Below, piece after piece: positions 1 to 64,000 of a stretch of 64,000 nt of DNA. Source of the stretch: an uncultured Desulfobacterales bacterium (GTDB lineage Bacteria; Desulfobacterota; Desulfobacteria; Desulfobacterales; JAHEIW01). Made by a program: the position numbers and the translations under genes. Where the stretch lies: assembly GCA_947259495.1 (NCBI GenBank), contig CAMYLV010000011.1, forward strand, positions 1 to 64,000, in the 5' to 3' direction. Each line of letters starts with the position of its first letter. The stretch's first letter is position 1. The notes beneath the pieces were generated by a model, which saw nothing but the letters and a program-made list of their open reading frames with translations, was not told the DNA's origin and ran no database searches.

Positions 1-348
1 CTTACCGCGAATGACGATTTTGTCGTAACCGGCATGTTTCAGTTCCGGGCCAAAAAATCCGCCAAATAATGAATGTGAATACAGGTTTGTCTGGGGAGAA
101 AAGGTATCAACAGCGGTACGATTGGCACCGGGGACATGTGTGGCAATTAAAATACCGGCGCTGAATATGAGTAGATTATCGGGAGAAAAAGGTTCAACTT
201 CAGGCGGAACCCTATCCCATTGTATTTTGGCGGCAGTACCCTGGCCCCCCAGATGAAGTTCGGTTAATCCTGGGTCAGTCTCAACCCTCTCAATGCTTCC
301 GCGAGATAGATCAATTTCTAAATTAAACCCTGTCTCTGAATACCTCAT
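1..348 (-). CDS. aldehyde:ferredoxin oxidoreductase family, N-terminal part (runs off window)
   Basis: Minus-strand reading from an ATG at 346-348 gives 116 residues and is still open at the window edge. The sequence matches the N-terminal domain of the tungstopterin AOR family: a LGGQGTAAKIQWDRVPP segment corresponds to the family's GGRGLAAKLLYDEVPPG-type stretch, followed by PGANR and then FFGPELKHAGYDKIVIRGK, a strongly conserved region. Enzymes of this family oxidise aldehydes, or in the BamB branch act on aromatic acyl-CoA, using a tungsten-bis-pterin and an Fe4S4 cluster. The cluster ligands and the rest of the cofactor site lie outside the window, so the subfamily cannot be given. Upstream of the ATG the same frame stays open back to a TAG near 421, but the homology begins at the ATG. 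The Shine-Dalgarno sequence is weak (GAAGGGG). Confidence 0.82.
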   Translation of the reverse strand, partial: MRYSETGFNLEIDLSRGSIERVETDPGLTELHLGGQGTAAKIQWDRVPPEVEPFSPDNLLIFSAGILIATHVPGANRTAVDTFSPQTNLYSHSLFGGFFGPELKHAGYDKIVIRGK

Positions 349-446
349 TTTTTTCCCCTTCTCGATTTCCCGGATATGAAGCACCTGCTCCAGGCCTTCG
401 ATGCCCAAGCGTATCTTGATCTATTTCAAAACCATCCCTCTGTCCG

Positions 447-647
447 TCAATCGATGCGAATGATTTTGACGAGCTTGCCCACCCAATCCTGAGGTAGGTA
501 GATCCGGCCGTTGTTTCCTCTCGGTTTGACTTCCTTTTCGATCATCTCTTCCCCGTAGAGTCCGAACTTGGCCTTGAGGGACTTGCCGGTATCTTTCAGC
601 TTTCCGCTGGTCTCTTTCAGGCCGATTTCACTTTCCAGGGCGACCAT
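447..647 (-). CDS. small DUF2080/AbrB-like protein
   Basis: This is a 66-residue protein starting at the ATG at 645-647, which has a good AAGGAG four bases upstream; an in-frame start 36 codons earlier has no such signal. The C-terminal half (EKEVKPRGNNGRIYLPQDWVG, then KLVKII) resembles the short swapped-hairpin fold of SpoVT/AbrB proteins and the DUF2080 'transposon-encoded' family. Such proteins are usually small DNA binders or antitoxins. No toxin or transposase partner is visible. The AOR-family gene follows on the same strand about 100 bases downstream. Phased direct repeats at 825-868 could be its own operator. Function is inferred from the motif only. Confidence 0.6.
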   Translation of the reverse strand: MVALESEIGLKETSGKLKDTGKSLKAKFGLYGEEMIEKEVKPRGNNGRIYLPQDWVGKLVKIIRID

Positions 648-824
648 TTTCTCCTTTGGTTGGCAGAACACATTGATTTCCTTGTGACCCGCACCTACCG
701 GCGTCCCAGGTTGGTACCGGCCGAATTCTCCATGACGGGAAAATTGATCTGTCAAGGAATTGAAATTGTTTATGATTTTGCTAATAATCCGCGCAGGCCC
801 GGCGGTCGAAAGCGGCGCGCTCTC

Positions 825-868
825 AGCTATAAATTAACTACAATTTAGCTATAAAGTAGCTTATAAAA
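825..868. promoter_or_regulatory. helically phased AGCTATAAA direct repeats
   Basis: AGCTATAAA occurs at 825-833 and 847-855, and a variant AGCTTATAAAA at 858-868. The starts are 22 and 11 bases apart, that is two turns and one turn of the helix, so a protein could bind all three on one face. The array lies about 180 bases upstream of the small AbrB/DUF2080-like gene (minus strand), whose product could be the binder. That link is inference. Confidence 0.35.
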
Positions 869-1525
869 GGTTCCCTGGAATTTGTCAAGGAAAAAACTCA
901 TCGGACGGGAGACGCGGAATTCAGGGATCGATGTCGGACTTTTTCGGGGGCGCGTCCAGGATCCCTGGGGATCATGTTACCGGATCAGCACCAGTTCCGT
1001 TTTCATTGTTTCCTCACAACCTGCAAGCTTTACAATCTTCATCCTTGCGGCTTTTTCCCAACAAGAGCCGTTTCACTTTTCTTTTATAATAAAATCGATA
1101 ATTTACTAAAGCTTTTAGAAGCTATTACCGATCTAATTAATATCTGAATCTTGCATGAAAATAAATGCGAAGTTGTAAATTTAATTAATAACAGCAGGTT
1201 AAACAAGTCATCGAATTAAAATAAATACCGATCACCTTTAATGAATGAAAATCATTTTATCGCATTAATTTTCGCCCTTCGGGCGAGCCCGCCAGAAGCG
1301 GACAAGCTGGAGGCTTCCATCGGTCCGCCTCAGGCGGATTATTAAGAGCGTAGCATAGTTTACTACAGCTTCGCCCTTAAGTATCCCGTTCCGTTGGATG
1401 ACACATCTGATTTTCTAATACTAAGGTGTGCCTCCTTGCATATGGAAGCCTCCTACTCGTTCAAAATTCAGATAACAGATAACAAGAAATTCACCGGTAC
1501 CGCTTTATTGGGGAAGGGGCATTAT
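869..1525. other. gene-poor intergenic region
   Basis: No convincing gene is seen here. The segment is AT-rich between about 1080 and 1260. At 1273-1285 there is a small CGCCC-TTC-GGGCG hairpin and near 1321-1340 a TCCGCC-TCA-GGCGGA hairpin. Bases 1151-1174 match 63692-63715 at 22 of 24 positions, so part of the region is a dispersed repeat. Confidence 0.5.
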
Positions 1526-1801
1526 ATGAAAATAGCAATAGTCGCAATTGTTTGTTTATCGGTTTGTATCGTTGGTGCAAAGGCCGTATCCAGCAAAGAA
1601 GTTGAATCTGTGAAAACCTTACCACCGATAGTTGCTCAAACTTATGGCGCAGCAGGTACAATTATAATGTGGCATACTACAGACGGTGATGAAAAGGCTG
1701 ATTACAAGGCGACCTATATTTTCAAAGATGGCAGGCTTCATCAGATTAGCAAGAATATGACTTCACGGGATGATCCTAGGTTTCAAATCATAGGGCGATA
1801 G
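1526..1801 (+). CDS. small exported protein of unknown function
   Basis: The predicted product is 91 residues. The ATG at 1526 follows GGAAGGGG at good spacing and is preferred over an open frame extending to 1394. Residues 1-22 (MKIAIVAIVCLSVCIVGAKA) form a short positive start and a hydrophobic core typical of a Sec signal peptide, with a likely AKA-type cleavage site. The mature part is about 70 residues, polar, with no cysteines and no recognisable domain. The neighbouring CDF gene starts 200 bases downstream on the same strand. I do not recognise the family. It could be a genuine lineage-specific periplasmic protein. Confidence 0.5.
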   Translation: MKIAIVAIVCLSVCIVGAKAVSSKEVESVKTLPPIVAQTYGAAGTIIMWHTTDGDEKADYKATYIFKDGRLHQISKNMTSRDDPRFQIIGR

Positions 1802-2001
1802 CTAAATTTTTTGGGGCAGGAGGAATTATCATGTTGCTGCCATATATTTTCGCATAAAAGCTGTTATTCCAACCCAAATTCATTTTCCGCCAAATGATCT
1901 TTATTCTTTTTTGTTGACCGCCGCTGTTCTGTTTTATATCTATTTTTAAATTCAACTGATCAAGATCATATGATTCATTTCTTACCTGGAGCCCTGCATC
2001 C

Positions 2002-2931
2002 ATGGCATCCGCATCCTCTAAAAAGGTTATCTTGGCGGCCTTAATCGGAAATTTTCTGATTGCGCTGACCAAATTCATTGCTTTTTTTGTGACCAAAAGT
2101 TCAGCCATGCTGTCTGAGGGGGTTCATTCGGTGGTTGATACCGGCAATCAGGTTTTGCTGCTTTACGGGTTGCACCGGGCAAAGCGACCGGCTAATGAAC
2201 AGTTTCCGTTCGGCCATGGTAAGGAGGTCTATTTCTGGGGCTTTGTTGTCGCGATTACGATTTTTGCCATCGGCGCCGGGGTTTCGATTTATAAGGGCGT
2301 TCACCACATGTTGCATCCCGTGTCCATATTGAATCCGACGATCAACTACATTGTGCTGGCCTGTGCTCTGGTGTTTGAAGGTGTGGCCTGGTATTTTGCC
2401 CTGACAGAATTTACCAAAGCCAAGGGGAAATGGGGCTATTTCGAAGCGGTGCAAAGGGGCAAAGACCCCTCCATGTTTGTGGTGCTATTTGAAGATTCTG
2501 CGGCGATGCTGGGAATTGTAGTTGCCTTTTTGGGGATCCTGCTCTCACAAATTACGGGAAATCCGCATTATGACGGCATCGCTTCGATAATCATCGGGCT
2601 GATTCTGGCCGGAACGGCCGCCTGGCTGGCCTATGAAATCAAAGGCTTGCTGATCGGTGAAAGCGCCCGCCCGGGGATCGTCAAAGGCATAAAAGAAATC
2701 GCCAAATCCTATCCCAAGATCAAACACGTCAACGAAGTTTTAACCCTGCACATGGGGCCGGAGTTTATTCTGCTGAACTTAAGCGTCGACTTTGCCGATA
2801 TCCTCTCGGCCGGTGACGTTGAAGAAACGATTGCCAGGCTGGATCGGCATATCAAACAGACGTACCCTGCAATCAAACGCGTATTTATCGAAGCTGAATC
2901 GATGCGGAATAAGAATGTTGATGTTAAATAA
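2002..2931 (+). CDS. cation diffusion facilitator family transporter (ZnT9/SLC30A9-like)
   Basis: This 309-residue membrane protein exports divalent metal (Zn, Mn, Fe or Co) from the cytoplasm in exchange for protons. Helix 2 carries the CDF metal-site signature SEGVHSVVDTGNQ with H42 and D46. The loop FGHGKE follows near residue 71. In helix 5 the usual HxxxD is replaced by FEDSAAMLG (E164, D165), a pattern of the SLC30A9-like branch. The C-terminal cytoplasmic domain (about 215-300) is the ferredoxin-like CDF dimerisation domain. GGAG lies 10 bases before the ATG. Metal specificity cannot be read from the sequence. The gene converges with smpB. Confidence 0.88.
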   Translation: MASASSKKVILAALIGNFLIALTKFIAFFVTKSSAMLSEGVHSVVDTGNQVLLLYGLHRAKRPANEQFPFGHGKEVYFWGFVVAITIFAIGAGVSIYKGVHHMLHPVSILNPTINYIVLACALVFEGVAWYFALTEFTKAKGKWGYFEAVQRGKDPSMFVVLFEDSAAMLGIVVAFLGILLSQITGNPHYDGIASIIIGLILAGTAAWLAYEIKGLLIGESARPGIVKGIKEIAKSYPKIKHVNEVLTLHMGPEFILLNLSVDFADILSAGDVEETIARLDRHIKQTYPAIKRVFIEAESMRNKNVDVK

Positions 2932-2969
2932 ACCGCAGATGCACGCAGAGGTTAAAGACTTTTTAATTT

Positions 2970-3043
2970 GCCACGGACACTCACACCCGCCGCCTCGCCT
3001 TGCTCGCATGGCGGGCGGGTGTGTGTCTGTGTGGGTCTGTGGC
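2970..3043. repeat. imperfect palindrome between convergent genes
   Basis: The left arm (GCCACGGACACTCACACC, then CGCCGCC) and the right arm ending in GGTCTGTGGC pair over about 25-30 bases with small insertions. It fills the gap between the CDF gene (+) and smpB (-) and could act as a bidirectional terminator. It lacks a clean T tract. The style matches other low-complexity palindromes in this window. Confidence 0.45.
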
Positions 3044-3047
3044 TAAT

Positions 3048-3506
3048 TTAATAATTTTTTCTTTCCCTGTCCATATCCCGTTTCTCATCACGGCGCTTGA
3101 TGGCCTCACGCTTATCATATTTGCGCTTTCCTTTTACCAGGGCCAGAATGATTTTGACCTTGCCACCTTTGAAATAGAGCCGGAGGGGAATCAAGGTGTG
3201 ACCCTTTTCATTGACTTTACCATACAGCCGCTTGATTTCATGTTTGTGCAAAAGCAGTTTTCGCGGTCTTAAAGGATCGTGGTTATCATAATAGGCGAAC
3301 GGGTAGGGTGCAATGTGCAACTGGTATACAAACACTTCACCATTTTTGATCCGGGCATAGGAATCCTTCAGGTTTGCCCGGCCCAGTCGCAAAGATTTCA
3401 CCTCGGTGCCCGTGAGAGCCAGCCCGGCCTCGAATTCATCAACGATAAAATAATTGCGGCGGGCCTTGCGGTTCTGGGCAATGATTTTGATGTGTGCTTT
3501 TTCCAA
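3048..3506 (-). CDS. smpB: SsrA-binding protein SmpB
   Basis: The predicted product is 152 residues, normal for SmpB. The protein binds the tRNA-like domain of tmRNA and brings it to stalled ribosomes for trans-translation. Family hallmarks are visible in order: KIIAQNRKARRNYFI near the N-terminus, the GTEVKSLRLGRANLKDSYA block, the LLHKHEIKRL motif, and a basic C-terminal tail (KGKRKYDKREAIKRRDEKR) that enters the mRNA channel. The only plausible start is a TTG at 3504-3506; no ATG lies near the conserved N-terminus. No tmRNA gene was seen in the window. It is encoded downstream of ptsI on the same strand but 266 bases away, so probably separately transcribed. Confidence 0.95.
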   Translation of the reverse strand: MEKAHIKIIAQNRKARRNYFIVDEFEAGLALTGTEVKSLRLGRANLKDSYARIKNGEVFVYQLHIAPYPFAYYDNHDPLRPRKLLLHKHEIKRLYGKVNEKGHTLIPLRLYFKGGKVKIILALVKGKRKYDKREAIKRRDEKRDMDRERKNY

Positions 3507-3564
3507 TTTTTGCTTCTATTTTTATGTTGAATTAACCGCAGATTCTCGCAGGCACCCGCAGACC

Positions 3565-3593
3565 TTTTGTTCGGGCGACCCGCCCGAACAAAA
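3565..3593. terminator. perfect 13-bp GC-rich hairpin downstream of ptsI
   Basis: TTTTGTTCGGGCG pairs perfectly with CGCCCGAACAAAA around an ACC loop. It lies on the downstream side of ptsI and upstream of smpB, both on the minus strand. It has the shape of an intrinsic terminator (A/T-flanked GC stem) but no long U tract follows on the minus strand, so termination is inferred. Confidence 0.45.
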
Positions 3594-3692
3594 ACTTTCA
3601 TCGCTTCGCGATATTAATCCTTTTTTCGGTTTCCAGCTGCCGCATCGCAGCTCTCAAAAGTAAAGACGGGTCCGCACATAGTCCATTTTTTT

Positions 3693-3772
3693 CTGACACC
3701 CGAAACCTGACACCTGAACGATGAACCCAGAACCCGGCACCTAACAGCCAATACCGGATACCCAACACCCAA
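3693..3772. repeat. low-complexity near-tandem repeat (ACCTGAAACCTGACACCTG family)
   Basis: The segment is built from variants of a short unit, for example CACCCGAAACCTGACACCTG and AACCCAGAACCCGGCACC. The same family recurs at 22709-22908, 30047-30170, 52363-52400, 53775-53915, 55630-55800 and 57817-57866, always between genes. Confidence 0.6.
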
Positions 3773-5548
3773 TTACTTTTTACGTCCTTCGGAATACATC
3801 TGTTCTGAAAGAATGCTGCCGTAGGTCGCTTTTATGAGCTCGAAGGTACTTTTGGCTGTGGTCTGTGTGAGTACCTCCTTTAAAAAGGAGCGGGTATCCG
3901 CGACATTCAAGGACCGGATAACGCGCTTGATATCCGGGATGGATTGAGGGTTCATGCTAAGCTCATCCATTCCAATGCCCAATAAGAGCGGGACATGATG
4001 GGGCGTGCCGGCCATTTCACCGCACATAAATATTTTTATTTCTTTTTCGCGGGCCACATCGGCAACGTGCTTGAGCATGCGAATGATGGCCGGGTCCAAG
4101 GGCTGGAACAGGTGGGCAACTTGCTCGTTGCCGCGATCAATAGCCAGAGAGTATTGAATCAGATCATTTGTCCCGATACTGAAAAAATCGACGTTTTCTG
4201 CAAGGACATCCGCCATAATCACCGCGGAGGGCACCTCGATCATGGCGCCGATTTCAATATCACGATTATACGGCAGGCCATTTTTTTCCAGCGATTCGGC
4301 GGCCTGGTCCAACATCCGGGTGGCTTCGCGGATTTCAAAATAGGTTGAGATCATCGGAAATAAAATGCGGACATTGCCAAAAGTAGCCGCTCTGAGAATT
4401 GCTCGCAACTGATCTTTAAAAACTTGGGGCTTTTTTAAACAATAGCGGATTGCTCGCAAGCCCAGAGCCGGATTGGTTTCCTCATAGTTGAATTGATTGG
4501 TTAAAGCTTTGTCTCCATTGATGTCGAGGGTTCGGATGGTTACCGGTTTCGGATGCATGACCTCAACGACATCTTTGTATTTATCAAATAGCTCATCTTC
4601 ACCGGGAAAATCGGTGCGGTTGAAATATTGAAACTCGGTACGGTACAGACCGATGCCATCACCACCATAATTGAGCAAGGCAAACACTTCCTCGGGCAGC
4701 TCGATATTGCCCATAACCGACAACCGGACGCCGTCTAATGATTCTGCCGGCGCTTTGCTATCCCGCGTTATGACTGCCTTATATTCTTCATAATCGATTT
4801 TGCGTTCTTCATACTGCAACAGAGTGTTTTCAGTCGGACGCAGGATGACAATACCGCTGTTGCCATCCACGATGATAAGATCATCATTTCGAATGGTTGA
4901 GGTTGCTTCTTTAAGTCCGACAACAGCTGGGATTTCGAGACTGCGCGCAATAATTCCCGTGTGCGATGCTTTGCCGCCCCGATCGGTAATAAACCCCTTA
5001 ACCCGTTCAAGGTTGATCTGACAGGTTTCCGCCGGCGAAAGATCCTGTGCTACAAGGATTACGCGCTTTTTGATGGCAGCGATATTGACCTGCTTGGCGC
5101 CGGTCAGGTTGCGCATGATATTGTCTGCCACCTGAACAACATCCGCAGAGCGTTCTTTTAAATAGGGATCGATCATTGTCTGGAAAACTTCCCTCAGATT
5201 CGATATGACCGTTTTAAGCGCCCACTCGGCATTGATATTTTCCTGCTTGATGGTCTCAATGCAGCGGCCATAGAGCATTTTGTCCTTGAGCAGTGCCAAA
5301 TGGGTTTCAAGGATATGGGCATGCTGCAATTCCTCTGGACTTTTTTCGAGGATACCCAGCAGCTCATCCCTGGATTTTTTTACAGCCGCCTTGAATCGTT
5401 TGACCTCATTTGACAGATCTTTGGCCTGTATCTTATACTTTTCAACGATTTCGACACCTTCCCTGTCAACGCGATAGGCTTTGCCGATGCAAATCCCCGG
5501 AGATGCACTGATGCCTTTGATGATTATTTCCTCAGCAATTGATTTCAT
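3773..5548 (-). CDS. ptsI: PTS enzyme I (phosphoenolpyruvate-protein phosphotransferase)
   Basis: The predicted product is 591 residues, normal for enzyme I. It takes phosphate from PEP onto a histidine and passes it to HPr. The N-terminal HPr-binding and phosphohistidine domain includes GGKASHTGIIARS, with H196 as the active-site histidine. The C-terminal PEP-binding TIM barrel shows YRTEFQY near 305, a GTNDLIQYSLAIDR motif and CGEMAGTP near 510. The ATG overlaps the HPr stop as ATGA, so the genes are translationally coupled. No EIIA, EIIB or EIIC gene is present nearby, so the pair may serve a regulatory rather than a sugar-uptake PTS. Confidence 0.96.
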   Translation of the reverse strand: MKSIAEEIIIKGISASPGICIGKAYRVDREGVEIVEKYKIQAKDLSNEVKRFKAAVKKSRDELLGILEKSPEELQHAHILETHLALLKDKMLYGRCIETIKQENINAEWALKTVISNLREVFQTMIDPYLKERSADVVQVADNIMRNLTGAKQVNIAAIKKRVILVAQDLSPAETCQINLERVKGFITDRGGKASHTGIIARSLEIPAVVGLKEATSTIRNDDLIIVDGNSGIVILRPTENTLLQYEERKIDYEEYKAVITRDSKAPAESLDGVRLSVMGNIELPEEVFALLNYGGDGIGLYRTEFQYFNRTDFPGEDELFDKYKDVVEVMHPKPVTIRTLDINGDKALTNQFNYEETNPALGLRAIRYCLKKPQVFKDQLRAILRAATFGNVRILFPMISTYFEIREATRMLDQAAESLEKNGLPYNRDIEIGAMIEVPSAVIMADVLAENVDFFSIGTNDLIQYSLAIDRGNEQVAHLFQPLDPAIIRMLKHVADVAREKEIKIFMCGEMAGTPHHVPLLLGIGMDELSMNPQSIPDIKRVIRSLNVADTRSFLKEVLTQTTAKSTFELIKATYGSILSEQMYSEGRKK

Positions 5549-5841
5549 TTTAAATCCGCCGGTTCTTTAAATCCGCCTTCGACCAATTCTGTGATTGCTG
5601 CCAAGATATCTGCATCGGCTTTATTTTCGATACGGATGGTTATTTTTGAACCTTTTTCACATGCCAGTGTCAGGATATCCAGAATGCTTGAGGCATCCGC
5701 CCGTTCTTTGCCTTTTTTCAGCCAGATCGAAGCTTTAGAGTGGTTGGCAAGCGCGGCTATTTTTGCTGCCGAGCGCGCATGCAAACCCAGTTCATTTACA
5801 ATTATAACTTCGCGCGATAGTTCTGAGTTTGAATCGATCAT
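5545..5841 (-). CDS. ptsH: phosphocarrier protein HPr
   Basis: This 98-residue HPr-fold protein relays phosphate from enzyme I. NELGLHARSAAKIAAL carries the phosphorylated histidine (H21). DASSILDILTLAC contains a serine (S52) at the position of regulatory Ser46 in HPr kinase-controlled proteins. The C-terminus ends in a short extension compared with the 85-90 residue family norm. It is first in a two-gene operon with ptsI (ATGA overlap), and a good promoter lies 45 bases upstream. HPr kinase is not in the window. Confidence 0.93.
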   Translation of the reverse strand: MIDSNSELSREVIIVNELGLHARSAAKIAALANHSKASIWLKKGKERADASSILDILTLACEKGSKITIRIENKADADILAAITELVEGGFKEPADLK

Positions 5842-5886
5842 AAAGAAATTAATTGTTATAAATATTTAGGTAATTATCAAGATATC

Positions 5887-5915
5887 AATATATGTCAATT
5901 TGAAATCATTGACAA
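5887..5915 (-). promoter_or_regulatory. sigma-70-type promoter of ptsH-ptsI
   Basis: On the minus strand TTGTCA (5915-5910), a 17-base spacer and TATATT (5892-5887) each match the consensus at five of six bases. The -10 box ends about 45 bases before the HPr start codon. Confidence 0.5.
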
Positions 5916-6016
5916 GATTGGAAATGGTTGTTAAGGTTTTGCCGGCTTCAGTTACAACTAATTGAAATAAAACAATAATTATTATTTACAACCTGTAAAA
6001 TGCGGAGGATTAAACC

Positions 6017-6244
6017 ATGCCTGAAAAAGTATTGATATTCGGCAAAGATGCCTGACCCTACACGCGGGCAGCTCGTGAAGCTTATGCCAAGGGTAATAAG
6101 GAGGTAGAATATTTCAACGTCATATCAGATCCCGACCAACTCGACACGATGCTGGAACACTCTGACGGCGTGCGCAAAGTGCCAGTGATTGTTGAAGATG
6201 GAGACGTTACTATCGGTTTTGATGGTGGCACGTGAGGGGTCTAA
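6017..6244 (+). CDS. double-selenocysteine glutaredoxin-like protein (UXX-star family)
   Basis: The frame from ATG 6017 to TAA 6242-6244 encodes 75 residues with two in-frame TGA codons, at 6053-6055 (residue 13) and 6233-6235 (residue 73). GGAGG sits eight bases before the ATG. The N-terminus reads MPEKVLIFGKDA-U-PYTRAAR. U-PYT stands where glutaredoxins have CPYC/CPYT, after a beta strand, and later KVPVIVEDGDVTIGF matches the cis-proline region of the fold. The C-terminus is GGT-U-GV-stop, the Uxx-stop tail that gives the 'UXX-star' (seleno)protein family its name. A hairpin of bacterial SECIS type follows each TGA with its loop 18 bases away. Homologues are expected to carry Cys or Sec at both sites. 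Its reductant, substrate and role are unknown to me. A decayed glutaredoxin is less likely because reading frame, motifs and hairpins are all kept. Confidence 0.85.
6056..6093 (+). promoter_or_regulatory. candidate bSECIS element for Sec13
   Basis: Immediately after TGA 6053-6055 the RNA can fold as CCCU/AGGG (6056-6059 with 6090-6093), GGC/GCC (6067-6069 with 6086-6088) and AGCU/AGCU (6070-6073 with 6079-6082). This leaves a CGUGA apical loop (6074-6078) 18 bases after the UGA. A G in the first two loop positions and a loop 16-37 bases downstream are the known requirements for SelB recognition. Confidence 0.6.
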
Positions 6245-6271
6245 TTTTTCAGCTGTAGGCTGAAAAATTAG
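6241..6271 (+). promoter_or_regulatory. candidate bSECIS element for Sec73, overlapping the stop codon
   Basis: CTAATTTTTCAGC (6241-6253) pairs perfectly over 13 bp with 6259-6271 around a UGUAG loop (6254-6258). The loop begins 18 bases after TGA 6233-6235, the same distance as for the first Sec codon, and has G at position two. The genuine stop TAA (6242-6244) lies inside the stem. The hairpin could also protect or terminate the transcript. Confidence 0.6.
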
Positions 6272-6385
6272 TTATTGGTTATTCGTTAATGGTTACTGGC
6301 CGCTGGCTCCTGGAGCGAGCAGTGGTCTCCGATTACGGGCACAGGTGCTCGACATTTGTGTAATGAGGCTCAATTTGAAAGCAAC

Positions 6386-6449
6386 CGAGGACGAGTAGGA
6401 GTACGAGGACGATAAAACCCATCAGATTTCGTCCTCGTCGTCGTCCTCG
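6386..6449. repeat. palindrome of GAGGACGAG-type repeats
   Basis: CGAGGACGAGTAGGAGTACG and its continuation pair with TCGTCCTCGTCGTCGTCCTC near 6430-6449. A single unpaired copy of the same unit lies at 28148-28169. The rest of the 6245-6563 gap holds a GTTATTGGTTATTCGTTAAT-type low-complexity stretch and no gene. Confidence 0.5.
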
Positions 6450-6563
6450 AAAATTAAAATCACCAACTTCCTAACCCTTATTATGCCAGCAGCGGGAAGC
6501 CAGCAGCCGAAATTGTGTAACCGGAATTGAGAATCGGGTAAACTCCCAATAATACCAAACAAT

Positions 6564-8171
6564 ATGGTAAACCCTATGTTAGAGGCCAAGTCCAAGCAAC
6601 CGTCAAACAACGAAATGCTGCTCAGAATGAATCAGCTGGAGCAGGAAACCCGGGTCCTGAGGGAAGCCGAAGCGGCCCTTCGCCGTCAGAATGAATACCT
6701 GACGGCGCTGCATGAGACGTCATTGGGTTTGATTGACCACCTGGACAAAGAGGAGCTGCTTGAAGCGATTTTATTGCGCGCAGCGCGGCTCAGCGGCACC
6801 GAGCACGGCTATATTTATTTGCTCGAGCCCGGTGATGAGGAAATGCAGATCCAGGTGGGAATGGGATTTTTTAAAGCCCAACTGGGTTTACGGGTTAAAC
6901 TGGGTGAGGGCATGGGGGGCAAGGTTTGGCAGATTGAAAAACCCCTGCTGGTCGATGACTATCACTCCTGGGAGGGGCGGCTTTCCGACAAGTCTTTGGA
7001 TAAGCTCCATTCTGTGGTTGGGATACCACTTAAGTATGGCAGCCGGGTCCACGGGGTCATCGGATTGGCGAGTGTCGAGCCGGATAAGAAATTTCATGCG
7101 GAAGATATTGCCATCCTGGGTCGCTTTGCCGAGCTGGCGCTGGTTGCTCTTGATAAGGCGCGATTATACGCTGACGTCCGGCGCGAGCTGGCCGAGCGCA
7201 AACGAACAGAAATAACCCTGCGCGAAAGCGAAGAGCGCTATCGACTGCTGCTGGAATCTTCCCCGGATCCCATTGTGGTCTATAACATGCGCGGCAGGGC
7301 CACCTATGTGAATCCGGCCTTTGAACAAACATTTGGTTTTGCGAGCGAGGCGGTCTTCGGCAAGACCATCGATTTTGTGCCTGAGGAAAGCTGGCCGGAA
7401 ACGAGGGACGCCATCGAAAACATGCTCAGCGGCAAAAAAATTCATCTGTTTGAAACCCGGCGCCTCACCATAGACGGCCGGGTGCTGGATGTTCAAATCA
7501 GCTCGACGCTTTACCGGGACCAGGCTGGCAACCCGGTGGGCAATATTGTTATTCTACGGGATATCAGCGTCCAAAAAAATGCCGAGAAGGTTTTGCAGAA
7601 ATATCATGATCAGCTGGAGGAATTGGTTGCCGAGAGAACCGCGGAACTGGCCAAAACCAACCGGCAGCTTGAACAGGAAATCGAAGAGCGCAAAAGAGCA
7701 GAAGAGGCGCTGCGCAAAAGAGAAGTGGAGCTGGAGGCCCAGTCCCATCACCTCGAAGAAGTTAATACGGCCCTGAAAGTCCTGCTAAAGCAACGGGAGG
7801 ATGATAAAAAGGAGCTCGGTGAAAATGTCCTGTCCAATGTAAAGGAATTGATCAGCCCGTATGTCAGCCGATTAAATAAAAGCCGGCTCAACACCCATCA
7901 AAAGACGCTGATCAATATTATGGAGTCCAATCTGAAAAACATCATTTCCCCGTTTATCAGCAAACTGTCCTCAAAATATTTTAACTTCACTCCCATGGAG
8001 ATCAAGGTCGCCAACCTGGTCAAGGAGGGCAAAACCAACAAAGAAATCGCAGAGCTACTGTGCCTTTCCAAAAACACCATATTATTCCACCGGCATAACA
8101 TCCGCAGTAAACTGCGCCTGAAAAACAAAAAAATAAACCTGCGGTCTCACCTTCTATCCTACGATAAATAG
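6564..8171 (+). CDS. GAF-PAS sensor with LuxR-type DNA-binding domain
   Basis: The predicted product is a soluble 535-residue protein. Domains in order: a short N-terminal coiled coil, a GAF domain (about 45-205), a linker coil, a PAS domain beginning ESEERYRLLLESSPDPIVVY at about 222 and ending near 335, a long charged coiled coil (about 340-430), and a LuxR/FixJ-type helix-turn-helix (FTPMEIKVANLVKEGKTNKE from about 473). There is no histidine-kinase, receiver or phosphatase domain, so the sensor domains probably control DNA binding directly. The ligand is unknown. The liv-type operon starts 290 bases downstream on the same strand and could be a target. Start choice is uncertain because ATG 6576 is in frame and neither has a strong Shine-Dalgarno sequence. 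Confidence 0.85.
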   Translation: MVNPMLEAKSKQPSNNEMLLRMNQLEQETRVLREAEAALRRQNEYLTALHETSLGLIDHLDKEELLEAILLRAARLSGTEHGYIYLLEPGDEEMQIQVGMGFFKAQLGLRVKLGEGMGGKVWQIEKPLLVDDYHSWEGRLSDKSLDKLHSVVGIPLKYGSRVHGVIGLASVEPDKKFHAEDIAILGRFAELALVALDKARLYADVRRELAERKRTEITLRESEERYRLLLESSPDPIVVYNMRGRATYVNPAFEQTFGFASEAVFGKTIDFVPEESWPETRDAIENMLSGKKIHLFETRRLTIDGRVLDVQISSTLYRDQAGNPVGNIVILRDISVQKNAEKVLQKYHDQLEELVAERTAELAKTNRQLEQEIEERKRAEEALRKREVELEAQSHHLEEVNTALKVLLKQREDDKKELGENVLSNVKELISPYVSRLNKSRLNTHQKTLINIMESNLKNIISPFISKLSSKYFNFTPMEIKVANLVKEGKTNKEIAELLCLSKNTILFHRHNIRSKLRLKNKKINLRSHLLSYDK

Positions 8172-8208
8172 TGGTTATTACCCACTATTTTACCACTATT
8201 TTATCAAC

Positions 8209-8236
8209 TTGACATTATCATCGCATTCGTTATGGT
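8209..8236 (+). promoter_or_regulatory. candidate promoter of the LIV-type operon
   Basis: TTGACA (8209-8214), a 16-base spacer and TATGGT (8231-8236) give a full -35 box and four of six -10 bases. It lies about 225 bases upstream of the first ABC gene, leaving a long leader (to 8461) in which nothing else is recognised. Confidence 0.35.
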
Positions 8237-8461
8237 TAGCATCGTTGGTTTGCCATTTCAATATCTTATATTACCGTCCAATATAATTGATAAACCCGTA
8301 CCAATTGTTGAGACCCATTATTCTCTTGACTAAAGCGCAGATACATTATAGCTAAATCACTTTAAAAATAACACTTTCAATCAAATGAATTCTATTCATT
8401 TTTTTTAGATTGTTCCGTCCAGAGAAAGAGATTCTTGCAACATTGAAAGAGCGGGGAGTTG

Positions 8462-9223
8462 ATGGCGACATTAAAGGTTGACGATGTCACGCTTTCATTT
8501 GGCGGTCTGAATGCTTTGTTCGGTGTAAGCCTGGATGTTCAACCGGGACTGATTACCTCAATCATCGGTCCCAACGGTGCCGGCAAGACCAGTTTGTTGA
8601 ATTGTGTCTCCGGGTTTTACCATCCGACATCGGGTGACATCTATTACGGAGATCACAAACTCAATAAAGCCTCACCGCACCAGGTTTCCATCATGGGAAT
8701 TGCGCGGGCTTTCCAGAATATAGAATTATTCAGCGGCATGACGGTTCTGGATAACCTGATGCTGGCCCGGCATAAAAACCTGCACTATGGCCTTCTGGCT
8801 GCCATGGTCTTTTTCGGCAAAGCCTCCCAGGAAGAGTCGCAAAACCGTCAGTATGTCGAAGAGGTCATCGATTTCATGGAGCTGGAACCCTATCGTAAAC
8901 AAACGGTGGGCAATCTGAGTTACGGAATTCAAAAACGGGTCGAGGTGGCCCGGGCCCTAACCCTGGCGCCCCAGCTGCTTTTGCTCGATGAACCCATGGC
9001 GGGCATGAACATCGCAGAAAAGGAAGACATGGTGCGATTCATCATCGACATCCAGAAAGAGCGTGACGCCACTGTTGTCCTTGTGGAGCATGACCTGGGT
9101 GTTGTCATGGACATATCAGACCGCATCTATGTGCTTGATTTCGGCGAGCTGATCGGCGCCGGCAGCCCTGATGAGGTCGTCAAAATTCCCAAGGTTATTG
9201 AAGCTTATATTGGAGAAGAATAG
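8462..9223 (+). CDS. livG: LIV-type ABC transporter ATP-binding protein (LivG-like)
   Basis: The predicted product is 253 residues and powers uptake through the LivH/LivM-like permeases. Walker A is GPNGAGKTS at 36-44, the signature region is NLSYGIQKRVEVARAL near 152, and Walker B is LLLLDEP near 172, followed by the H-loop VEHDLGVVMD. ATG 8462 follows GGGGAG; the frame also opens one codon earlier at a TTG. It heads an operon of synthetase, permeases, binding protein and second ATPase. The family usually carries branched-chain amino acids, but the acyl-CoA synthetase directly downstream suggests a carboxylic-acid substrate. Confidence 0.9.
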   Translation: MATLKVDDVTLSFGGLNALFGVSLDVQPGLITSIIGPNGAGKTSLLNCVSGFYHPTSGDIYYGDHKLNKASPHQVSIMGIARAFQNIELFSGMTVLDNLMLARHKNLHYGLLAAMVFFGKASQEESQNRQYVEEVIDFMELEPYRKQTVGNLSYGIQKRVEVARALTLAPQLLLLDEPMAGMNIAEKEDMVRFIIDIQKERDATVVLVEHDLGVVMDISDRIYVLDFGELIGAGSPDEVVKIPKVIEAYIGEE

Positions 9224-9228
9224 CCCGG

Positions 9229-11157
9229 ATGCAAGACACAAAAGAACTCCTCAAATATACCATTCCGCAACTGCTGCGCTGGCGGGTTAGTGAGACCGGC
9301 GACAAGGTCGCCCTACGTGAGAAAGATTTCGGATACTGGAACAACTACACGTGGAACGACTTTTACGACCGTGTGCGCAAAGTCGCTCTGGGGCTCGAGA
9401 AGTTAGGCGTCAAAAAGGATGACAAGCTGGCGTTGATCGGCGACAACATACCGGAGATGCTGTTCACCGCCATCGGCGCCCAGTCCATCGGTGCCGTTTC
9501 GGCCGGGGTCTATCAAACCAGCCTGCCCGATGAAATTGCCGAACTGATCAATTACATGGACGTAACGGTCGTTTTCTGTGACGACCAGGAACAGGTGGAC
9601 AAGCTGGTGGAAATCCGGGATCAAATTCCCCAGGTTCGCAAGGTGATCTATGAAGATCCGCGCGGCATGCGCGATTACCGATCCGACGACTGGTTTATCT
9701 ATATCAAAGATCTGTATGAGATGGGCGCCGCAGCTGACGCTGAAAACCCGGAAAAATACGACGCCTTAATTGACCAAGCAAACCCTGATGATGTCTGTCA
9801 CTTCTGTTTAACATCCGGCACCACCGGATTGTCCAAAGCATCCATGATGACCCATAAAAACTATATCAACATGGGCATCCAGATCACAAAGGTCGACGAG
9901 CTCTCCAATACCGACGAATACCTCTCTTTTCTACCCTTTGCCTGGATCGGCGAGCAGATGAACTCCTTCGGGGTGGCCATGGCCACCGGGATCACCATCA
10001 ACTTTCCCGAGTCGGTCGAAACCAGCATGGAGGACCTCAAGGAGATCGGGCCGCACTTCATGTTCGGTGCCCCCAGAATCTATGAAACCATCCGCTCACA
10101 AATCTGGCTCAAGATCGATGAATCCTATTGGCTCAACCGCTTTATGTACAATAAATTCATCAAGATCGGAGAAAAGGCCGCCCGTTACCGGATGAGCGGT
10201 GAACCGATGCCGGCATCCCTGCGGTTTATGGCCTGGCTGGGAAAAACCCTGGTGATGGATCCACTGATCAACCAGATCGGGCTGCGCAGGCTGCGGCGGG
10301 CCTACACCGGCGGTGCGGCCCTCGGGCCCGAGCTGTTCACCTTTTACCAGGCCATTGGCGTTAACTTGAAGCAGATTTACGGACAGACTGAAATCACCGG
10401 CATTGCCTATATGCACCTTGACGGTGACGTGCGGCCAGATACAGTGGGCAAACCGTTGCCGGAGACCGATTGTAAAATCAGCGAACAAGGAGAGATTCTG
10501 TCGCGCTCCCCTTCGGTTTGTGTGGGCTATTACAAGCTAGACGAACAGACGGAAGAGCTGCTTGAGGGGGGATGGCTCCATTCCGGAGATGCCGGTTATC
10601 TGGATGACAATGGCCACCTGGTCGTGATCGACCGGGTTTCCGATGTCATGCACAACAGCAAGGACGAGATGTTCAGTCCCATGTTTCTGGAAAACAAGCT
10701 CAAATTCAGCCCCTACATCAAAGAGGCGGTCATTTTCGGCGACCAGCGGGATTTTGTGGCTGCGCTGATCAACATCGACCCCATCGTGGTCGGCAAATGG
10801 GCCGAAGACCGCGGGATTTCCTTTACGACTTACATGGATCTTTCCAACAACCCGGAGGTCGCGGAGTTGCTTAAGGAGGCGGTGATCGACATCAACGCGC
10901 GGGCGGAAAAAGATCATTTTAAAATCAAACGCTTTGCAGTATTGTACAAACTGCTGGACATGGATGACGGCGAGCTGACCAAAACTGGTAAAATACGTAG
11001 AAAATTCGTCATGGAAAAGTACAAAGACCTCTACGACGCCCTTTACGACGAAAGCGTCAGCAAAAAGAAGGTCGAGGCCTTTTTCCAGTATCAGGACGGC
11101 CAGTCCACAACCGTGGAGGCTGAAATGGCATTTTATACCATGGAAGGAATTGCATGA
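9229..11157 (+). CDS. long-chain-type acyl-CoA synthetase (AMP-forming)
   Basis: This 642-residue ANL-superfamily ligase makes an acyl-adenylate and then an acyl-CoA. The phosphate-binding loop LTSGTTGLSKASMMTHKN starts near 193, the A5-type motif YGQTEITG is near 384, and a GDAGYLDD motif with the VIDRVSDVM region marks the hinge. The length and C-terminal half (KLKFSPYIKEAVIFGDQR) match the long-chain FACS branch. It starts five bases after livG and ends overlapping livH as ATGA, so it is an integral member of the transport operon. Together they suggest uptake of a fatty or aromatic acid followed by CoA activation. The substrate is not readable from the sequence. Confidence 0.9.
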   Translation: MQDTKELLKYTIPQLLRWRVSETGDKVALREKDFGYWNNYTWNDFYDRVRKVALGLEKLGVKKDDKLALIGDNIPEMLFTAIGAQSIGAVSAGVYQTSLPDEIAELINYMDVTVVFCDDQEQVDKLVEIRDQIPQVRKVIYEDPRGMRDYRSDDWFIYIKDLYEMGAAADAENPEKYDALIDQANPDDVCHFCLTSGTTGLSKASMMTHKNYINMGIQITKVDELSNTDEYLSFLPFAWIGEQMNSFGVAMATGITINFPESVETSMEDLKEIGPHFMFGAPRIYETIRSQIWLKIDESYWLNRFMYNKFIKIGEKAARYRMSGEPMPASLRFMAWLGKTLVMDPLINQIGLRRLRRAYTGGAALGPELFTFYQAIGVNLKQIYGQTEITGIAYMHLDGDVRPDTVGKPLPETDCKISEQGEILSRSPSVCVGYYKLDEQTEELLEGGWLHSGDAGYLDDNGHLVVIDRVSDVMHNSKDEMFSPMFLENKLKFSPYIKEAVIFGDQRDFVAALINIDPIVVGKWAEDRGISFTTYMDLSNNPEVAELLKEAVIDINARAEKDHFKIKRFAVLYKLLDMDDGELTKTGKIRRKFVMEKYKDLYDALYDESVSKKKVEAFFQYQDGQSTTVEAEMAFYTMEGIA

Positions 11158-12047
11158 GTTATTTTTTTCAGCTGGTCACCAGTGGTATCGTGGTAGGTTC
11201 CATCTATGCCCTGTCGGCGCTGGGATTTGTGTTGATCTATAAGTCGAGCCGCGTGCTGAACATCGCCCATGGACAGATTATCGCCTCCGGCGCGTTTATT
11301 ACATATGCGCTGACGGTGTGGATGGGGATCCACATTGCGGTCTCATTTATACTGAGCATGATCATCACTTTTTTCCTGGCCATGAGTGTCGAGCGGGTTT
11401 TTCTACGCCGACTGATTGGCGAGCCGATCATATCGGTGATCATGGTGACCATCGGGCTGATGTCGATTATCGACGGCATTATTTACATGACACCCTTTGG
11501 GTCGGAAAATTTCTCGTTCCCGGAATTTCTTCCCAAAGTACCGATTAGCTTCTGGGGCATTTCCATTTCCTGGACCCAAATGGTGGGTGTGGTCATAACC
11601 TTTATCATGATAGGTGCCTTTACCTGGTTTTTTAAAGCATCTACCGTGGGCATTTCCATGCGGGCGGTTTCCGACGATCAATTTGCTTCCATGTCCATCG
11701 GCATATCCGTGCCCAAGGTGTTCGGCCTGGCCTGGGCCACGGCGGGGTTGAGTGCCGCCGCCGCCGGAGGCATCATCGGCAATATTACGGGTTTGAATTT
11801 CGATGTTCTGCATTCGTTCGGCATCATCGTGTTTCCGGTTGTGATTGTGGGCGGGCTGGATTCCATTTTCGGAGCGGTGGTGGCCGGTATCATCATGGGC
11901 CTGATCCAGCAATTTGCTTCCGGCTATCTGGACGGTAAATGGGGATTGAACGGGACGGCGGATGTGTTGCCTTACATTATTCTGCTGATCATTCTGTTGA
12001 TCAAACCCCATGGTCTTTTTGGTATACACGAAATAGAGCGGGTATAG
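11154..12047 (+). CDS. livH: LIV-type ABC permease (LivH-like)
   Basis: This 297-residue inner-membrane permease is predicted to have about eight hydrophobic segments. The start ATGA overlaps the synthetase stop. Family features include the N-terminal SGIVVGSIYALSALGFVLIY helix and the cytoplasmic coupling region MRAVSDDQFASMSIGISVPK, which contacts the ATPase. It forms the translocation pore with the LivM-like protein three bases downstream. Confidence 0.92.
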   Translation: MSYFFQLVTSGIVVGSIYALSALGFVLIYKSSRVLNIAHGQIIASGAFITYALTVWMGIHIAVSFILSMIITFFLAMSVERVFLRRLIGEPIISVIMVTIGLMSIIDGIIYMTPFGSENFSFPEFLPKVPISFWGISISWTQMVGVVITFIMIGAFTWFFKASTVGISMRAVSDDQFASMSIGISVPKVFGLAWATAGLSAAAAGGIIGNITGLNFDVLHSFGIIVFPVVIVGGLDSIFGAVVAGIIMGLIQQFASGYLDGKWGLNGTADVLPYIILLIILLIKPHGLFGIHEIERV

Positions 12048-12050
12048 TCT

Positions 12051-13145
12051 ATGGCTGAAAATCGATGGTTAGCCACGGGTAACTTCTTTACCTCTTACAG
12101 GGCCGAGCAGCGCATCTTTCTGACGAATATCGACCGGTTGGTTTTTACCTGTTTTTTGCTGCTGCTGTTTGTCTGGCCCCTGGTGTTTGAGGTCAGCAAC
12201 AAGTACATGCTGGTGATCGACACCATTCTCATCGCCATTGTGGCGGTATACGGTCTGAACCTGCTCACCGGATTTGCCGGGCTTATATCCATCGGCCATG
12301 CGGCCTTCGTGGGTGTAGGCGCTTACACCCTGGCGACGTTTGCCAGGATTCTGGGCAGCGACCACGTCTTGTTGACCCATTACTGGCCACTGATGATTTT
12401 ACTGGCCGGTGGTGTCGGCGCGGTTATCGGCGCAATCGTCGGGTTGCCGTCTTTACGGCTGAAACACCTCTACCTGGTGATCGCCACACTCTCTTTCCAG
12501 ATGATTTTTCAGTGGACCATTAACTTTTCGAGATTTTATGATCAGGGACAGACCATTGCGATCGGGCGGGTGTTCTGGTTTGCCGGCAAGGTGACCCGCA
12601 AGCAGCACTATTTTTTCTGGTACTATGTCATATTGCTCGTCGTGGTGGTACTGGGTTTTGCCGTTCGTAACCTGTTGCGCAGCAAGCACGGCAGATGCCT
12701 GGTGGCCGTGCGGGACAATGACCGCGCCGCCGACGCCATGGGCATTCACCCCGGTTTTACCAAGGTGTACGCTTTTGCCCTGTCGGGCTTTTTCGCGGGC
12801 GTTGCCGGGGCCCTGCATGCCTACCTGTGGCGCGGTGTGGGCTTCGAGTCTTTTACGCTGCATCACTCCATTTCTTACCTGGCCATGGCCATCGTGGGCG
12901 GCCTGGGCACCCTGGTAGGGTCTTTCTTCGGGCCGGTGGCCATCCTGATGCTGGAACTGCAGGTGGAAAACATTGCTGAATTTGTGGGGCACTATTTCAC
13001 GGCCATAGGGGATGTGGCCACGGCTTTTCGGCCACTGTCCTTTGGTCTGGTGATCGTTTTGTTTTTGATGTTCGAGCCGCGTGGCATTGCCAACTGGTGG
13101 CGGATCACGCGCACGTATTTCAAGTTATGGCCCTTCCGCTATTGA
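12051..13145 (+). CDS. livM: LIV-type ABC permease (LivM-like)
   Basis: This 364-residue multi-spanning permease pairs with LivH. The membrane core holds LNLLTGFAGLISIGHAAFVG, and the ATPase-coupling segment is VAVRDNDRAADAMGIHPGFT. It has a longer N-terminal soluble extension (about 30 residues) and a longer C-terminal tail than E. coli LivM homologues of minimal type. It is translated directly after livH with a three-base gap. Confidence 0.92.
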   Translation: MAENRWLATGNFFTSYRAEQRIFLTNIDRLVFTCFLLLLFVWPLVFEVSNKYMLVIDTILIAIVAVYGLNLLTGFAGLISIGHAAFVGVGAYTLATFARILGSDHVLLTHYWPLMILLAGGVGAVIGAIVGLPSLRLKHLYLVIATLSFQMIFQWTINFSRFYDQGQTIAIGRVFWFAGKVTRKQHYFFWYYVILLVVVVLGFAVRNLLRSKHGRCLVAVRDNDRAADAMGIHPGFTKVYAFALSGFFAGVAGALHAYLWRGVGFESFTLHHSISYLAMAIVGGLGTLVGSFFGPVAILMLELQVENIAEFVGHYFTAIGDVATAFRPLSFGLVIVLFLMFEPRGIANWWRITRTYFKLWPFRY

Positions 13146-13229
13146 TGGTCAGTTGCGGATACAACCATAAGCAGTCTATAATGTTCGCTAAACTCGTAAA
13201 CTGCTAATCAAAACCAAAAGGAGGAAGAA

Positions 13230-14459
13230 ATGAAAAACAAACAAGTCACTTTCATGCTGGTTGGTCTGTCTTTTCTGTTGATGTTGGGATTTTCGGCTCA
13301 GGCCTTGGCCGGAGAAACCTATCCTATCGCCCTATCCCTGGCGATTACCGGACCGACATCCGACGTTGGAAGCCCTTATTCTAAAGGAGTCGAGGATTAT
13401 TGCAAATATGTCAACGATGAAAAACTGCTGGGCGATGACAAGCTGGAGTGCTTCATCCGCGATGACGGTTACAAGACAGAGGTAACCAAACGCAACTTCG
13501 AAGATTTTTTGGATGAAAAGATCGTGTTTTACCTGAACTATTCCACCGGCAGCACCATGGCCATGAGAAAGGATTTCGACGAAGAAAAAATTCCGACCCT
13601 GCCCGCATCCTTTCATGCCGGCAACCTTGTGGATTCGACTTACGTCTTTTTGCCGATTTCCTCTTATTCAAGCCAGGCTGTGGGGCTGGCTGAATATGTG
13701 GCCGCCAATCACAAAGGCAGCGGCAAACCCAAAGTGGCCCTGTTCCTGCATCCGTCGGCTTTTGGGCGGGCACCGCGCGACGATGTTAAGAAAGCCATTG
13801 CCGCCGGTCTGAACATCGATCTAGTTGAAATCGTGGAGCACGGCAAGGACCTGGACAACACAGCCATGCTGCAGCGGTTTAAAAGCAAAGGGGTGCAGTA
13901 CGTGATCAGCCAGACGGTTCAACCGCCGGTGGCCACCATGCTCAAAGGCGCTCAAAGTCTTGGTATGATCGCCAAGACCTACGGTGAGGCCGGCAAAATA
14001 ACCTTCCTGGGCTGTCACTATGCCGGCGGGCCGGACCTGATCGGATTGGCCGGTTCGGCTGCTGAAAACTATTATTGGACCACTTCCTATAAGCTGATGA
14101 CCGCCCCGGGACCGGGAACGGATGCCCAGCTGGCCCTGGCCAAACGTTACGGCCGCGATGAGAAAGTGGCCCAATCCCAGAACTACACCAACGGCATCAT
14201 GGTGGTTCAGGTGGCCGTCGAGGCCATGCGCCGGGCAAAGACAAAGGGGAAAAAAGTTACCCGTGCCAGCCTGTATGAAGAGATGCTCGCCATGAACGGC
14301 TATAACGCCTTTTATCCCTTGACCACCGTCGGTCCGGTCACCTTTTCGAAAACCGACCGCGAAGGCGTGGACACCCTGCAGCTGTATGTGGCCAAGGACG
14401 GCGTGTTCCATGAGCTCGGTTTGCCGTTCGCATCTGAGTATGTCAAGAAGATCAAATAA
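13230..14459 (+). CDS. LIV-type periplasmic substrate-binding protein
   Basis: The predicted product is 409 residues with a clear Sec signal peptide ending ALA at 25-27. The mature protein is a type I periplasmic binding protein, starting ETYPIALSLAITGPTSDVGS, the conserved first strand and ligand loop of the LivK/AmiC fold. AGGAGG precedes the ATG by about seven bases. It probably captures the substrate for the LivHMGF-like importer. Neighbouring synthetases suggest a carboxylate ligand, though amino acids cannot be excluded. A strong hairpin follows, typical for stabilising abundant binding-protein mRNA. Confidence 0.9.
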   Translation: MKNKQVTFMLVGLSFLLMLGFSAQALAGETYPIALSLAITGPTSDVGSPYSKGVEDYCKYVNDEKLLGDDKLECFIRDDGYKTEVTKRNFEDFLDEKIVFYLNYSTGSTMAMRKDFDEEKIPTLPASFHAGNLVDSTYVFLPISSYSSQAVGLAEYVAANHKGSGKPKVALFLHPSAFGRAPRDDVKKAIAAGLNIDLVEIVEHGKDLDNTAMLQRFKSKGVQYVISQTVQPPVATMLKGAQSLGMIAKTYGEAGKITFLGCHYAGGPDLIGLAGSAAENYYWTTSYKLMTAPGPGTDAQLALAKRYGRDEKVAQSQNYTNGIMVVQVAVEAMRRAKTKGKKVTRASLYEEMLAMNGYNAFYPLTTVGPVTFSKTDREGVDTLQLYVAKDGVFHELGLPFASEYVKKIK

Positions 14460-14509
14460 TGGCATCCTGACATTTCAGTATGAAACGCGGAACTGCCGCT
14501 TAAACAAAA

Positions 14510-14538
14510 GGGGAGGGTTGCTTGCGGCAACCCTCCCC
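14510..14538 (+). terminator. 12-bp hairpin between binding-protein and livF genes
   Basis: GGGGAGGGTTGC pairs perfectly with GCAACCCTCCCC around a TTGCG loop. No U tract follows, so it is more likely a partial terminator or 3'-end protector that keeps binding-protein mRNA above livF mRNA. A TTG in the loop opens the livF frame, but a start buried in the hairpin is unlikely. Confidence 0.5.
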
Positions 14539-14557
14539 ATCTGAAACGAAAGATCGC

Positions 14558-15379
14558 ATGAAACCCCAAATATCCAATGGCAATCTTCTGGATGTCAACA
14601 ACATCGAAGTTGTCTACAACGACATTGTTCAGGTGCTGCGCGGCGTCAGCCTGAGCGTGGCCGAAGGCGGTATCGTTGCCCTGCTGGGAACCAACGGAGC
14701 CGGCAAGACCACCACCCTGCGGGCCATCAGTGGTTTGCTCAAGCCTGAAAACGGCTTTATCAAGGACGGGTACATCAAATTCGATGGAAACGACATCACC
14801 AACGTCCTGGGCACACAGGTCGTCAAGTTGGGAGCGGTCATGGTGCCGGAAGGGCGTCGCGTATTCAAGCACCTCACCGTGGGTGAGAATATCCGCGTGG
14901 GATCCATCACCCGCCGGGACGGTGCCCAGAGCATCCGCAAGGATCTGGAACTCATGTCCGATCACTTCCCTCGTCTGGCGCGGGTTACCAACCGGTTGGC
15001 AGGCTACTGCTCCGGGGGCGAGCAGCAGATGATCGCCATTGCGCGCGCGCTGATGTCGGCACCCAAAATGCTGATGCTGGATGAACCCTCTTTAGGATTG
15101 GCACCGCTCCTGGTCAAAGAAATTTTTGAAAACATAGAACGCATCAACAAGGAGATGGACACGACCCTGCTGATCGTTGAGCAAAATGCCAAAATTGCGC
15201 TGGAAGTTTCGAACTACGCCTACATCATGGAGACGGGAAAAATCGTCCTGGAGGGCCCTTCTGATGATTTGAAAAACAACCCGGATGTCAAGGAGTTTTA
15301 CATGGGGGTTACCCAGGGCGGCGGCCGTAAATCATTCAAAGATGTTAAATCCTATAAACGCCGCAAACGCTGGATGTAG
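14558..15379 (+). CDS. livF: LIV-type ABC transporter ATP-binding protein (LivF-like)
   Basis: The predicted product is 273 residues. Walker A is GTNGAGKTT at 44-52, the signature is YCSGGEQQMIAIARAL near 149, and Walker B is LMLDEPS near 171 followed by LGLAP. It completes the transporter with livG, livH, livM and the binding protein. The start is placed at ATG 14558 because the only upstream alternative is the TTG inside the hairpin at 14510-14538. The C-terminus carries a basic tail (YKRRKRW) beyond the usual LivF end. Confidence 0.9.
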   Translation: MKPQISNGNLLDVNNIEVVYNDIVQVLRGVSLSVAEGGIVALLGTNGAGKTTTLRAISGLLKPENGFIKDGYIKFDGNDITNVLGTQVVKLGAVMVPEGRRVFKHLTVGENIRVGSITRRDGAQSIRKDLELMSDHFPRLARVTNRLAGYCSGGEQQMIAIARALMSAPKMLMLDEPSLGLAPLLVKEIFENIERINKEMDTTLLIVEQNAKIALEVSNYAYIMETGKIVLEGPSDDLKNNPDVKEFYMGVTQGGGRKSFKDVKSYKRRKRWM

Positions 15380-15430
15380 ATTTAAACCAGCAAAAAAATA
15401 ATGAAAGCTATCTCCGGCAAGGAGGGGTGC

Positions 15431-15823
15431 ATGAAATTTCTGGTCGGCTACAACGGTTCTGATGAAGCTAAGGCTGCCTTATCTTTGGCCAAGGATTTTG
15501 CGAAAACATTCAATGCCAGGGTTATTGTTATGGCATCCATGGAAGGCGGTGCCGGGGAAAAGGTTGAAGATATCACTCAGGCTGAACAGAACCTGCGAGA
15601 CGCAAAAGATTTTCTTGATGAACAGGGTGTTGAATGCGAAACCCATCAGTTGGCCAGAGGCTTTACGCCCGGCGAAGATCTGGTAAAATTCGCCGAGGAA
15701 AATCAAATCGACCAAATTTTTGTCGGGATTGAAAAGAAATCCAGAACCAGCAAGTTAATACTCGGGTCTACGGCCCAGTTTGTGATCTTAAAAGCGCCGT
15801 GTCCGGTGATCACAGTAAAATAA
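15431..15823 (+). CDS. universal stress protein (UspA family)
   Basis: The predicted product is 130 residues. ATG 15431 follows an AAGGAGG at ideal spacing and begins MKFLVGYNGSDEAKAALSLA, the first strand of the Usp fold. The C-terminal ATP-binding pattern G-x2-x-9-G-S/T is seen as VGIEKKSRTSKLILGSTAQF. Small Usp proteins are common in this position next to transport and CoA-ligase genes in anaerobes. Its exact role is not known; nucleotide binding is predicted. Confidence 0.88.
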   Translation: MKFLVGYNGSDEAKAALSLAKDFAKTFNARVIVMASMEGGAGEKVEDITQAEQNLRDAKDFLDEQGVECETHQLARGFTPGEDLVKFAEENQIDQIFVGIEKKSRTSKLILGSTAQFVILKAPCPVITVK

Positions 15824-15984
15824 GCATCGCACCAATAAGCCGGTATGAGACGATAGGCTATTCTTTCACAACGTTCCCTAATGCATTCAAACAGTGCACG
15901 ATTTCGCTGCTGATAATTCATGCCGCTACAATCAATGGTTGGGCGGAAAGACTCCTCGACCCTTCATTTATATAGGAATTGATT

Positions 15985-17511
15985 ATGGGCCTTTACGATT
16001 TTACCTTTTATGATCTGATTCAACGAAACGCAACTAACTTTGGAAAGCGGCCGGCGTGGTTTGAAGTCGATGACCAAAGAACGCTGACCTTTTCGGAGGT
16101 TAAAGAACAGGTGAATCGATTGGCCGGCGGTTTGCAACAACTGGGCATCCAAAAAGGCGACCGGATTTGTGCGGTGGGTAAAAACAGCCTGGAATTTTTT
16201 CTGCTTTACGGGGCAGCGGCGGCACTGGGCGCTATCGTTGTACCCATCAACTGGCGATTGTCAGTGGAAGAAGCCCTTTTTAATTTGAACGACTGTGAGC
16301 CCAAAATTCTTTTTGTGGATGCTGATTTTCAGGAAATGACGCAAGATCGAAAGGACAAATTACCTTCGGTTGAGCACTTTTTTAATTTGAAGCCGTCGGG
16401 CGGTGATTTTGCGGAATTTGCCACCTTGCTGGATAACCCGGCTGAGTTTGATGCGGTTGATGTCGCAACAGACGATGGCCTGGTGATCATTCATACGGCG
16501 GCTGTGGCCGGAAGGCCCCGGGGCGCGCTGCTAACGCATGGCAATGTGATTAGCGCTAATATCAGTTTGAATTTGTTGTTCGATTTATCTGTTGAAGATG
16601 TGCATTTGAACCTTTTGCCGCTTTTTCATGTAGCCGGTTTGTTCATGGCGACCGGCAGCTTTCATGCCGGGGCGCTGAGTATCAATATGAACCGATTTGA
16701 TGCGCAACAGGCGGTGGATTTAATTGCTGAAAAGAAAGTCACGGTTTTGTATGATTTTTCACCGATTTTATCTTCTATTCTTGATGCGCACGAAAAATCC
16801 GACAAAGACATTACGTCTTTAAAAACCGTCAAAGGAATTGAAAATCCGGAAACAATTGAAAGATACCAGAAGGTGACCGGCGGCACTTTTTTTTGTGTTT
16901 ACGGCCAAACGGAAACATCGGCCATGGCTACTTTAGGTCGCTACAACGACCGGCCCGGCTCAGCCGGCCAAATTCTTGAGCTGGCCGATGTGAGATTGGT
17001 CGATGGCAGTGACAATCCCGTCGGCACCGGTGAGATCGGAGAAATCGCCGTCAAAGGACCGATGGTGTTCAAAGGTTATTGGAATTTGCCGCAAGATACC
17101 GAATACACTTTCCGGGGGGGCTGGCATCATACCGGCGACCTGGGCCGTTTTGATGAAGACGGTTTTCTCTGGTACGAAGGTCGTAAGGCCGAAAAAGAAC
17201 TGATCAAACCGGGCGGAGAAAACGTTTACCCGGCGGAGGTTGAAAGAGCGATTTTAGAACACCCTGCCATCGAAAAGGCCGTTGTAATCGGCGTTCCTGA
17301 TCCCATGTGGAAAGAAGGCATCAAAGCCGTATGTATCTTAAAACCCGGGCAGGAGCTGGATGCCCGGGGCTTAATCGCCTTTGTTAGTCAACATATTGCC
17401 AGCTACAAAAAACCGCGCTACGTCGAGTTTTTAACCGAGTTTCCCCTCCTAAAGGATGGCTCTCCGGATCGGGCGAAAATAAAAGAACTTTACGGCGGGC
17501 CGCAGGAATAA
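15985..17511 (+). CDS. acyl-CoA synthetase family protein with atypical nucleotide loop
   Basis: The predicted product is a 508-residue ANL-family ligase. The overall fold is clear: YGQTETS near 307, the RGGWHHTGDLGRFDEDGF hinge motif and the C-terminal catalytic lysine region (KPRYVEFLTEFPLLKDGSPD). The phosphate-binding loop near 168, normally TSGTTGxPKG, reads HTAAVAGRPRGALLTHG, so Ser/Thr-Gly-Thr and the Lys are replaced. The protein may still be active, as this variant looks like a coherent loop, but adenylation could be altered. ATG 15985 is used; a TTG two codons upstream is in frame. AGGA lies seven bases before it. Substrate unknown. Confidence 0.82.
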   Translation: MGLYDFTFYDLIQRNATNFGKRPAWFEVDDQRTLTFSEVKEQVNRLAGGLQQLGIQKGDRICAVGKNSLEFFLLYGAAAALGAIVVPINWRLSVEEALFNLNDCEPKILFVDADFQEMTQDRKDKLPSVEHFFNLKPSGGDFAEFATLLDNPAEFDAVDVATDDGLVIIHTAAVAGRPRGALLTHGNVISANISLNLLFDLSVEDVHLNLLPLFHVAGLFMATGSFHAGALSINMNRFDAQQAVDLIAEKKVTVLYDFSPILSSILDAHEKSDKDITSLKTVKGIENPETIERYQKVTGGTFFCVYGQTETSAMATLGRYNDRPGSAGQILELADVRLVDGSDNPVGTGEIGEIAVKGPMVFKGYWNLPQDTEYTFRGGWHHTGDLGRFDEDGFLWYEGRKAEKELIKPGGENVYPAEVERAILEHPAIEKAVVIGVPDPMWKEGIKAVCILKPGQELDARGLIAFVSQHIASYKKPRYVEFLTEFPLLKDGSPDRAKIKELYGGPQE

Positions 17512-17512
17512 T

Positions 17513-17570
17513 GGCATGGGGCATAGGGCAAGGCGCACGGGGCATAGCGCAAAGCGCATAGAACATAGGG
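17513..17570. repeat. GGGCATAGGGCAAAGCGC-type low-complexity repeat
   Basis: The stretch is a run of degenerate GGGCATA / GCGCAAA units just after the synthetase stop. The same family appears as two-armed palindromes at 25553-25642 and 32832-32919. Confidence 0.55.
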
Positions 17571-17777
17571 TTTGAAATAAAGCGGTTGCAACGCTTAGCT
17601 CAAATCACCCATCCTTTGCAAACAAATCTTTCCGAATTCCTTTTCCTTCCGATTTCAAGAGTGTTGACTTCCCACCTTATTTTCCTTATATCCTTAATTT
17701 ATTTATGTTATTTAGGGTTTAATTTTTTTGTATAAAATCGCGATGCGATTTTATTGCGGTTTTATGGGGAGAGAAGA

Positions 17778-18257
17778 ATGGTCAGACAGGAGATTTCACT
17801 TTTTCTGAAAAATGTGCCGGGTGAACTCGGGCGGCTGGCAGCCATGCTCGCAGAAGCCGGCATTAATATCGATGCCCTCACGATTCAGGATGCATCATCT
17901 TATGTTCAGGAGCTTTTTAAAGGCAGAGGAAAATCGCTGAAGCGGATTGCCTCGGCGGCGAGCTATAATTCGATGCGCAAAGATTCAGCCGAATTTGCCC
18001 TCATCCGCCTTCTGGTCGGCGATACGGATAGGGCGGTTGACCTGTTGTCAAAAAATGATTTTATTTTTGACGTGCAGCCCGTCATTGTCCTTGAACTTGA
18101 TAATCGGCCGGGGGAACTGGCAAACATTTCTTCAAAATTCGGCAAAGAGGGTATCAATATCAATTATGTCTACGGATCGGTTTCCTCGCCCGACGAGAAA
18201 TGCCTGTTTGTTTTTTGCCCGGAAGATATCGAGAAGGCTTCTATAATATTTAAATAA
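17778..18257 (+). CDS. tandem ACT-domain protein
   Basis: This small soluble protein has 159 residues and two ACT domains: the first starts MVRQEISLFLKNVPGELGRL and the second near residue 98 with PVIVLELDNRPGELANISSK. Both hold the N-P-G-E-L / R-P-G-E-L turn that binds amino acids at ACT dimer interfaces. There is no catalytic or DNA-binding domain, so it is probably a stand-alone amino-acid sensor. ATG 17778 with GGGGAGAG upstream is chosen over ATG 17754. Similar small ACT proteins often lie next to CoA ligases. Confidence 0.85.
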   Translation: MVRQEISLFLKNVPGELGRLAAMLAEAGINIDALTIQDASSYVQELFKGRGKSLKRIASAASYNSMRKDSAEFALIRLLVGDTDRAVDLLSKNDFIFDVQPVIVLELDNRPGELANISSKFGKEGININYVYGSVSSPDEKCLFVFCPEDIEKASIIFK

Positions 18258-18299
18258 AGACAGAAGTCAGAAGTCAGAATTTTTTTGACTTCTGTCTTT
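18256..18299 (+). terminator. 14-bp hairpin at the ACT-gene stop codon
   Basis: AAAGACAGAAGTCA (18256-18269) pairs perfectly with 18286-18299. The stem begins inside the TAA stop codon. The loop holds another AGAAGTCAG unit and a T-run. It resembles a terminator but is also made of the short-unit repeat type seen between other genes. Confidence 0.45.
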
Positions 18300-18387
18300 T
18301 GCCAGGTTTCTTTGACCGATACTTGTGTTGGCAGAACTTGAAGGCAGGATGAGCGTGCAACCATGGGGGAAGGGCAGGGATGCGATT

Positions 18388-19548
18388 CTAGGAAATCCGG
18401 CCATCCGCAAACCCTTTGACAATTTCACACATCAAATGCACGTTTGGCACAATACTGTCCAGTTCGATGTATTCGTCTAGACTGTGCGCGCCGCCGCCGC
18501 GAATCCCCATTGCATCGATGGTGGGAATGCCCAGCGAAGCCGTAAAGTTGCCGTCCGAACAACCGCCGGTTGTCGTTAACTTCATGTCGATTCCGATCGC
18601 TTCACCAATGGTTTTTATCTGCTCCCATAATTGAAAGGTTTTTTCAGACGGCACCATTGGCATGCGATTGATCCCGCCAGCGACCTCAACCCGAACATCC
18701 GGTGTATGAATATTACGGCCGAGGTCTTGAAACCCTTCCTCGATTCTTTGCGCTTCGTCTGCCTCGGCGATGCGCACATCCACGCTGGCTTCGGCAATGT
18801 CAGGAATCACATTGGCGGCCGTTCCGCCTGAAATGACGGTGACATTGACCGTGGTGCCGCGGTCGATGCGCGCCAGTTCGTTGACGGCCAAGATTTGATG
18901 GGCCAGTTCGATGACGGCATTGGCACCCTCTTCCGGAGCTACACCGGCGTGGGCGGCTCTGCCGTGGCAGGTGACTTGAAAAACACCGCCGCCTTTGCGG
19001 TGCAGGAGCCGCTCACCGGTGGCTCGCCACGGTTCGAACACAAAAACACAACGGCTTTTACTGGCCAGGCCTTCATACCAGGGGCGTGAAATGCGGGATC
19101 CGATTTCTTCATCGCTGTTAAAGGCCATGGCGATGGCGATATTGTCAGCCGCACCGGCGCGTTGCAGGATTTCAGCGACATGCAGCATGGTCACCAGACC
19201 GCCCTTCATATCGCAAACCCCCGGACCGTAGGCCCGTTTGTCGTCTTTCGAAAAGGGTCGGGCCGACGCCGTTCCCTCTTTAAAAACCGTATCCATATGC
19301 CCGATAAACAGCAGATCAAAGGCCAAATCGTCTCTGTCCAGCGGCCGGTTGGCAACCTCCAGGCACGGCACCTTGCCACCATCAAATGCATGGCGGGTGG
19401 TCATCCACCCAATCTTATCAAAGCGTTCCTGGAAAAAACCAGCGACTTTGTCCAGACCAGCTGGGTAATGACTGCCACTGTCGATATTGACGATGGTTTC
19501 AAGATCGGTCATAAATTGATCATAGCGTGACACAATGGTATCATACAT
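18388..19548 (-). CDS. M20-family zinc carboxypeptidase (CPG2-like)
   Basis: This 386-residue metallopeptidase resembles glutamate carboxypeptidase and related amidohydrolases. The di-zinc site is complete: GHMDT gives H84 and D86, GPGVCDMKGG gives D113, NSDEEIGS gives the catalytic E147 and ligand E148, and FEP gives E172. The dimerisation domain insert follows (HAGVAPEEGANAV). GGAG lies nine bases before the ATG. No signal peptide is seen, so it is cytoplasmic. The substrate, possibly an N-acyl amino acid or dipeptide, is unknown. The neighbours on the same strand are beta-oxidation genes. Confidence 0.88.
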   Translation of the reverse strand: MYDTIVSRYDQFMTDLETIVNIDSGSHYPAGLDKVAGFFQERFDKIGWMTTRHAFDGGKVPCLEVANRPLDRDDLAFDLLFIGHMDTVFKEGTASARPFSKDDKRAYGPGVCDMKGGLVTMLHVAEILQRAGAADNIAIAMAFNSDEEIGSRISRPWYEGLASKSRCVFVFEPWRATGERLLHRKGGGVFQVTCHGRAAHAGVAPEEGANAVIELAHQILAVNELARIDRGTTVNVTVISGGTAANVIPDIAEASVDVRIAEADEAQRIEEGFQDLGRNIHTPDVRVEVAGGINRMPMVPSEKTFQLWEQIKTIGEAIGIDMKLTTTGGCSDGNFTASLGIPTIDAMGIRGGGAHSLDEYIELDSIVPNVHLMCEIVKGFADGRIS

Positions 19549-19735
19549 CGGGTTTTCTCCTCTTCGGCCGAGAATGAACGGCCTTCATATCGCCCGGGCA
19601 CTGAGGTTTCGCTCAAAATTCTCAAACCGGCCGGATTCATACCGCTTTTCATATTAATGTTCCGAATGGCGGAAATGCGGCATAAGTGGTTGTAGAAAAA
19701 AACGTTTGAATTTCGGTTTTGTCTGTTTACCCGAA

Positions 19736-20890
19736 TTAGGGTTTGCGTTTGTCCTTGAGGACATGATTGGATATCACAATTCGTTGAATTTCAGAGGTGC
19801 CTTCATAGATGGTAAATACGCGGGCATCCCGATAAAAGCGTTCGACCGGATATTCTTTGGTAAATCCGTAGCCACCGTGCATCTGCAGGCATTTGCCGGT
19901 GGTGCGGTTGACCATTTCGGAGGCAAACAGCTTGGCCATTGACGCCTGGGCCGTGTAGTTCTCCCCGCGATCCTTCATTTCGGCCGCTGCAAACGTCATC
20001 AGCCGGGCAGCCTCGATTTCAGTCGCCATATCGGCTATCATCCAACGCAATCCCTGAAATTTGGCAATCGGCCGGCCGAACTGCTCCCTTTCCTGGGCAT
20101 ATCGCACAGCAGCGTCAAAGGCAGCCTGGGCTACGCCCACGGATTGGGCGGCGATACCGATCCGGCCGCCGTCAAGACCCGTCATTGCAATTAAAAAACC
20201 GTCTCCTTCGTTGCCCAATCGGTTTTCAGCCGGGATGCGGCAATCTTCAAAAATAAGATCGGTGGTATCGGACGCGCGCAGGCCCATTTTGTCTTCGAGG
20301 GCGCCCACCGCCAAACCCGGGGTGCCCTGCTTTACTAAAAATGCGCTGATTCCCCGGTGACGTTTCCCTTCATCGGTTTTTGCGGTTACGATAATGAGGC
20401 CCGCATTTTTACCGGTGGTGGTAAACCTTTTTGTGCCGTTGAGTATATAGCTGTCGCCATCAAACTCAGCTTTGGTCGTCTGTCGGGCCGGATCTGAGCC
20501 TGCATTGGGCTCGGTCAGGGCGAAGGCGCCGATGATTTCTCCGGTTGCCAGTTTGGTGAGATGCTGCTTTTTTTGATCCTCGGTGCCATAGCGTAAGATA
20601 CTTTCGCAGACGATTGAGTTATGCACCGACATGACCACTGCGGTTGAGGCACAGGCGTAAGCCACTTCAGAGAGCGCCAGGACATAGCTCACTGAATCCG
20701 CGCCGGAGCCACCATATTCGGGGGGAACCATCATCCCCATCAGTCCCAATTCGCCCAGTTTTTTTAAGTTGTCGCCCGGAAATTCTTTGGTTTTGTCGCG
20801 CTCCATGGCCTTGGGTGCAAACTCCGCTCTGGCCAGATCCCGCACCATCGATTGAACCATGAGTTGTTCTTCGGTTAACTTAAATGACAT
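19736..20890 (-). CDS. acyl-CoA dehydrogenase (short-chain/butyryl-CoA type)
   Basis: This 384-residue flavoenzyme oxidises acyl-CoA to trans-2-enoyl-CoA. Visible motifs are FALTEPNAGSDPARQTT (FAD and substrate contact) and LQMHGGYGFTKEYPVER. The catalytic base is E363 in IYEGTSEIQRIVI near the C-terminus, the short/medium-chain position. The electron acceptor would be ETF, not encoded here. It lies in a same-strand run with 3-hydroxyacyl-CoA dehydrogenase and thiolase. Chain length is predicted by analogy only. Confidence 0.92.
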   Translation of the reverse strand: MSFKLTEEQLMVQSMVRDLARAEFAPKAMERDKTKEFPGDNLKKLGELGLMGMMVPPEYGGSGADSVSYVLALSEVAYACASTAVVMSVHNSIVCESILRYGTEDQKKQHLTKLATGEIIGAFALTEPNAGSDPARQTTKAEFDGDSYILNGTKRFTTTGKNAGLIIVTAKTDEGKRHRGISAFLVKQGTPGLAVGALEDKMGLRASDTTDLIFEDCRIPAENRLGNEGDGFLIAMTGLDGGRIGIAAQSVGVAQAAFDAAVRYAQEREQFGRPIAKFQGLRWMIADMATEIEAARLMTFAAAEMKDRGENYTAQASMAKLFASEMVNRTTGKCLQMHGGYGFTKEYPVERFYRDARVFTIYEGTSEIQRIVISNHVLKDKRKP

Positions 20891-20954
20891 GTCTCAACTC
20901 CTCGTTAGCTTCTGGTCTTTTGTCACTAGCCGGAGGCGAGCAGCCAGCTAACAG

Positions 20955-21506
20955 CTATGGTGAATAAATCACAACCAGCAACTCAGCCGAATCATCACTG
21001 ACGTTTGTTAGCTTGTGGCGAATGCCGGAATTGAAATGCAGCGAGTCACCTTGATCCAGTATATTAACATGTTCTCCGACGACCACCTCGATTTTACCGG
21101 TCAGCACATACACGAATTCTTCACCTTCATGGTGGTAACCGACGCCTTTGTGATCCTGCTTGGGTTCGATCGTAACCAAAAACGCCTTCAGGTGCTTATT
21201 TTCAGCGCCGGGGGTCAGGGTCGTGTAGGCGTAATTTTTGGTCCGCTTGGTATGCGCCTTAATGCGGCTTTCCATCTTGGATTCCGGCTCCTTGAGCAAG
21301 GCGCCCGAGTCAATTTCCAGGGCTCTGGAAATTTGCAGCAAGGCCCCCACCGGGGGAATGGACTTGCCGGATTCAATTTCTTTCAGATAATCAGTGGAAA
21401 AGCCGGTTTCGTTAGCCAGCTGATCGAGTTTAATTTTTTTACCTGTGCGGACTTTTTTTATTTTTTGCCCGACAGGTACGCGTTTTTTTCTCTTTCTTTG
21501 CGGCAT
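20955..21506 (-). CDS. XRE-family regulator with cupin sensor domain
   Basis: The predicted product is 183 residues. An N-terminal Cro/CI-type helix-turn-helix (IKLDQLANETGFSTDYLKEI, about 25-70) is joined to a C-terminal cupin barrel (about 110-180; HHEGEEFVYVLTGKIEVVVG) that in relatives binds a small ligand. ATG 21506 has GGAGG at good spacing and is preferred to the open frame up to 21536. The N-terminal tail is very basic. Given its place between acyl-CoA dehydrogenase and 3-hydroxyacyl-CoA dehydrogenase genes, it probably controls this fatty/amino-acid degradation block. No operator could be assigned. Confidence 0.88.
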   Translation of the reverse strand: MPQRKRKKRVPVGQKIKKVRTGKKIKLDQLANETGFSTDYLKEIESGKSIPPVGALLQISRALEIDSGALLKEPESKMESRIKAHTKRTKNYAYTTLTPGAENKHLKAFLVTIEPKQDHKGVGYHHEGEEFVYVLTGKIEVVVGEHVNILDQGDSLHFNSGIRHKLTNVSDDSAELLVVIYSP

Positions 21507-21691
21507 AATTCCTCCAATCAGTTTCGCTGCACTCAATTATGACATATGCGAGTGCTGGAGTAATAGCTTATTGGATAACCGAAGTTGATTCTTGCAATGT
21601 AATATTTGTCTAATTCCGATACATCGCTAAATCAAACCAACATTCCTTTTATACCATGGTGCGTGGTAATAAAATTAATCGATGTTATATT

Positions 21692-21834
21692 AAAGTGGTT
21701 TCAAAATCGTAGATTTTGTTTGAGGGTTAGGCGCAAACCGTTTTAAAAACGGAGCGTACACGATAGTACGCGAGTATTTTGAAACGGTTTACAACACAGC
21801 CCTCGAGCAAAAGATGGGGTTTTGAAGCCACTTT
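21692..21834. repeat. 143-bp imperfect palindrome, GTACACGATAGTAC core
   Basis: The arms AAAGTGGTTTCAAAATCG... and ...GGTTTTGAAGCCACTTT pair over the whole length with mismatches around a central GTACACGATAGTAC. The outer end reaches the stop codon of the 3-hydroxyacyl-CoA dehydrogenase gene. A shorter relative with the same core in inverse orientation is at 28856-28913, and a looser one is at about 63843-63920. The rest of 21507-21691 is AT-rich and shows nothing else. Confidence 0.6.
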
Positions 21835-22682
21835 TAATAGTCGTAAAAGCCTTTACCGGTCTTCCGCCCCAACCATCCGGCTTCGACGTATTTGCGCAGC
21901 AGCGGGCAGGGGCGATATTTGGAATCCTTGAAACCATCATATAAGGTTTCCATAATGGCCAGGCAGGTATCCAAACCGATCAGATCTGCCAGAGCCAACG
22001 GACCCATAGGATGATTCATTCCCAGTTTCATAACCGTATCAATATCTTCGCGACTGCCGACGCCGTTATAGAGGCAGTAAACGGCTTCATTGATCATCGG
22101 CAGTAAAATTCGATTGGCGATAAAGCCCGGGTAATCGTTTGCTTTAGCCGGTGTTTTGCCGAACTTTTCAGCCAGCTCCCAGGTGACCTGAAATGTCTCA
22201 TCCGAGGTGGCAATGCCGGGGATGACTTCCACCAGCTTCATGACGGGGACCGGGTTCATAAAATGCATGCCGATTACTTTGTCGGGCCGGCGGGTTTGGG
22301 CCGCGATCCGACCGATCGGAATTGATGAGGTGTTGGTGGCCAGGATAACCGGATCACTGCAGATATCATCCAGATCTTTAAAAAGCTGATATTTTATTTT
22401 TTCATTTTCGGTGGCGGCTTCCACCACGTAATCCGCCGGAGCCAAATCCGCCAGGCTCACGCTGGTCTTGATCCGGCCTAAAATTGCGCGTCTGTCATCT
22501 TCTGACATTTTCCCTTTTTCGACACCGCGGCTTAAGATCTTAGAAATGCTTTCAAAGCCCTTTTCTACAAATTCTGCTTTGATGTCATTCATGATGACAT
22601 CCAGACCGCTCATCGCTGCAACCTGGGCGATCCCGCCGCCCATCTGGCCGGCACCGATAACGCCAAATATTTTGATAGTCAT
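21834..22682 (-). CDS. hbd: 3-hydroxybutyryl-CoA dehydrogenase
   Basis: This 282-residue NAD(P)-dependent enzyme interconverts 3-hydroxyacyl-CoA and acetoacetyl-CoA. The Rossmann motif is GVIGAGQMGGGIAQVAA at 7-23. The catalytic histidine is H140 in GMHFMNPVP, paired with the glutamate of LVEVIPG. Length matches single-function Hbd proteins of anaerobes, without a crotonase fusion. Neighbours on the same strand supply dehydrogenase and thiolase activity, so the block can run butyrate-type beta-oxidation. Confidence 0.95.
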   Translation of the reverse strand: MTIKIFGVIGAGQMGGGIAQVAAMSGLDVIMNDIKAEFVEKGFESISKILSRGVEKGKMSEDDRRAILGRIKTSVSLADLAPADYVVEAATENEKIKYQLFKDLDDICSDPVILATNTSSIPIGRIAAQTRRPDKVIGMHFMNPVPVMKLVEVIPGIATSDETFQVTWELAEKFGKTPAKANDYPGFIANRILLPMINEAVYCLYNGVGSREDIDTVMKLGMNHPMGPLALADLIGLDTCLAIMETLYDGFKDSKYRPCPLLRKYVEAGWLGRKTGKGFYDY

Positions 22683-22708
22683 CCCTTTCCGCCTCCCTTC
22701 AATCTGTT

Positions 22709-22908
22709 AGGTTTCAGGTTTCAGGTTTCGGGTGTCAGTTCCTGGATTCCAGGGTTCAAGGTTCAGTGTTCCGAGGTTCAGCTCTATGTTTCATATATTC
22801 AAGCTGCCATAAGCCACAAGCCCGCGACAAGCAGCCGGCGACCAGAAGCCCGAAACCTATCAGATACACCCAGCCGGTCCCTGACACCTGTCACCTGAAA
22901 CCCTTAAT
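22709..22908. repeat. two-armed low-complexity repeat (AGGTTTCAGGTGTCAG family)
   Basis: The left half (GGTTTCAGGTTTCAGGTTTC, GGTTCAAGGTTCAGTG) is matched by an inverted right half (CCTGACACCTGTCACCTGAA). It fills the gap between hbd and the thiolase gene. Confidence 0.55.
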
Positions 22909-22915
22909 CCCGGAT

Positions 22916-24091
22916 TTATCGCTTGACAATCATCGCCACTGCCTCACCGCCGCCCAGACACAGGGAGGCCAGACCGGTCTTTTTGTTCTGTTTGATCATT
23001 TCATATAAAAGGGTAACCAGCACGCGGCAGCCGCTGGCGCCAATGGGATGACCGAGGGCCACGCTGCCACCGTTGACATTGACTTTGGCCGGGTCCAGGT
23101 TGAGCTCTTTTAGCACCGCCACGGTCGAGCCGCTGAAGGCTTCGTTAATCTCAAACAGGTCGATCGCATCCTGGGATATGCTTTCCTTTTGCAGGACTTT
23201 GGGGATCGCTAAAATAGGGGCCACCAGAACGTACTTCATGTCCAGACCGGCGGATGCCTGGGTGCCGATGGTGGCCATAATCTCGCAGCCTAGCTCGGCG
23301 GCTTTGTTTTTGGACATTACGACTACAGCGGCAGCCCCATCACTGATGATGGAGGCATTCCCGGCGGTGGCGCTTCCATCTTTTTGAAATGCCGGTGACA
23401 TCTTTGCTAATATTTCATAACCGGTCTCCCGCGGACATTCATCCTGTTCAAACCGCACCGGAGCGCCCTTGCGTCGGGGAATCTCCACCGGCATGATTTC
23501 GTCTTTGAATTTCCCGGCATTGATGGCTTCCAATGTTCGGCGATAGGACTCGGCGGCATAGCGATCCTGATCTTCACGGCTGACGTTATATTTCACTGAA
23601 CACAGGTCATTAGATATGCCCATGTGAAAATCGTTGACGATATCCCATAAACCGTCGTGTACCATATGGTCCTGCAGCTTTCCCGGGCCCATCCGATAAC
23701 CGAAGCGGGCCTTTTCCAGAAAATAGGGTGCCATACTCATATTTTCCATGCCTCCGGCCACAACGATGTCCGCATCACCGGTCTGGATGGCCTGGGCGGC
23801 CAGCATAACAGCCTTCAAACCCGAGCCACAAACTTTGTTGATGGTGAAACATTCGGTCTCCCAGGGCAGATCTGCTTTGACGGCGGCCTGCTTTGCCGGA
23901 TTCTGGCCATAGCCACAGGGCAAAACTATCCCCATAATGGCTTCATTCACCGCATTTTTCTGAATGCCGGCTCTGTGGATGGCCTCCTCAATCACCAGGG
24001 CGCCCAGCCGGGTCGCTCCGATATTGGCCAGGGTTCCGTTAAAATTGCCCAGGGCGGTCCGCACCGCACTGACAATGACGGCCTCTTTCAT
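22916..24091 (-). CDS. acetyl-CoA C-acetyltransferase (thiolase)
   Basis: This 391-residue thiolase II-type enzyme cleaves acetoacetyl-CoA (or 3-ketoacyl-CoA) with CoA. The acylated cysteine is C88 in [14 protein letters not shown]. The catalytic histidine lies in [14 protein letters not shown] and the second cysteine is C378 in [10 protein letters not shown]. It is the first gene of the minus-strand beta-oxidation run. The promoter region is shared with the divergent hydratase gene and has two TetR-type palindromes. Confidence 0.95.
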
Positions 24092-24109
24092 ATTGATTCT
24101 CCTCCTACA

Positions 24110-24342
24110 ACCTAAATTGAGCGTTTCAAATTTAAAAATTGGGTAACATATACTATTTTTACGGAATTCTATCGTTTTTAATTTTTTAAATTTAAAACCC
24201 CACGGGGGCTTGCCGATCTTACCGCATCTACTGCGTCAGATGCCGTCCCGCATAGGCAACTATAGCGGAATGACACCTTCCTTGTAGCTACGGCAATCCA
24301 CCAGAGGCGGATCTTCAACCTCGACAATCGCTCAATTCAGGT
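24110..24342. mobile_element. MITE-like element, copy 1
   Basis: The ends are a 14-base inverted repeat, ACCTAAATTGAGCG (24110-24123) and CGCTCAATTCAGGT (24329-24342), with one mismatch. The inside contains TTCAAATTTAAAAA and its inverse, then a conserved block (CTTGCCGATCTTACCGCATC ... GCGGAATG...). Copy 2 is at 26889-27097. A further left end (TAAATTGAGCGTTTCAAATT) starts at 24348, suggesting nested or tandem insertion. No transposase is encoded. An obvious target-site duplication was not found. Confidence 0.6.
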
Positions 24343-24451
24343 ACAATCTAAATTGAGCGTTTCAAATTTAAAAAAGGAAACAACTTTACAAAAGGATTAT
24401 CTCGATTTTTTCCTATCCGGTATCACTGTAGAATGCAAGCTCAATGCAAAC

Positions 24452-24469
24452 TGAACGAGCGCTCGGTCA
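24452..24469. promoter_or_regulatory. TetR-type operator 1
   Basis: TGAACGAGCGCTCGGTCA is an 18-bp near-perfect palindrome between the divergent thiolase and enoyl-CoA hydratase genes. Its form (A/T-rich ends, CGAGCGCTCG centre) fits TetR/AcrR-family regulators, several of which control fatty-acid oxidation. No TetR gene is in the window. Confidence 0.55.
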
Positions 24470-24633
24470 ATGGATAGCACGTCTTGTTTTAGCTTGTCAA
24501 GTTTTTCAGCAGGCAAGCTATTTTATTAATTAAATAATTGAAATATAACAACATAAAACATATTTCGGCGCTGGTTCATCCCCGGCAATATTCCTATTGA
24601 CAAATGAGTGCGGTTCCATTAAAAATAGGCGTA

Positions 24634-24651
24634 TGACCGAGCGCTCGCTCA
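24634..24651. promoter_or_regulatory. TetR-type operator 2
   Basis: TGACCGAGCGCTCGCTCA is a second 18-bp copy 182 bases from operator 1 and 111 bases before the hydratase start. Two near-identical sites between divergent promoters suggest one regulator controlling both transcripts, possibly through a DNA loop. Confidence 0.55.
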
Positions 24652-24761
24652 TTATTGTTAATATGCTAATATTATTTCTATTTTTTAATAATATTCCGTT
24701 CTTTTTGGGTGGTGATTCGAACTACCCTATTATGATATGTTTTTGATGTAGGAGGACATGT

Positions 24762-25544
24762 ATGAACGAAAATTTTTTAGCGGTCGAACAGGAAAACGGT
24801 ATCGTCACATTGACCTTAAACCGCCCGGAGGTCATGAATTCATTAAATTTCCCGCTGTTGCAAGCCTTAAAAGACCAGATTGAATCTTTACGGTTCAAAC
24901 GGGACGTTCGTGTGGTGATCATTACAGCAGCCGGCGAAAAAGCCTTTTGTGCGGGTGCAGACCTTAAAGAACGGGCCACACTGCCCCCGGAAAAGGTGAG
25001 AGAATATATTTTCACCATTCGCAATCTGTTCACTTCTATCGAGGAGCTCAACAAGCCGGTAATTGCTGCGATAAACGGTATTGCGCTCGGTGGCGGTACC
25101 GAGCTATCTCTGGCTTGCGATATCCGCATTGCAGCCACCAGCGCGACCATGGGTTTGACAGAGACACGGCTGGCCATCATTCCCGGCGCCGGCGGCACCC
25201 AGCGGTTGCCGCGACTGGTCGGGCGCGGCAAAGCCAAGGAACTCATTTTTACCGGACAGCGCATCAGCGCCGCGGAAGCGTTGAAGATCGGACTGGTCAA
25301 CAAAGTCTGCGAACAGCAAGACCTGCTGGATGAATGCAAGAAAATGGCCGCCATGATCTGTGAAGCCGGACCGGTTGCCATCGAACAGGCCAAATATGCC
25401 ATTAACCGTGGGCTGGAAACCGACATCCATACCGGCCTGGCTATCGAATCCAATGCCTACTGGGTCTGCATTCCGACCAAGGATCGTCTCGAAGGGCTGG
25501 CGGCTTTTAAGGAAAAGCGAAAACCGGTATACAAGGGCGAGTAA
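24762..25544 (+). CDS. enoyl-CoA hydratase/isomerase (crotonase family)
   Basis: This 260-residue crotonase-fold enzyme hydrates 2-enoyl-CoA. The oxyanion-hole motifs are FCAGADLKER and NGIALGGGTELSLACD. Both catalytic glutamates of true hydratases are present: one in GGGTELSLACD and one in GLTETRLAIIPGAGGTQRLP. GGAGG sits six bases before ATG 24762. It supplies the hydration step for the dehydrogenase-Hbd-thiolase set encoded on the other strand. Confidence 0.93.
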   Translation: MNENFLAVEQENGIVTLTLNRPEVMNSLNFPLLQALKDQIESLRFKRDVRVVIITAAGEKAFCAGADLKERATLPPEKVREYIFTIRNLFTSIEELNKPVIAAINGIALGGGTELSLACDIRIAATSATMGLTETRLAIIPGAGGTQRLPRLVGRGKAKELIFTGQRISAAEALKIGLVNKVCEQQDLLDECKKMAAMICEAGPVAIEQAKYAINRGLETDIHTGLAIESNAYWVCIPTKDRLEGLAAFKEKRKPVYKGE

Positions 25545-25552
25545 ACCATATT

Positions 25553-25642
25553 GGCATAGGGCATAGAGCATAGGGCATAGGGTTGTGGTTTTTGCACTAA
25601 GCTTATAAACCTTCTTCAAGGGCGCTATGCACTATGCGCTTT
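25553..25642. repeat. two-armed GGCATAGGGCATAGAG repeat
   Basis: The left arm GGCATAGGGCATAGAGCATA and the right arm GCGCTATGCACTATGCGC form an imperfect palindrome between the hydratase and the HMG-CoA-lyase-like gene. Confidence 0.55.
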
Positions 25643-25722
25643 GCTGAGAGTTGATAAAGTCTGCCCATTTTAAATTTAGCCATTCTGGCTAGAAAATCAT
25701 AGCAAGGAGGGATGAAAATAAA

Positions 25723-26889
25723 ATGACTGAATATGATTACTGGAAAATTTTTCCGAGAATGCCGAAAAAGGTAACCATCGGCGACATTACCGTCAGGGAT
25801 GGATTTCAACATCTGGAGCAATTTATTTCGACCCGGGCAAAAACCTTTTACGCCGAAGAATTAATATTTGCCGGTTGCCGCAACATCGAAGTGACCAATC
25901 TGGGCAATCCCTATCTGATGCCGCAATTTAGCGATGCCGAAGAGGTGTTGGCACATTTGCGAAGCGACCGCTTCAAAAACCGCTGCGCCAAAAAAGGGAT
26001 TAACTATGATGACCTCTGTATCACGGCGGTTACCATCCGGGAGGGTGCTGTTGATCGGGCCATCCGGCTCAAGGAAAAAGGGGTGGGTCCTGATCGGTGC
26101 TTGATGATGGTTTCAACCGAGGAAGAGCATCATTTCGCAAATTCGGGAACAACCCTGCCGGAGTACTGGAAAGAGGCGGAGCACTGCATCAAAAAATGCA
26201 CGGATGCGGGCCTGAAAATGTGCGGTACGGTCAGCACCATTTGGGGCAGCCCCATCGCCGGGGCCACTGAACTGCAGGATGCTGTCGATTTTACCAAACG
26301 CTGGTTGGAAATCGGTGCGTCCGACATCGAACACGCCGACCATGACGGTAGCGCATCAGCCCCGGATGTGTATCGCTATTTTTCGATGATCTTGGATCAA
26401 ATACCGGACACCTCCCTTCACATTGCCCACTTTCATGAAACCAAACGGGTATCCTCAGCTTCGATTCTGGCAACGCTGCAGGCCGGCATCGCGCATTTTG
26501 AAGCCACGCTGGGCGGCATGGGCGGGCAGCCGGCAAATTTCTTGGACGACTGCCCGGTACCGGGAACCGGTGAATACTATTATGAAGACCCCCGCTATGT
26601 CGGCCTCACCTGTCTGGAAGATATGCTGGTTCAGATCGACGAGATGGGCATCGAACACGGCTACGATGTCGATCGCGTTTTATGGCTGGGACGCCAGATG
26701 GAACGCACCGTCGGCAAGCGACTGCGCAGCGAAGCGGCCATCAATGGAAGAACATTAAAAGGAGGCCATCCCAAATTTGCCCGGCCGGGCCTTAAAAAGT
26801 TAAAAGAAAAAATAGGGGAAAAACCCGATCAAAGCTTTCCCAAAGAATGGGATCCGACGCCGGTACTACCGGAGCAATACAGACCATAA
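25723..26889 (+). CDS. DRE-TIM metallolyase, HMG-CoA lyase-like
   Basis: The predicted product is 388 residues. A TIM-barrel aldol/Claisen enzyme is indicated by GDITVRDGFQHLEQF near the N-terminus (the D-x-T-x-RDG-x-Q active-site pattern of the family) and the metal ligands IAHFHETK, with GGMGGQP later. True HMG-CoA lyases are about 300 residues and carry a C-terminal cysteine motif; this protein is longer and ends in a polar extension (GGHPKFARPG...), so it may be a pyruvate-carboxyltransferase-like relative with another substrate. AGGAGG precedes the ATG. It follows the hydratase on the same strand, so a leucine- or 3-hydroxy-3-methyl-acid pathway is possible but unproven. Confidence 0.8.
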   Translation: MTEYDYWKIFPRMPKKVTIGDITVRDGFQHLEQFISTRAKTFYAEELIFAGCRNIEVTNLGNPYLMPQFSDAEEVLAHLRSDRFKNRCAKKGINYDDLCITAVTIREGAVDRAIRLKEKGVGPDRCLMMVSTEEEHHFANSGTTLPEYWKEAEHCIKKCTDAGLKMCGTVSTIWGSPIAGATELQDAVDFTKRWLEIGASDIEHADHDGSASAPDVYRYFSMILDQIPDTSLHIAHFHETKRVSSASILATLQAGIAHFEATLGGMGGQPANFLDDCPVPGTGEYYYEDPRYVGLTCLEDMLVQIDEMGIEHGYDVDRVLWLGRQMERTVGKRLRSEAAINGRTLKGGHPKFARPGLKKLKEKIGEKPDQSFPKEWDPTPVLPEQYRP

Positions 26890-27097
26890 CCTAAATCGAG
26901 CGTTTCAAATTTAAAAAGGGGAATAGAATTTATTATTTTTTAGGTATTCTATCGTTCTAAATTTTTAAATTTGAAACCCTTCGGGCTTGCCGATCTCACC
27001 GCATCTACTGTGTTAGATGCCGTTCCGCATAGTCAACTATAGCGGAAAGGCATCTGCCGTGTAGCTGCGGCAACCGCGACAATCGCTCGACTCAGTT
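26889..27097. mobile_element. MITE-like element, copy 2
   Basis: It starts at the last base of the lyase gene with ACCTAAATCGAGCG and ends CGCTCGACTCAGTT. Inside, TTTCAAATTTAAAAA has a perfect inverse TTTTTAAATTTGAAA. The internal block CTTGCCGATCTCACCGCATC aligns with copy 1 with few changes. No coding capacity is seen. Confidence 0.6.
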
Positions 27098-27120
27098 TGG
27101 TTCTGGTTTTCGCTGATTTT

Positions 27121-27314
27121 CTGCCGCAGAGACGCAGAGTTCGCAGAGAATTTCTATTTTCCCTTTATCGTTGAGAGGACGATAAAGGGAAAGCTGAAAT
27201 CCGCTTTTGCGATAATGAATTAACCAGATCTCTTGAATTTTCTGCAAACTATAGAATTATTGGCCCGAAGGGCCTGAGTGTATTTTGTCTTCGCGCCCTT
27301 TGCGTCTTTGCAGT
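27121..27314. repeat. CGCAGAGACGCAGAG palindrome with inner hairpin
   Basis: The arm CTGCCGCAGAGACGCAGAG (27121-27139) is matched in inverse by TTCGCGCCCTTTGCGTCTTTG at 27290-27310. Between them is a perfect 14-bp hairpin, TTTCCCTTTATCGT/ACGATAAAGGGAAA (27158-27192). It occupies most of the gap before the DUF6125-like gene. Confidence 0.5.
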
Positions 27315-27333
27315 GAATATATGAGGGCATCCT

Positions 27334-28083
27334 ATGAATAAAGATGTGGAAAGTATTGATGAATTGAGTCAGCAAGATACTGCCCGTCTGGTAATGGATA
27401 TGTTTCATCGCATTGTGATTCATTATGCCCTGTGGTTTACCGAAGTACGGCACCAGATGGGCATGGAGCGCGCGCTGGATATCTTAAAAACCGCTTCCGA
27501 CAGAAGTATTGGCATTCAGTTAAGCCGGCTGGCCAAATTTATCGGATTTGAAATGAAAGACGGTGTGCCGGAGCCGCTGCTGAACATGTCGAAAGCTTCG
27601 CTTCAGCAGCTTCTGGACCAGATTGCCGTCAACTGGTTGGCCAACGATGGGGTCTGGTTTCAGGCAGTGGAGTTCAGCAGCGGAATGGATGACGCCAAAC
27701 GCTGCAATGACACCTGCTGGGCCCATTTTTCACCCTTTGAGGCCCGGTCAATCACAAATTTTCTGAACCTGGCCCCCCAGCCCGGGCTGGATGGCCTGAA
27801 GAAAGCCCTCAATTTCCGAGTTTATGCGCGCATCAATAAACAGCGTATCATCGAGGAGGATTCGGACAGTATTGTCTTTCAGATGAATGAATGCCGGGTG
27901 CAAAACGCGCGCAAAAGAAAAGGCCTGGATGATTATCCCTGCAAATCGGGCGGGATGGTCGAATATACGTATTTTGCCCGCAGCATCGACAAGCGCATCT
28001 CCACCGAATGCATTGCCTGCCCGCCGGATGCGCATCCGGATGATTGGTATTGTGCCTGGCGCTTTAAGATTAGGGGGGGATAA
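27334..28083 (+). CDS. DUF6125-like cysteine-rich protein of unknown function
   Basis: The predicted product is a 249-residue cytoplasmic protein. The N-terminal half is helical (LVMDMFHRIVIHYALWFTEV). The C-terminal half has a striking conserved pattern: CRVQNARKRKGLDDYPCKS, then EYTYFARSIDKRIS, and CIACPPDAHPDDWYCAW, giving at least five cysteines in metal-site spacing. I associate this with DUF6125-type proteins of anaerobic deltaproteobacteria; no biochemical function is known to me. It could bind a metal or Fe-S centre. Position between the beta-oxidation and purine blocks gives no firm hint. Confidence 0.65.
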   Translation: MNKDVESIDELSQQDTARLVMDMFHRIVIHYALWFTEVRHQMGMERALDILKTASDRSIGIQLSRLAKFIGFEMKDGVPEPLLNMSKASLQQLLDQIAVNWLANDGVWFQAVEFSSGMDDAKRCNDTCWAHFSPFEARSITNFLNLAPQPGLDGLKKALNFRVYARINKQRIIEEDSDSIVFQMNECRVQNARKRKGLDDYPCKSGGMVEYTYFARSIDKRISTECIACPPDAHPDDWYCAWRFKIRGG

Positions 28084-28147
28084 AAACCATTTCAAAACCG
28101 CTTCTCCGCTGTTTGCGGCTTTTAAAAATCGCTAAGCTTGCTGTTAT

Positions 28148-28169
28148 CGAGGACGAGCACGAGGACGAT
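28148..28169. repeat. GAGGACGAGCACGAGG unit
   Basis: A single copy of the CGAGGACGAG(C/T)ACGAGG unit, also found as a palindrome at 6386-6449. Confidence 0.45.
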
Positions 28170-28233
28170 GCTGGGTAATATTTCTCTTTTTCGTCTTGTC
28201 AATTAATCCCCAATGGCTGCATTTTGATTCGAA

Positions 28234-28728
28234 TTACGGCTGACCCTGCTTGATATCCACGATGGGCTGTACAAACCGGGATTCGGTATCCCAGGGGAAC
28301 AGTATCCAGGTGTCCTGGCTGACCTCGGTGATAAAGGTGTCCACCAGCGGCCGACCTTCGGGTTTGGCATAGACGGTGGCAAAGTGGGCTCTGGGCAGCA
28401 TGTCCCTGACGATACGAGCGGTCTGCCCGGTATCCACCAGATCGTCCACCAGAAGCCAGTCTTCGCTGTCGATCTCCACCGGTTTCAATATTGTGCTTGC
28501 GCCCTTATCCCGTCCTTCATAACTGGAAATACAGACGGTATCCACCAGACGGATTTCCAATTCGCGCGCGATAATGGACGCCGGCACCATGCCGCCTCTG
28601 GTAATGGTGACAATTCCTTTCCAGGCATGCATATCCACCAGTCGCCAGGCCAAAGCCTTGGAATCGCGATGCAGCTGCTCCCAGGATATGGGAAAGGTCT
28701 TGGTATAGGATTCTTGAGTTGCGCTCAT
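28234..28728 (-). CDS. gpt: xanthine(-guanine) phosphoribosyltransferase
   Basis: The predicted product is 164 residues and converts xanthine and guanine plus PRPP to XMP and GMP. It aligns with E. coli Gpt along its length: [35 protein letters not shown], the PRPP motif [13 protein letters not shown] (92-104), and [20 protein letters not shown] with the lysine that reads the purine 6-oxo group. ATG 28728 with GAGG upstream is chosen; an open frame extends to 28827. It is the last gene of a minus-strand run with the BMP-type nucleoside importer, 250 bases further on, so it probably salvages imported purine bases. Confidence 0.93.
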
Positions 28729-28855
28729 GATCAACCTCATCAGAAGCTTTCTCAAAAATGCATCTAACCCGCCTGCGGCGGACAGGCGCCCAAGAGCTGC
28801 GTTATCCTGGATAAATGGATTACACATCTATTTCTATAAATACTAGGGAGTGCAT

Positions 28856-28913
28856 AAAACCGATTCAAAATGCTCGAATACTGTCGTGTATGCTCCACTT
28901 TTGAATCGGTTTT
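28856..28913. repeat. 58-bp palindrome related to 21692-21834
   Basis: AAAACCGATTCAAAA and TTTTGAATCGGTTTT are perfect 15-bp arms. The centre GAATACTGTCGTGTATGC is the inverse form of the GGAGCGTACACGATAGTAC core at 21751-21769. The rest of the 28729-29040 gap is AT-rich with no gene. Confidence 0.6.
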
Positions 28914-29040
28914 CGCCTTGCCCTTGGACGCGATCTACTATTCTTAAGACAGCTTCTATTTATTCGTTAATGCTAATCTAGTATATGATGACTCTGTGTG
29001 CCTTGACAATTTTTATAACCATTAACAAATAATCCTTAAC

Positions 29041-29086
29041 TAAATAACCTCAGTTTGAGCAGCACTGCTCAAACTGAGGTTATTTA
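29041..29086 (-). terminator. perfect 21-bp hairpin over the end of the permease gene
   Basis: TAAATAACCTCAGTTTGAGC plus A (29041-29061) pairs without mismatch with 29066-29086 around GCAC. The permease stop codon (29080-29082) is inside the stem. No U tract follows on the minus strand. It may terminate or stabilise the ABC-operon transcript before gpt. Confidence 0.55.
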
Positions 29087-30033
29087 TCCTCACGCATATA
29101 AGATTTTGCCAGTGCACTGGGTGCGCCCACGCGTTTGCTCAGTGCTTCCCACCAGGTCAAAATGACTAAGACAAATATGGTGGCCAGGTACGGCAGCATG
29201 TTTAAATAGGCTGCGGGAATCGTGGTCCCGGATGCCTGCAGACGGAACTGCACGGCATTGATGCCGCCGAAAAGAATGGCGCCCCAGACCGCCCGGGCCG
29301 GATTCCACATCGAAAAGATCACGAGGGCGATAACGATCCAGCCTCTCCCGCCGGTAATATTTTCGGTCCACCCCGGGGCATACGAAAGTGAAAGATGGGC
29401 TCCGCCAATGCCCACCAGCATTCCGCCGAGGATGGTATACAGGTAGCGAACTTTTGCAATATTGATTCCCATGGCATCAGCGGTTTGCGGGTTTTCGCCC
29501 ACAGCCCGTAAATTCAATCCATTGCGGGTTTTGTAAAGGTAATACCAGCCTGCCGGCAGCAGGAGATAGACAATGTAGGTCAGAATATCCTGATTGAATA
29601 TGGCGCCGATGATTGGCAGTTTGCTTAAGAACGGTATGGCGATGGGCTCAAATTTGGCGCCCACCAGCCCGACCAGATAGCCTTTGTTTGATTCCGGGCC
29701 CAGCCGTTGCCCGAGAAAACTGGCCATCCCGGAGCCGAAAAGGGTGATGCTCAAACCGCTGACCACCTGATTGGCGCGCATGGTAATCGATAAAAATGCA
29801 TGAATGCTGGCCATGGCCCCGCCCACCAGCATAGCCATCAGGATTCCCAGAAACAGGCTGCCGGTGTGATAAACGGTGGCAAACGACGTCACCGCACTCA
29901 TGAGCATCATGCCCTCAATTCCCAGGTTAAGAATCCCCGAACGTTCGGTATAAATTTCTCCGACCGTGGCATAAATCAGAGAGGCCCCTGAACGCAAAGT
30001 GATGGCCATCAGAGATGTTATCAGTTCGATCAT
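29080..30033 (-). CDS. nucleoside-type ABC permease 2 (NupC/YufQ-like)
   Basis: The predicted product is a 317-residue membrane permease of the BMP/nucleoside ABC family. Typical sequence: TLRSGASLIYATVGEIYTER near the start, GILNLGIEGMMLMSA, and the ATPase-coupling segment LRAVGENPQTADAMGI. It pairs with the permease encoded 131 bases upstream. The family imports purine nucleosides or, in some members, bases. Context with gpt and the xanthine-degradation cluster supports purines. Confidence 0.88.
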   Translation of the reverse strand: MIELITSLMAITLRSGASLIYATVGEIYTERSGILNLGIEGMMLMSAVTSFATVYHTGSLFLGILMAMLVGGAMASIHAFLSITMRANQVVSGLSITLFGSGMASFLGQRLGPESNKGYLVGLVGAKFEPIAIPFLSKLPIIGAIFNQDILTYIVYLLLPAGWYYLYKTRNGLNLRAVGENPQTADAMGINIAKVRYLYTILGGMLVGIGGAHLSLSYAPGWTENITGGRGWIVIALVIFSMWNPARAVWGAILFGGINAVQFRLQASGTTIPAAYLNMLPYLATIFVLVILTWWEALSKRVGAPSALAKSYMREDK

Positions 30034-30046
30034 GCGTTTACTTTCA

Positions 30047-30170
30047 CGGGTTCCAAGGTTCAGCGTTCAGAGGTTAAATGACGACCATATCGCAGACTAT
30101 CTTCTGTGTATGTCCTCCGACTTCTGACCTCAGTTCTCTGTCCTCTAACCTCTGTCCTCTGTTATCAACC
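30047..30170. repeat. low-complexity repeat between the permease genes
   Basis: GGTTCCAAGGTTCAGCGTTC on the left and CCTCTAACCTCTGTCCTCTG on the right are near-tandem units of the AGGTTCAGAGG family with inverse arms. It lies inside an operon, so it is transcribed. Confidence 0.5.
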
Positions 30171-31247
30171 CGATTGAGCGTCCCTTAATTTGGTTTTAAT
30201 GATGCGTAATCTGTATTCGGTAAAAAGGGAGCCCGCCAGCATGGGAAAAAGAAGCATGCCCTGCAGGACGAGGCCCATGGAGGCCGGCAATCCCATCATC
30301 ATCTGAACCTGGTCACCCCCGACCAGCAGTGCAGCAATTAACAGGGCCACAATTATGGTTGCGATGGGATTGAGCTGTGCCAGCCAAGCGACGATGATGG
30401 CCGTATAACCATAACCGATGGAAAGACCCTGCTGCAATCTTCGCGAGATCCCGGTAACCTCGCAGACCCCGGCCAGCCCGGCCAGGGCGCCGGCCAGCAG
30501 AAGGGCGGTCATGATATTTTTCGCAATATGAATGCCCTGGGTCTGGGCAGCGCCGGGATTATTACCGATGACCTGGAGTTCGAAACCCCAGCGCGTTCGG
30601 TTGAGAACAAACCAGAGCACCAATGCCAGAACCAGCGCAAATATCAAACCCAGATGGGCCCGTCCGGCAATTCTCGGCAGCCACGTGAAATCCGGGAACT
30701 GCGGTGTGCCGGGAAATCCGAATCCCTTGGGGTCACGCCAGGGACCGTAATAGAGATGTTCCGCAAAAAGAATAGCAACGTAGTTTAGCATCAAGGTGGT
30801 GAGAACCTCATCAACCTTTAAGCGAACCTTGAGCAGGGCAGGGATGCCGGCCCAGAAGGCTCCCGCCAGCATACCCACCAGGATGGCCAGGGGCAGGACC
30901 ATCCAGGGCGGCAAAAAAGGAGTCCAGAATAAAACCACCCAGGATGCCGCGATACCGCCAAGGGTCAGCTGACCCTCGGCTCCGATATTCCAGAATTTTA
31001 AACGGAAGGCGACCAGCACGCCCAGACCGGTCAACATCAGCGGTGTGGCCTTCACCAGGGTTTCGGTAAAATTCGGCCATGATCCGAATGCGCCCTTGAA
31101 CATCGCAATAAACGTCACAAATGGATTGGCTTTGAATATGGCCAGCAGAATAGCGGTTAAAATAAGCGAGATAAAAAAAGAAGCCAGCGGAACCAGAAAA
31201 ATGGCTTTGCGAGATAGTGTTTTTCGTTTTTCAAAAACAATCCGCAT
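30165..31247 (-). CDS. nucleoside-type ABC permease 1 (NupB/YufP-like)
   Basis: This 360-residue permease is predicted to have eight to ten membrane spans. The family blocks are FNFTETLVKATPLMLTGLGV-like sequence (here NFTETLVKATPLMLTGLGVL), FWNIGAEGQLTLGG and the coupling loop VIGNNPGAAQTQGIHIAKN. It lies 30 bases downstream of the ATPase gene on the same strand. With the second permease it forms the channel of the BMP-type importer. Confidence 0.88.
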   Translation of the reverse strand: MRIVFEKRKTLSRKAIFLVPLASFFISLILTAILLAIFKANPFVTFIAMFKGAFGSWPNFTETLVKATPLMLTGLGVLVAFRLKFWNIGAEGQLTLGGIAASWVVLFWTPFLPPWMVLPLAILVGMLAGAFWAGIPALLKVRLKVDEVLTTLMLNYVAILFAEHLYYGPWRDPKGFGFPGTPQFPDFTWLPRIAGRAHLGLIFALVLALVLWFVLNRTRWGFELQVIGNNPGAAQTQGIHIAKNIMTALLLAGALAGLAGVCEVTGISRRLQQGLSIGYGYTAIIVAWLAQLNPIATIIVALLIAALLVGGDQVQMMMGLPASMGLVLQGMLLFPMLAGSLFTEYRLRIIKTKLRDAQSG

Positions 31248-31277
31248 TAATTTATCTCCAATTCCATTATTCCAATA

Positions 31278-32801
31278 TCAAGCTGTTGTTTCCTCTAATT
31301 TCACTCCAGCCATCATCATTCCCAGTTTTTCGGTATCGGCTTTATTGGACGGAAGAATGCCCATGACCTTGCCTTCGAACAATACGGCAATATTGTCCGC
31401 AACGCCTACCAGTTCCTCCAAATCCTCAGACACCAGCAAAATAGCGGTGCCCGCCTCGCTCTGGGCGATCATCTGTTTGCGAACAAATTCAGTGGCGCCC
31501 ACATCCAGGCCCCTGGCCGGATAGGCGGCAATTAGCAACCCGCGACAGGCATCGATTTCTCTTGCTAAAATGGTTTTTTGGATGTTGCCACCGGAAAGAA
31601 ATTTGGCATGCGTTTGCGGGGTGGGTGTATCGATGCTAAACAGATCAATCATGCGGCGAGCCAGATCGAGTATTCTGGCGGGGTGTAAAAATCCCTTTCT
31701 GACCAGAGGGGGTTTGCGGTAGCATTTCATGGCCAGATTGTTGGCGACACTCATATCACCGGCGACGCCTCTGGCGATCCTATCCGCCGGGATATGGCTA
31801 ACGCCGGAATTAATAATTTCCAGAGGGGATTTATTGGTTTTGTCTTCATTAAAAATACGGATCTTGCCGCCGCTGACGTTGCGAAGACCGGTGAGAATTT
31901 CGACCAGCTGCTTCTGCCCGTTTCCGGCCACTCCGGCAACACCCAGGATTTCTCCGGAGTGAATTCTGAAAGAAATCCCTTGGAGTGCCGGCAGGCCCTT
32001 GTCATTGTTTGCGCTCACATCAGTTAACTCAAGGGCAACATCGCCAAGGTCGTGGTCCTTTTTTTCGAGCCGAAAAAGCACGTCGCGGCCCACCATCAAG
32101 CGGGCCAGCTCCTGCGGGTTGGTTCGGTTGGTTTGCTTTACGGTTACCAGGCGGCCTTTATTAAGCACCCTTACCCAGTCGGAGAAGGCAATGACCTCCT
32201 CCATTTTATGGGTAATGAAAATGGCCGATTTGCCTTCACGGGTCATTTGCTGTAGAATTCCATTCAGCTCTTTTGCTTCCTGGGGTGTTAAGACTGCTGT
32301 GGGTTCATCCAGAATCAGGATTTCAGCGCCGCGGTAGATGAGCTTTAAAATTTCAACCCGCTGTTGCTCACCGACGCTCAACTGCCAGATGCGACTATCG
32401 GGGTCGACCTGCAGATTGTACCGTTCAGAGAGTTGCCGGATTCGGCCGTTGACATCCACCATATTCGGGACAAACGGCAGGTCGGGTAATCCCAGAATGA
32501 TATTTTCCGCCACCGTCATGGTGTCCACCAGCATAAAGTTCTGGTGGATCATCCCAATGCCAAGCCGCATGGCATCCCGCGGGGAATCGATTTCGACGCG
32601 TTTGCCCCGGATAAAAATCTCACCCGCATCGGCCCTGTACATTCCGGCAAGGACATTCATGAGGGTACTTTTACCCGCACCGTTTTCGCCCAGCAGGGCC
32701 AGAACCTCACCGGGATAAAGTTCCACATCCACGTTTTCGTTGGCCACCACATTGGGGAACCTTTTGGTGATTCCCTTCATGTCCAGAATAGGCGTTGTCA
32801 C
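31278..32801 (-). CDS. nucleoside-type ABC ATPase with two ATP-binding domains (NupA/YufO-like)
   Basis: The predicted product is 507 residues in a sugar/nucleoside-type double cassette. Domain 1 has GENGAGKST at 38-46, LSVGEQQRVEILKLIYR and LILDEPTAVLTPQE. Domain 2 (from about 260) has a degenerate Walker A, VAGVAGNGQKQLVE, and signature FLSGGNIQKTILAREI, the usual asymmetry in this family. I place the start at GTG 32799-32801, just before TTPILDMKGITKRFPNV where homology begins, with GGAGAG 11 bases upstream; an open frame extends to 32882 into repeat DNA. Confidence 0.88.
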   Translation of the reverse strand: MTTPILDMKGITKRFPNVVANENVDVELYPGEVLALLGENGAGKSTLMNVLAGMYRADAGEIFIRGKRVEIDSPRDAMRLGIGMIHQNFMLVDTMTVAENIILGLPDLPFVPNMVDVNGRIRQLSERYNLQVDPDSRIWQLSVGEQQRVEILKLIYRGAEILILDEPTAVLTPQEAKELNGILQQMTREGKSAIFITHKMEEVIAFSDWVRVLNKGRLVTVKQTNRTNPQELARLMVGRDVLFRLEKKDHDLGDVALELTDVSANNDKGLPALQGISFRIHSGEILGVAGVAGNGQKQLVEILTGLRNVSGGKIRIFNEDKTNKSPLEIINSGVSHIPADRIARGVAGDMSVANNLAMKCYRKPPLVRKGFLHPARILDLARRMIDLFSIDTPTPQTHAKFLSGGNIQKTILAREIDACRGLLIAAYPARGLDVGATEFVRKQMIAQSEAGTAILLVSEDLEELVGVADNIAVLFEGKVMGILPSNKADTEKLGMMMAGVKLEETTA

Positions 32802-32831
32802 TTTTTTCGTTTCTCTCCGGAAGCAAAAATT

Positions 32832-32919
32832 GGCAAAGGGCCAAGCGCAAAGCGCATAGGGTTGACAAATTGAAATTATCATTAATACGCTTTGCCCTAT
32901 GCCCCATGCGCTATGCCCG
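32832..32919. repeat. two-armed GGGCATAGCGCAAAGC palindrome
   Basis: GGCCAAGCGCAAAGCGCATA on the left and TACGCTTTGCCCTATGCCCC with ATGCGCTATGCCC on the right are imperfect inverse arms. It separates the binding-protein gene from the ATPase gene inside the operon. Confidence 0.6.
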
Positions 32920-32980
32920 ATTTCACGCTTCGAATACCACTAATAGGCAATGCGAAAAGAGCTAATATGCATGAGATATT

Positions 32981-34084
32981 CTATTTTCCGGCCTTGCCTA
33001 TAACCCCCTCAACAAAATAGCTCATATTGAGCATATCCGGGTCGCTCAACTTGCCACCCGCAGCAACCACCTCTTTACCGTTTTGATCTTTAATGGGGCC
33101 ATAAAAGACATCCCAGGTCCCGTTTGTCATTTCTTGTTGTTTGGCAGCGACCAAATCTTTGACGGCCTGCGGCACTCTGGGGCTATATTCAGACAGCTTA
33201 ACGATGCCGTCTTTCAACCCGCCCCAGTACTGATGCGTTTTCCATGTGCCATTTAAAATGGCTTTAACGGTGGTGACGTAATAGGAACCCCAGTTCCATA
33301 CCGGGCTGACCAGGACGCTGTCGCCCACAAAACCGCGCATATCGGAGTCGTAACCAATACTCATTAAACCCCTTTCTTTTGCGGCTTTCTGCGGCTCGGT
33401 GGTGTCCTGATGCTGGGATATCATGTCCGCACCGGCGTCCAGCAAGGCAACTGCCGCCTCGCGCTCTTTGACCGGATCGAACCAGGTATTGGTCCACACG
33501 ACTCTGACCTGAGCTTTGGGGTTAACCGAACGGGCACCCAGCGTAAAGGCGTTAATACCCCGAATCACCTCCGGGATGGGGAAAGCCGCCACATAGCCGA
33601 TAATGTTGGTTTTGGTCATTTTCCCGGCCACAATCCCGGAAAGATACCGCGGTTGATACATGCGGCCAAAATAAGTGCTCATGTTCGGCGCAGTTTTAAA
33701 TCCCGAGCAGTGTTCGAAATAGACGCCGGGAAAATCCCGCGCAACTTCCAGCATGGGGTCCATATACCCGAATGACGTTGCGAAGATGACCTTGTAGCCC
33801 TGCTGGGCATACTGCCGAATCACCCGGGCCGCATCCGGCCCTTCGGGCACGCTCTCGATATAGGTGGTCTTGACCTTGTCGCCGAACTCGGTTTCCAGCA
33901 TCTTTCTGCCGGTATCGTGCTCCCAGCTCCAGCCGAGATCACCGATTGGGCCGACATAGATAAATGCCGCTTTTAAGGCTTCCTTGGCATCAGCTTTCGC
34001 CGTTCCCAGGGCCCCGCCGTTGAACAAAACCCAGGTGAAAGCCAAAAAGGCCATCAGCGTTATCAATAATCCGTTTCTTTTCAT
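32981..34084 (-). CDS. BMP-family periplasmic nucleoside-binding protein
   Basis: The predicted product is 367 residues. A Sec signal peptide (KRN start, hydrophobic core, TAKADA near 28-33) has no lipobox, so the mature protein should be free in the periplasm rather than a lipoprotein. The mature fold is that of PnrA/BmpA: FIYVGPIGDLGWSWEHDTGR at the first strand, YAQQGYKVIFATSFGYMD, and ISQHQDTTEPQKAAKERGL. PnrA-like proteins bind purine nucleosides. It is the first gene of the minus-strand operon and has AAAGGAGG before the ATG. Confidence 0.9.
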   Translation of the reverse strand: MKRNGLLITLMAFLAFTWVLFNGGALGTAKADAKEALKAAFIYVGPIGDLGWSWEHDTGRKMLETEFGDKVKTTYIESVPEGPDAARVIRQYAQQGYKVIFATSFGYMDPMLEVARDFPGVYFEHCSGFKTAPNMSTYFGRMYQPRYLSGIVAGKMTKTNIIGYVAAFPIPEVIRGINAFTLGARSVNPKAQVRVVWTNTWFDPVKEREAAVALLDAGADMISQHQDTTEPQKAAKERGLMSIGYDSDMRGFVGDSVLVSPVWNWGSYYVTTVKAILNGTWKTHQYWGGLKDGIVKLSEYSPRVPQAVKDLVAAKQQEMTNGTWDVFYGPIKDQNGKEVVAAGGKLSDPDMLNMSYFVEGVIGKAGK

Positions 34085-34502
34085 GACTGCCTCCTTTCAA
34101 AATTTATGAAGTCAGAAATTAAAATAATTAAATATATGTTTAATCTCCTAATATTATTCACTAAAAATGAAAAATGGGCGTTGAGTGCTCTGGCTCAGTC
34201 ACTTAGGTCTGCTGAGCGTGGTTGGAACAAATTGAGTGGATCCACGTGACGTATCACAACCCGTTTGCGAGTGCAAGTCTCCCATGTTCCTGATTCAGAA
34301 CAGTTGCTTAAGCATTTAAACAGGGTCAACAACTGCCCAGAGAAATATTACGGAGTCATCATATTTCCGCAATGGTTATTAAAATATTTAAAGGTATTAT
34401 GGAAAATATTGACGTACCCGGGTTTGTCTTCTATCCAGGTTATGGTATGGTCCTTATATCATAGTCGACGACTGGATTTAAACACACGGGAGTATCGGCG
34501 CA
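34085..34502. other. divergent intergenic region between importer and catabolic operons
   Basis: No gene is seen in these 418 bases. The region must hold the promoters of the BMP-type operon (minus) and the purine-catabolic run (plus). A possible -35 TTGACG at 34409 with a poor -10 (TATCCA, 34432) faces the plus-strand genes. No riboswitch-like structure was recognised. Confidence 0.4.
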
Positions 34503-35768
34503 ATGGAAAACATACTCTGTCTTAAATGCCTGATTTGCGGCAAGCAATATCGTCATGATGAAGTTGATTACATTTGCCCGCAACACGGTGATGAAGGCAT
34601 ACTCGACGTTCAATACGACTATGATTTCATCGACCGGCAGATTAGCAAAGATGCCCTTTTGAACTCAAGCGACCTTTCGATTTGGCGATACAAACCGCTG
34701 CTGCCGGTTTATCCTGAAGCGGCAGTTCCACCCCTTGCGGTGGGATGGACACCGCTGTATCACACCCCCCGCCTTGCCAAAGACCTGGGCCTAAATGCCT
34801 TGTGGATTAAGGACGACGGCCGCCAGCCCACGGCTTCTTTTAAAGACCGCGCCAGTGCGATTGCCGTGGTGAAGGCCAGAGAAAAAGGTGCTAAGATCAT
34901 TACGACGGCAAGTACCGGAAACGCTGCAGCCGCATTAAGCGGTCTGTGCGCCAGCATGCAGCAGGCGAACGTGATCTTTGTCCCGGAAACCGCCCCACAG
35001 GCCAAAATCGCGCAGTTGCTGGTATTCGGTTCCCGCGTATTTCTGGTCAAAGGAACCTATGATGACGCCTTTGAGCTTTGCCTGAAAGCCACCCGGACAT
35101 ACGGCTGGTACAATCGCAACTCCGGTTTCAACCCATACATGACCGAAGGCAAAAAAACCGCTGCCTATGAAATCTGTGAACAAATGGACTGGCAGGCGCC
35201 GGACTGCATTTTTGTCTCAGTGGGGGACGGCTGTATTATCGGGGGGTTGCACAAGGGCTTAAAAGATCTGCAGGCATTGGGTTGGATCGATAAAATGCCC
35301 AAACTGATGGGCGTGCAGGCTGCCGGCAGCAACTATCTTTATGCAGCCTGGAAAAATAAGGAAGATATTCTCACCAAAACGCCGATCAACGCGCAGACGG
35401 TGGCAGACAGCATCAGCGCAGGCTTGCCCCGGGACCGTATCAAGGCACTGGCAGCTGTAAATGAAAGCGGTGGTGCCTTTATTAGTGTTGAGGATAAGGA
35501 TATATTGCGCGCCATTCCCGAATTGGCCCGCAGCACGGGTGTTTTTGCAGAGCCTGCCGGCGCCGCCGCATATGCCGGCCTGGTAAAAGCGGTTGATCAG
35601 CAGCTGGTATCCGGCGATGAAACCATTGTGATTCTGAACACCGGCAATGGTTTAAAAGATATCGCCGGCGCCATGAAGGCGGTTGAGCAAGTTGGAACAA
35701 AGCCGTTTCGAGTTGCACCGGACATCAAAGTACTCCAACAGGTGGTGGATGGCTGGAGTGCGACCTGA
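34503..35768 (+). CDS. threonine synthase-like PLP enzyme of the purine cluster
   Basis: The predicted product is 421 residues of fold-type II. An N-terminal rubredoxin-like knuckle CLKCLICGKQY (C6, C9, C12) with C25 resembles the extra zinc ribbon of some ThrC relatives. The PLP lysine is K114 in PTASFKDRASAI and the phosphate loop is TASTGNAAAALSG. Threonine synthase would need homoserine-pathway context, absent here; genes downstream are ygeY, xdh, ygeW and ygfK. In E. coli the matching position is filled by YgeX, a 2,3-diaminopropionate ammonia-lyase of the same fold. A lyase or synthase acting on an amino-acid product of purine breakdown is therefore my inference. Confidence 0.8.
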   Translation: MENILCLKCLICGKQYRHDEVDYICPQHGDEGILDVQYDYDFIDRQISKDALLNSSDLSIWRYKPLLPVYPEAAVPPLAVGWTPLYHTPRLAKDLGLNALWIKDDGRQPTASFKDRASAIAVVKAREKGAKIITTASTGNAAAALSGLCASMQQANVIFVPETAPQAKIAQLLVFGSRVFLVKGTYDDAFELCLKATRTYGWYNRNSGFNPYMTEGKKTAAYEICEQMDWQAPDCIFVSVGDGCIIGGLHKGLKDLQALGWIDKMPKLMGVQAAGSNYLYAAWKNKEDILTKTPINAQTVADSISAGLPRDRIKALAAVNESGGAFISVEDKDILRAIPELARSTGVFAEPAGAAAYAGLVKAVDQQLVSGDETIVILNTGNGLKDIAGAMKAVEQVGTKPFRVAPDIKVLQQVVDGWSAT

Positions 35769-35810
35769 TTTATCTGCTAACAGTTTCAAGCGATTTTGAA
35801 TTGAGAAAGC

Positions 35811-35895
35811 CACACGCGAAGACGCAAAGGCGCAAAGTTTTTTTAATAATTTTCTTTATGGCTTTTCTTTCGCGGGCTTAGCGGCTTTGCGTGCG
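35811..35895. repeat. ACGCAAAGGCGCAAAG palindrome
   Basis: CACGCGAAGACGCAAAGGCG and GGGCTTAGCGGCTTTGCGTG form imperfect inverse arms about 85 bp across, with a T-rich centre. Relatives are at 39284-39359, 49738-49818 and 27121-27314. Confidence 0.6.
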
Positions 35896-35935
35896 GATAG
35901 CAGCTTACAGCAACCTCGAAAAAGGATATTAAACC

Positions 35936-37405
35936 GTGATCGATCTAACCGTGGTTCCCGAAGGGCATGAAAGTGCCGTTAAAAGAGCCAGAGAAAAAAA
36001 CATTATCATTCCAACCTTTCAGCAGCAGCAGAACCCCGACCACATTCCTGAGGCCATCGTATCCCGCTTGAAAAACATTGGGTTATGGGACATCGATCCT
36101 TTGAATCTTTTTCGGATCACCTGGCATAATGAGCCGGTGGCGCACGGGGGCGGGTTTGGCGATGTCAATTTCATCGAATTTCCCAAAACGCTAACCGGCG
36201 TTGAGGCGCGCATTGTGGCTATTGTCGGTAAATGGTTTCCCACCGGGGCACACAAGGTGGGGGCGGCATTTGGCTGCCTGGTTCCCCGGCTGGTGACCGG
36301 CCAGTTCGACCCCACCACCCAGAAGGCCGTATGGCCGTCAACCGGCAATTACTGCCGTGGGGGGGCCTATGATTCGACCTTGCTGGGCTGCGAATCCATC
36401 GCCATCCTGCCCGAAGGCATGAGTCGTGAACGCTTTGAATGGCTCACATCGGTTTCCGGAGAAATTATCAAAACCCCGGGCAGTGAAAGTAATGTCAAAG
36501 AAATTTTCGACAAATGCTGGGAATTGAGGGAATCCGGACAGGCTCTGACGATTTTCAATCAGTTTGATGAATTCGGTAACTACCTCTGGCACCATGAAAT
36601 CACCGGACCGGCGGTGCTGGAAGTCCTCGAACGCATCATGGGCCCCCAAGATAAGTTCCAGGGATTTATGTCAGCCACCGGCTCAGCCGGCACGATTGCC
36701 TGCGGGGATTTTCTGAAAAAGCAGTTTCCGCTGAGTAAAATTGTTGCCAGCGAAGCGCTGCAGTGCCCGACCCTGCTGCGCAACGGATTTGGCGAACACC
36801 GCATCGAGGGCATCGGTGATAAGCATGTGCCCTGGATTCACAATGTCAAAAACCTCGATATGGTGGTGGCCGTTGACGATGAAACCCCCATCAGCCTGAT
36901 GCGCCTGTTCAACGAGCCGGCCGGCAAAAAATATCTCGCAGCCAAAGGCGTTTCCCCAGCGCTGCTTGATATGCTGGACCTGCTGGGAATATCCTGCATT
37001 GGCAATCTTGTGACGGCCATTAAATTCGCCCGCTATTATGAACTGGGTGATGATGATATTGTCATGACGGTGCTGACCGACTCCATGGAGATGTACGCCA
37101 GCCGGCTGGCCGAACTCAATCAAGAACGCGGCGAGTTTACAGATAGCGATGCAGCTGCCGTATATGCCCGAAATATAGAGGGGCTGACCATCGACAATAT
37201 GGAAGAACTGACCTATTACGGGCGTAAGCGCATTCACAATCTCAAATACTATACCTGGGTTGAACAGCAGGGCAAAACCTATGAGGAAATTCAGAAGCAG
37301 TGGTATGACCATGATTATTGGGACAGTATCCCCGCTAGTGTGGATCAAATCGACGCCCTGATTGAGGAATTTAATGCCAAAACCGGCCTGCTCGATGCTC
37401 TCTAG
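35936..37405 (+). CDS. second fold-type II PLP enzyme of the purine cluster
   Basis: The predicted product is 489 residues. The PLP lysine is K107 in KWFPTGAHKVGAAFGC, recalling TrpB (TGAHK), and the phosphate loop is WPSTGNYCRGGAYDS. A GSAGTIACGDF glycine-rich segment follows at about 250. The C-terminal 110 residues extend beyond the usual cysteine-synthase fold. It starts at GTG 35936 with AAGGA upstream. I know such proteins only as uncharacterised 'PLP-dependent' enzymes. Placement beside ygeY and ygeW suggests C-N or C-X elimination on a purine-derived amino acid. Confidence 0.75.
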   Translation: MIDLTVVPEGHESAVKRAREKNIIIPTFQQQQNPDHIPEAIVSRLKNIGLWDIDPLNLFRITWHNEPVAHGGGFGDVNFIEFPKTLTGVEARIVAIVGKWFPTGAHKVGAAFGCLVPRLVTGQFDPTTQKAVWPSTGNYCRGGAYDSTLLGCESIAILPEGMSRERFEWLTSVSGEIIKTPGSESNVKEIFDKCWELRESGQALTIFNQFDEFGNYLWHHEITGPAVLEVLERIMGPQDKFQGFMSATGSAGTIACGDFLKKQFPLSKIVASEALQCPTLLRNGFGEHRIEGIGDKHVPWIHNVKNLDMVVAVDDETPISLMRLFNEPAGKKYLAAKGVSPALLDMLDLLGISCIGNLVTAIKFARYYELGDDDIVMTVLTDSMEMYASRLAELNQERGEFTDSDAAAVYARNIEGLTIDNMEELTYYGRKRIHNLKYYTWVEQQGKTYEEIQKQWYDHDYWDSIPASVDQIDALIEEFNAKTGLLDAL

Positions 37406-37792
37406 TTGTTAAAGCGGAATAGATTCTGTTTTAATTTAAAAATTAGGACAGGATTTTTTGGATTATTTTATGTTGATCACTTTCCAGAAGAAAGGGATGA
37501 AATTTAATCCGCTTAGCGGAAGTAACCTTGGTCAGTAATTAAGAAAAGAGAATCTTCAACCACTACAACTATTTAACATCTACTCTTGGCTGCCAAATGT
37601 GCGATGTTATCGACAGGTAGTTTTTATTTAATAACCGGCCTGGTTGCCGAATTAAAAGGATTCCACCGCAGGTGGATTGTGTTTTCACGGCTTCATCTAG
37701 AAACCGTGGAAGAAAAAAATAGATCCCGTTTATCCTCTAAATCTTGTCTTAAAAAAATACGATAGAATCTATTCCAACATAGAGGCCAGGAT
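37406..37792. repeat. 387-bp gap bounded by inverted repeats
   Basis: GGAATAGATTCT (37416-37427) is the exact inverse of AGAATCTATTCC (37764-37775). Matching continues inwards with mismatches for about 40 bases. No gene lies inside. It may be another short non-autonomous element or a large hairpin. Confidence 0.4.
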
Positions 37793-39007
37793 ATGAAAAT
37801 CGACTTTAAATCGGTTCTGAATCGTGCCAACGAATATAAGCCCGCGATTTCCAGATTTTTACGAGATATGATAGCCATCCCCAGCGAAAGCTGCCAGGAA
37901 GAAAAGGTGATTCAGCGGATCAAACAGGAAATGGAAACCGTCGGGTTCGATCGTGTGGATATCGATCCCATGGGGAATGTCCTGGGGTATATTGGAAACG
38001 GCCGTCAACTGATTGCCATGGATGCCCATGTGGACACCGTTGGTGTCGGGGATCAGGCCCAATGGGATTATGATCCGTATCAGGGTTATGAAGACGATGA
38101 AGTCATCGTGGGACGTGGCGCCAGCGACCAGGAAGGCGGTATGGCCGCCATGGTATATGCCGGTAAAATTATCAAAGACCTGCACCTGGAAGATGATTAT
38201 ACGCTGCTGATTACCGGAACCGTTCAGGAGGAAGATTGTGATGGTCTCTGCTGGCAATATATAATTAATGAAAGCAAGATCCGGCCCGAATTCGTAGTTT
38301 CCACCGAACCGACTTCCTGCCGGATTTATCGGGGGCAGCGCGGCCGAATGGAAATTAAAGTGGCCACCGGCGGGGTTAGCGGTCATGGCTCGGCTCCTGA
38401 AAGGGGCGATAATGCTATTTTCAAAATGGCACCGATTCTCAATGAGCTTCAGGTTTTGAATACGCGTCTGAAGGAAGACGATTTTTTAGGCAAGGGAACG
38501 CTGACAGTTTCTGAAATTTTTTCTAGCTCGCCCTCCCGCTGTGCGGTTGCCGACGGCTGCTGGATCTCTATCGATCGGCGGCTGACCGCCGGCGAAACCG
38601 GCGAAACCGCTTTGCAGCAAATTCGGGATCTGCCGGTCGTTAAGGAAGCCGGCGCCCAGGTTGTAATGTACACCTATGACCGGCCATCGTATACCGGTCT
38701 GGTGTATGCGACAGATTCCTATTTTCCGGCCTGGACCCTGAAGGAAAAGCATCCGGCGTGTCAAACGCTTGTGGCCGGCTATCAAAACCTTTTCGGAGAA
38801 GATCCGGTTGTGGACAAGTGGACATTTTCTACCAACGGGGTGGCGATCACAGGGATGTCCGGAATTCCCTGTATCGGCTTTGGACCGGGCCATGAAGATC
38901 AGGCCCACGCCCCGAACGAGAAGACCTGGAAAAGCGAGCTGGTTCAGGCTGCAGCCTTGTATGCTGTTATACCGGCCATGTACGTTGATCAATTTACCGG
39001 GAATTAA
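37793..39007 (+). CDS. ygeY: YgeY-family selenium-linked M20 hydrolase
   Basis: The predicted product is 404 residues. The M20 metal site is complete: [12 protein letters not shown] (H79, D81), [14 protein letters not shown] (D112) and TVQEEDCD (E146, E147). This subgroup is encoded in selenium-dependent purine and hydantoin clusters and is named for E. coli YgeY. The substrate is not established; hydrolysis of an amide or ureido intermediate is likely. AGGAT precedes ATG 37793. It lies directly before the carbamate kinase remnant, as in related clusters. Confidence 0.9.
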
Positions 39008-39051
39008 CCTGTTACGAGGGTGAATAGAGGCGTTTCAGTGGGGTGAGATCC

Positions 39052-39247
39052 ATGCCCAAATTGCTCGTAATCGCCATCGGCGGCAATTCATTGATAAAAG
39101 ACCCCCGATATCAGCGTGTCGAGGATCAATACGCCGCCATCTGTGAAACCGCCCGGCCGATCGTTGATATAATCGAAGACGGTTACAGAACCGTCATCAG
39201 CCATCCGCGGAAAGGCGGGCACACGTATTTGCCGCGAAGAATCCTAA
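39052..39247 (+). pseudogene. arcC: carbamate kinase, internal deletion remnant
   Basis: The first 50 codons (MPKLLVIAIGGNSLIKDPRY, then a helix, then YRTVISH) match the N-terminus of carbamate kinase, including the GGNS phosphate-site motif and the strand that normally continues HGNGPQVG. At about 39200 the sequence jumps, in the +1 frame, to AIRGKAGTRI-CREES-stop (39200-39247), which matches the family's C-terminus (A-x-x-G-x-x-GT-x-I). About 240-250 central codons are gone, so no active enzyme can be made. An intact copy would turn carbamoyl phosphate from YgeW into ATP. Confidence 0.8.
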
Positions 39248-39283
39248 AGGGGAGCTGCCGGAGATAAAGTATTTAAAATGCTT

Positions 39284-39359
39284 CACGCAAAGACGCCAAG
39301 ACAGGAAATTTTTTTAATCTTTTGATTTGTTCTTTGCGGGCTTTGCGGATTTGCGTGCG
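39284..39359. repeat. ACGCAAAGACGCCAAG palindrome
   Basis: CACGCAAAGACGCCAAGACA and CTTTGCGGATTTGCGTG are imperfect inverse arms of the same family as 35811-35895. It lies between the carbamate kinase remnant and the fused dehydrogenase gene. Confidence 0.6.
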
Positions 39360-39414
39360 AATAATATCCGGTAACGGCTTTACCAATGAGCAAACATTAA
39401 AACAAAAAGGATCC

Positions 39415-41991
39415 ATGATAAAATTCATTTTAAACGGCTCAGAAGCATCCTATGACGGTGATCCCGAGATTTCTCTGTTAAACTATTTAAGAGAGACAGC
39501 GGGTATTGTTTCTGCAAAAAACGGCTGTAGCGGGGAAGCAACGTGCGGCGCCTGCCTGGTCGAAGTAAATGCCAAACCGGCACTTTCCTGTATAACACCC
39601 ATGAAAAAGGTAACCGGTGCGAATATTGTCACCATTGAAGGCTTTCCGGAAAGCCTGCGCCAAACCCTCGGGCGGGCATTTGTGGTCAAAGGCGCCGTGC
39701 AGTGCGGTTTTTGCACGCCCGGTTTTTTATCGCGCGCCAAAATCCTTTTGGAGAAGAACCCGCAACCCAGCCGGCACGACATCATACAGGCCCTTAGATT
39801 TAATCTGTGCCGCTGCACCGGTTATATCAAAATTATCGATGCCATCGAATTGGCGGCCGAGCATATCCGAAAAAATCAGGAGATCAGACTTTCAGGCACC
39901 GGCAAGGTGGGTGCGTCTCAGCCCAAATACGATGCCTATAACAAAGCCGTCGGCCAAAGCGCCTTTATCGACGATATGCGCATCGATGGCATGCTGCATG
40001 CCGCTCTGAAATTTAGCGACCATCCCCGGGCACGAGTGCGTAAGATCGATATTTCGGCAGCAGAAGGCATGGCGGGTGTCGTGCAAATCTTCACGGCCAA
40101 TGACATTCCCGGCGAACGCACCATTGGTGTTATTCACCAGGACTGGCCGGTAATGATTGCTGCAGGCGAAACCACACGGTACATTGGGGATGTCCTGGCC
40201 GGAGTGGTAGCCGAAAATGAAGAAATTGCCCGCCAGGCGGTAGCTGCCATCTCGTTGGAATACGAGATCCAGGAGCCTTTAACGGATTTGCACGTCGCTG
40301 AAAGCAGCCCCATCAAAGTCCACGAATCCGGGAACCTGTTGAGCGTATCCCATATTCAACGCGGCGACGATATTGATTCTGTTTTAAAGACATCGGCCTA
40401 TGTGGTGACAGCCACTTACCAGACCCAGCGGGTGGAGCATGGGTTTTTAGAAACCGAGGTCGCGATTGCGCTGCCGTCAGGGTCAGATGGGATTGAGCTC
40501 TACGTTCAAAGCCAGGGCGTATATGAGGATCAGCGACAGATCGCCCACATCCTCGGCGTTTCCAGCGATAAGGTCAGCGTGAAACTGGTACCCACCGGCG
40601 GGGGATTTGGCGGCAAAGAAGATTTGACTGTTCAGGGACATGCAGCTGTTTTCAGTTTCCTTCTGAAAAAACCGGTCAAGGTCAGCTTAAGCCGCGCTGA
40701 ATCCATCCGCATGCATCCTAAGCGCCATCCATTTCACATGCAATACGTCCTGGGGTGCGATGAAAACGGCAAGCTGACCGGATTGTCCGCAAGGATCATA
40801 GGTGATACCGGCGCTTATGCTTCGTTGGGGGGCGAAGTGCTGGAAAGGGCCGCCGGCCACGCCACCGGCGCCTATTACGTTCCAAATGTCGATATCGAAT
40901 CCAAAGCCGTCTACACCAACAATATTCCCTGCGGCGCCATGCGGGGCTTCGGTGTTAATCAGGTCACCTTTGCCATGGAAGGCTGCATTGAACAGCTGTG
41001 TGCCCGGGGCGGGTTTGATCCCTGGCAGTTTCGTTATGATAATGTTCTCGATACCGGTAAGGAGACCGCCACCGGACAGATCCTGGGCGAGGGCGTTGGT
41101 CTTAAAGCAACACTGCTGGCGGTCAAAGATGAATTTTATACGGCCAAAACAGCGGGGCTGGCCTGCGGCCTAAAAAATTGCGGCATCGGCAACGGCGTGC
41201 TCGAAGAATGTGACGTTAAAATTGAAATCAAATCTAAAGATCATATCGTTTTACAGCACGGCTGGACCGAAATGGGCCAGGGCGTGGATACTGTCGCCCA
41301 GCAGATTCTTTGCGAAGAAATCGGACTGGATGACCCGGGTTGTATTGAAGTCAGTGTCAACACCGATTCCAAAGCCAGGGCCGGCATGACCACCGCCAGC
41401 CGCGCGACGTTTCAGATGGGACATGCCATCATCAACGCCGCCCGTGATCTTAAAAAAGATTTAACAACCCAAAGTCTGGCGCAATTGAGAGGACGGGTTT
41501 ACACCGGCCACTGGGTTTGTGATTGGACCACCCGGCTCGGAAATCCGGGCGTAGTCCTGACTCATTATTCCTACGGATATGCCACCCATCTGGTGATTCT
41601 GGACGATGTCGGGCGGGTGGATCGTGTGGTGGCGGCCCATGACGGAGGGCGAATCATCAACCCCACCCTGTTTGAAAGCCAGATCGAAGGGGCGGTCGTC
41701 ATGGGGCTTGGCTATGCGCTCAGTGAGGAGCTCCTTATGGAAGGCGGGCAACTGAAAACCAAACGCTACGGCAAGATGGGGATTCCGCGGATCAAAGATG
41801 TGCCGCAGATTGAGGTCAAGATGGTGGAAGTCAAAGATCCCCTGGGACCTTACGGTGCCAAAGGGGTTGGAGAGATCGGCAACATTCCGACGGCCGGAGC
41901 CGTTGCCAATGCCTTATATCAGTATGATAGTGCACCGCGCTATAAACTACCGATGAAGAAGCGGCAAAATCGTTCAAAGGTTTTGCGCTGA
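39415..41991 (+). CDS. fused 2Fe-2S / molybdopterin xanthine dehydrogenase (XdhD-like)
   Basis: The predicted product is 858 residues. Residues 1-150 bind two [2Fe-2S] clusters: C38, C44, C47, C59 and C97, C100, C132, C134 (QCGFCTPG, LCRCTGY). From about 165 it is the large molybdenum subunit, with VPTGGGFGGKEDLTVQGH, AMRGFGVNQVTFAMEG and the catalytic glutamate in GAKGVGEIG near 819. There is no FAD domain, as in E. coli XdhD, a selenium-dependent hydroxylase candidate. Electrons must leave through a partner, possibly YgfK. ATG 39415 is preferred; a longer frame begins in repeat DNA. Confidence 0.88.
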   Translation: MIKFILNGSEASYDGDPEISLLNYLRETAGIVSAKNGCSGEATCGACLVEVNAKPALSCITPMKKVTGANIVTIEGFPESLRQTLGRAFVVKGAVQCGFCTPGFLSRAKILLEKNPQPSRHDIIQALRFNLCRCTGYIKIIDAIELAAEHIRKNQEIRLSGTGKVGASQPKYDAYNKAVGQSAFIDDMRIDGMLHAALKFSDHPRARVRKIDISAAEGMAGVVQIFTANDIPGERTIGVIHQDWPVMIAAGETTRYIGDVLAGVVAENEEIARQAVAAISLEYEIQEPLTDLHVAESSPIKVHESGNLLSVSHIQRGDDIDSVLKTSAYVVTATYQTQRVEHGFLETEVAIALPSGSDGIELYVQSQGVYEDQRQIAHILGVSSDKVSVKLVPTGGGFGGKEDLTVQGHAAVFSFLLKKPVKVSLSRAESIRMHPKRHPFHMQYVLGCDENGKLTGLSARIIGDTGAYASLGGEVLERAAGHATGAYYVPNVDIESKAVYTNNIPCGAMRGFGVNQVTFAMEGCIEQLCARGGFDPWQFRYDNVLDTGKETATGQILGEGVGLKATLLAVKDEFYTAKTAGLACGLKNCGIGNGVLEECDVKIEIKSKDHIVLQHGWTEMGQGVDTVAQQILCEEIGLDDPGCIEVSVNTDSKARAGMTTASRATFQMGHAIINAARDLKKDLTTQSLAQLRGRVYTGHWVCDWTTRLGNPGVVLTHYSYGYATHLVILDDVGRVDRVVAAHDGGRIINPTLFESQIEGAVVMGLGYALSEELLMEGGQLKTKRYGKMGIPRIKDVPQIEVKMVEVKDPLGPYGAKGVGEIGNIPTAGAVANALYQYDSAPRYKLPMKKRQNRSKVLR

Positions 41992-42036
41992 ATGTTTCAG
42001 GTGTAAAGGTGTCAGCCAGCTGGCAAACGTTGCATT

Positions 42037-42119
42037 TGTTTAATTGGTTTAATTCGTTCAATTGGTTCGATTTAAGCTCACCAATTCAACCCATAAGACC
42101 AATAAAACCAATCGAACAA
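42037..42119. repeat. TTCAATTGGTTTAATTCG palindrome
   Basis: TTTAATTGGTTTAATTCGTT on the left and AGACCAATAAAACCAATCGA on the right are inverse near-tandem arms. It lies between the fused dehydrogenase and the SsnA-like gene. Confidence 0.5.
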
Positions 42120-42167
42120 TTTCTTGAACCCAGAACCGGGAACCTGCATTGATAGGAAGGTGATGAA

Positions 42168-43451
42168 ATGACCCTCTACTTAAAAGATGCAACTTATATC
42201 GATTGGAAAACCCTGGCGTTTCAGTCCGCCCATCTGGCGGTTTCCCCCGGTGATGACGGCGGCATCCGCTTTCTGGATGCGCTACCGCCGGCCAATGATC
42301 TGGGCACCGATGAAATGATTCTGGATTGCCGCCGGCGGCTGGTCACCAAATCCTTTGGTTGCGGTCATCATCATATTTATTCAGCCCTGGCCAGAGGGAT
42401 GCCGGCACCGGCTAAGATTCCGCACAATTTTTCGGAAATTCTGCAATATATCTGGTGGCACATGGATAAATCACTGAATACGGATATGATTGAAGCCAGC
42501 GCCTTGGTTTCGGCACTGTATTGCGCCAAAAACGGTGTGACCTTTGTCATCGATCATCATGCTTCTCCTTTTGCCATCGATAATTCGCTGGAAACCATTG
42601 CAAGGGCTTTTGATCGTGTCGGCATATCCCATTTGCTGTGTTATGAAATATCCGATCGTGACGGTGATGGCCCTAAAGAAAAAGGTCTGCAGGAAACCGA
42701 CACTTTTTTAAGTTCCGGGCGTCAGGGCCATGTCGGCCTGCATGCATCTTTTACCGTCGGTGATGATTTGCTGAACCGGGCCGTAGATCTGGCCCGCAAG
42801 CATAACACCGGCCTGCATGTGCATGTCGCCGAAGATACGGTCGATCAGGAATCCTGCTTCAAGCAATACAACAAACGAGTGGTGGAGCGTTATGCGGAAG
42901 CCGGTGCACTGGAGCTGTCAAAATCAATCTTTTCTCACTGTATCCACTTGAACGAAAACGAAAAACGCCTGCTGCGTGAGTCCGATGTTACGATAGTACA
43001 GAACACCGAGAGCAATTTGAATAACAATGTGGGCGTCACCAACTACCGGGAACTGGGCGACAATATCATTCTCGGAACCGACGGCATGCACAGCGATATG
43101 CTCAGAAGTGCCAAGGCTGCTTTTTTAACCGGCCAGGCGACTGAAGGCCTCAGTATGGACACTGTTTACGGTCGCTTTCGCCAGGTACACGACTATATTC
43201 GAAACAACGAATTTAAAGGTGACACAGACAATAATCTGGTCGTTTTAGACTATGATTCCCCTACGGATATCAACGCGAGTAATTTTTTAGGGCACTTCGT
43301 TTATGGGATCGAGGCCCGTCATGTAGACTGTGTTATTTCATTCGGCAAACTGATCGTTGAAAATAAAAAGCTGCTTACGGTGGCGGAAGACGAGATACTG
43401 GCTTTTTCGCGGGAGATGGGCCGTAAGCTTTGGGAGAAAATGCTAAAATAA
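42168..43451 (+). CDS. ssnA: SsnA-like amidohydrolase (purine-cluster aminohydrolase)
   Basis: This 427-residue TIM-barrel metal hydrolase shows the metal ligands GCGHHHIYSALARG (67-69), GLHVHVAEDT, FSHCIHL and LGTDGMHSDM. It aligns along its length with E. coli SsnA (for example IDHHASPFAIDNSLETI against its IDHHASP block, and DYDSPTDINASNFLGH near the C-terminus). SsnA is required for urate use in clusters of this kind; the reaction is thought to be a deamination or ring opening but is not settled. GGAAGGTG precedes the ATG. Confidence 0.85.
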   Translation: MTLYLKDATYIDWKTLAFQSAHLAVSPGDDGGIRFLDALPPANDLGTDEMILDCRRRLVTKSFGCGHHHIYSALARGMPAPAKIPHNFSEILQYIWWHMDKSLNTDMIEASALVSALYCAKNGVTFVIDHHASPFAIDNSLETIARAFDRVGISHLLCYEISDRDGDGPKEKGLQETDTFLSSGRQGHVGLHASFTVGDDLLNRAVDLARKHNTGLHVHVAEDTVDQESCFKQYNKRVVERYAEAGALELSKSIFSHCIHLNENEKRLLRESDVTIVQNTESNLNNNVGVTNYRELGDNIILGTDGMHSDMLRSAKAAFLTGQATEGLSMDTVYGRFRQVHDYIRNNEFKGDTDNNLVVLDYDSPTDINASNFLGHFVYGIEARHVDCVISFGKLIVENKKLLTVAEDEILAFSREMGRKLWEKMLK

Positions 43452-43452
43452 A

Positions 43453-43554
43453 AGTGAGCTAAAATGCCTAAAGTTGAGGAATTCTGTTATTTTTAAAAAA
43501 AGATTGAGCGAAGCGAAAGCACAATTTTAAGCACTTTAGGCATTTTAGATCACT
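43453..43554. repeat. palindrome with 22-base arms
   Basis: The arms at 43453-43474 and 43533-43554 (AGTGAGCTAAAATGCCTAAA...) match at 21 of 22 bases in inverse orientation with a 58-base centre. It lies between the ssnA-like gene and ygeW and would form a strong mRNA hairpin. Confidence 0.6.
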
Positions 43555-43589
43555 TCAGTCACTTTTTAAAAACCGGAGGTTTCAAAATA

Positions 43590-44786
43590 ATGGATAAGGC
43601 CGAGATTTTAAAAAGCATTGAATCCCTGTCGAAGATAAATACCGACACAATGGTTCTGAACGATTTCCTGCTGACCTGGGATAAATCTGAGGATGAAATT
43701 GCCGCCACCCTGCAGACGGCGGAAATATTGCGTGCTCTGCGTCAGAATAATATATCCAGCCGCGTATTCGAAACCGGGCTGGCGATATCTATCTTCAGAG
43801 ACCAATCCACCCGTACCCGCTTTAGTTTCGCCGGTGCCTGTAACTTGCTCGGACTGGCCATTCAAGAACTTGATGAGGAGAAATCACAGATTGCCCACGG
43901 CGAAACCGTGCGGGAGACGGCCAATATGATTTCGTTTCTGGCGGAAGTCATCGGTATCCGTGATGACATCTATCTGGGGGAGGGCCACACCTACATTAAA
44001 GAAGTCGCCCGGGCGGTCAATCAAGGACACCAGGAAGGGGTGTTGCCCCAGCGGCCGACCCTGGTCAACCTGCAATGCGATATCGATCATCCCACCCAAA
44101 CGATGTCCGACGCCCTTCACATTATTCATTATTTCGGCGGCGTTGAAAATCTCAAGGGGAAAAAAATCGCCATGTCATGGGCCTATTCACCGTCCTATGG
44201 TAAGCCCCTGTCGGTTCCCCAGGGCATTATCGGCCTGATGACCCGCTTTGGAATGGACGTTGTGCTGGCCCATCCCGAAGGGTACACCCTGATGCCGGAA
44301 GTGGTGGCGATTGCGCAAACAAACAGCGCAAAATTCGGCGGTTCCTTCTGCCAGGAGATGCACATGGAAGACGCCTTTAAAGATGCCGACATCGTTTATC
44401 CGAAAAGCTGGGCGCCGTACAACGTTATGGAGGAACGAACGCGGTTGCTGCAGGACGGTGATCGCCAGGCGCTCCAGGCGCTTGAAAAGCGCTGCCTGGA
44501 GATCAACAAAAAATATATCAACTGGCAATGCACCGAGAAGCTGATGCAAATCACCCGGCAAGGCCGGGCCCTGTATATGCATTGTTTGCCGGCCGACATC
44601 AGCGGTGTCAGCTGTGAAAGCGGCGAAGTGGAGGCCTCGGTCTTCGAGCGTTACCGCGTGCCGCAGTACGTCCAGGCCGGATACAAGCCTTACATTATTG
44701 CCGCTATGATCTTTTTGAGTAAATTTAAAGATCCGACTGAGAAATTGTCACAGTTGGTTAATCAAGCCCGACCGAGGGTATATTGA
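43590..44786 (+). CDS. ygeW: knotted carbamoyltransferase YgeW
   Basis: The predicted product is 398 residues, almost the length of E. coli YgeW (396). The carbamoyl-phosphate loop is FRDQSTRTRFSF (S73-T-R-T-R77), the second-site motif HPTQTMSDALH is near 168, and HCLPADI is near 330. YgeW has a trefoil knot and does not use ornithine or aspartate in published tests; its partner amino compound is unsettled, with a purine-derived amino acid such as 2,3-diaminopropionate proposed. The catabolic direction would make carbamoyl phosphate. The local carbamate kinase is broken, so that product must be used elsewhere. GGAGG lies ten bases before the ATG. Confidence 0.93.
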   Translation: MDKAEILKSIESLSKINTDTMVLNDFLLTWDKSEDEIAATLQTAEILRALRQNNISSRVFETGLAISIFRDQSTRTRFSFAGACNLLGLAIQELDEEKSQIAHGETVRETANMISFLAEVIGIRDDIYLGEGHTYIKEVARAVNQGHQEGVLPQRPTLVNLQCDIDHPTQTMSDALHIIHYFGGVENLKGKKIAMSWAYSPSYGKPLSVPQGIIGLMTRFGMDVVLAHPEGYTLMPEVVAIAQTNSAKFGGSFCQEMHMEDAFKDADIVYPKSWAPYNVMEERTRLLQDGDRQALQALEKRCLEINKKYINWQCTEKLMQITRQGRALYMHCLPADISGVSCESGEVEASVFERYRVPQYVQAGYKPYIIAAMIFLSKFKDPTEKLSQLVNQARPRVY

Positions 44787-44901
44787 ATATTGGTGGATGT
44801 TGCTTCGCTCTGTCATTCTTATTTTGGTTATTATAAAATGCGAAAGCACGCCCTAAATATTTAATCTTCAATCGAAAAGATTCAATCTCAGAGGAGCGCT
44901 T

Positions 44902-47900
44902 ATGAGCGACCGCTTTGCCTGTTGCCCGATAGACCGGTTGCTGCAATGGATTCTGGAAGAAGAAAAACAGGGTCAGATCTTCGGAATTCGCAAAGAACTT
45001 TTCTTTGTTCCGCAGGGCGGCGATGCCTTCAAAATGCAGCGTTACGGCCAGACACTCGAGACGCCCATCGGAGTGGCCGCAGGTCCGCACACGCAGCTCT
45101 CACAGAATATTATCAGCGCCTGGCTGACGGGTGCCCGGTATATGGAGCTAAAAACCATCCAAACCCTGGATGAGCTGGAAGTGACCAAGCCCTGCATCGA
45201 CATGACCGATGAGGGCTATAATTGCGAATGGTCCCAGGAACTCAAGCTGGAGCAGTCGTTTAACGAATATCTGAACGCCTGGATCATCCTGCACATTCTT
45301 AAAGACAAATTCGACTGGGGCGAACCCGACTCAGCCGGATTCATTTTTAATATGAGTGTCGGCTACAATCTGGAAGGCATCCTCAATCCCAATGTACAGG
45401 GCTTTCTGGACAAGATGACCGGCTGTGGTGCGGAAAAGGATGCTAAAGTCGACGATCTGGTCAAAATTTATCCGCGGATTCAGGATTTAGATATTCCAGA
45501 CAGGCTTACGGATAATATCACCATTTCCACCATGCACGGCTGCCCGCCGGATGAGGTCGAAAAGATTGGCCGCTATTTTGTCGAAGAGCGTAAGCTGCAC
45601 ACGACCATCAAGTTGAACCCGACGCTACTGGGGCCGCAAAAGCTACGAAATATTCTGAACGACGAATTGGGTTTTGAGGTAAAAGTGCCGGATCTTGCCT
45701 TTGAACACGATTTAAAATACAACGCCGGCGTTGCGTTGATTGAGTCGCTGCGGGTCTGTGCCGAAAAAGTCGGCGTTGAATTTAATCTGAAACTGACCAA
45801 TACACTGGAAACAACCAACCGTCATCAAAACCTGCCTGAGAACGAACAAATGGTCTACATGAGCGGGCGGGCCCTGCACCCGATCAGCATTCACCTGGCC
45901 GATTGCCTGCAAAATGAATTTAACGGCCAGCTGGATATCAGCTTTTCCGCCGGCACCGATTGCTTTAACGTGACCGATATTCTGGCCTGCAATTTGCGGC
46001 CGGTAACTGTTTGTTCAGATATTCTAAAACCCGGCGGTTATGGACGCCTGGGCCAGTATCTTGAGGAAATTTCAACACGCTTGGCGGAAGCCAGCGCCGA
46101 TTCGATCGATTCGTTTATAACAACCCGGGCCCAGACCCGGGATTTAGCCCGGGCGGCATTAAATAACCTTAAAATCTATGCTGCGGCGGTGATCGCCGAT
46201 GAGTCCTATCAAAAATCTAATTTTCCCTACGAAAATATTAAAACCCCGCGCGAGTTAACCGCTTTTGACTGTGTCAAAGCGCCGTGCGTGTCCACCTGTC
46301 CGGCCAATCAGGACATCCCCGCTTATATGTATTATACGGCGATGGGCGACTACCGGAAAGCCATGGACGTCATTTTGGAAACCAACCCTTTTCCCAATAT
46401 GCAGGGGATGGTGTGTGATCACCTGTGCCAGTACAAATGCACCCGTATGAATTATGACCGCTCTTTGTTGATCCGGGAGATCAAACGCTTTGTCGCCCGC
46501 AGGCAGGATCAAGTCATCTCACGCCAACCGGCGGCACCCAACGGGCTTAAAGTGGCCATCATCGGCGCCGGCCCATCCGGGCTGGCCTGCGCGTATTTTC
46601 TGGCTCTGGATGGTTTTGAAATCGATATTTACGAAACCAAGGAAAACCCCGGTGGTATGGCCGCCGATGGTATTCCCAGCTTTCGGTTGGATGACGACAG
46701 TCTGAAAAAAGATATCGAAGGCATCGTCGCCCTGGGGGTCAAAATTCACTATGGCTCGACGATAAACCTGAAACGATTTGAACAGCTGAGAAACACCTAT
46801 CAATACGTGTACATTGCGGTGGGTGCACAAAACGGATTGAATCTGGGAATCCCCGGTGAAGATGCTCCGGGCGTATACGATCAGATCAGTTTTTTAAGGG
46901 CGGTAAACCGCAATCAGGCGCCGGAACTGGGTAAAAATGTGGTGGTGATCGGTGGTGGCAATTCGGCCATGGATGCTGCGCGGACGGCCAATCGGTTGGT
47001 GGGTCCAGACGGCCGGGTCAGTGTCGTTTATCGTCGCACCAGAGAAGAAATGCCGGCTGATTTTGAAGAGATTCAAGCCACACTCGCTGAAGGCGTCGAA
47101 TTGATTGAGCTGACTGCGCCGGAATGCCTCCTGGTGGAAGATGGGCGCGTGAAATCCAACGTCTGTTTCAAAATGGAGCTGGGCGAGACCGATACCAGTG
47201 GTCGGCCGCGGCCGATTAAAATCGAGGGCACTGAATTTGAAATCCAGGTGGACAGCGTCATCTCCTCTATCGGCCAGCGGGTCGAACTGGATTTTTTTCC
47301 GGAAAAAGATTTACAGCCCGATCCCGACACGCTTGAAACCCAGCTGCCCAATGTCTTTGCCGGTGGTGATGCCGTGCGCGGGGCCTCCACTTTAATCAAA
47401 GCCATCGGTGACGGCAAGCGTGTGGCTGAAACCATCAGGCGGCGGGCAGCCGTCGAATTTGTGCTTCCAGCCGGCAGCATCGACCGGAAACCCGATCTGA
47501 ACAATCTTCAAATTGCCCAGGCCCGGCGCGTGTTCGGCCCTCAGGTGCCGGAGACCTCCACAGACCAGCGGCATGATTTTGGACTGGTGATCCAGACGCT
47601 GGACGAAGCTTCCGCGCAGCAGGAAGCCCGACGCTGCTTGCAATGTGATCTGCTCTGCAATATTTGCACCACGGTTTGCCCCAATCGGGCAAATATCGCT
47701 TACACGTTAGATCCGATCGAATTTCATGTTCAACAGGCCGTCCGTTCCGGTAAAACTGCCCGAATCGAAAATCTGGAATCCGTATGCATCGCCCAGCATT
47801 TTCAGATTATTAACATCGGTGACTTCTGTAACGAGTGCGGCAACTGCGACACCTTTTGCCCGACTGGCGGCGCACCGTATCGTGTCAAACCCAAGTTTTA

Positions 47901-48186
47901 TTTGAACGAAATGAGTTTCGAAAACGAACAAAATGGCTACATGCTTGCCGGCGGTGCGTTGAAGGCCAGAGTGGATGGGAGACCGGAAACTTTAACCCGG
48001 CAATTAGACCACCTGATTTATGAAACCCCGGACATCAGAGCGCGGTTGAACCAAAAAGCATTTGCTGTTGAAGAAGCGACTTTGCTTTCAGGTGCAGACG
48101 GCCCGATTGATCTGCGCCATGCCGCTCAGATGGCCATCCTGTATACGGCATTGAAAGATTTGCCTGTATTCAGCGCACTCAATTGA
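44902..48186 (+). CDS. ygfK: YgfK, multidomain Fe-S flavoprotein ('putative selenate reductase subunit')
   Basis: The predicted product is 1094 residues. Residues 1-450 are a dihydropyrimidine/dihydroorotate-dehydrogenase-like barrel. A GltD-type Fe-S region follows (CVKAPCVSTCP near 455, CDHLCQYKC). The FAD motif VAIIGAGPSGLACAY is near 549 and the NAD(P)H motif NVVVIGGGNSAMDAAR near 678. Two C-terminal cysteine clusters, CLQCDLLCNICTTVCP near 911 and CNECGNCDTFCP near 976, resemble ferredoxin sites. YgfK is part of selenium-linked purine clusters and probably moves electrons between NAD(P)H and the molybdenum hydroxylases or a ring-reducing step. The older selenate-reductase name is not supported by the domains. 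GAGGAG precedes ATG. Confidence 0.92.
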   Translation: MSDRFACCPIDRLLQWILEEEKQGQIFGIRKELFFVPQGGDAFKMQRYGQTLETPIGVAAGPHTQLSQNIISAWLTGARYMELKTIQTLDELEVTKPCIDMTDEGYNCEWSQELKLEQSFNEYLNAWIILHILKDKFDWGEPDSAGFIFNMSVGYNLEGILNPNVQGFLDKMTGCGAEKDAKVDDLVKIYPRIQDLDIPDRLTDNITISTMHGCPPDEVEKIGRYFVEERKLHTTIKLNPTLLGPQKLRNILNDELGFEVKVPDLAFEHDLKYNAGVALIESLRVCAEKVGVEFNLKLTNTLETTNRHQNLPENEQMVYMSGRALHPISIHLADCLQNEFNGQLDISFSAGTDCFNVTDILACNLRPVTVCSDILKPGGYGRLGQYLEEISTRLAEASADSIDSFITTRAQTRDLARAALNNLKIYAAAVIADESYQKSNFPYENIKTPRELTAFDCVKAPCVSTCPANQDIPAYMYYTAMGDYRKAMDVILETNPFPNMQGMVCDHLCQYKCTRMNYDRSLLIREIKRFVARRQDQVISRQPAAPNGLKVAIIGAGPSGLACAYFLALDGFEIDIYETKENPGGMAADGIPSFRLDDDSLKKDIEGIVALGVKIHYGSTINLKRFEQLRNTYQYVYIAVGAQNGLNLGIPGEDAPGVYDQISFLRAVNRNQAPELGKNVVVIGGGNSAMDAARTANRLVGPDGRVSVVYRRTREEMPADFEEIQATLAEGVELIELTAPECLLVEDGRVKSNVCFKMELGETDTSGRPRPIKIEGTEFEIQVDSVISSIGQRVELDFFPEKDLQPDPDTLETQLPNVFAGGDAVRGASTLIKAIGDGKRVAETIRRRAAVEFVLPAGSIDRKPDLNNLQIAQARRVFGPQVPETSTDQRHDFGLVIQTLDEASAQQEARRCLQCDLLCNICTTVCPNRANIAYTLDPIEFHVQQAVRSGKTARIENLESVCIAQHFQIINIGDFCNECGNCDTFCPTGGAPYRVKPKFYLNEMSFENEQNGYMLAGGALKARVDGRPETLTRQLDHLIYETPDIRARLNQKAFAVEEATLLSGADGPIDLRHAAQMAILYTALKDLPVFSALN

Positions 48187-48202
48187 GTAAAACTCAATTG
48201 AG
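48178..48202 (+). terminator. CTCAATTGAG pair over the ygfK stop codon
   Basis: CTCAATTGAG occurs at 48178-48187 and 48193-48202. The two can pair as a 10-bp stem with a TAAAA loop, and the ygfK TGA lies inside the first copy. No U tract follows. A GTTATTTGTTACTCGTTATT low-complexity palindrome continues to 48332. Confidence 0.45.
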
Positions 48203-48363
48203 CAGTTATTTGTTACTCGTTATTTGTGAATTGCATGGAAGTTGTGCACCGTCTAAAAAGAATAGCAAGCATTTTCGAAAATCATCGTTCCGAAGCGAAT
48301 AACGAATAACTGATAACAAATAATTTCCAGTCGAGCATTTTGCGACTGCGATAAGGTCAAACA

Positions 48364-49719
48364 ATGAGCTCTATTCTATTAAAAAATTGTTTTTACATCT
48401 TCTTGTCTGCTGACGAGGATTCCCGGCGTGGTGAAGATATTCTGATCCGGGACAATCGCATTGCCAGAATCGACTGCGCCATTTCAGACGCGGTTGATCG
48501 GGTGATCGACTGCTCGACTTGTGTGGTAATACCGGGCTTTGTGAATACCCATCACCACTTTTACCAGACCCTGACACGCAACCTGCCGGCGGTTCAAAAC
48601 GCAGAACTCTTTGACTGGCTGGTCTATCTCTATGAGATCTGGAAATATCTGGACGAAGAGGCAGTTTATTACGCTTCTTTGTTGGCCATGGGGGAGTTGC
48701 TAAAGACCGGTTGTACGAGCTCCACCGACCATCATTATGTCTACCCGCAAAACTTCAGCGGGGATTTGATTGGCGTGCAATTTAAAGCTGCTGCAAACCT
48801 GGGCATGCGGCTTTCTCCCACCCGGGGCTCCATGTCCCTGGGCAAAAAGGACGGGGGTCTGCCGCCCGACAGTGTGGTGCAGACCGAAGAACAGATTCTC
48901 GAAGATTGCGAACGCGTCATCCTGCAGTACCATGATGGCAGTCAGCTGGCCATGCGTAAAATCATTTTGGCGCCCTGCAGCCCTTTTTCGGTCACCGAAA
49001 AACTGATGAAGGCGACGGTCCAACTGGCCCGTCGATATGGCGTGCGCCTGCATACGCATCTGGCGGAAACCCGGGATGAAAATGAATTCTGTCTTGAAAC
49101 CTATGGATGCAAACCGTTGCAGTTGATGGAGCGCTGTAGGTTTATCGGCAAAGACGTCTCTTATGCCCATGGCATCTATTTTAACGATCAGGAGTTGCAA
49201 CAGCTGGCGGACACCGGCACCCACATCGCGCATTGTCCGACCTCCAACATGCGACTGGGATCCGGAATTTGCCGGGTCAAGGAGATGCTGCCCCTCAGGA
49301 TCAACGTGGGACTGGCGGTGGATGGCAGCGCCTCCAATGATTCATCCGATATGCTCGGAGAGCTCCGCAATGCCCTGCTGCTGCAACGGGTCCATTATGG
49401 GGCGTCAGCCATGTCCACTGTGGATGTCATGAAGATGGGTACGGAAAACGGTGCCCGTTTACTGGGTTTTGAAAAGGTCGGTAAAATCAGGGAAGGCTGG
49501 GCAGCGGATCTGGCCATATTTAACGTGGGCAAGCTGGAATACAGCGGATCGCTGGCCGATCCTTTGGCCGCCATTATTTTTTCCGGATACAACCACGGCG
49601 CCGAATATACCATCGTTAACGGCAAAATTGCAGTGGAGCAAGGCAGGCTGACCGGATTTGATGAGATGGAAATAATGAACAAGTGCAATGCCATCTCAGA
49701 TAGAATGATCAACGCATAA
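48364..49719 (+). CDS. 8-oxoguanine deaminase-type amidohydrolase
   Basis: The predicted product is 451 residues. VNTHHHFYQTLTRNLPAVQN, followed by ELFDWL, closely matches characterised 8-oxoguanine deaminases (PA0142 type), which convert 8-oxoguanine to urate. The metal ligands are THHH, LHTHLAET, YAHGIYF and GLAVDGSASND with the conserved aspartate. A guanine or isoguanine deaminase is the alternative, but the ELFDWL sequence after the HxH block favours the 8-oxoguanine group. The product would enter the same urate pathway as the dehydrogenases next to it. Confidence 0.85.
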   Translation: MSSILLKNCFYIFLSADEDSRRGEDILIRDNRIARIDCAISDAVDRVIDCSTCVVIPGFVNTHHHFYQTLTRNLPAVQNAELFDWLVYLYEIWKYLDEEAVYYASLLAMGELLKTGCTSSTDHHYVYPQNFSGDLIGVQFKAAANLGMRLSPTRGSMSLGKKDGGLPPDSVVQTEEQILEDCERVILQYHDGSQLAMRKIILAPCSPFSVTEKLMKATVQLARRYGVRLHTHLAETRDENEFCLETYGCKPLQLMERCRFIGKDVSYAHGIYFNDQELQQLADTGTHIAHCPTSNMRLGSGICRVKEMLPLRINVGLAVDGSASNDSSDMLGELRNALLLQRVHYGASAMSTVDVMKMGTENGARLLGFEKVGKIREGWAADLAIFNVGKLEYSGSLADPLAAIIFSGYNHGAEYTIVNGKIAVEQGRLTGFDEMEIMNKCNAISDRMINA

Positions 49720-49737
49720 GTGTTTGAAAGGTTTTTT

Positions 49738-49818
49738 ACCACGAAGACACGAAGGCCACAAAGGAAAGCTGTAATTAATTTGTTTTTCGTGTTCTTTGTG
49801 CCTTGGTGTCTTTGTGGT
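49738..49818. repeat. ACCACGAAGACACGAAGG palindrome
   Basis: ACCACGAAGACACGAAGGCC and CTTGGTGTCTTTGTGGT pair as long imperfect inverse arms with a TTAATTTG centre. It is the best-paired member of the ACGCAAAG family in the window and lies just before the permease remnant. Confidence 0.65.
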
Positions 49819-49861
49819 TTAATGATTTTTTAGTTTCGGTTTATCCGGTCCAGGAGTAGCT

Positions 49862-50080
49862 ATGCAAAATTCGAACTATACAGTCGATCCTGCCCTGGAG
49901 ATTGTCTACGGGCTGAATGACAAACCGCCGCTGGGTGAGACCATGTTTGCAGCCCTGCAGCATCTGTTGGCTATCATTGTCGGCATTATGACGCCGCCGT
50001 TGATCATTGCCAATGTGCTGGGATTCTCCCCGGAGATAAAGGCTTATCTGAGTATGAGGAGACATTTCCAATGGCAATAG
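49862..50080 (+). pseudogene. xanthine/uracil permease, 3' deletion remnant
   Basis: The start is intact: AGGAG six bases before ATG 49862, then about 65 residues matching the N-terminus of the NCS2 xanthine/urate permease family (VYGLNDKPPLGETMFAALQH, LLAIIVGIMTPPLIIANVLG). After KAYL the sequence switches to SMRRHFQWQ-stop, which is simply the leader and start of xdhA read in another frame. Roughly 390 codons are missing. The fragment contains at most one or two membrane segments and cannot transport. Its stop overlaps xdhA (ATG 50071), so ribosomes ending here could re-start on xdhA. Confidence 0.85.
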
Positions 50081-52359
50081 GCAAATCCGTTAAGCGGGTA
50101 GACGCGGTGGCCAAAGTTACCGGCCGGGCGCGATATACCGATGACTTCTACATGCCCGGAACGCTGGTGGCTAAATATCTGCGCAGCACCATTGCCCATG
50201 GCCGCGTGAAAAAGATTGATACCCGCAAGGCCGAGCAATTACCCGGTGTGGAAGCTGTATTTACCTATGAAGATGTTCCTGAAACCAAATTTGCCACTGC
50301 CGGTCACCCCTATTCACTGGATCCGGCTCACAAGGATGTGGAAGATCGCCGGCTGCTCACACAGCATGTTCGCTACTGGGGCGATGAAATCGCCATCGTG
50401 GTGGCCGACAACAAGCTCGTTTTGCAGGAGGCACTGAAGCATATCAAGATTGAATACGAGACCTATGAACCCCTGGTAAGCCCGCAGGCTTCTCTGGCCA
50501 AAAACGCCCGCCAGATTCATGCCGGATCGAACAATGTCATCGGTGAATCTGGATATAAGGTGGGCGGGAGGATCGAAGAAGCCATCACCAACGCTGATAT
50601 CGCCTTGCAGAACCGGTACCGCACGCAGATGTGCCAGCACTGTCATATCGAAAATCATATTGCCTATGCTTATATGGATGATCTGGAGCATATCGTCGTG
50701 GTTTCATCGACGCAGATTCCTCACATTGCCAGAAGAATCGTCGGCGAGGCTCTGGGCTTGCCGTGGGGTCGTATCAGAATCGTCAAACCCTATATCGGTG
50801 GCGGATTTGGGGCCAAACAGGATGTCATCCTTGAACCCATGGTGGCTTTTTTAACATTGAAATTGGACGGGCGGCCGATCAAGATCGATCTGTCCCGCGA
50901 AGAGTGCATGATCGGAACCCGGACCCGCCACCCGTTTGATGTCAAGATGCGGGCCGCAGTCAATAAAGACGGGGTCCTGGTGGCGCTGGAAATGGACGCT
51001 GTGGCCAATACCGGTGCGTATGCATCTCACGGGCACTCGGTGGCCGGTGCCGCCGGCGCGAAAACGCGTTTACTGTACCCCCGTGCGGCCATGCATTACC
51101 ACGCCAGAACCGTTTATACGAATACCCCGGCGGCAGGCGCCATGCGGGCTTACGGGGCACCGCAGGTAATATTTGCAGTGGAGTGTATGATTGAAGAGGC
51201 GGCGCGCAAAATCGGCATGGATCCGGTGGCATTCCGTATGAAAAATGTAGCCCGACAGGGCGATGCGGATCCGCTAAGTGGCGAGCGATTTGAAAGTTGC
51301 GGTTTGATCGAGTGCCTCCAACAGGGCAAGGACCTGATTCGCTGGGATGAAAAGCGTGCGGCCCGGCCAAAGAAACAAACCGGTCCACTGCGCCGCGGCC
51401 TGGGTGTTGCCTGCTTCAGCTATGCCTCCGGAACTTACCCGGCCTGCCTGGAAATTGCCGGAGCGCGTATCATTCTCAACCAGGATGCGTCTTTGCATAT
51501 TCAGGTGGGTGCCACCGAAATCGGCCAGGGTCTGGATACGATTGTGGCTCAGATGGCGGCCGAGACCGTCGGTGTTCCCTTTGCGGATGTGCATGTGGTC
51601 TCCACCCAGGACACGGACGTGGCACCGTTTGATACCGGTGCCTATGCCTCGCGCCAGGCCTATGTAGCCAGCAATGCCGTATTTCGAGCGGCCCGAGAGC
51701 TGAAAGCCAAAATCCTTGAACACGCCGGCCGGGTAACCGGAATCCTGGGCGGAGAACTCGACATTCTAAACGGCGCAATTGTGGATCGTAAAGATCTATC
51801 CCGCAAAGTGATTTCGCTCAAGGAAGTGGCGCTGGACGCCTATTATGACAAACAACGCGGAGGGCAACTAACAGCGGATGTCTCCCACAAAACTTGCACC
51901 AATGCGCCCACTTTTGGCTGCACGTTTGTTGAAATAGAGGTCGATATACCGCTTTGCAAAGTGGATATCAAAGAAATATATAACGTGCACGATTCCGGTG
52001 TCATTTTGCATCCCGTCATGGCCAAAGGCCAGGTGCACGGCGGCGTGGCCATGGGAATTGCCGCCGGGCTCTACGAAGAGATGAAGATCGATGCCGAGAC
52101 CGGCAAGATATACAACAATAATTTTCTGGATTACAAGATTCCCACGGCTGTGGATGTACCGGATATCGGCTGTGAGTTCGTCGAAACTTACGAGCCGTCG
52201 TCCGGCTACGGCAACAAGGCCTTGGGGGAGCCGCCGATTATTTCGCCACCGCCGGCGATCCGCAACGCCATCTATGATGCCACCGGCATTGCGATTAATG
52301 AGCTGCCCATGACGCCCCATACGCTTTTTAAGTATTTTAAAGAGGCAGGGCTGTTTTAA
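50071..52359 (+). CDS. xdhA: xanthine dehydrogenase molybdenum-binding subunit XdhA
   Basis: The predicted product is 762 residues, against 752 in E. coli XdhA, and aligns end to end: VTGRARYTDDFYMPGTLVAK, FATAGHPYSLDPAHKDVEDR, VKPYIGGGFGAKQDV, AGAMRAYGAPQVIFAVE and QDTDVAPFDTGAYASRQAYV. The catalytic glutamate lies in KALGEPPIISPP near 720. It binds the molybdopterin dinucleotide and hydroxylates hypoxanthine/xanthine. GAGGAGA sits eight bases before ATG 50071 and lies within the tail of the permease remnant. xdhB and xdhC follow. Confidence 0.95.
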   Translation: MAIGKSVKRVDAVAKVTGRARYTDDFYMPGTLVAKYLRSTIAHGRVKKIDTRKAEQLPGVEAVFTYEDVPETKFATAGHPYSLDPAHKDVEDRRLLTQHVRYWGDEIAIVVADNKLVLQEALKHIKIEYETYEPLVSPQASLAKNARQIHAGSNNVIGESGYKVGGRIEEAITNADIALQNRYRTQMCQHCHIENHIAYAYMDDLEHIVVVSSTQIPHIARRIVGEALGLPWGRIRIVKPYIGGGFGAKQDVILEPMVAFLTLKLDGRPIKIDLSREECMIGTRTRHPFDVKMRAAVNKDGVLVALEMDAVANTGAYASHGHSVAGAAGAKTRLLYPRAAMHYHARTVYTNTPAAGAMRAYGAPQVIFAVECMIEEAARKIGMDPVAFRMKNVARQGDADPLSGERFESCGLIECLQQGKDLIRWDEKRAARPKKQTGPLRRGLGVACFSYASGTYPACLEIAGARIILNQDASLHIQVGATEIGQGLDTIVAQMAAETVGVPFADVHVVSTQDTDVAPFDTGAYASRQAYVASNAVFRAARELKAKILEHAGRVTGILGGELDILNGAIVDRKDLSRKVISLKEVALDAYYDKQRGGQLTADVSHKTCTNAPTFGCTFVEIEVDIPLCKVDIKEIYNVHDSGVILHPVMAKGQVHGGVAMGIAAGLYEEMKIDAETGKIYNNNFLDYKIPTAVDVPDIGCEFVETYEPSSGYGNKALGEPPIISPPPAIRNAIYDATGIAINELPMTPHTLFKYFKEAGLF

Positions 52360-52362
52360 AAA

Positions 52363-52400
52363 AGTAACGGTTCAGAGTTTCAAGGTTCAGAGGTTTGAAA
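52363..52400. repeat. short GGTTCAGAGTTTCAAGG repeat
   Basis: A single short block of the AGGTTCAGAGGTTTGAAA family between xdhA and xdhB. Confidence 0.45.
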
Positions 52401-52418
52401 TCAGATAAAGGAGAATGA

Positions 52419-53297
52419 ATGTTTAATTTTAAAAGCTACGCCAAGGCCGGCAGCATTCAAGAAGCGATTCAGCTTTTAGAACAAAACCCTGAAGCGCATC
52501 TGATTGCCGGCGGTACCGATATGCTGGTCAAACTGCACAAGGGCAAAGCACAGTTTGATCATCTGATCGATATTCATGACATCGCCGAACTCAATTTCAT
52601 CACCAAAAACAATGATGGCGATATTGTCATCGGACCCCTGTCGTGCTTTGCGCATGTGGCGGAATCCGCGTTGATTCGAAAACACATTCCGGTCCTATCG
52701 GAAGCCATCCTTACGATTGGCGGGCCCCAGGTTCGCAATATGGCAACCATCGGCGGCAATCTCTGTAACGGTGTGCCCAGCGCCGACAGCGCTACGCCGC
52801 TAGTTGCCCTCAATGCAGTTGTGACGATTGAAGGCGAAGACGGTCCCCGGCAAATGCCCCTGGAATCTTTTTTTGTGGGCCCCAGCCGGGTCGCTTTAAA
52901 GCAACATGAAATATTGACAGCCATTACCGTCACCCATGACAATTATGCCGATTATTATGGGCATTTTCATAAGTATGCCATGCGGGGCGCCATGGACATT
53001 TCGACGATCGGTTGTTCGGCGGTCTGCAAGATTGAAGACGGCACTCTGCAAGACCTCCGTCTGGCCTTCGGTGTGGCCGCTCCGGTGCCCATCCGCTGTA
53101 AAGAAACTGAAGCCAAAGTCCGGGGTCGCAAAATAACATCAGAACTGCTCACTGATATTGCCAAGGCCGTGACGGCTGATGTCCGCCCGCGGACATCCTG
53201 GCGAGCGGCCAAAGAATTTCGGTTGCAGATAATCACCACCCTGGCTCGTAGGGTTGTGGAGCAGGCGATTTTAAACGCAGGAGGGACGATTCAGTGA
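52419..53297 (+). CDS. xdhB: xanthine dehydrogenase FAD-binding subunit XdhB
   Basis: The predicted product is 292 residues, the same length as E. coli XdhB. The FAD-binding blocks of the vanillyl-alcohol-oxidase fold are LIAGGTDMLVKLHKG near 28 and TIGGPQVRNMATIGGNLCNG near 100, followed by PSADSATPLVAL. It passes electrons from the Fe-S subunit to NAD or another acceptor. AAGGAG precedes the ATG, and its TGA overlaps the GTG start of xdhC. Confidence 0.95.
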   Translation: MFNFKSYAKAGSIQEAIQLLEQNPEAHLIAGGTDMLVKLHKGKAQFDHLIDIHDIAELNFITKNNDGDIVIGPLSCFAHVAESALIRKHIPVLSEAILTIGGPQVRNMATIGGNLCNGVPSADSATPLVALNAVVTIEGEDGPRQMPLESFFVGPSRVALKQHEILTAITVTHDNYADYYGHFHKYAMRGAMDISTIGCSAVCKIEDGTLQDLRLAFGVAAPVPIRCKETEAKVRGRKITSELLTDIAKAVTADVRPRTSWRAAKEFRLQIITTLARRVVEQAILNAGGTIQ

Positions 53298-53770
53298 ACC
53301 GTATGATTACCTGTACAGTAAACGGCAAGAAAAAAGAGCTCAGTGTCGATGTGCGTCAATCGTTGCTGGAAGTACTGCGGGAACAGTTGGGACTTCTGAG
53401 CGTCAAGCAGGGATGCGCAGTGGGTGAATGCGGCGCCTGCACAGTTTTACTCGATGATGTGCCGATCGATGCCTGCCTTTATTTGGCAGTCTGGGCCGAC
53501 GGCAGATCCATTCGATCGGTCGAAGGCGAAAGCCGTAACGATAAACTCTCCAGGGTGCAACAGGCCTTTGTGGATGAAGGTGCCGTTCAGTGCGGCATCT
53601 GTACCCCCGGATTTGTTATGGCCGCTACGTCTTTTGTAGAAAAGCATAAGCATCAGAAAGTCAGTCGCTATGATATACGCCGTGGACTGGCCGGAAACCT
53701 GTGCCGCTGCACGGGTTATGAAACGATCGTGACCGCCGTGCAAAAAAATCTGGATGATGACGATCAGTAA
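53294..53770 (+). CDS. xdhC: xanthine dehydrogenase [2Fe-2S] subunit XdhC
   Basis: The predicted product is 158 residues. Two cluster motifs are present: GCAVGECGACTVLLDDVPID with a following C, and VQCGICTPGFVMAAT with NLCRCTGYETIV. The start is taken as GTG 53294, which overlaps the xdhB stop (GTGA) and sits nine bases after AGGAGGG; ATG 53303 is the alternative. This is the small electron-transfer subunit of XdhABC, not the MoCo-inserting protein that shares the name XdhC in other species. Confidence 0.95.
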   Translation: MNRMITCTVNGKKKELSVDVRQSLLEVLREQLGLLSVKQGCAVGECGACTVLLDDVPIDACLYLAVWADGRSIRSVEGESRNDKLSRVQQAFVDEGAVQCGICTPGFVMAATSFVEKHKHQKVSRYDIRRGLAGNLCRCTGYETIVTAVQKNLDDDDQ

Positions 53771-53774
53771 ACAG

Positions 53775-53915
53775 AAGGTATAAGACAGGGGACAGCGTTC
53801 AGATGACAGCCCGCCATGAGCTTAGTTGAGCCGTCGGGTAAACCAAGCGGAGCCGGAAGCAAGCAACCAGCAGTCAGAGGCCTGACACCCGGTTATGCCT
53901 GAAACCTGTACTGGA
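53775..53915. repeat. low-complexity repeat after xdhC
   Basis: Degenerate units such as GACAGCGTTCAGATGACAGC and GGCCTGACACCCGG, ending in CCTGAAACCTG, form weak inverse arms. No terminator with a U tract was found after xdhC, and no gene between 53771 and 54044. Confidence 0.45.
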
Positions 53916-54044
53916 CGGCAACCATAGTGGGCAAACAGATTCTGGGCGGGTTTGTCAAAGAAAATTCAAAGCGCATAGAAAACATGGTGACCAGAGGCAT
54001 TACGTTTGATGTGGCTGGATCAATCATTAAAAATTCTGCCATTG

Positions 54045-55613
54045 CTATTTCACCCTGTTGCCATTATCGTGGCAATTTAGATTTCCGTTCGCGACTGCCT
54101 GTGCCAGGGCAGATTCGAGCCATTTGCGATCGACTTTTTGGGTGGAAATGATCCCATCAATAAGTGATCCCAGACTCTTTTCTACGCTCATCGGTGGCCC
54201 CTTATGCGGCCACGTTCCTTTTTCCTCGACGCTATTTTGCATCATCAGCTCATAGACAACGATGGTGTGTTCAAGATTTTCAAGTTGCCGGGCCTCATTG
54301 ACCGGTGCCGTCCCCGCCTGGATGTTGCTCTGAATATGCCCCAGATACTGGTTATATTTTGTTTCCCATTGGATGACCACATCATTGAGCTGGCGCTGCC
54401 GTGCAGCAACGGTTTCTGCCACCGCCCGATTAGCGTGGTATTTTGACCAGTCATCGGTTAAGATTCGAATCCCCATACGATCAGCATGCTCACGAACCTC
54501 GGTTCCGGGGAAAGGTGCTAAAATGTGAAATCCGTAGGCCAGGCCCTCCTTCTGCAATCCGGCGGCAAAGGACACGGTTTCTTCGATCGTTTCACGCGTT
54601 TCACCCGGCAGACCCAGAATAAAAGAGGCATTGGGGCTGATACCCGCCTGCTGGCACATCTTTACCGCTTCCCGGATTTGATCAAGGTTGATGCCTTTCT
54701 TGATCGTCTTTAAAATAGCTGAATTGGCCGATTCCATTCCGAAACTGACGGCCGTGCATCCGGCGGCCTTCATTTTTGACAGCAGGCTCTCTGAAACCGT
54801 ATCGACGCGCGCAAATGCGGTCCAGTTAAGCTTTAAATTATGGCGTAAGATCGCTTCGCAAACCGCCAGGCAATGATCCGGGTTGGCGGTAAAAAGGTCG
54901 TCGGCAATGTTGATCTGTTGAAATTGGTGCTTGGCCAGGTCTGCCAGCTCGGCCACGACCCGATCTGGGCTGTGGTAACGCACCTTCGCACCGCCCATCT
55001 TGCGGCCCACACAGAAAATACACTTATAGGGGCATCCGCGGCTGGTGGTCAGCGTCATCGGCAGGCCCAGCGCCCGGTATCTGCCCAGGGGCAGCAGGTG
55101 CCGGGCCGGAAAAGGCAGGGCATCCAGGTTATTGATAAATTTTTGTTTGGACGTGGTCGTAATGTCAGAACCCCTGCGGAAGGCAATGCCGTTGACACGT
55201 TCTAAACCCTGGGCGCTTTCGACAATGTGCATGAGGTCGACTAATGTGTGTTCGCCCTCACCCCGAACGACGACATCGAGCTCCGGGAAATCCGTCAGGG
55301 TTTCACGTGCACAAAAGGTCACATGCGGCCCACCCATAACGGTTAGGATTTCGGGGTCGATGGTCTTTAAATCTTTAAGGACCCGTCTGGCATGCTCAAA
55401 CGTCATGGTTACCGCGGTTGCGCCGGCAATATGGGGTTTAAATCTCTTTACCTCCGATTCCAGCCCGGTCTGCGTGTAAGGGTGCACGACATAATCCAGA
55501 ATCTTAACCCGGGCGCCGGCCTGTTCCAGAGCCGCACCCAGATAAGCCAATCCCAGTGGAGGTGAAGGGGTCTCGGAAATAGGGTAGAAGGGGTTGATCA
55601 GTAAAACGCGCAT
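54045..55613 (-). CDS. B12-binding-domain radical SAM protein
   Basis: The predicted product is 522 residues. The N-terminal 130 residues form a cobalamin-binding-like Rossmann domain (MRVLLINPFYPISETPSPPL) without a DxHxxG motif, so cobalamin may bind base-off or not at all. The radical SAM cluster is C194, C198, C201 in SRGCPYKCIFC. The barrel continues with FGMESANSAILKTIKKG and ASFILGLPGETRETI. A helical C-terminal extension of about 110 residues has no recognised domain. Proteins of this class include methyltransferases and lipid or cofactor modifiers; the substrate cannot be assigned. It lies apart from the purine run, on the other strand. Confidence 0.85.
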   Translation of the reverse strand: MRVLLINPFYPISETPSPPLGLAYLGAALEQAGARVKILDYVVHPYTQTGLESEVKRFKPHIAGATAVTMTFEHARRVLKDLKTIDPEILTVMGGPHVTFCARETLTDFPELDVVVRGEGEHTLVDLMHIVESAQGLERVNGIAFRRGSDITTTSKQKFINNLDALPFPARHLLPLGRYRALGLPMTLTTSRGCPYKCIFCVGRKMGGAKVRYHSPDRVVAELADLAKHQFQQINIADDLFTANPDHCLAVCEAILRHNLKLNWTAFARVDTVSESLLSKMKAAGCTAVSFGMESANSAILKTIKKGINLDQIREAVKMCQQAGISPNASFILGLPGETRETIEETVSFAAGLQKEGLAYGFHILAPFPGTEVREHADRMGIRILTDDWSKYHANRAVAETVAARQRQLNDVVIQWETKYNQYLGHIQSNIQAGTAPVNEARQLENLEHTIVVYELMMQNSVEEKGTWPHKGPPMSVEKSLGSLIDGIISTQKVDRKWLESALAQAVANGNLNCHDNGNRVK

Positions 55614-55629
55614 TTAAAAATTACTTCGT

Positions 55630-55798
55630 ACATGGTTTCGGGTATCAATACCCAGGGTTCAAAGTATCAGGGTTCTGGGTTTAAGCACCAGATGACAGAG
55701 GACAGACAACAGAATGGGCTGTTTAACATCCAAAAATCGTCACCCGTCATCTGTTAGCTAACCTCTGAACCTTTGAACGCTGAACCTCGGAACCTTTG
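55630..55798. repeat. two-armed AGGGTTCAAAGTATCAGG repeat
   Basis: GGTTTCGGGTATCAATACCC and GGGTTCAAAGTATCAGGG on the left face AACCTCTGAACCTTTGAACG and CTGAACCTCGGAACC on the right. It separates the radical SAM gene from the terminator of the formate ligase gene. Confidence 0.55.
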
Positions 55799-55837
55799 AA
55801 AAAAAATGGGGCCCGGAAAGTGTATCCAGGCCCCATT
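55799..55837 (-). terminator. intrinsic terminator of the formate-tetrahydrofolate ligase gene
   Basis: On the minus strand AATGGGGCC pairs with GGCCCCATT (55837-55829 with 55813-55805), followed by an eight-base T tract. It starts 26 bases after the stop codon and is the clearest Rho-independent terminator in the window. Confidence 0.8.
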
Positions 55838-55862
55838 GCTTTTATTGTTTACATTACCCGAA

Positions 55863-57626
55863 TTAAAACAGTCCTGTCACCTGGCCGGTCTTGCTGTCGA
55901 CATCCACACGTCTAAATGCCGGGTTGGAGCCGGTTCCGGGCATCAAGCTGATGGTACCGGCGCAGGGGCACAGAAACTTAGCACCGGAATAAATCAGCAC
56001 GTCCCGAACGGGCAGCGTCCAGCCTTTGGGAGCACCCTTGATCGTCGGGTCGTGGCTCAGGCTGAGATGGGTTTTGACCATCATGGTGGCAAAGTCGGCG
56101 TACTTGGGATCGCCCTCGAGCATCTTGGCCTTGGTCTCGGCTTCCGGGGTCCAAGCCACGCCATCGGCACCGTAGACTTCCTTGGCGATCAAGTCGACGC
56201 GGTCGCGCAGTTTCATCTCCAGCGGATAGAGGAATTTGAATTCATTTTTCTCTTCACAGGCTTCGACGACGGCATCGGCGAATTCAAGGGCACCTTCGCC
56301 GCCCAGTTCCCAGTGTTTGGACTCGGCGCAGCGGGCCCCGGCCGCTTCGGCCGCCTTGCGGACAATATTACATTCCGCATCCGTATCGGTGTAAAACCGG
56401 TTGATGCACACCACCGGGTTGATGCCGGCCTTGCGGATGGTGTTGATGTGATGCACCATATTTACGCAGCCCTTTTCAACCATTTCCAGGTTCTCTTTGG
56501 TGTACTCGTCAGGCATGGCGATGCCCGGTGTCACTTTGGGTCCGCCGCCGTGGCTTTTCAGTGCGCGGATGGTGGTGGTCAGAACCGATACATGCGGTTT
56601 CAATCCGCTGAAGCGGGATTTGACGTTCCAGAATTTTTCAAAGCCGATATCGGCGCCGAAGCCCGATTCGGTGACATGGTAGTCGAACAGTTTCAACCCA
56701 ACACGGTCGGCAATAATGGAGGACTGGCCGACGGCGATGTTGGCAAACGGTCCCGCATGCACCATACAGGGGTTGTATTCGGCGGTGCACATCATGGTGG
56801 GGTTGATGGTGTTGCGCATAAAAGCGGTCATGGCGTTGCCGACTTCGAGGTCGCCGGTGGTTACCGGCTTGCCGCTCTTATCGAATGCCACCGTGATGTT
56901 GTTGAGGCGTTCTTTCAGATCGGCCAGATCGCGGATAACCGACAGGATGGCCATACACTCGGAGCCGACCGCAATACCGAATTTGGACTGCATGGTAAAA
57001 CCGTCCATGCGGCCGCCGATACCGATAATGATGTTGCGCAGGGCCTGGGCGCAAAAGTCGATGATCCAGCCCATCTCCACGCGGGTGGGATCGATATTCA
57101 GACGCGGCATGCCGGTCAACCGATCCAGTTGTTCATCGGTGTAGTTGCGCTCATGCTGCATGCGCGAGGTCAAGGCCACCATGGCCAGGTTGTGGGCATT
57201 CATGATGTCGTTGATATCGCCGGTCAGCCCCAGTGAGAATTCAGTCATGGGAATCAGCAGGGAGTTGCCGCCACCTGCAGCGGTTCCCTTCACATTCATG
57301 GTGGGGCCGCCGGAGGGCTGGCGCAGTGCGCCACCCACGTTTTTACCGCGTTTACCGAGGCCTTCCATCAAACCGCAGGAAGTGGTGCTTTTGCCTTCTC
57401 CCAATGGCGTCGGTGTAATGGCGGTCACCTCAATGTATTTCCCGTCCGGTTTGTCTTTGAGGCGTTCGATGATTTTGAGAAAATCAAGCTTGGCCAGCCT
57501 GCCCATCGGAAGAATCTCAGCCTTCTCAAGACCCAATTTCTCTCTCCATTCTTCCGGTGTCGGCATGTTCTTTTCTGCCGCTTCGGAAATCTGCCAGTCT
57601 GCCATCTTTACTGCATCATAAGCCAT
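55863..57626 (-). CDS. fhs: formate-tetrahydrofolate ligase
   Basis: The predicted product is 587 residues, slightly longer than the usual 555-560. It makes 10-formyl-THF from formate, ATP and THF, and can run in reverse to yield ATP. The P-loop-like ATP site is [16 protein letters not shown] near 70, followed by [19 protein letters not shown], a family hallmark; the C-terminal half holds [20 protein letters not shown]-type sequence. AGGAGG precedes the ATG. In anaerobes it serves the methyl branch of the Wood-Ljungdahl pathway, and in purine fermenters it recovers ATP from formyl groups; both are possible here. Confidence 0.96.
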
Positions 57627-57816
57627 CTACTTAACCCTCCTTTCCATTTGTTGATAGAGCTGTTGCGAAATCGTATCGGTGAACCCTTCCTGACTCGTTT
57701 TGCTGTAAACAGCCAAACACCGCATTTATAGTGGTCGTCAAAAAAAACACCATGCGTGTAACATTTGGCTACTCTTTTGGCAAGAGATTTTCTATTAAAG
57801 ATTTTGGGGTTCAGCT

Positions 57817-57866
57817 GTCAGTTAACAGTATGTTTCAGGTGTCAGGTTTCGGGTGTCAGTTTTCAA
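57817..57866. repeat. short TTTCAGGTGTCAGGTTTC repeat
   Basis: A short block of the AGGTTTCAGGTGTCAG family lies just after the ABC exporter stop. The gap 57627-57816 shows no gene. Confidence 0.45.
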
Positions 57867-59839
57867 TTCTGAAGCTGATTGAGTTGATAATAAAAACCGT
57901 TGCGCGCCATTAATTCCGCATGGGTGCCGGTTTCGACAATACGGCCTCTGTTCATAACGATGATTCGATCCGCATGGCGCACGGTAGACAGCCGATGGGC
58001 AACCACCAGAGCGGTTCTGTTTTGCATCAGTTTTTCAAGGGCCTGCTGAATCCATAATTCTGTTTGGGAATCAATATATGAGGTGGCTTCGTCAAACAAT
58101 ATCAACTGTGGATCTCTGGCAAACGCCCGGGCAATTGAAATGAGTTGTCGCTCGCCGCTTGAAAGAGATACCCCCCCGCCGGAAAGAAGGGTGTCGAGTC
58201 CATCAGGCAACCGTTCGAGTAAATTGCGGCAGTTGGCGGCTTCAATTATGCTCTGCATCTTCTCCTCGGTTAAGTGCTGAGTGTTTTCGAAAATGTTATC
58301 CCGGATGGTGTCGGAAAATAGAAACGGCTCCTGCATCACCAGGGCCATCTTATTCCGAAACGCAGCGGTATCTAATTCTCTGATATCGGCATTGTTGATC
58401 AGGATGCGACCGGCCGTCGGGTCATAAAACCGAGGGATGAGGTTCACCAGTGAGGTTTTGCCGGCTCCGGTGGGGCCGACCACCGCCACTGTATCCCCGG
58501 CATTAATTTGCAGGGATATGTTTCTAAGCACTTTTTCATCACCGATATAACTGAAGGAGACATCTTCCAGCCGAATTTCCTGGATACGGTCCAAATCCGG
58601 CAAATCCGATCTTACGCGGGCTTTTGGCAGTGAATGTTGGGTGTCCAGGATCAACAATATCCGTTCAGCCGAGGACATCGCATTTTGCAAAATGTTATAT
58701 TTTTCAGCCAGATCTCTGATGGGCCTGAAGAACATTTTGATGTATGAAATGAACGCCACCAGAGTCCCCAGACTGAGCGCTTCGTCGAGCACCCGACTGC
58801 CGCCATAGAAAATTACAACGGCTATGGCAACCACCGCCATCAGTTCAATGATAGGCATAAAGATGGCCAGGACATGGATCTGTCGCATGCCCGCCAGATA
58901 GTTATCATGGTTGAGTCGACGAAATTTTTTGTAGTTTTTCGATTCCTGCACAAACAGCTGGATCACGCCGATACCTTCGATGGTTTCAGCAAAACGGGTG
59001 TTGATTTCGGCCAATTTTATTCTCAGCGTCCGAAAAACATCCCGGGCCTTTATGGAAAATACGGCCGAAGCGTAAAACACGATGGGCAGAACCGTAAACG
59101 ATGCCAGGGCGAGCTTCCAGTTCAGCAACAGCATGATTGTTGCAATCCCCACCAACAGGAAAATATCTTTGAAAACCAGCGAAATGACCGAGGTAAATAA
59201 TTCATGCATGTTCTGGATATCATTGGTCAACCGGGTGACCAGGCGACCGACCGGGTTGCGCGTAAAAAATTCAATGGCCAGGTTCTGTACGTGCCTAAAA
59301 AGCTTCATCCTTAAATCATGCATGATCATGTGACCGCAGTACTCCATAATCATTTTCTGGCTAAAATTGAGAATGAAATCTAAAAAGACGATGGCTAAAA
59401 AGATGAGCGCTATTTTCCCCAGACCGATAACATCCTTCTGACGCAATATTTTGAGATCGGATTTCTCAAGCTTCACCAGCGCATCAAATGAAATCAGGGC
59501 CGTTTGGCCCTCCAATTGAAACAAAGCACCATATTTTTCAACAACCTCGCGTTGCCGGGCGTCGTTCAGATCCGCCTTCAGATACCGTTTCTTCATTCCG
59601 TCGATCTGCGAATCTGCTGCTTTCGCAAGTGTTGCTTGCGGAACGATGTAACGGTCAATGGCGATTTTGGTAACGTAGGGCAGCGCCAGATCCAGAGCGG
59701 TTATGCCTAAAACCAAAAGGATTGAATAGAGAATGAGGTGCCTGTATGCACTAACGAACGGCAACAATCTTTTCAACAGCCTGAGGTCATAGGGTTTGCC
59801 CAGCTGCGTTTCCTCAAAATATCCATAATTAGGATGCAT
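57863..59839 (-). CDS. ABC exporter subunit with canonical ATP site
   Basis: The predicted product is 658 residues, with a six-helix type-IV exporter membrane domain followed by an ATPase. Walker A is VVGPTGAGKTSLVN near 455, the signature VSLSSGERQLISIARAF near 558 and Walker B LILFDEATSYID near 580, with the catalytic glutamate present. About 70 extra residues between the first two helices (DSQIDGMKKRYLKADLNDAR region) form an extracytoplasmic insert. Its start overlaps the end of the partner gene, so the two form a heterodimer like BmrCD or TM287/288. The cargo, lipid or drug, is unknown. Confidence 0.88.
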   Translation of the reverse strand: MHPNYGYFEETQLGKPYDLRLLKRLLPFVSAYRHLILYSILLVLGITALDLALPYVTKIAIDRYIVPQATLAKAADSQIDGMKKRYLKADLNDARQREVVEKYGALFQLEGQTALISFDALVKLEKSDLKILRQKDVIGLGKIALIFLAIVFLDFILNFSQKMIMEYCGHMIMHDLRMKLFRHVQNLAIEFFTRNPVGRLVTRLTNDIQNMHELFTSVISLVFKDIFLLVGIATIMLLLNWKLALASFTVLPIVFYASAVFSIKARDVFRTLRIKLAEINTRFAETIEGIGVIQLFVQESKNYKKFRRLNHDNYLAGMRQIHVLAIFMPIIELMAVVAIAVVIFYGGSRVLDEALSLGTLVAFISYIKMFFRPIRDLAEKYNILQNAMSSAERILLILDTQHSLPKARVRSDLPDLDRIQEIRLEDVSFSYIGDEKVLRNISLQINAGDTVAVVGPTGAGKTSLVNLIPRFYDPTAGRILINNADIRELDTAAFRNKMALVMQEPFLFSDTIRDNIFENTQHLTEEKMQSIIEAANCRNLLERLPDGLDTLLSGGGVSLSSGERQLISIARAFARDPQLILFDEATSYIDSQTELWIQQALEKLMQNRTALVVAHRLSTVRHADRIIVMNRGRIVETGTHAELMARNGFYYQLNQLQN

Positions 59840-61583
59840 TCAGGTCTTCTTCCAATTCTTGCAGGTGAAATGCTCTGGCGTAATATCGATCGGTTGCGAT
59901 CAGCTCCCGGTGCGTGCCCTGTTCAATAATTTTTCCCTGCTCCAGGGTGATGATCTGGTCCGCAAAACGAACGGCGGAAATGCGATGGGATACGATGATG
60001 ATCGTTTTTTGGCCGATCATGGATTTGAGCGTTTCGATAATGGCGTTTCCGGTTGCCAGATCCACCTGGCTGATGGGGTCATCCAGAAGTAATATCCCGG
60101 CGTCCTGGTTAAATGCGCGGGCCAGAGCGATACGCTGTTTTTGACCGCCGGATAGGATCACCCCTTTTTCACCGACAATGGTATCATAGTGATTCGGAAA
60201 AGCCCGGAGCGTATCGTAAAGCGCGGCTTTTTGGGTAACCATCTGCAGTTGGGATTCCGCGATTAATGGATTGTCAAAAGTGATGTTTTCCCTGATGGTT
60301 CCGGCAAACAAGAACGGCTCCTGGGGCATGAAGGCAATCTGTGATCTCAAATTGTCAATTTTCAACGACCGAATGTCTTTGTCGTCGATGCGGATATTGC
60401 CGCAGGACACCTCATATCGTCTGGGTATCAGGTTCAGAAGTGTCGTTTTGCCACTGCCCGGGGGGCCAACGATACCGAGAACGGTGCCCGGTTCCACCGT
60501 CAGATTGATCCCTGAAAGTGCCCTTGAGCCGCCGTTACCATTCGGTCCATAAACGAAGTCAACGTTTTCAAAGACGATCCGGCCCTCTAAACGATCCAGC
60601 GTCTGCGCGTGCTTTTGATTTTTTATTTCCGGGCGGGTTGCCAGGATTCGATTAATACGATCCAGTGACGCCCGTCCGCGCTGGATCAAGTTGGTCACCC
60701 AGCCGAGTGCCATCATGGGCCATGTCAATAACCCCAGATAGCTGATGAAGGCCACAAAGTCTCCGGGCGTTATGGTCTGGGTGATGGTCTGGCGTCCGCC
60801 TAGATAGAGCACAATTGCCAGGCTTAAATTGGTAAACAGCAGCATCAGCGGGAAAAAAGATCCCACAATTTTTACCAGACCCAGATTTTCTTTAACATAA
60901 TCTTTGGAGACGGCCTCAACCCGGGCCGCTGCTTTTTCTTTGTGGTCATGGGCCTTGATGATGCGAATTCCGGCGAAACGTTCCCGGATGATTTCGGTTA
61001 AATCTGAAAAGGTGGCCTGAACACGTTGATACCGCTGGTGCATATGTTTGCTGAAAAATTTCGTACTGATGGTAATCAGCGGCATCGGAATCAATACAAA
61101 AAGGGTCAGGGTGACATTGATATAAAGCATGAAACCGATGGCGGCGGCGCCCAATACGATGGCATCATTCAAGGCCACCATTCCCATTCCTGTTGCCATG
61201 CGGATCTGCTGAATATCATTGGTGGCATGGGCCATTAAATCGCCGGTCCGGGTGTTGTCGAAAAAAGATGCCGACAGGGTCTGAATATGGGCAAACAGGC
61301 GGTTGCGCAACCCTTCCTCAACACGCCGCGACGTGCCCAGCAAACAGCGCCGCCAAACATATCGAAATATACCAATCAATATGGCAATGCCGGCTATGTA
61401 AATCGCATAACGCAGCAGTTGGCCCCGTTCGATTTGCAAGGCGGTCAAACCATCAACCGTCCACTTGATGATGCGCGGTATGAAAAGTTGCAGCACGTCA
61501 ACCACAATTAAGCTGAGTAGACCGATTGCGATTTTCCAGCGGTTTTCTTTAAAATAAGGCTTGATCAGGGCTATGGATTTCAT
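59829..61583 (-). CDS. ABC exporter subunit with degenerate Walker B
   Basis: The predicted product is 584 residues. The membrane domain (MKSIALIKPYFKENRWKIAI start) and ATPase are of the same exporter family. Walker A is GPPGSGKTTLLN near 373 and the signature LSGGQKQRIALARAF near 478 is intact, but Walker B reads LLLDDPISQVD near 499, with Asp instead of the catalytic Glu. This marks the non-hydrolysing site of heterodimeric exporters. ATG 61583 fits the homologous N-terminus; the frame stays open to 61754, overlapping the divergent gene, and has no better ribosome site. Confidence 0.87.
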   Translation of the reverse strand: MKSIALIKPYFKENRWKIAIGLLSLIVVDVLQLFIPRIIKWTVDGLTALQIERGQLLRYAIYIAGIAILIGIFRYVWRRCLLGTSRRVEEGLRNRLFAHIQTLSASFFDNTRTGDLMAHATNDIQQIRMATGMGMVALNDAIVLGAAAIGFMLYINVTLTLFVLIPMPLITISTKFFSKHMHQRYQRVQATFSDLTEIIRERFAGIRIIKAHDHKEKAAARVEAVSKDYVKENLGLVKIVGSFFPLMLLFTNLSLAIVLYLGGRQTITQTITPGDFVAFISYLGLLTWPMMALGWVTNLIQRGRASLDRINRILATRPEIKNQKHAQTLDRLEGRIVFENVDFVYGPNGNGGSRALSGINLTVEPGTVLGIVGPPGSGKTTLLNLIPRRYEVSCGNIRIDDKDIRSLKIDNLRSQIAFMPQEPFLFAGTIRENITFDNPLIAESQLQMVTQKAALYDTLRAFPNHYDTIVGEKGVILSGGQKQRIALARAFNQDAGILLLDDPISQVDLATGNAIIETLKSMIGQKTIIIVSHRISAVRFADQIITLEQGKIIEQGTHRELIATDRYYARAFHLQELEEDLNAS

Positions 61584-61683
61584 GGGGTGCGGTGCCAACG
61601 TATCAATTTTTATAACAATTTGAAAATAAACAATATTCTTTCTTTCGTTGACTTCACCGAAGTCGGTTGTTATTGTAATTTTT

Positions 61684-63681
61684 ATGGAATCAGGATGTAT
61701 TGTAGAATATATTGATCGCCATAAAATAATGTGCGCCGTGGTTCTTGAAGTCAAGAATCAGCGGCTACGGTTGTTAACGGAAAATAATCGAGAGGTCAAC
61801 CTTTCCCACAAGCGATTGTTGCACAAGGACAACATAAGGCTCGATCTTACAATGGGAAGAGATCAGATGGTTGAGGCCTTAAAACAGGTTGTCCGCAAGC
61901 GTGAGGAGTTGATCAAAAATATTGATATCCGGGATCTATGGGAACTGCTGAACGCAGAACAAAATTGGATCGACCTGGCGACCATGACCGAATTTTGTTT
62001 TCCGGACAGTCCATCAGGAGATCATGAAGCGGCTGTTATGCGTGCGCTTTTTAATGATCGGTTGTATTTCAAATTTAATCCTGACGGTTTCCGCCCCAAC
62101 TCTGAAAAACAGGTTGAATTGCTTGCTGCCCAGCTCAGACAGGCGGAACGTCAACACAAACTGATTGAAACCGGTGGAAGCTGGCTCAAGAGCATGCTGA
62201 ATTCCGCTGGATCCGTTGACCCCAAAACGCTTAGCCCGGATATCCAGGAATTTAGCGAAATCCTGAAGTCTTATTACCTTTTTGGAAAAGATAGTAAAGA
62301 TTATAAAATTGCCAAAACCATGGCGGCCAGAGCCGGTGTTGAAAGTACGCAGGCTATTTTTCGAGTCCTGGTGAAGCTTGGGGTGTTTCATGAAAATGAA
62401 AACATCGAACTGCTGCGCTGCGCGTTATCGGCTGATTTTAAGGACAGGGTTCTAGCCGATGCGGCGCAAATTGCCAGCTCAAACCTCATAGATTCTGCCG
62501 CTACCGCATGCAGTGACTTGACCCAAATGCCCTTGATGACCATTGATGGCCAGGGAACGTTGGATTTCGATGATGCCATCAGCATTGAAGAAACAGGCGA
62601 TTCATTTCGGCTGGGTGTCCATATTGTCGATGTGGGCCACTTCATTCAAAAAAATGATGGTGTTGATCAAGAGGCGAGCGTGCGCGGCAGCTCCATTTAT
62701 ATGCCGGATCAAAAAATTTCAATGTTGCCGCCAGTTCTGGCCGAAGGTCTTTGCAGCCTTAAAGCCGGCGAGCTGCGGCCGGCAATCAGCATTATGATCG
62801 ATCTGAACCCGCTGGCTGAGGTCGTGAATTATGAAATTTTACAGAGCCTGATTAAAGTCAAACACCAGTTGACCTATTACGATGTCAATAATGTTGCAGA
62901 TGAAAATCAACAGATACGCATTCTGATAGATATTGCCAAAAAATTTCGCCAGAAAAGGCTGAATGAGGGGGCTGTTCAAATTACAGTGCCGGAGATCAGT
63001 GTCTGGGTTAATGAATATCAGGAAGTCTCTGTAAATCAAGTAAACCGGGAAAGTCCGGGCAGGATGCTGGTTTCAGAGCTAATGATCATGGCCAACTGGT
63101 TAATGGCCAAATATTTAAAAGATCGCCAGATACCGGCCATTTTCAGATCGCAACGCGAGCCCCGGGAACGGTTATACAAAAATAACGCCGGTACGCTGTT
63201 TCAGAACTGGATGCAACGCCGGCTCCTCAGCCGATTCGTATTAAGCGCCAAGCCCGGCTGGCATTCGGGTTTGGGGCTGGATGCATATATCACCGCTACC
63301 TCGCCCATCCGCAAATATTCGGATTTAATCAACCAGCGCCAGATCAGAGCCTCACTGGGGTTGGAAACAGCTTATACCGCCGATCAGATCGCTGACATAA
63401 TAAAATCCCTTGAGTTACCAATGAGCTATGTCGGCCGATTTCAATACACCCGCCATCGCTATTGGCTGCTAAAATACCTTGAACATCAGATCGGGCAAAA
63501 GGAAGAAGCCATCGTCCTGCATCGGGCCCGCAGAAATTACCAGATTCTTTTAACGCAGTATATGCTGGAGTGCGATTTGCCCATATCGAGCGGTATCGAA
63601 TTAAAGCCGGAAGATTTGATTCAAGTTACCATTCAACGGGTCAGTGCCAGGCAGGATGTTGTGCAGGTAGCCATCGGCTAA
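61684..63681 (+). CDS. RNase II/RNB-family exoribonuclease
   Basis: The predicted product is 665 residues. The catalytic RNB block is MTIDGQGTLDFDDAISIEET near 285, holding the magnesium-binding aspartates, and the C-terminal part of the domain is YITATSPIRKYSDLINQRQI near 537 with the conserved arginine. The N-terminal 280 residues are unlike the E. coli RNase II cold-shock domains and read as a helical SelB/winged-helix-like region, as in the bacterial-plastid RNB group; a typical C-terminal S1 domain is not obvious. ATG 61684 is used. The gene is divergent from the exporter pair. Confidence 0.88.
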   Translation: MESGCIVEYIDRHKIMCAVVLEVKNQRLRLLTENNREVNLSHKRLLHKDNIRLDLTMGRDQMVEALKQVVRKREELIKNIDIRDLWELLNAEQNWIDLATMTEFCFPDSPSGDHEAAVMRALFNDRLYFKFNPDGFRPNSEKQVELLAAQLRQAERQHKLIETGGSWLKSMLNSAGSVDPKTLSPDIQEFSEILKSYYLFGKDSKDYKIAKTMAARAGVESTQAIFRVLVKLGVFHENENIELLRCALSADFKDRVLADAAQIASSNLIDSAATACSDLTQMPLMTIDGQGTLDFDDAISIEETGDSFRLGVHIVDVGHFIQKNDGVDQEASVRGSSIYMPDQKISMLPPVLAEGLCSLKAGELRPAISIMIDLNPLAEVVNYEILQSLIKVKHQLTYYDVNNVADENQQIRILIDIAKKFRQKRLNEGAVQITVPEISVWVNEYQEVSVNQVNRESPGRMLVSELMIMANWLMAKYLKDRQIPAIFRSQREPRERLYKNNAGTLFQNWMQRRLLSRFVLSAKPGWHSGLGLDAYITATSPIRKYSDLINQRQIRASLGLETAYTADQIADIIKSLELPMSYVGRFQYTRHRYWLLKYLEHQIGQKEEAIVLHRARRNYQILLTQYMLECDLPISSGIELKPEDLIQVTIQRVSARQDVVQVAIG

Positions 63682-63799
63682 TACCTAAATTTTGCATGAA
63701 AATTAATGAGAAGTTAAGCTCACCTAATAGACATCAAATTAAGCAAATTATAGAAGTAAGGTAAAATACCGAACAGGTATAAAGTTCAGGTAATCATTT

Positions 63800-63822
63800 C
63801 CCTTTATAAAGGGCTTTTTTTT
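63800..63822 (+). terminator. probable terminator of the RNB gene
   Basis: CCCTTTATAAAGGG forms a short stem with a TATA loop, then C and eight T. It is 119 bases after the RNB stop codon. Confidence 0.5.
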
Positions 63823-63839
63823 CGCTGGGCTGTGTTCTC

Positions 63840-63960
63840 CGCGGGTTTTTCGCCGGCTTGTCCCGTTACAGCGGGGCGACGTACCACTAGTACGCCCTGG
63901 CAAAAACCCCTGCCCGCCATCGCGAGCGCTCAGGCGAGGCGGGCGGGCTTGTGCGGACGA
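63840..63960. repeat. GC-rich palindrome with GTACCACTAGTAC core
   Basis: CGGGTTTTTCGCCGGC on the left faces GGCAAAAACCCCTGCCCG on the right around GTACCACTAGTAC. It recalls the GTACACGATAGTAC core of 21692-21834 and 28856-28913 with more GC-rich arms. Nothing coding was found from 63682 to the window end. Confidence 0.45.
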
Positions 63961-64000
63961 GCTCACCCAAAAAATTGCTCATTTATGATAGGGAAATTAA

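Follow-up and report, generated by a model that had tools for sequence, protein, structure and literature searches.

The gene at positions 6017-6244 very probably encodes a double selenoprotein of UXX-star selenoprotein family 1, as judged from its sequence and from the conservation of two in-frame TGA codons among its homologues. It lies in a window (the whole stretch of DNA analysed) of 64,000 nucleotides from a Desulfobacterales genome. The double-selenocysteine form is itself already known, being listed as 'Distant Grx-like protein 1 (UXX-star selenoprotein family 1)', with a UxxT motif and 2 Sec, in Table 1 of a 2026 review (PMC13188914); the gene is therefore a new sequence and a new member of a catalogued bacterial family, not a new kind of protein. 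The features on which the following account rests are these.

6004-6008, + strand: ribosome-binding sequence GGAGG
6017-6244, + strand: UXX-star selenoprotein family 1 gene, 75 amino acids and a TAA stop
6053-6055, + strand: TGA read as Sec13, within UPYT at the glutaredoxin active-site position
6067-6088, + strand: probable SECIS for Sec13 in the coding region, GGCAGCU-CGUGA-AGCUUAUGCC, with the loop at 6074-6078, from family comparison
6233-6235, + strand: TGA read as Sec73, third residue from the C-terminus (GGT-U-GV-stop)
6241-6271, + strand: SECIS for Sec73, a 14-bp hairpin with a GUA loop at 6255-6257
6242-6244, + strand: TAA stop codon of the double-Sec gene

Reading frame and coding evidence

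A single frame runs through 6017-6244 of the forward strand up to a TAA stop; its only interruptions are the TGAs of codons 13 and 73. This is what the preliminary description had claimed, and translation with TGA as U confirms it, giving the product MPEKVLIFGKDAUPYTRAAREAYAKGNKEVEYFNVISDPDQLDTMLEHSDGVRKVPVIVEDGDVTIGFDGGTUGV followed by the stop. The same description had held that standard gene calling misses the gene, and the standard ORF listing indeed has no gene at 6017-6244. The GGAGG sequence is spaced 8 nt from the ATG, an in-frame stop is found two codons upstream of the ATG, and a similar ribosome-binding motif occurs at most 20 nt upstream in 77 of the 81 loci compared, a set made up of the gene's own locus and 80 homologous loci from other genomes.

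A two-TGA frame alone is weak evidence, because exactly two TGAs occur in each of 92 frames in the window that are 75 or more codons long; it is homology and conservation that decide. Comparison with a same-genus relative (L130) gives a dN of 0.057 and a dS of 1.07, that is, a dN/dS of about 0.05, and comparison with a second locus (L002) gives a dN of 0.095 and a dS of 0.97. Read errors at both TGA codons, which the preliminary description had named as a way in which its reading could fail, are excluded because independent genomes, including the chromosome-level assemblies CP070746 and CP070769, share the TGAs.

Family membership and conservation

The NCBIfam profile NF041114 ('UXX-star selenoprotein family 1') matches the product over its full length (positions 1-70 of 70) at 111.6 bits, where 72 is the cut-off, and the Pfam Glutaredoxin profile PF00462 matches it at 34.5 bits, where the cut-off is 22.9, in agreement with the UXX-star, glutaredoxin-like identity proposed at the outset. 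NF041114 also matches 54 of 54 aligned homologues (E <= 0.001). Haft and Tolstoy 2025 is the paper describing the family. Judged by record titles, the 80 loci from other genomes come mostly from Deltaproteobacteria (Desulfobacterota) and Nitrospirae, with a few from Acidobacteria and Firmicutes.

The UxxT motif and the two Sec of the family entry are present as U13-PYT and U73. Codon 73 is TGA in all 81 loci; at codon 13, 74 of them have TGA and the other 7 a Cys codon. Eleven further Cys13 members, drawn from the order and phylum samples, all have Sec73, and neither among the 81 loci nor among these further members was a Cys seen at position 73. The preliminary description had placed Sec at 13 (U-PYT) and at 73 (GGT-U-GV-stop) and had suggested looking for Cys or Sec there in homologues, which turn out to have Sec or Cys at the first position and Sec at the second. 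Position 16 is Thr in 80 of 81 loci, and the family consensus shows no further conserved Cys. The C-terminal layout of Sec, two residues and a stop is common to all 81 loci, here as U73-G-V-TAA. A sister form is seen in three loci (L136, L140 and L141), in which an insertion precedes the C-terminal Sec (LFGGTU or LFGRTU) and the tail that follows it is longer.

Distribution, selenocysteine machinery and neighbourhood

In the order, 78 of the 146 genomes sampled have an NF041114 match over cut-off; in the phylum the figure is 48 of 197. The genes for selenocysteine synthesis and insertion, for which the preliminary description had proposed a search, are all present in the genome itself over their cut-offs: selA (615 bits, cut-off 268), selB (358, cut-off 242), tRNA-Sec, or selC (75.2, cut-off 47), and selD (359, cut-off 125). 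The last of these (L099, G000:C2:224486-225409) has an in-frame TGA and is therefore likely a selenoprotein gene itself. Co-occurrence with Sec genes tells little in these samples, because almost every genome has them: selB is found in 133 of 146 in the order and selA in 182 of 197 in the phylum. Two genomes carry a double-TGA UXX-star gene with a reduced set of matches. One (L133, genome G179; one contig, 99% complete) has SelB and tRNA-Sec with no SelA match; the other (L135, genome G310), for which assembly contamination is possible, has none of SelA, SelB and tRNA-Sec over cut-off.

The genes ptsI and HPr stand upstream in divergent orientation in Desulfobacterales only. Among the neighbouring genes of the homologues no shared functional partner was found and no metal-resistance gene recurs; no relatives were found on viral contigs. 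Between the double-Sec gene and a gene for a PAS/GAF-type regulator, the window has an intergenic inverted-repeat-like stretch at 6386-6450, GAGGACGAG...CGTCCTCGTCGTCGTCCTCG.

SECIS elements

The hairpin at 6241-6271 overlaps the stop codon, so that the SECIS for Sec73 lies in the 3' UTR. The criteria for bacterial SECIS elements quoted in PMC13188914 are a loop of 3-9 nt, a stem of 4-16 bp, G in the first two loop positions, a spacing of 16-37 nt and a minimum free energy of <= -7.5 kcal/mol; the hairpin agrees with all of them, having a 3-nt GUA loop, a stem of 14 bp, a loop 19 nt from TGA73 and an energy of -15.9 kcal/mol (z -4.55). It is conserved in homologues: the best hairpin after TGA73 reaches <= -5 kcal/mol in 93% of loci vs 14% of shuffles, a G among the first two loop nucleotides occurs in 77 of 80 loci, and the loop mostly lies 17-20 nt from the TGA. 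Pairing is kept in 87% of cells vs 63% in shuffles, with 139 both-side changes, as counted by our own scripts on sequences whose relatedness makes the shuffle controls overstate independence. No Rfam family matched at gathering score in the window, and the SECIS calls are our own comparison. The same hairpin was also flagged as terminator-like and could therefore serve as both SECIS and terminator. Bacterial SECIS elements are located in coding regions according to PMC13188914, and in the literature searched, with the family's describing paper outside it, a 3'-UTR placement of the second SECIS was not found stated; a SECIS past the stop codon is possibly unreported so far.

The SECIS for Sec13, a weaker hairpin than that for Sec73, is probable and is supported by comparison of sequences. 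Its loop CGUGA begins 18 nt after TGA13, and the candidate hairpin, at -11.6 kcal/mol over 48 nt, comes to within 0.3 kcal/mol of the optimum; with a z of -0.55, its stability in the window does not exceed that of shuffles. The same offset together with G in the first two loop positions is found in 50 of 74 Sec13 loci vs 0 of 13 Cys13 loci (L120 was left out of the latter set), for which Fisher's test gives p 3.5e-6 with relatedness ignored.

The family shows a further peculiarity at codon 76. The gene described here stops with TAA, unlike the 40 relatives ending in TGA (L003, L011, L030 and 37 others); TAA accounts for 35 of the 81 loci and TAG for 6. Where a TGA stop follows Sec-TGA73 by two codons, the two UGAs, at a distance of 9 nt, have to be given different meanings. 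No statement on such stops was found in the literature searched, which did not take in the family's describing paper, and the use of UGA as a true stop at this distance in about half of the relatives is possibly unreported.

Predicted fold and proposed mechanism

An AlphaFold2 model built from 54 homologues (pLDDT 86, pTM 0.71) predicts a minimal glutaredoxin fold, beta-alpha-beta-alpha-beta-beta, which ends after strand 4 and the tail and lacks the last (third) glutaredoxin helix. Sec13, as part of UPYT, lies at the N-terminal end of helix 1. Among solved structures the closest are BC3987 (Z 10.1), cGrx1 (9.9) and NrdH (9.6); the alignments to solved structures stop at residues 70-71 and leave residues 72-75, Sec73 among them, without a counterpart.

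What could be the role of the two selenocysteines? SelB with Sec-tRNA-Sec very probably decodes both UGAs as Sec, with one SECIS per UGA and the second past the stop codon. In the mechanism that we propose, Sec13 would be the attacking nucleophile, and its target would be a disulfide, a peroxide or a metal or metalloid bound to thiols. Thr16 stands where the resolving Cys of a CXXC motif would be. Sec73 of the C-terminal tail would resolve the intermediate as a diselenide, or as a selenenylsulfide in Cys13 members, and a cellular thiol reductant would re-reduce the Sec13-Sec73 bond. Since Thr replaces the second active-site Cys and no other Cys is conserved, Sec73 is the sole candidate for a resolving residue, which makes a Sec13-Sec73 diselenide, and a Cys13-Sec73 selenenylsulfide elsewhere, the leading reading. 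Such a redox relay, with Sec13 attacking and Sec73 resolving, is the best account that the sequences suggest, and we hold it with about even confidence; a selenenylsulfide or diselenide relay had been suggested in the preliminary description as well. We take the gene, its family, both Sec sites, the Sec machinery, the SECIS for Sec73 and the predicted fold as shown, and the chemistry, substrate and reductant of the protein are what we infer.

The main rival takes the two Sec mainly as ligands of soft metals or metalloids (Hg, As, Cu). PMC13188914 proposes metals or unknown substrates as possible binding partners of Sec in the UXX-star family, and the complete lack of Cys at position 73 in the loci seen is stricter than usual for a resolving residue. 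A glutaredoxin fold with UPYT at the catalytic position speaks against such a role, as does the neighbourhood with its lack of recurrent metal-resistance genes, and we regard metal binding as unlikely. We think it equally doubtful that Sec13 functions in the manner of a monothiol glutaredoxin, using glutathione or some other small thiol, while Sec73 contacts a substrate or partner and forms no intramolecular bond. The near-invariant Thr16 and the PF00462 score would suit that arrangement, but absolute conservation of Sec, rather than Cys or Ser, at position 73 suggests a chemical role for it, and the protein has KVP where glutaredoxins have the glutathione-binding TVP, besides missing the third helix. 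That the locus is no selenoprotein gene, its TGAs stemming from decay of a glutaredoxin gene or from sequencing errors, has a negligible probability: its sole support is the frequency of two-TGA frames in the window, and it is refuted by the conservation of both TGAs across tens of genomes and opposed by the low dN/dS, the Sec machinery and the covarying SECIS.

Position 13 has swapped between Sec and Cys and position 73 stays Sec, so the roles of both Sec are directly testable. The gene escapes ordinary gene calling, and its family is widespread. A SECIS in the 3' UTR, combined in about half of the homologues with a UGA stop two codons past the Sec-UGA, provides natural constructs for the reach of SelB and SECIS. 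We suggest, tentatively and with well under even confidence, that these proteins might be among the smallest of the glutaredoxin fold and work through a diselenide bond within the molecule, joining the Sec of the active site to that of the C-terminal tail, with a SECIS past the stop codon recoding UGA73 and, in about half of the relatives, a second UGA two codons later still serving as a stop.

Comparison with known systems

The glutaredoxin and NrdH-like redoxins (PF00462; BC3987, NrdH, Grx3) share the fold and the active-site position. The present protein differs from them in having Thr16 for the second active-site Cys and an extra C-terminal Sec tail, and in having no third helix. It has the PF00462 domain of classical glutaredoxins, whose C-terminal third helix is absent from the predicted model. 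Its score against the NrdH profile TIGR02194 is 27.5 bits vs a cut-off of 85.75, and the cut-off of the Grx3 equivalog is likewise not reached. The selenoprotein glutaredoxin cGrx1 of Clostridium oremlandii shares with the present protein a Sec at the glutaredoxin nucleophile position (PMC13188914); its UxxC motif contains the resolving Cys, whereas here a second Sec stands at the C-terminus. UXX-star families 2 and 3 and the HUGP/GUXX-star fusion (NF041211, NF047338 and NF045501) have related profiles and a C-terminal Sec motif, and the protein scores 49.5, 43.3 and 41 bits against them, far under their cut-offs. With UXX-star selenoprotein family 1 (NF041114) it shares the full-length profile, the UxxT motif, the two Sec and the C-terminal UXX-stop, and it shows no difference from that family that matters.
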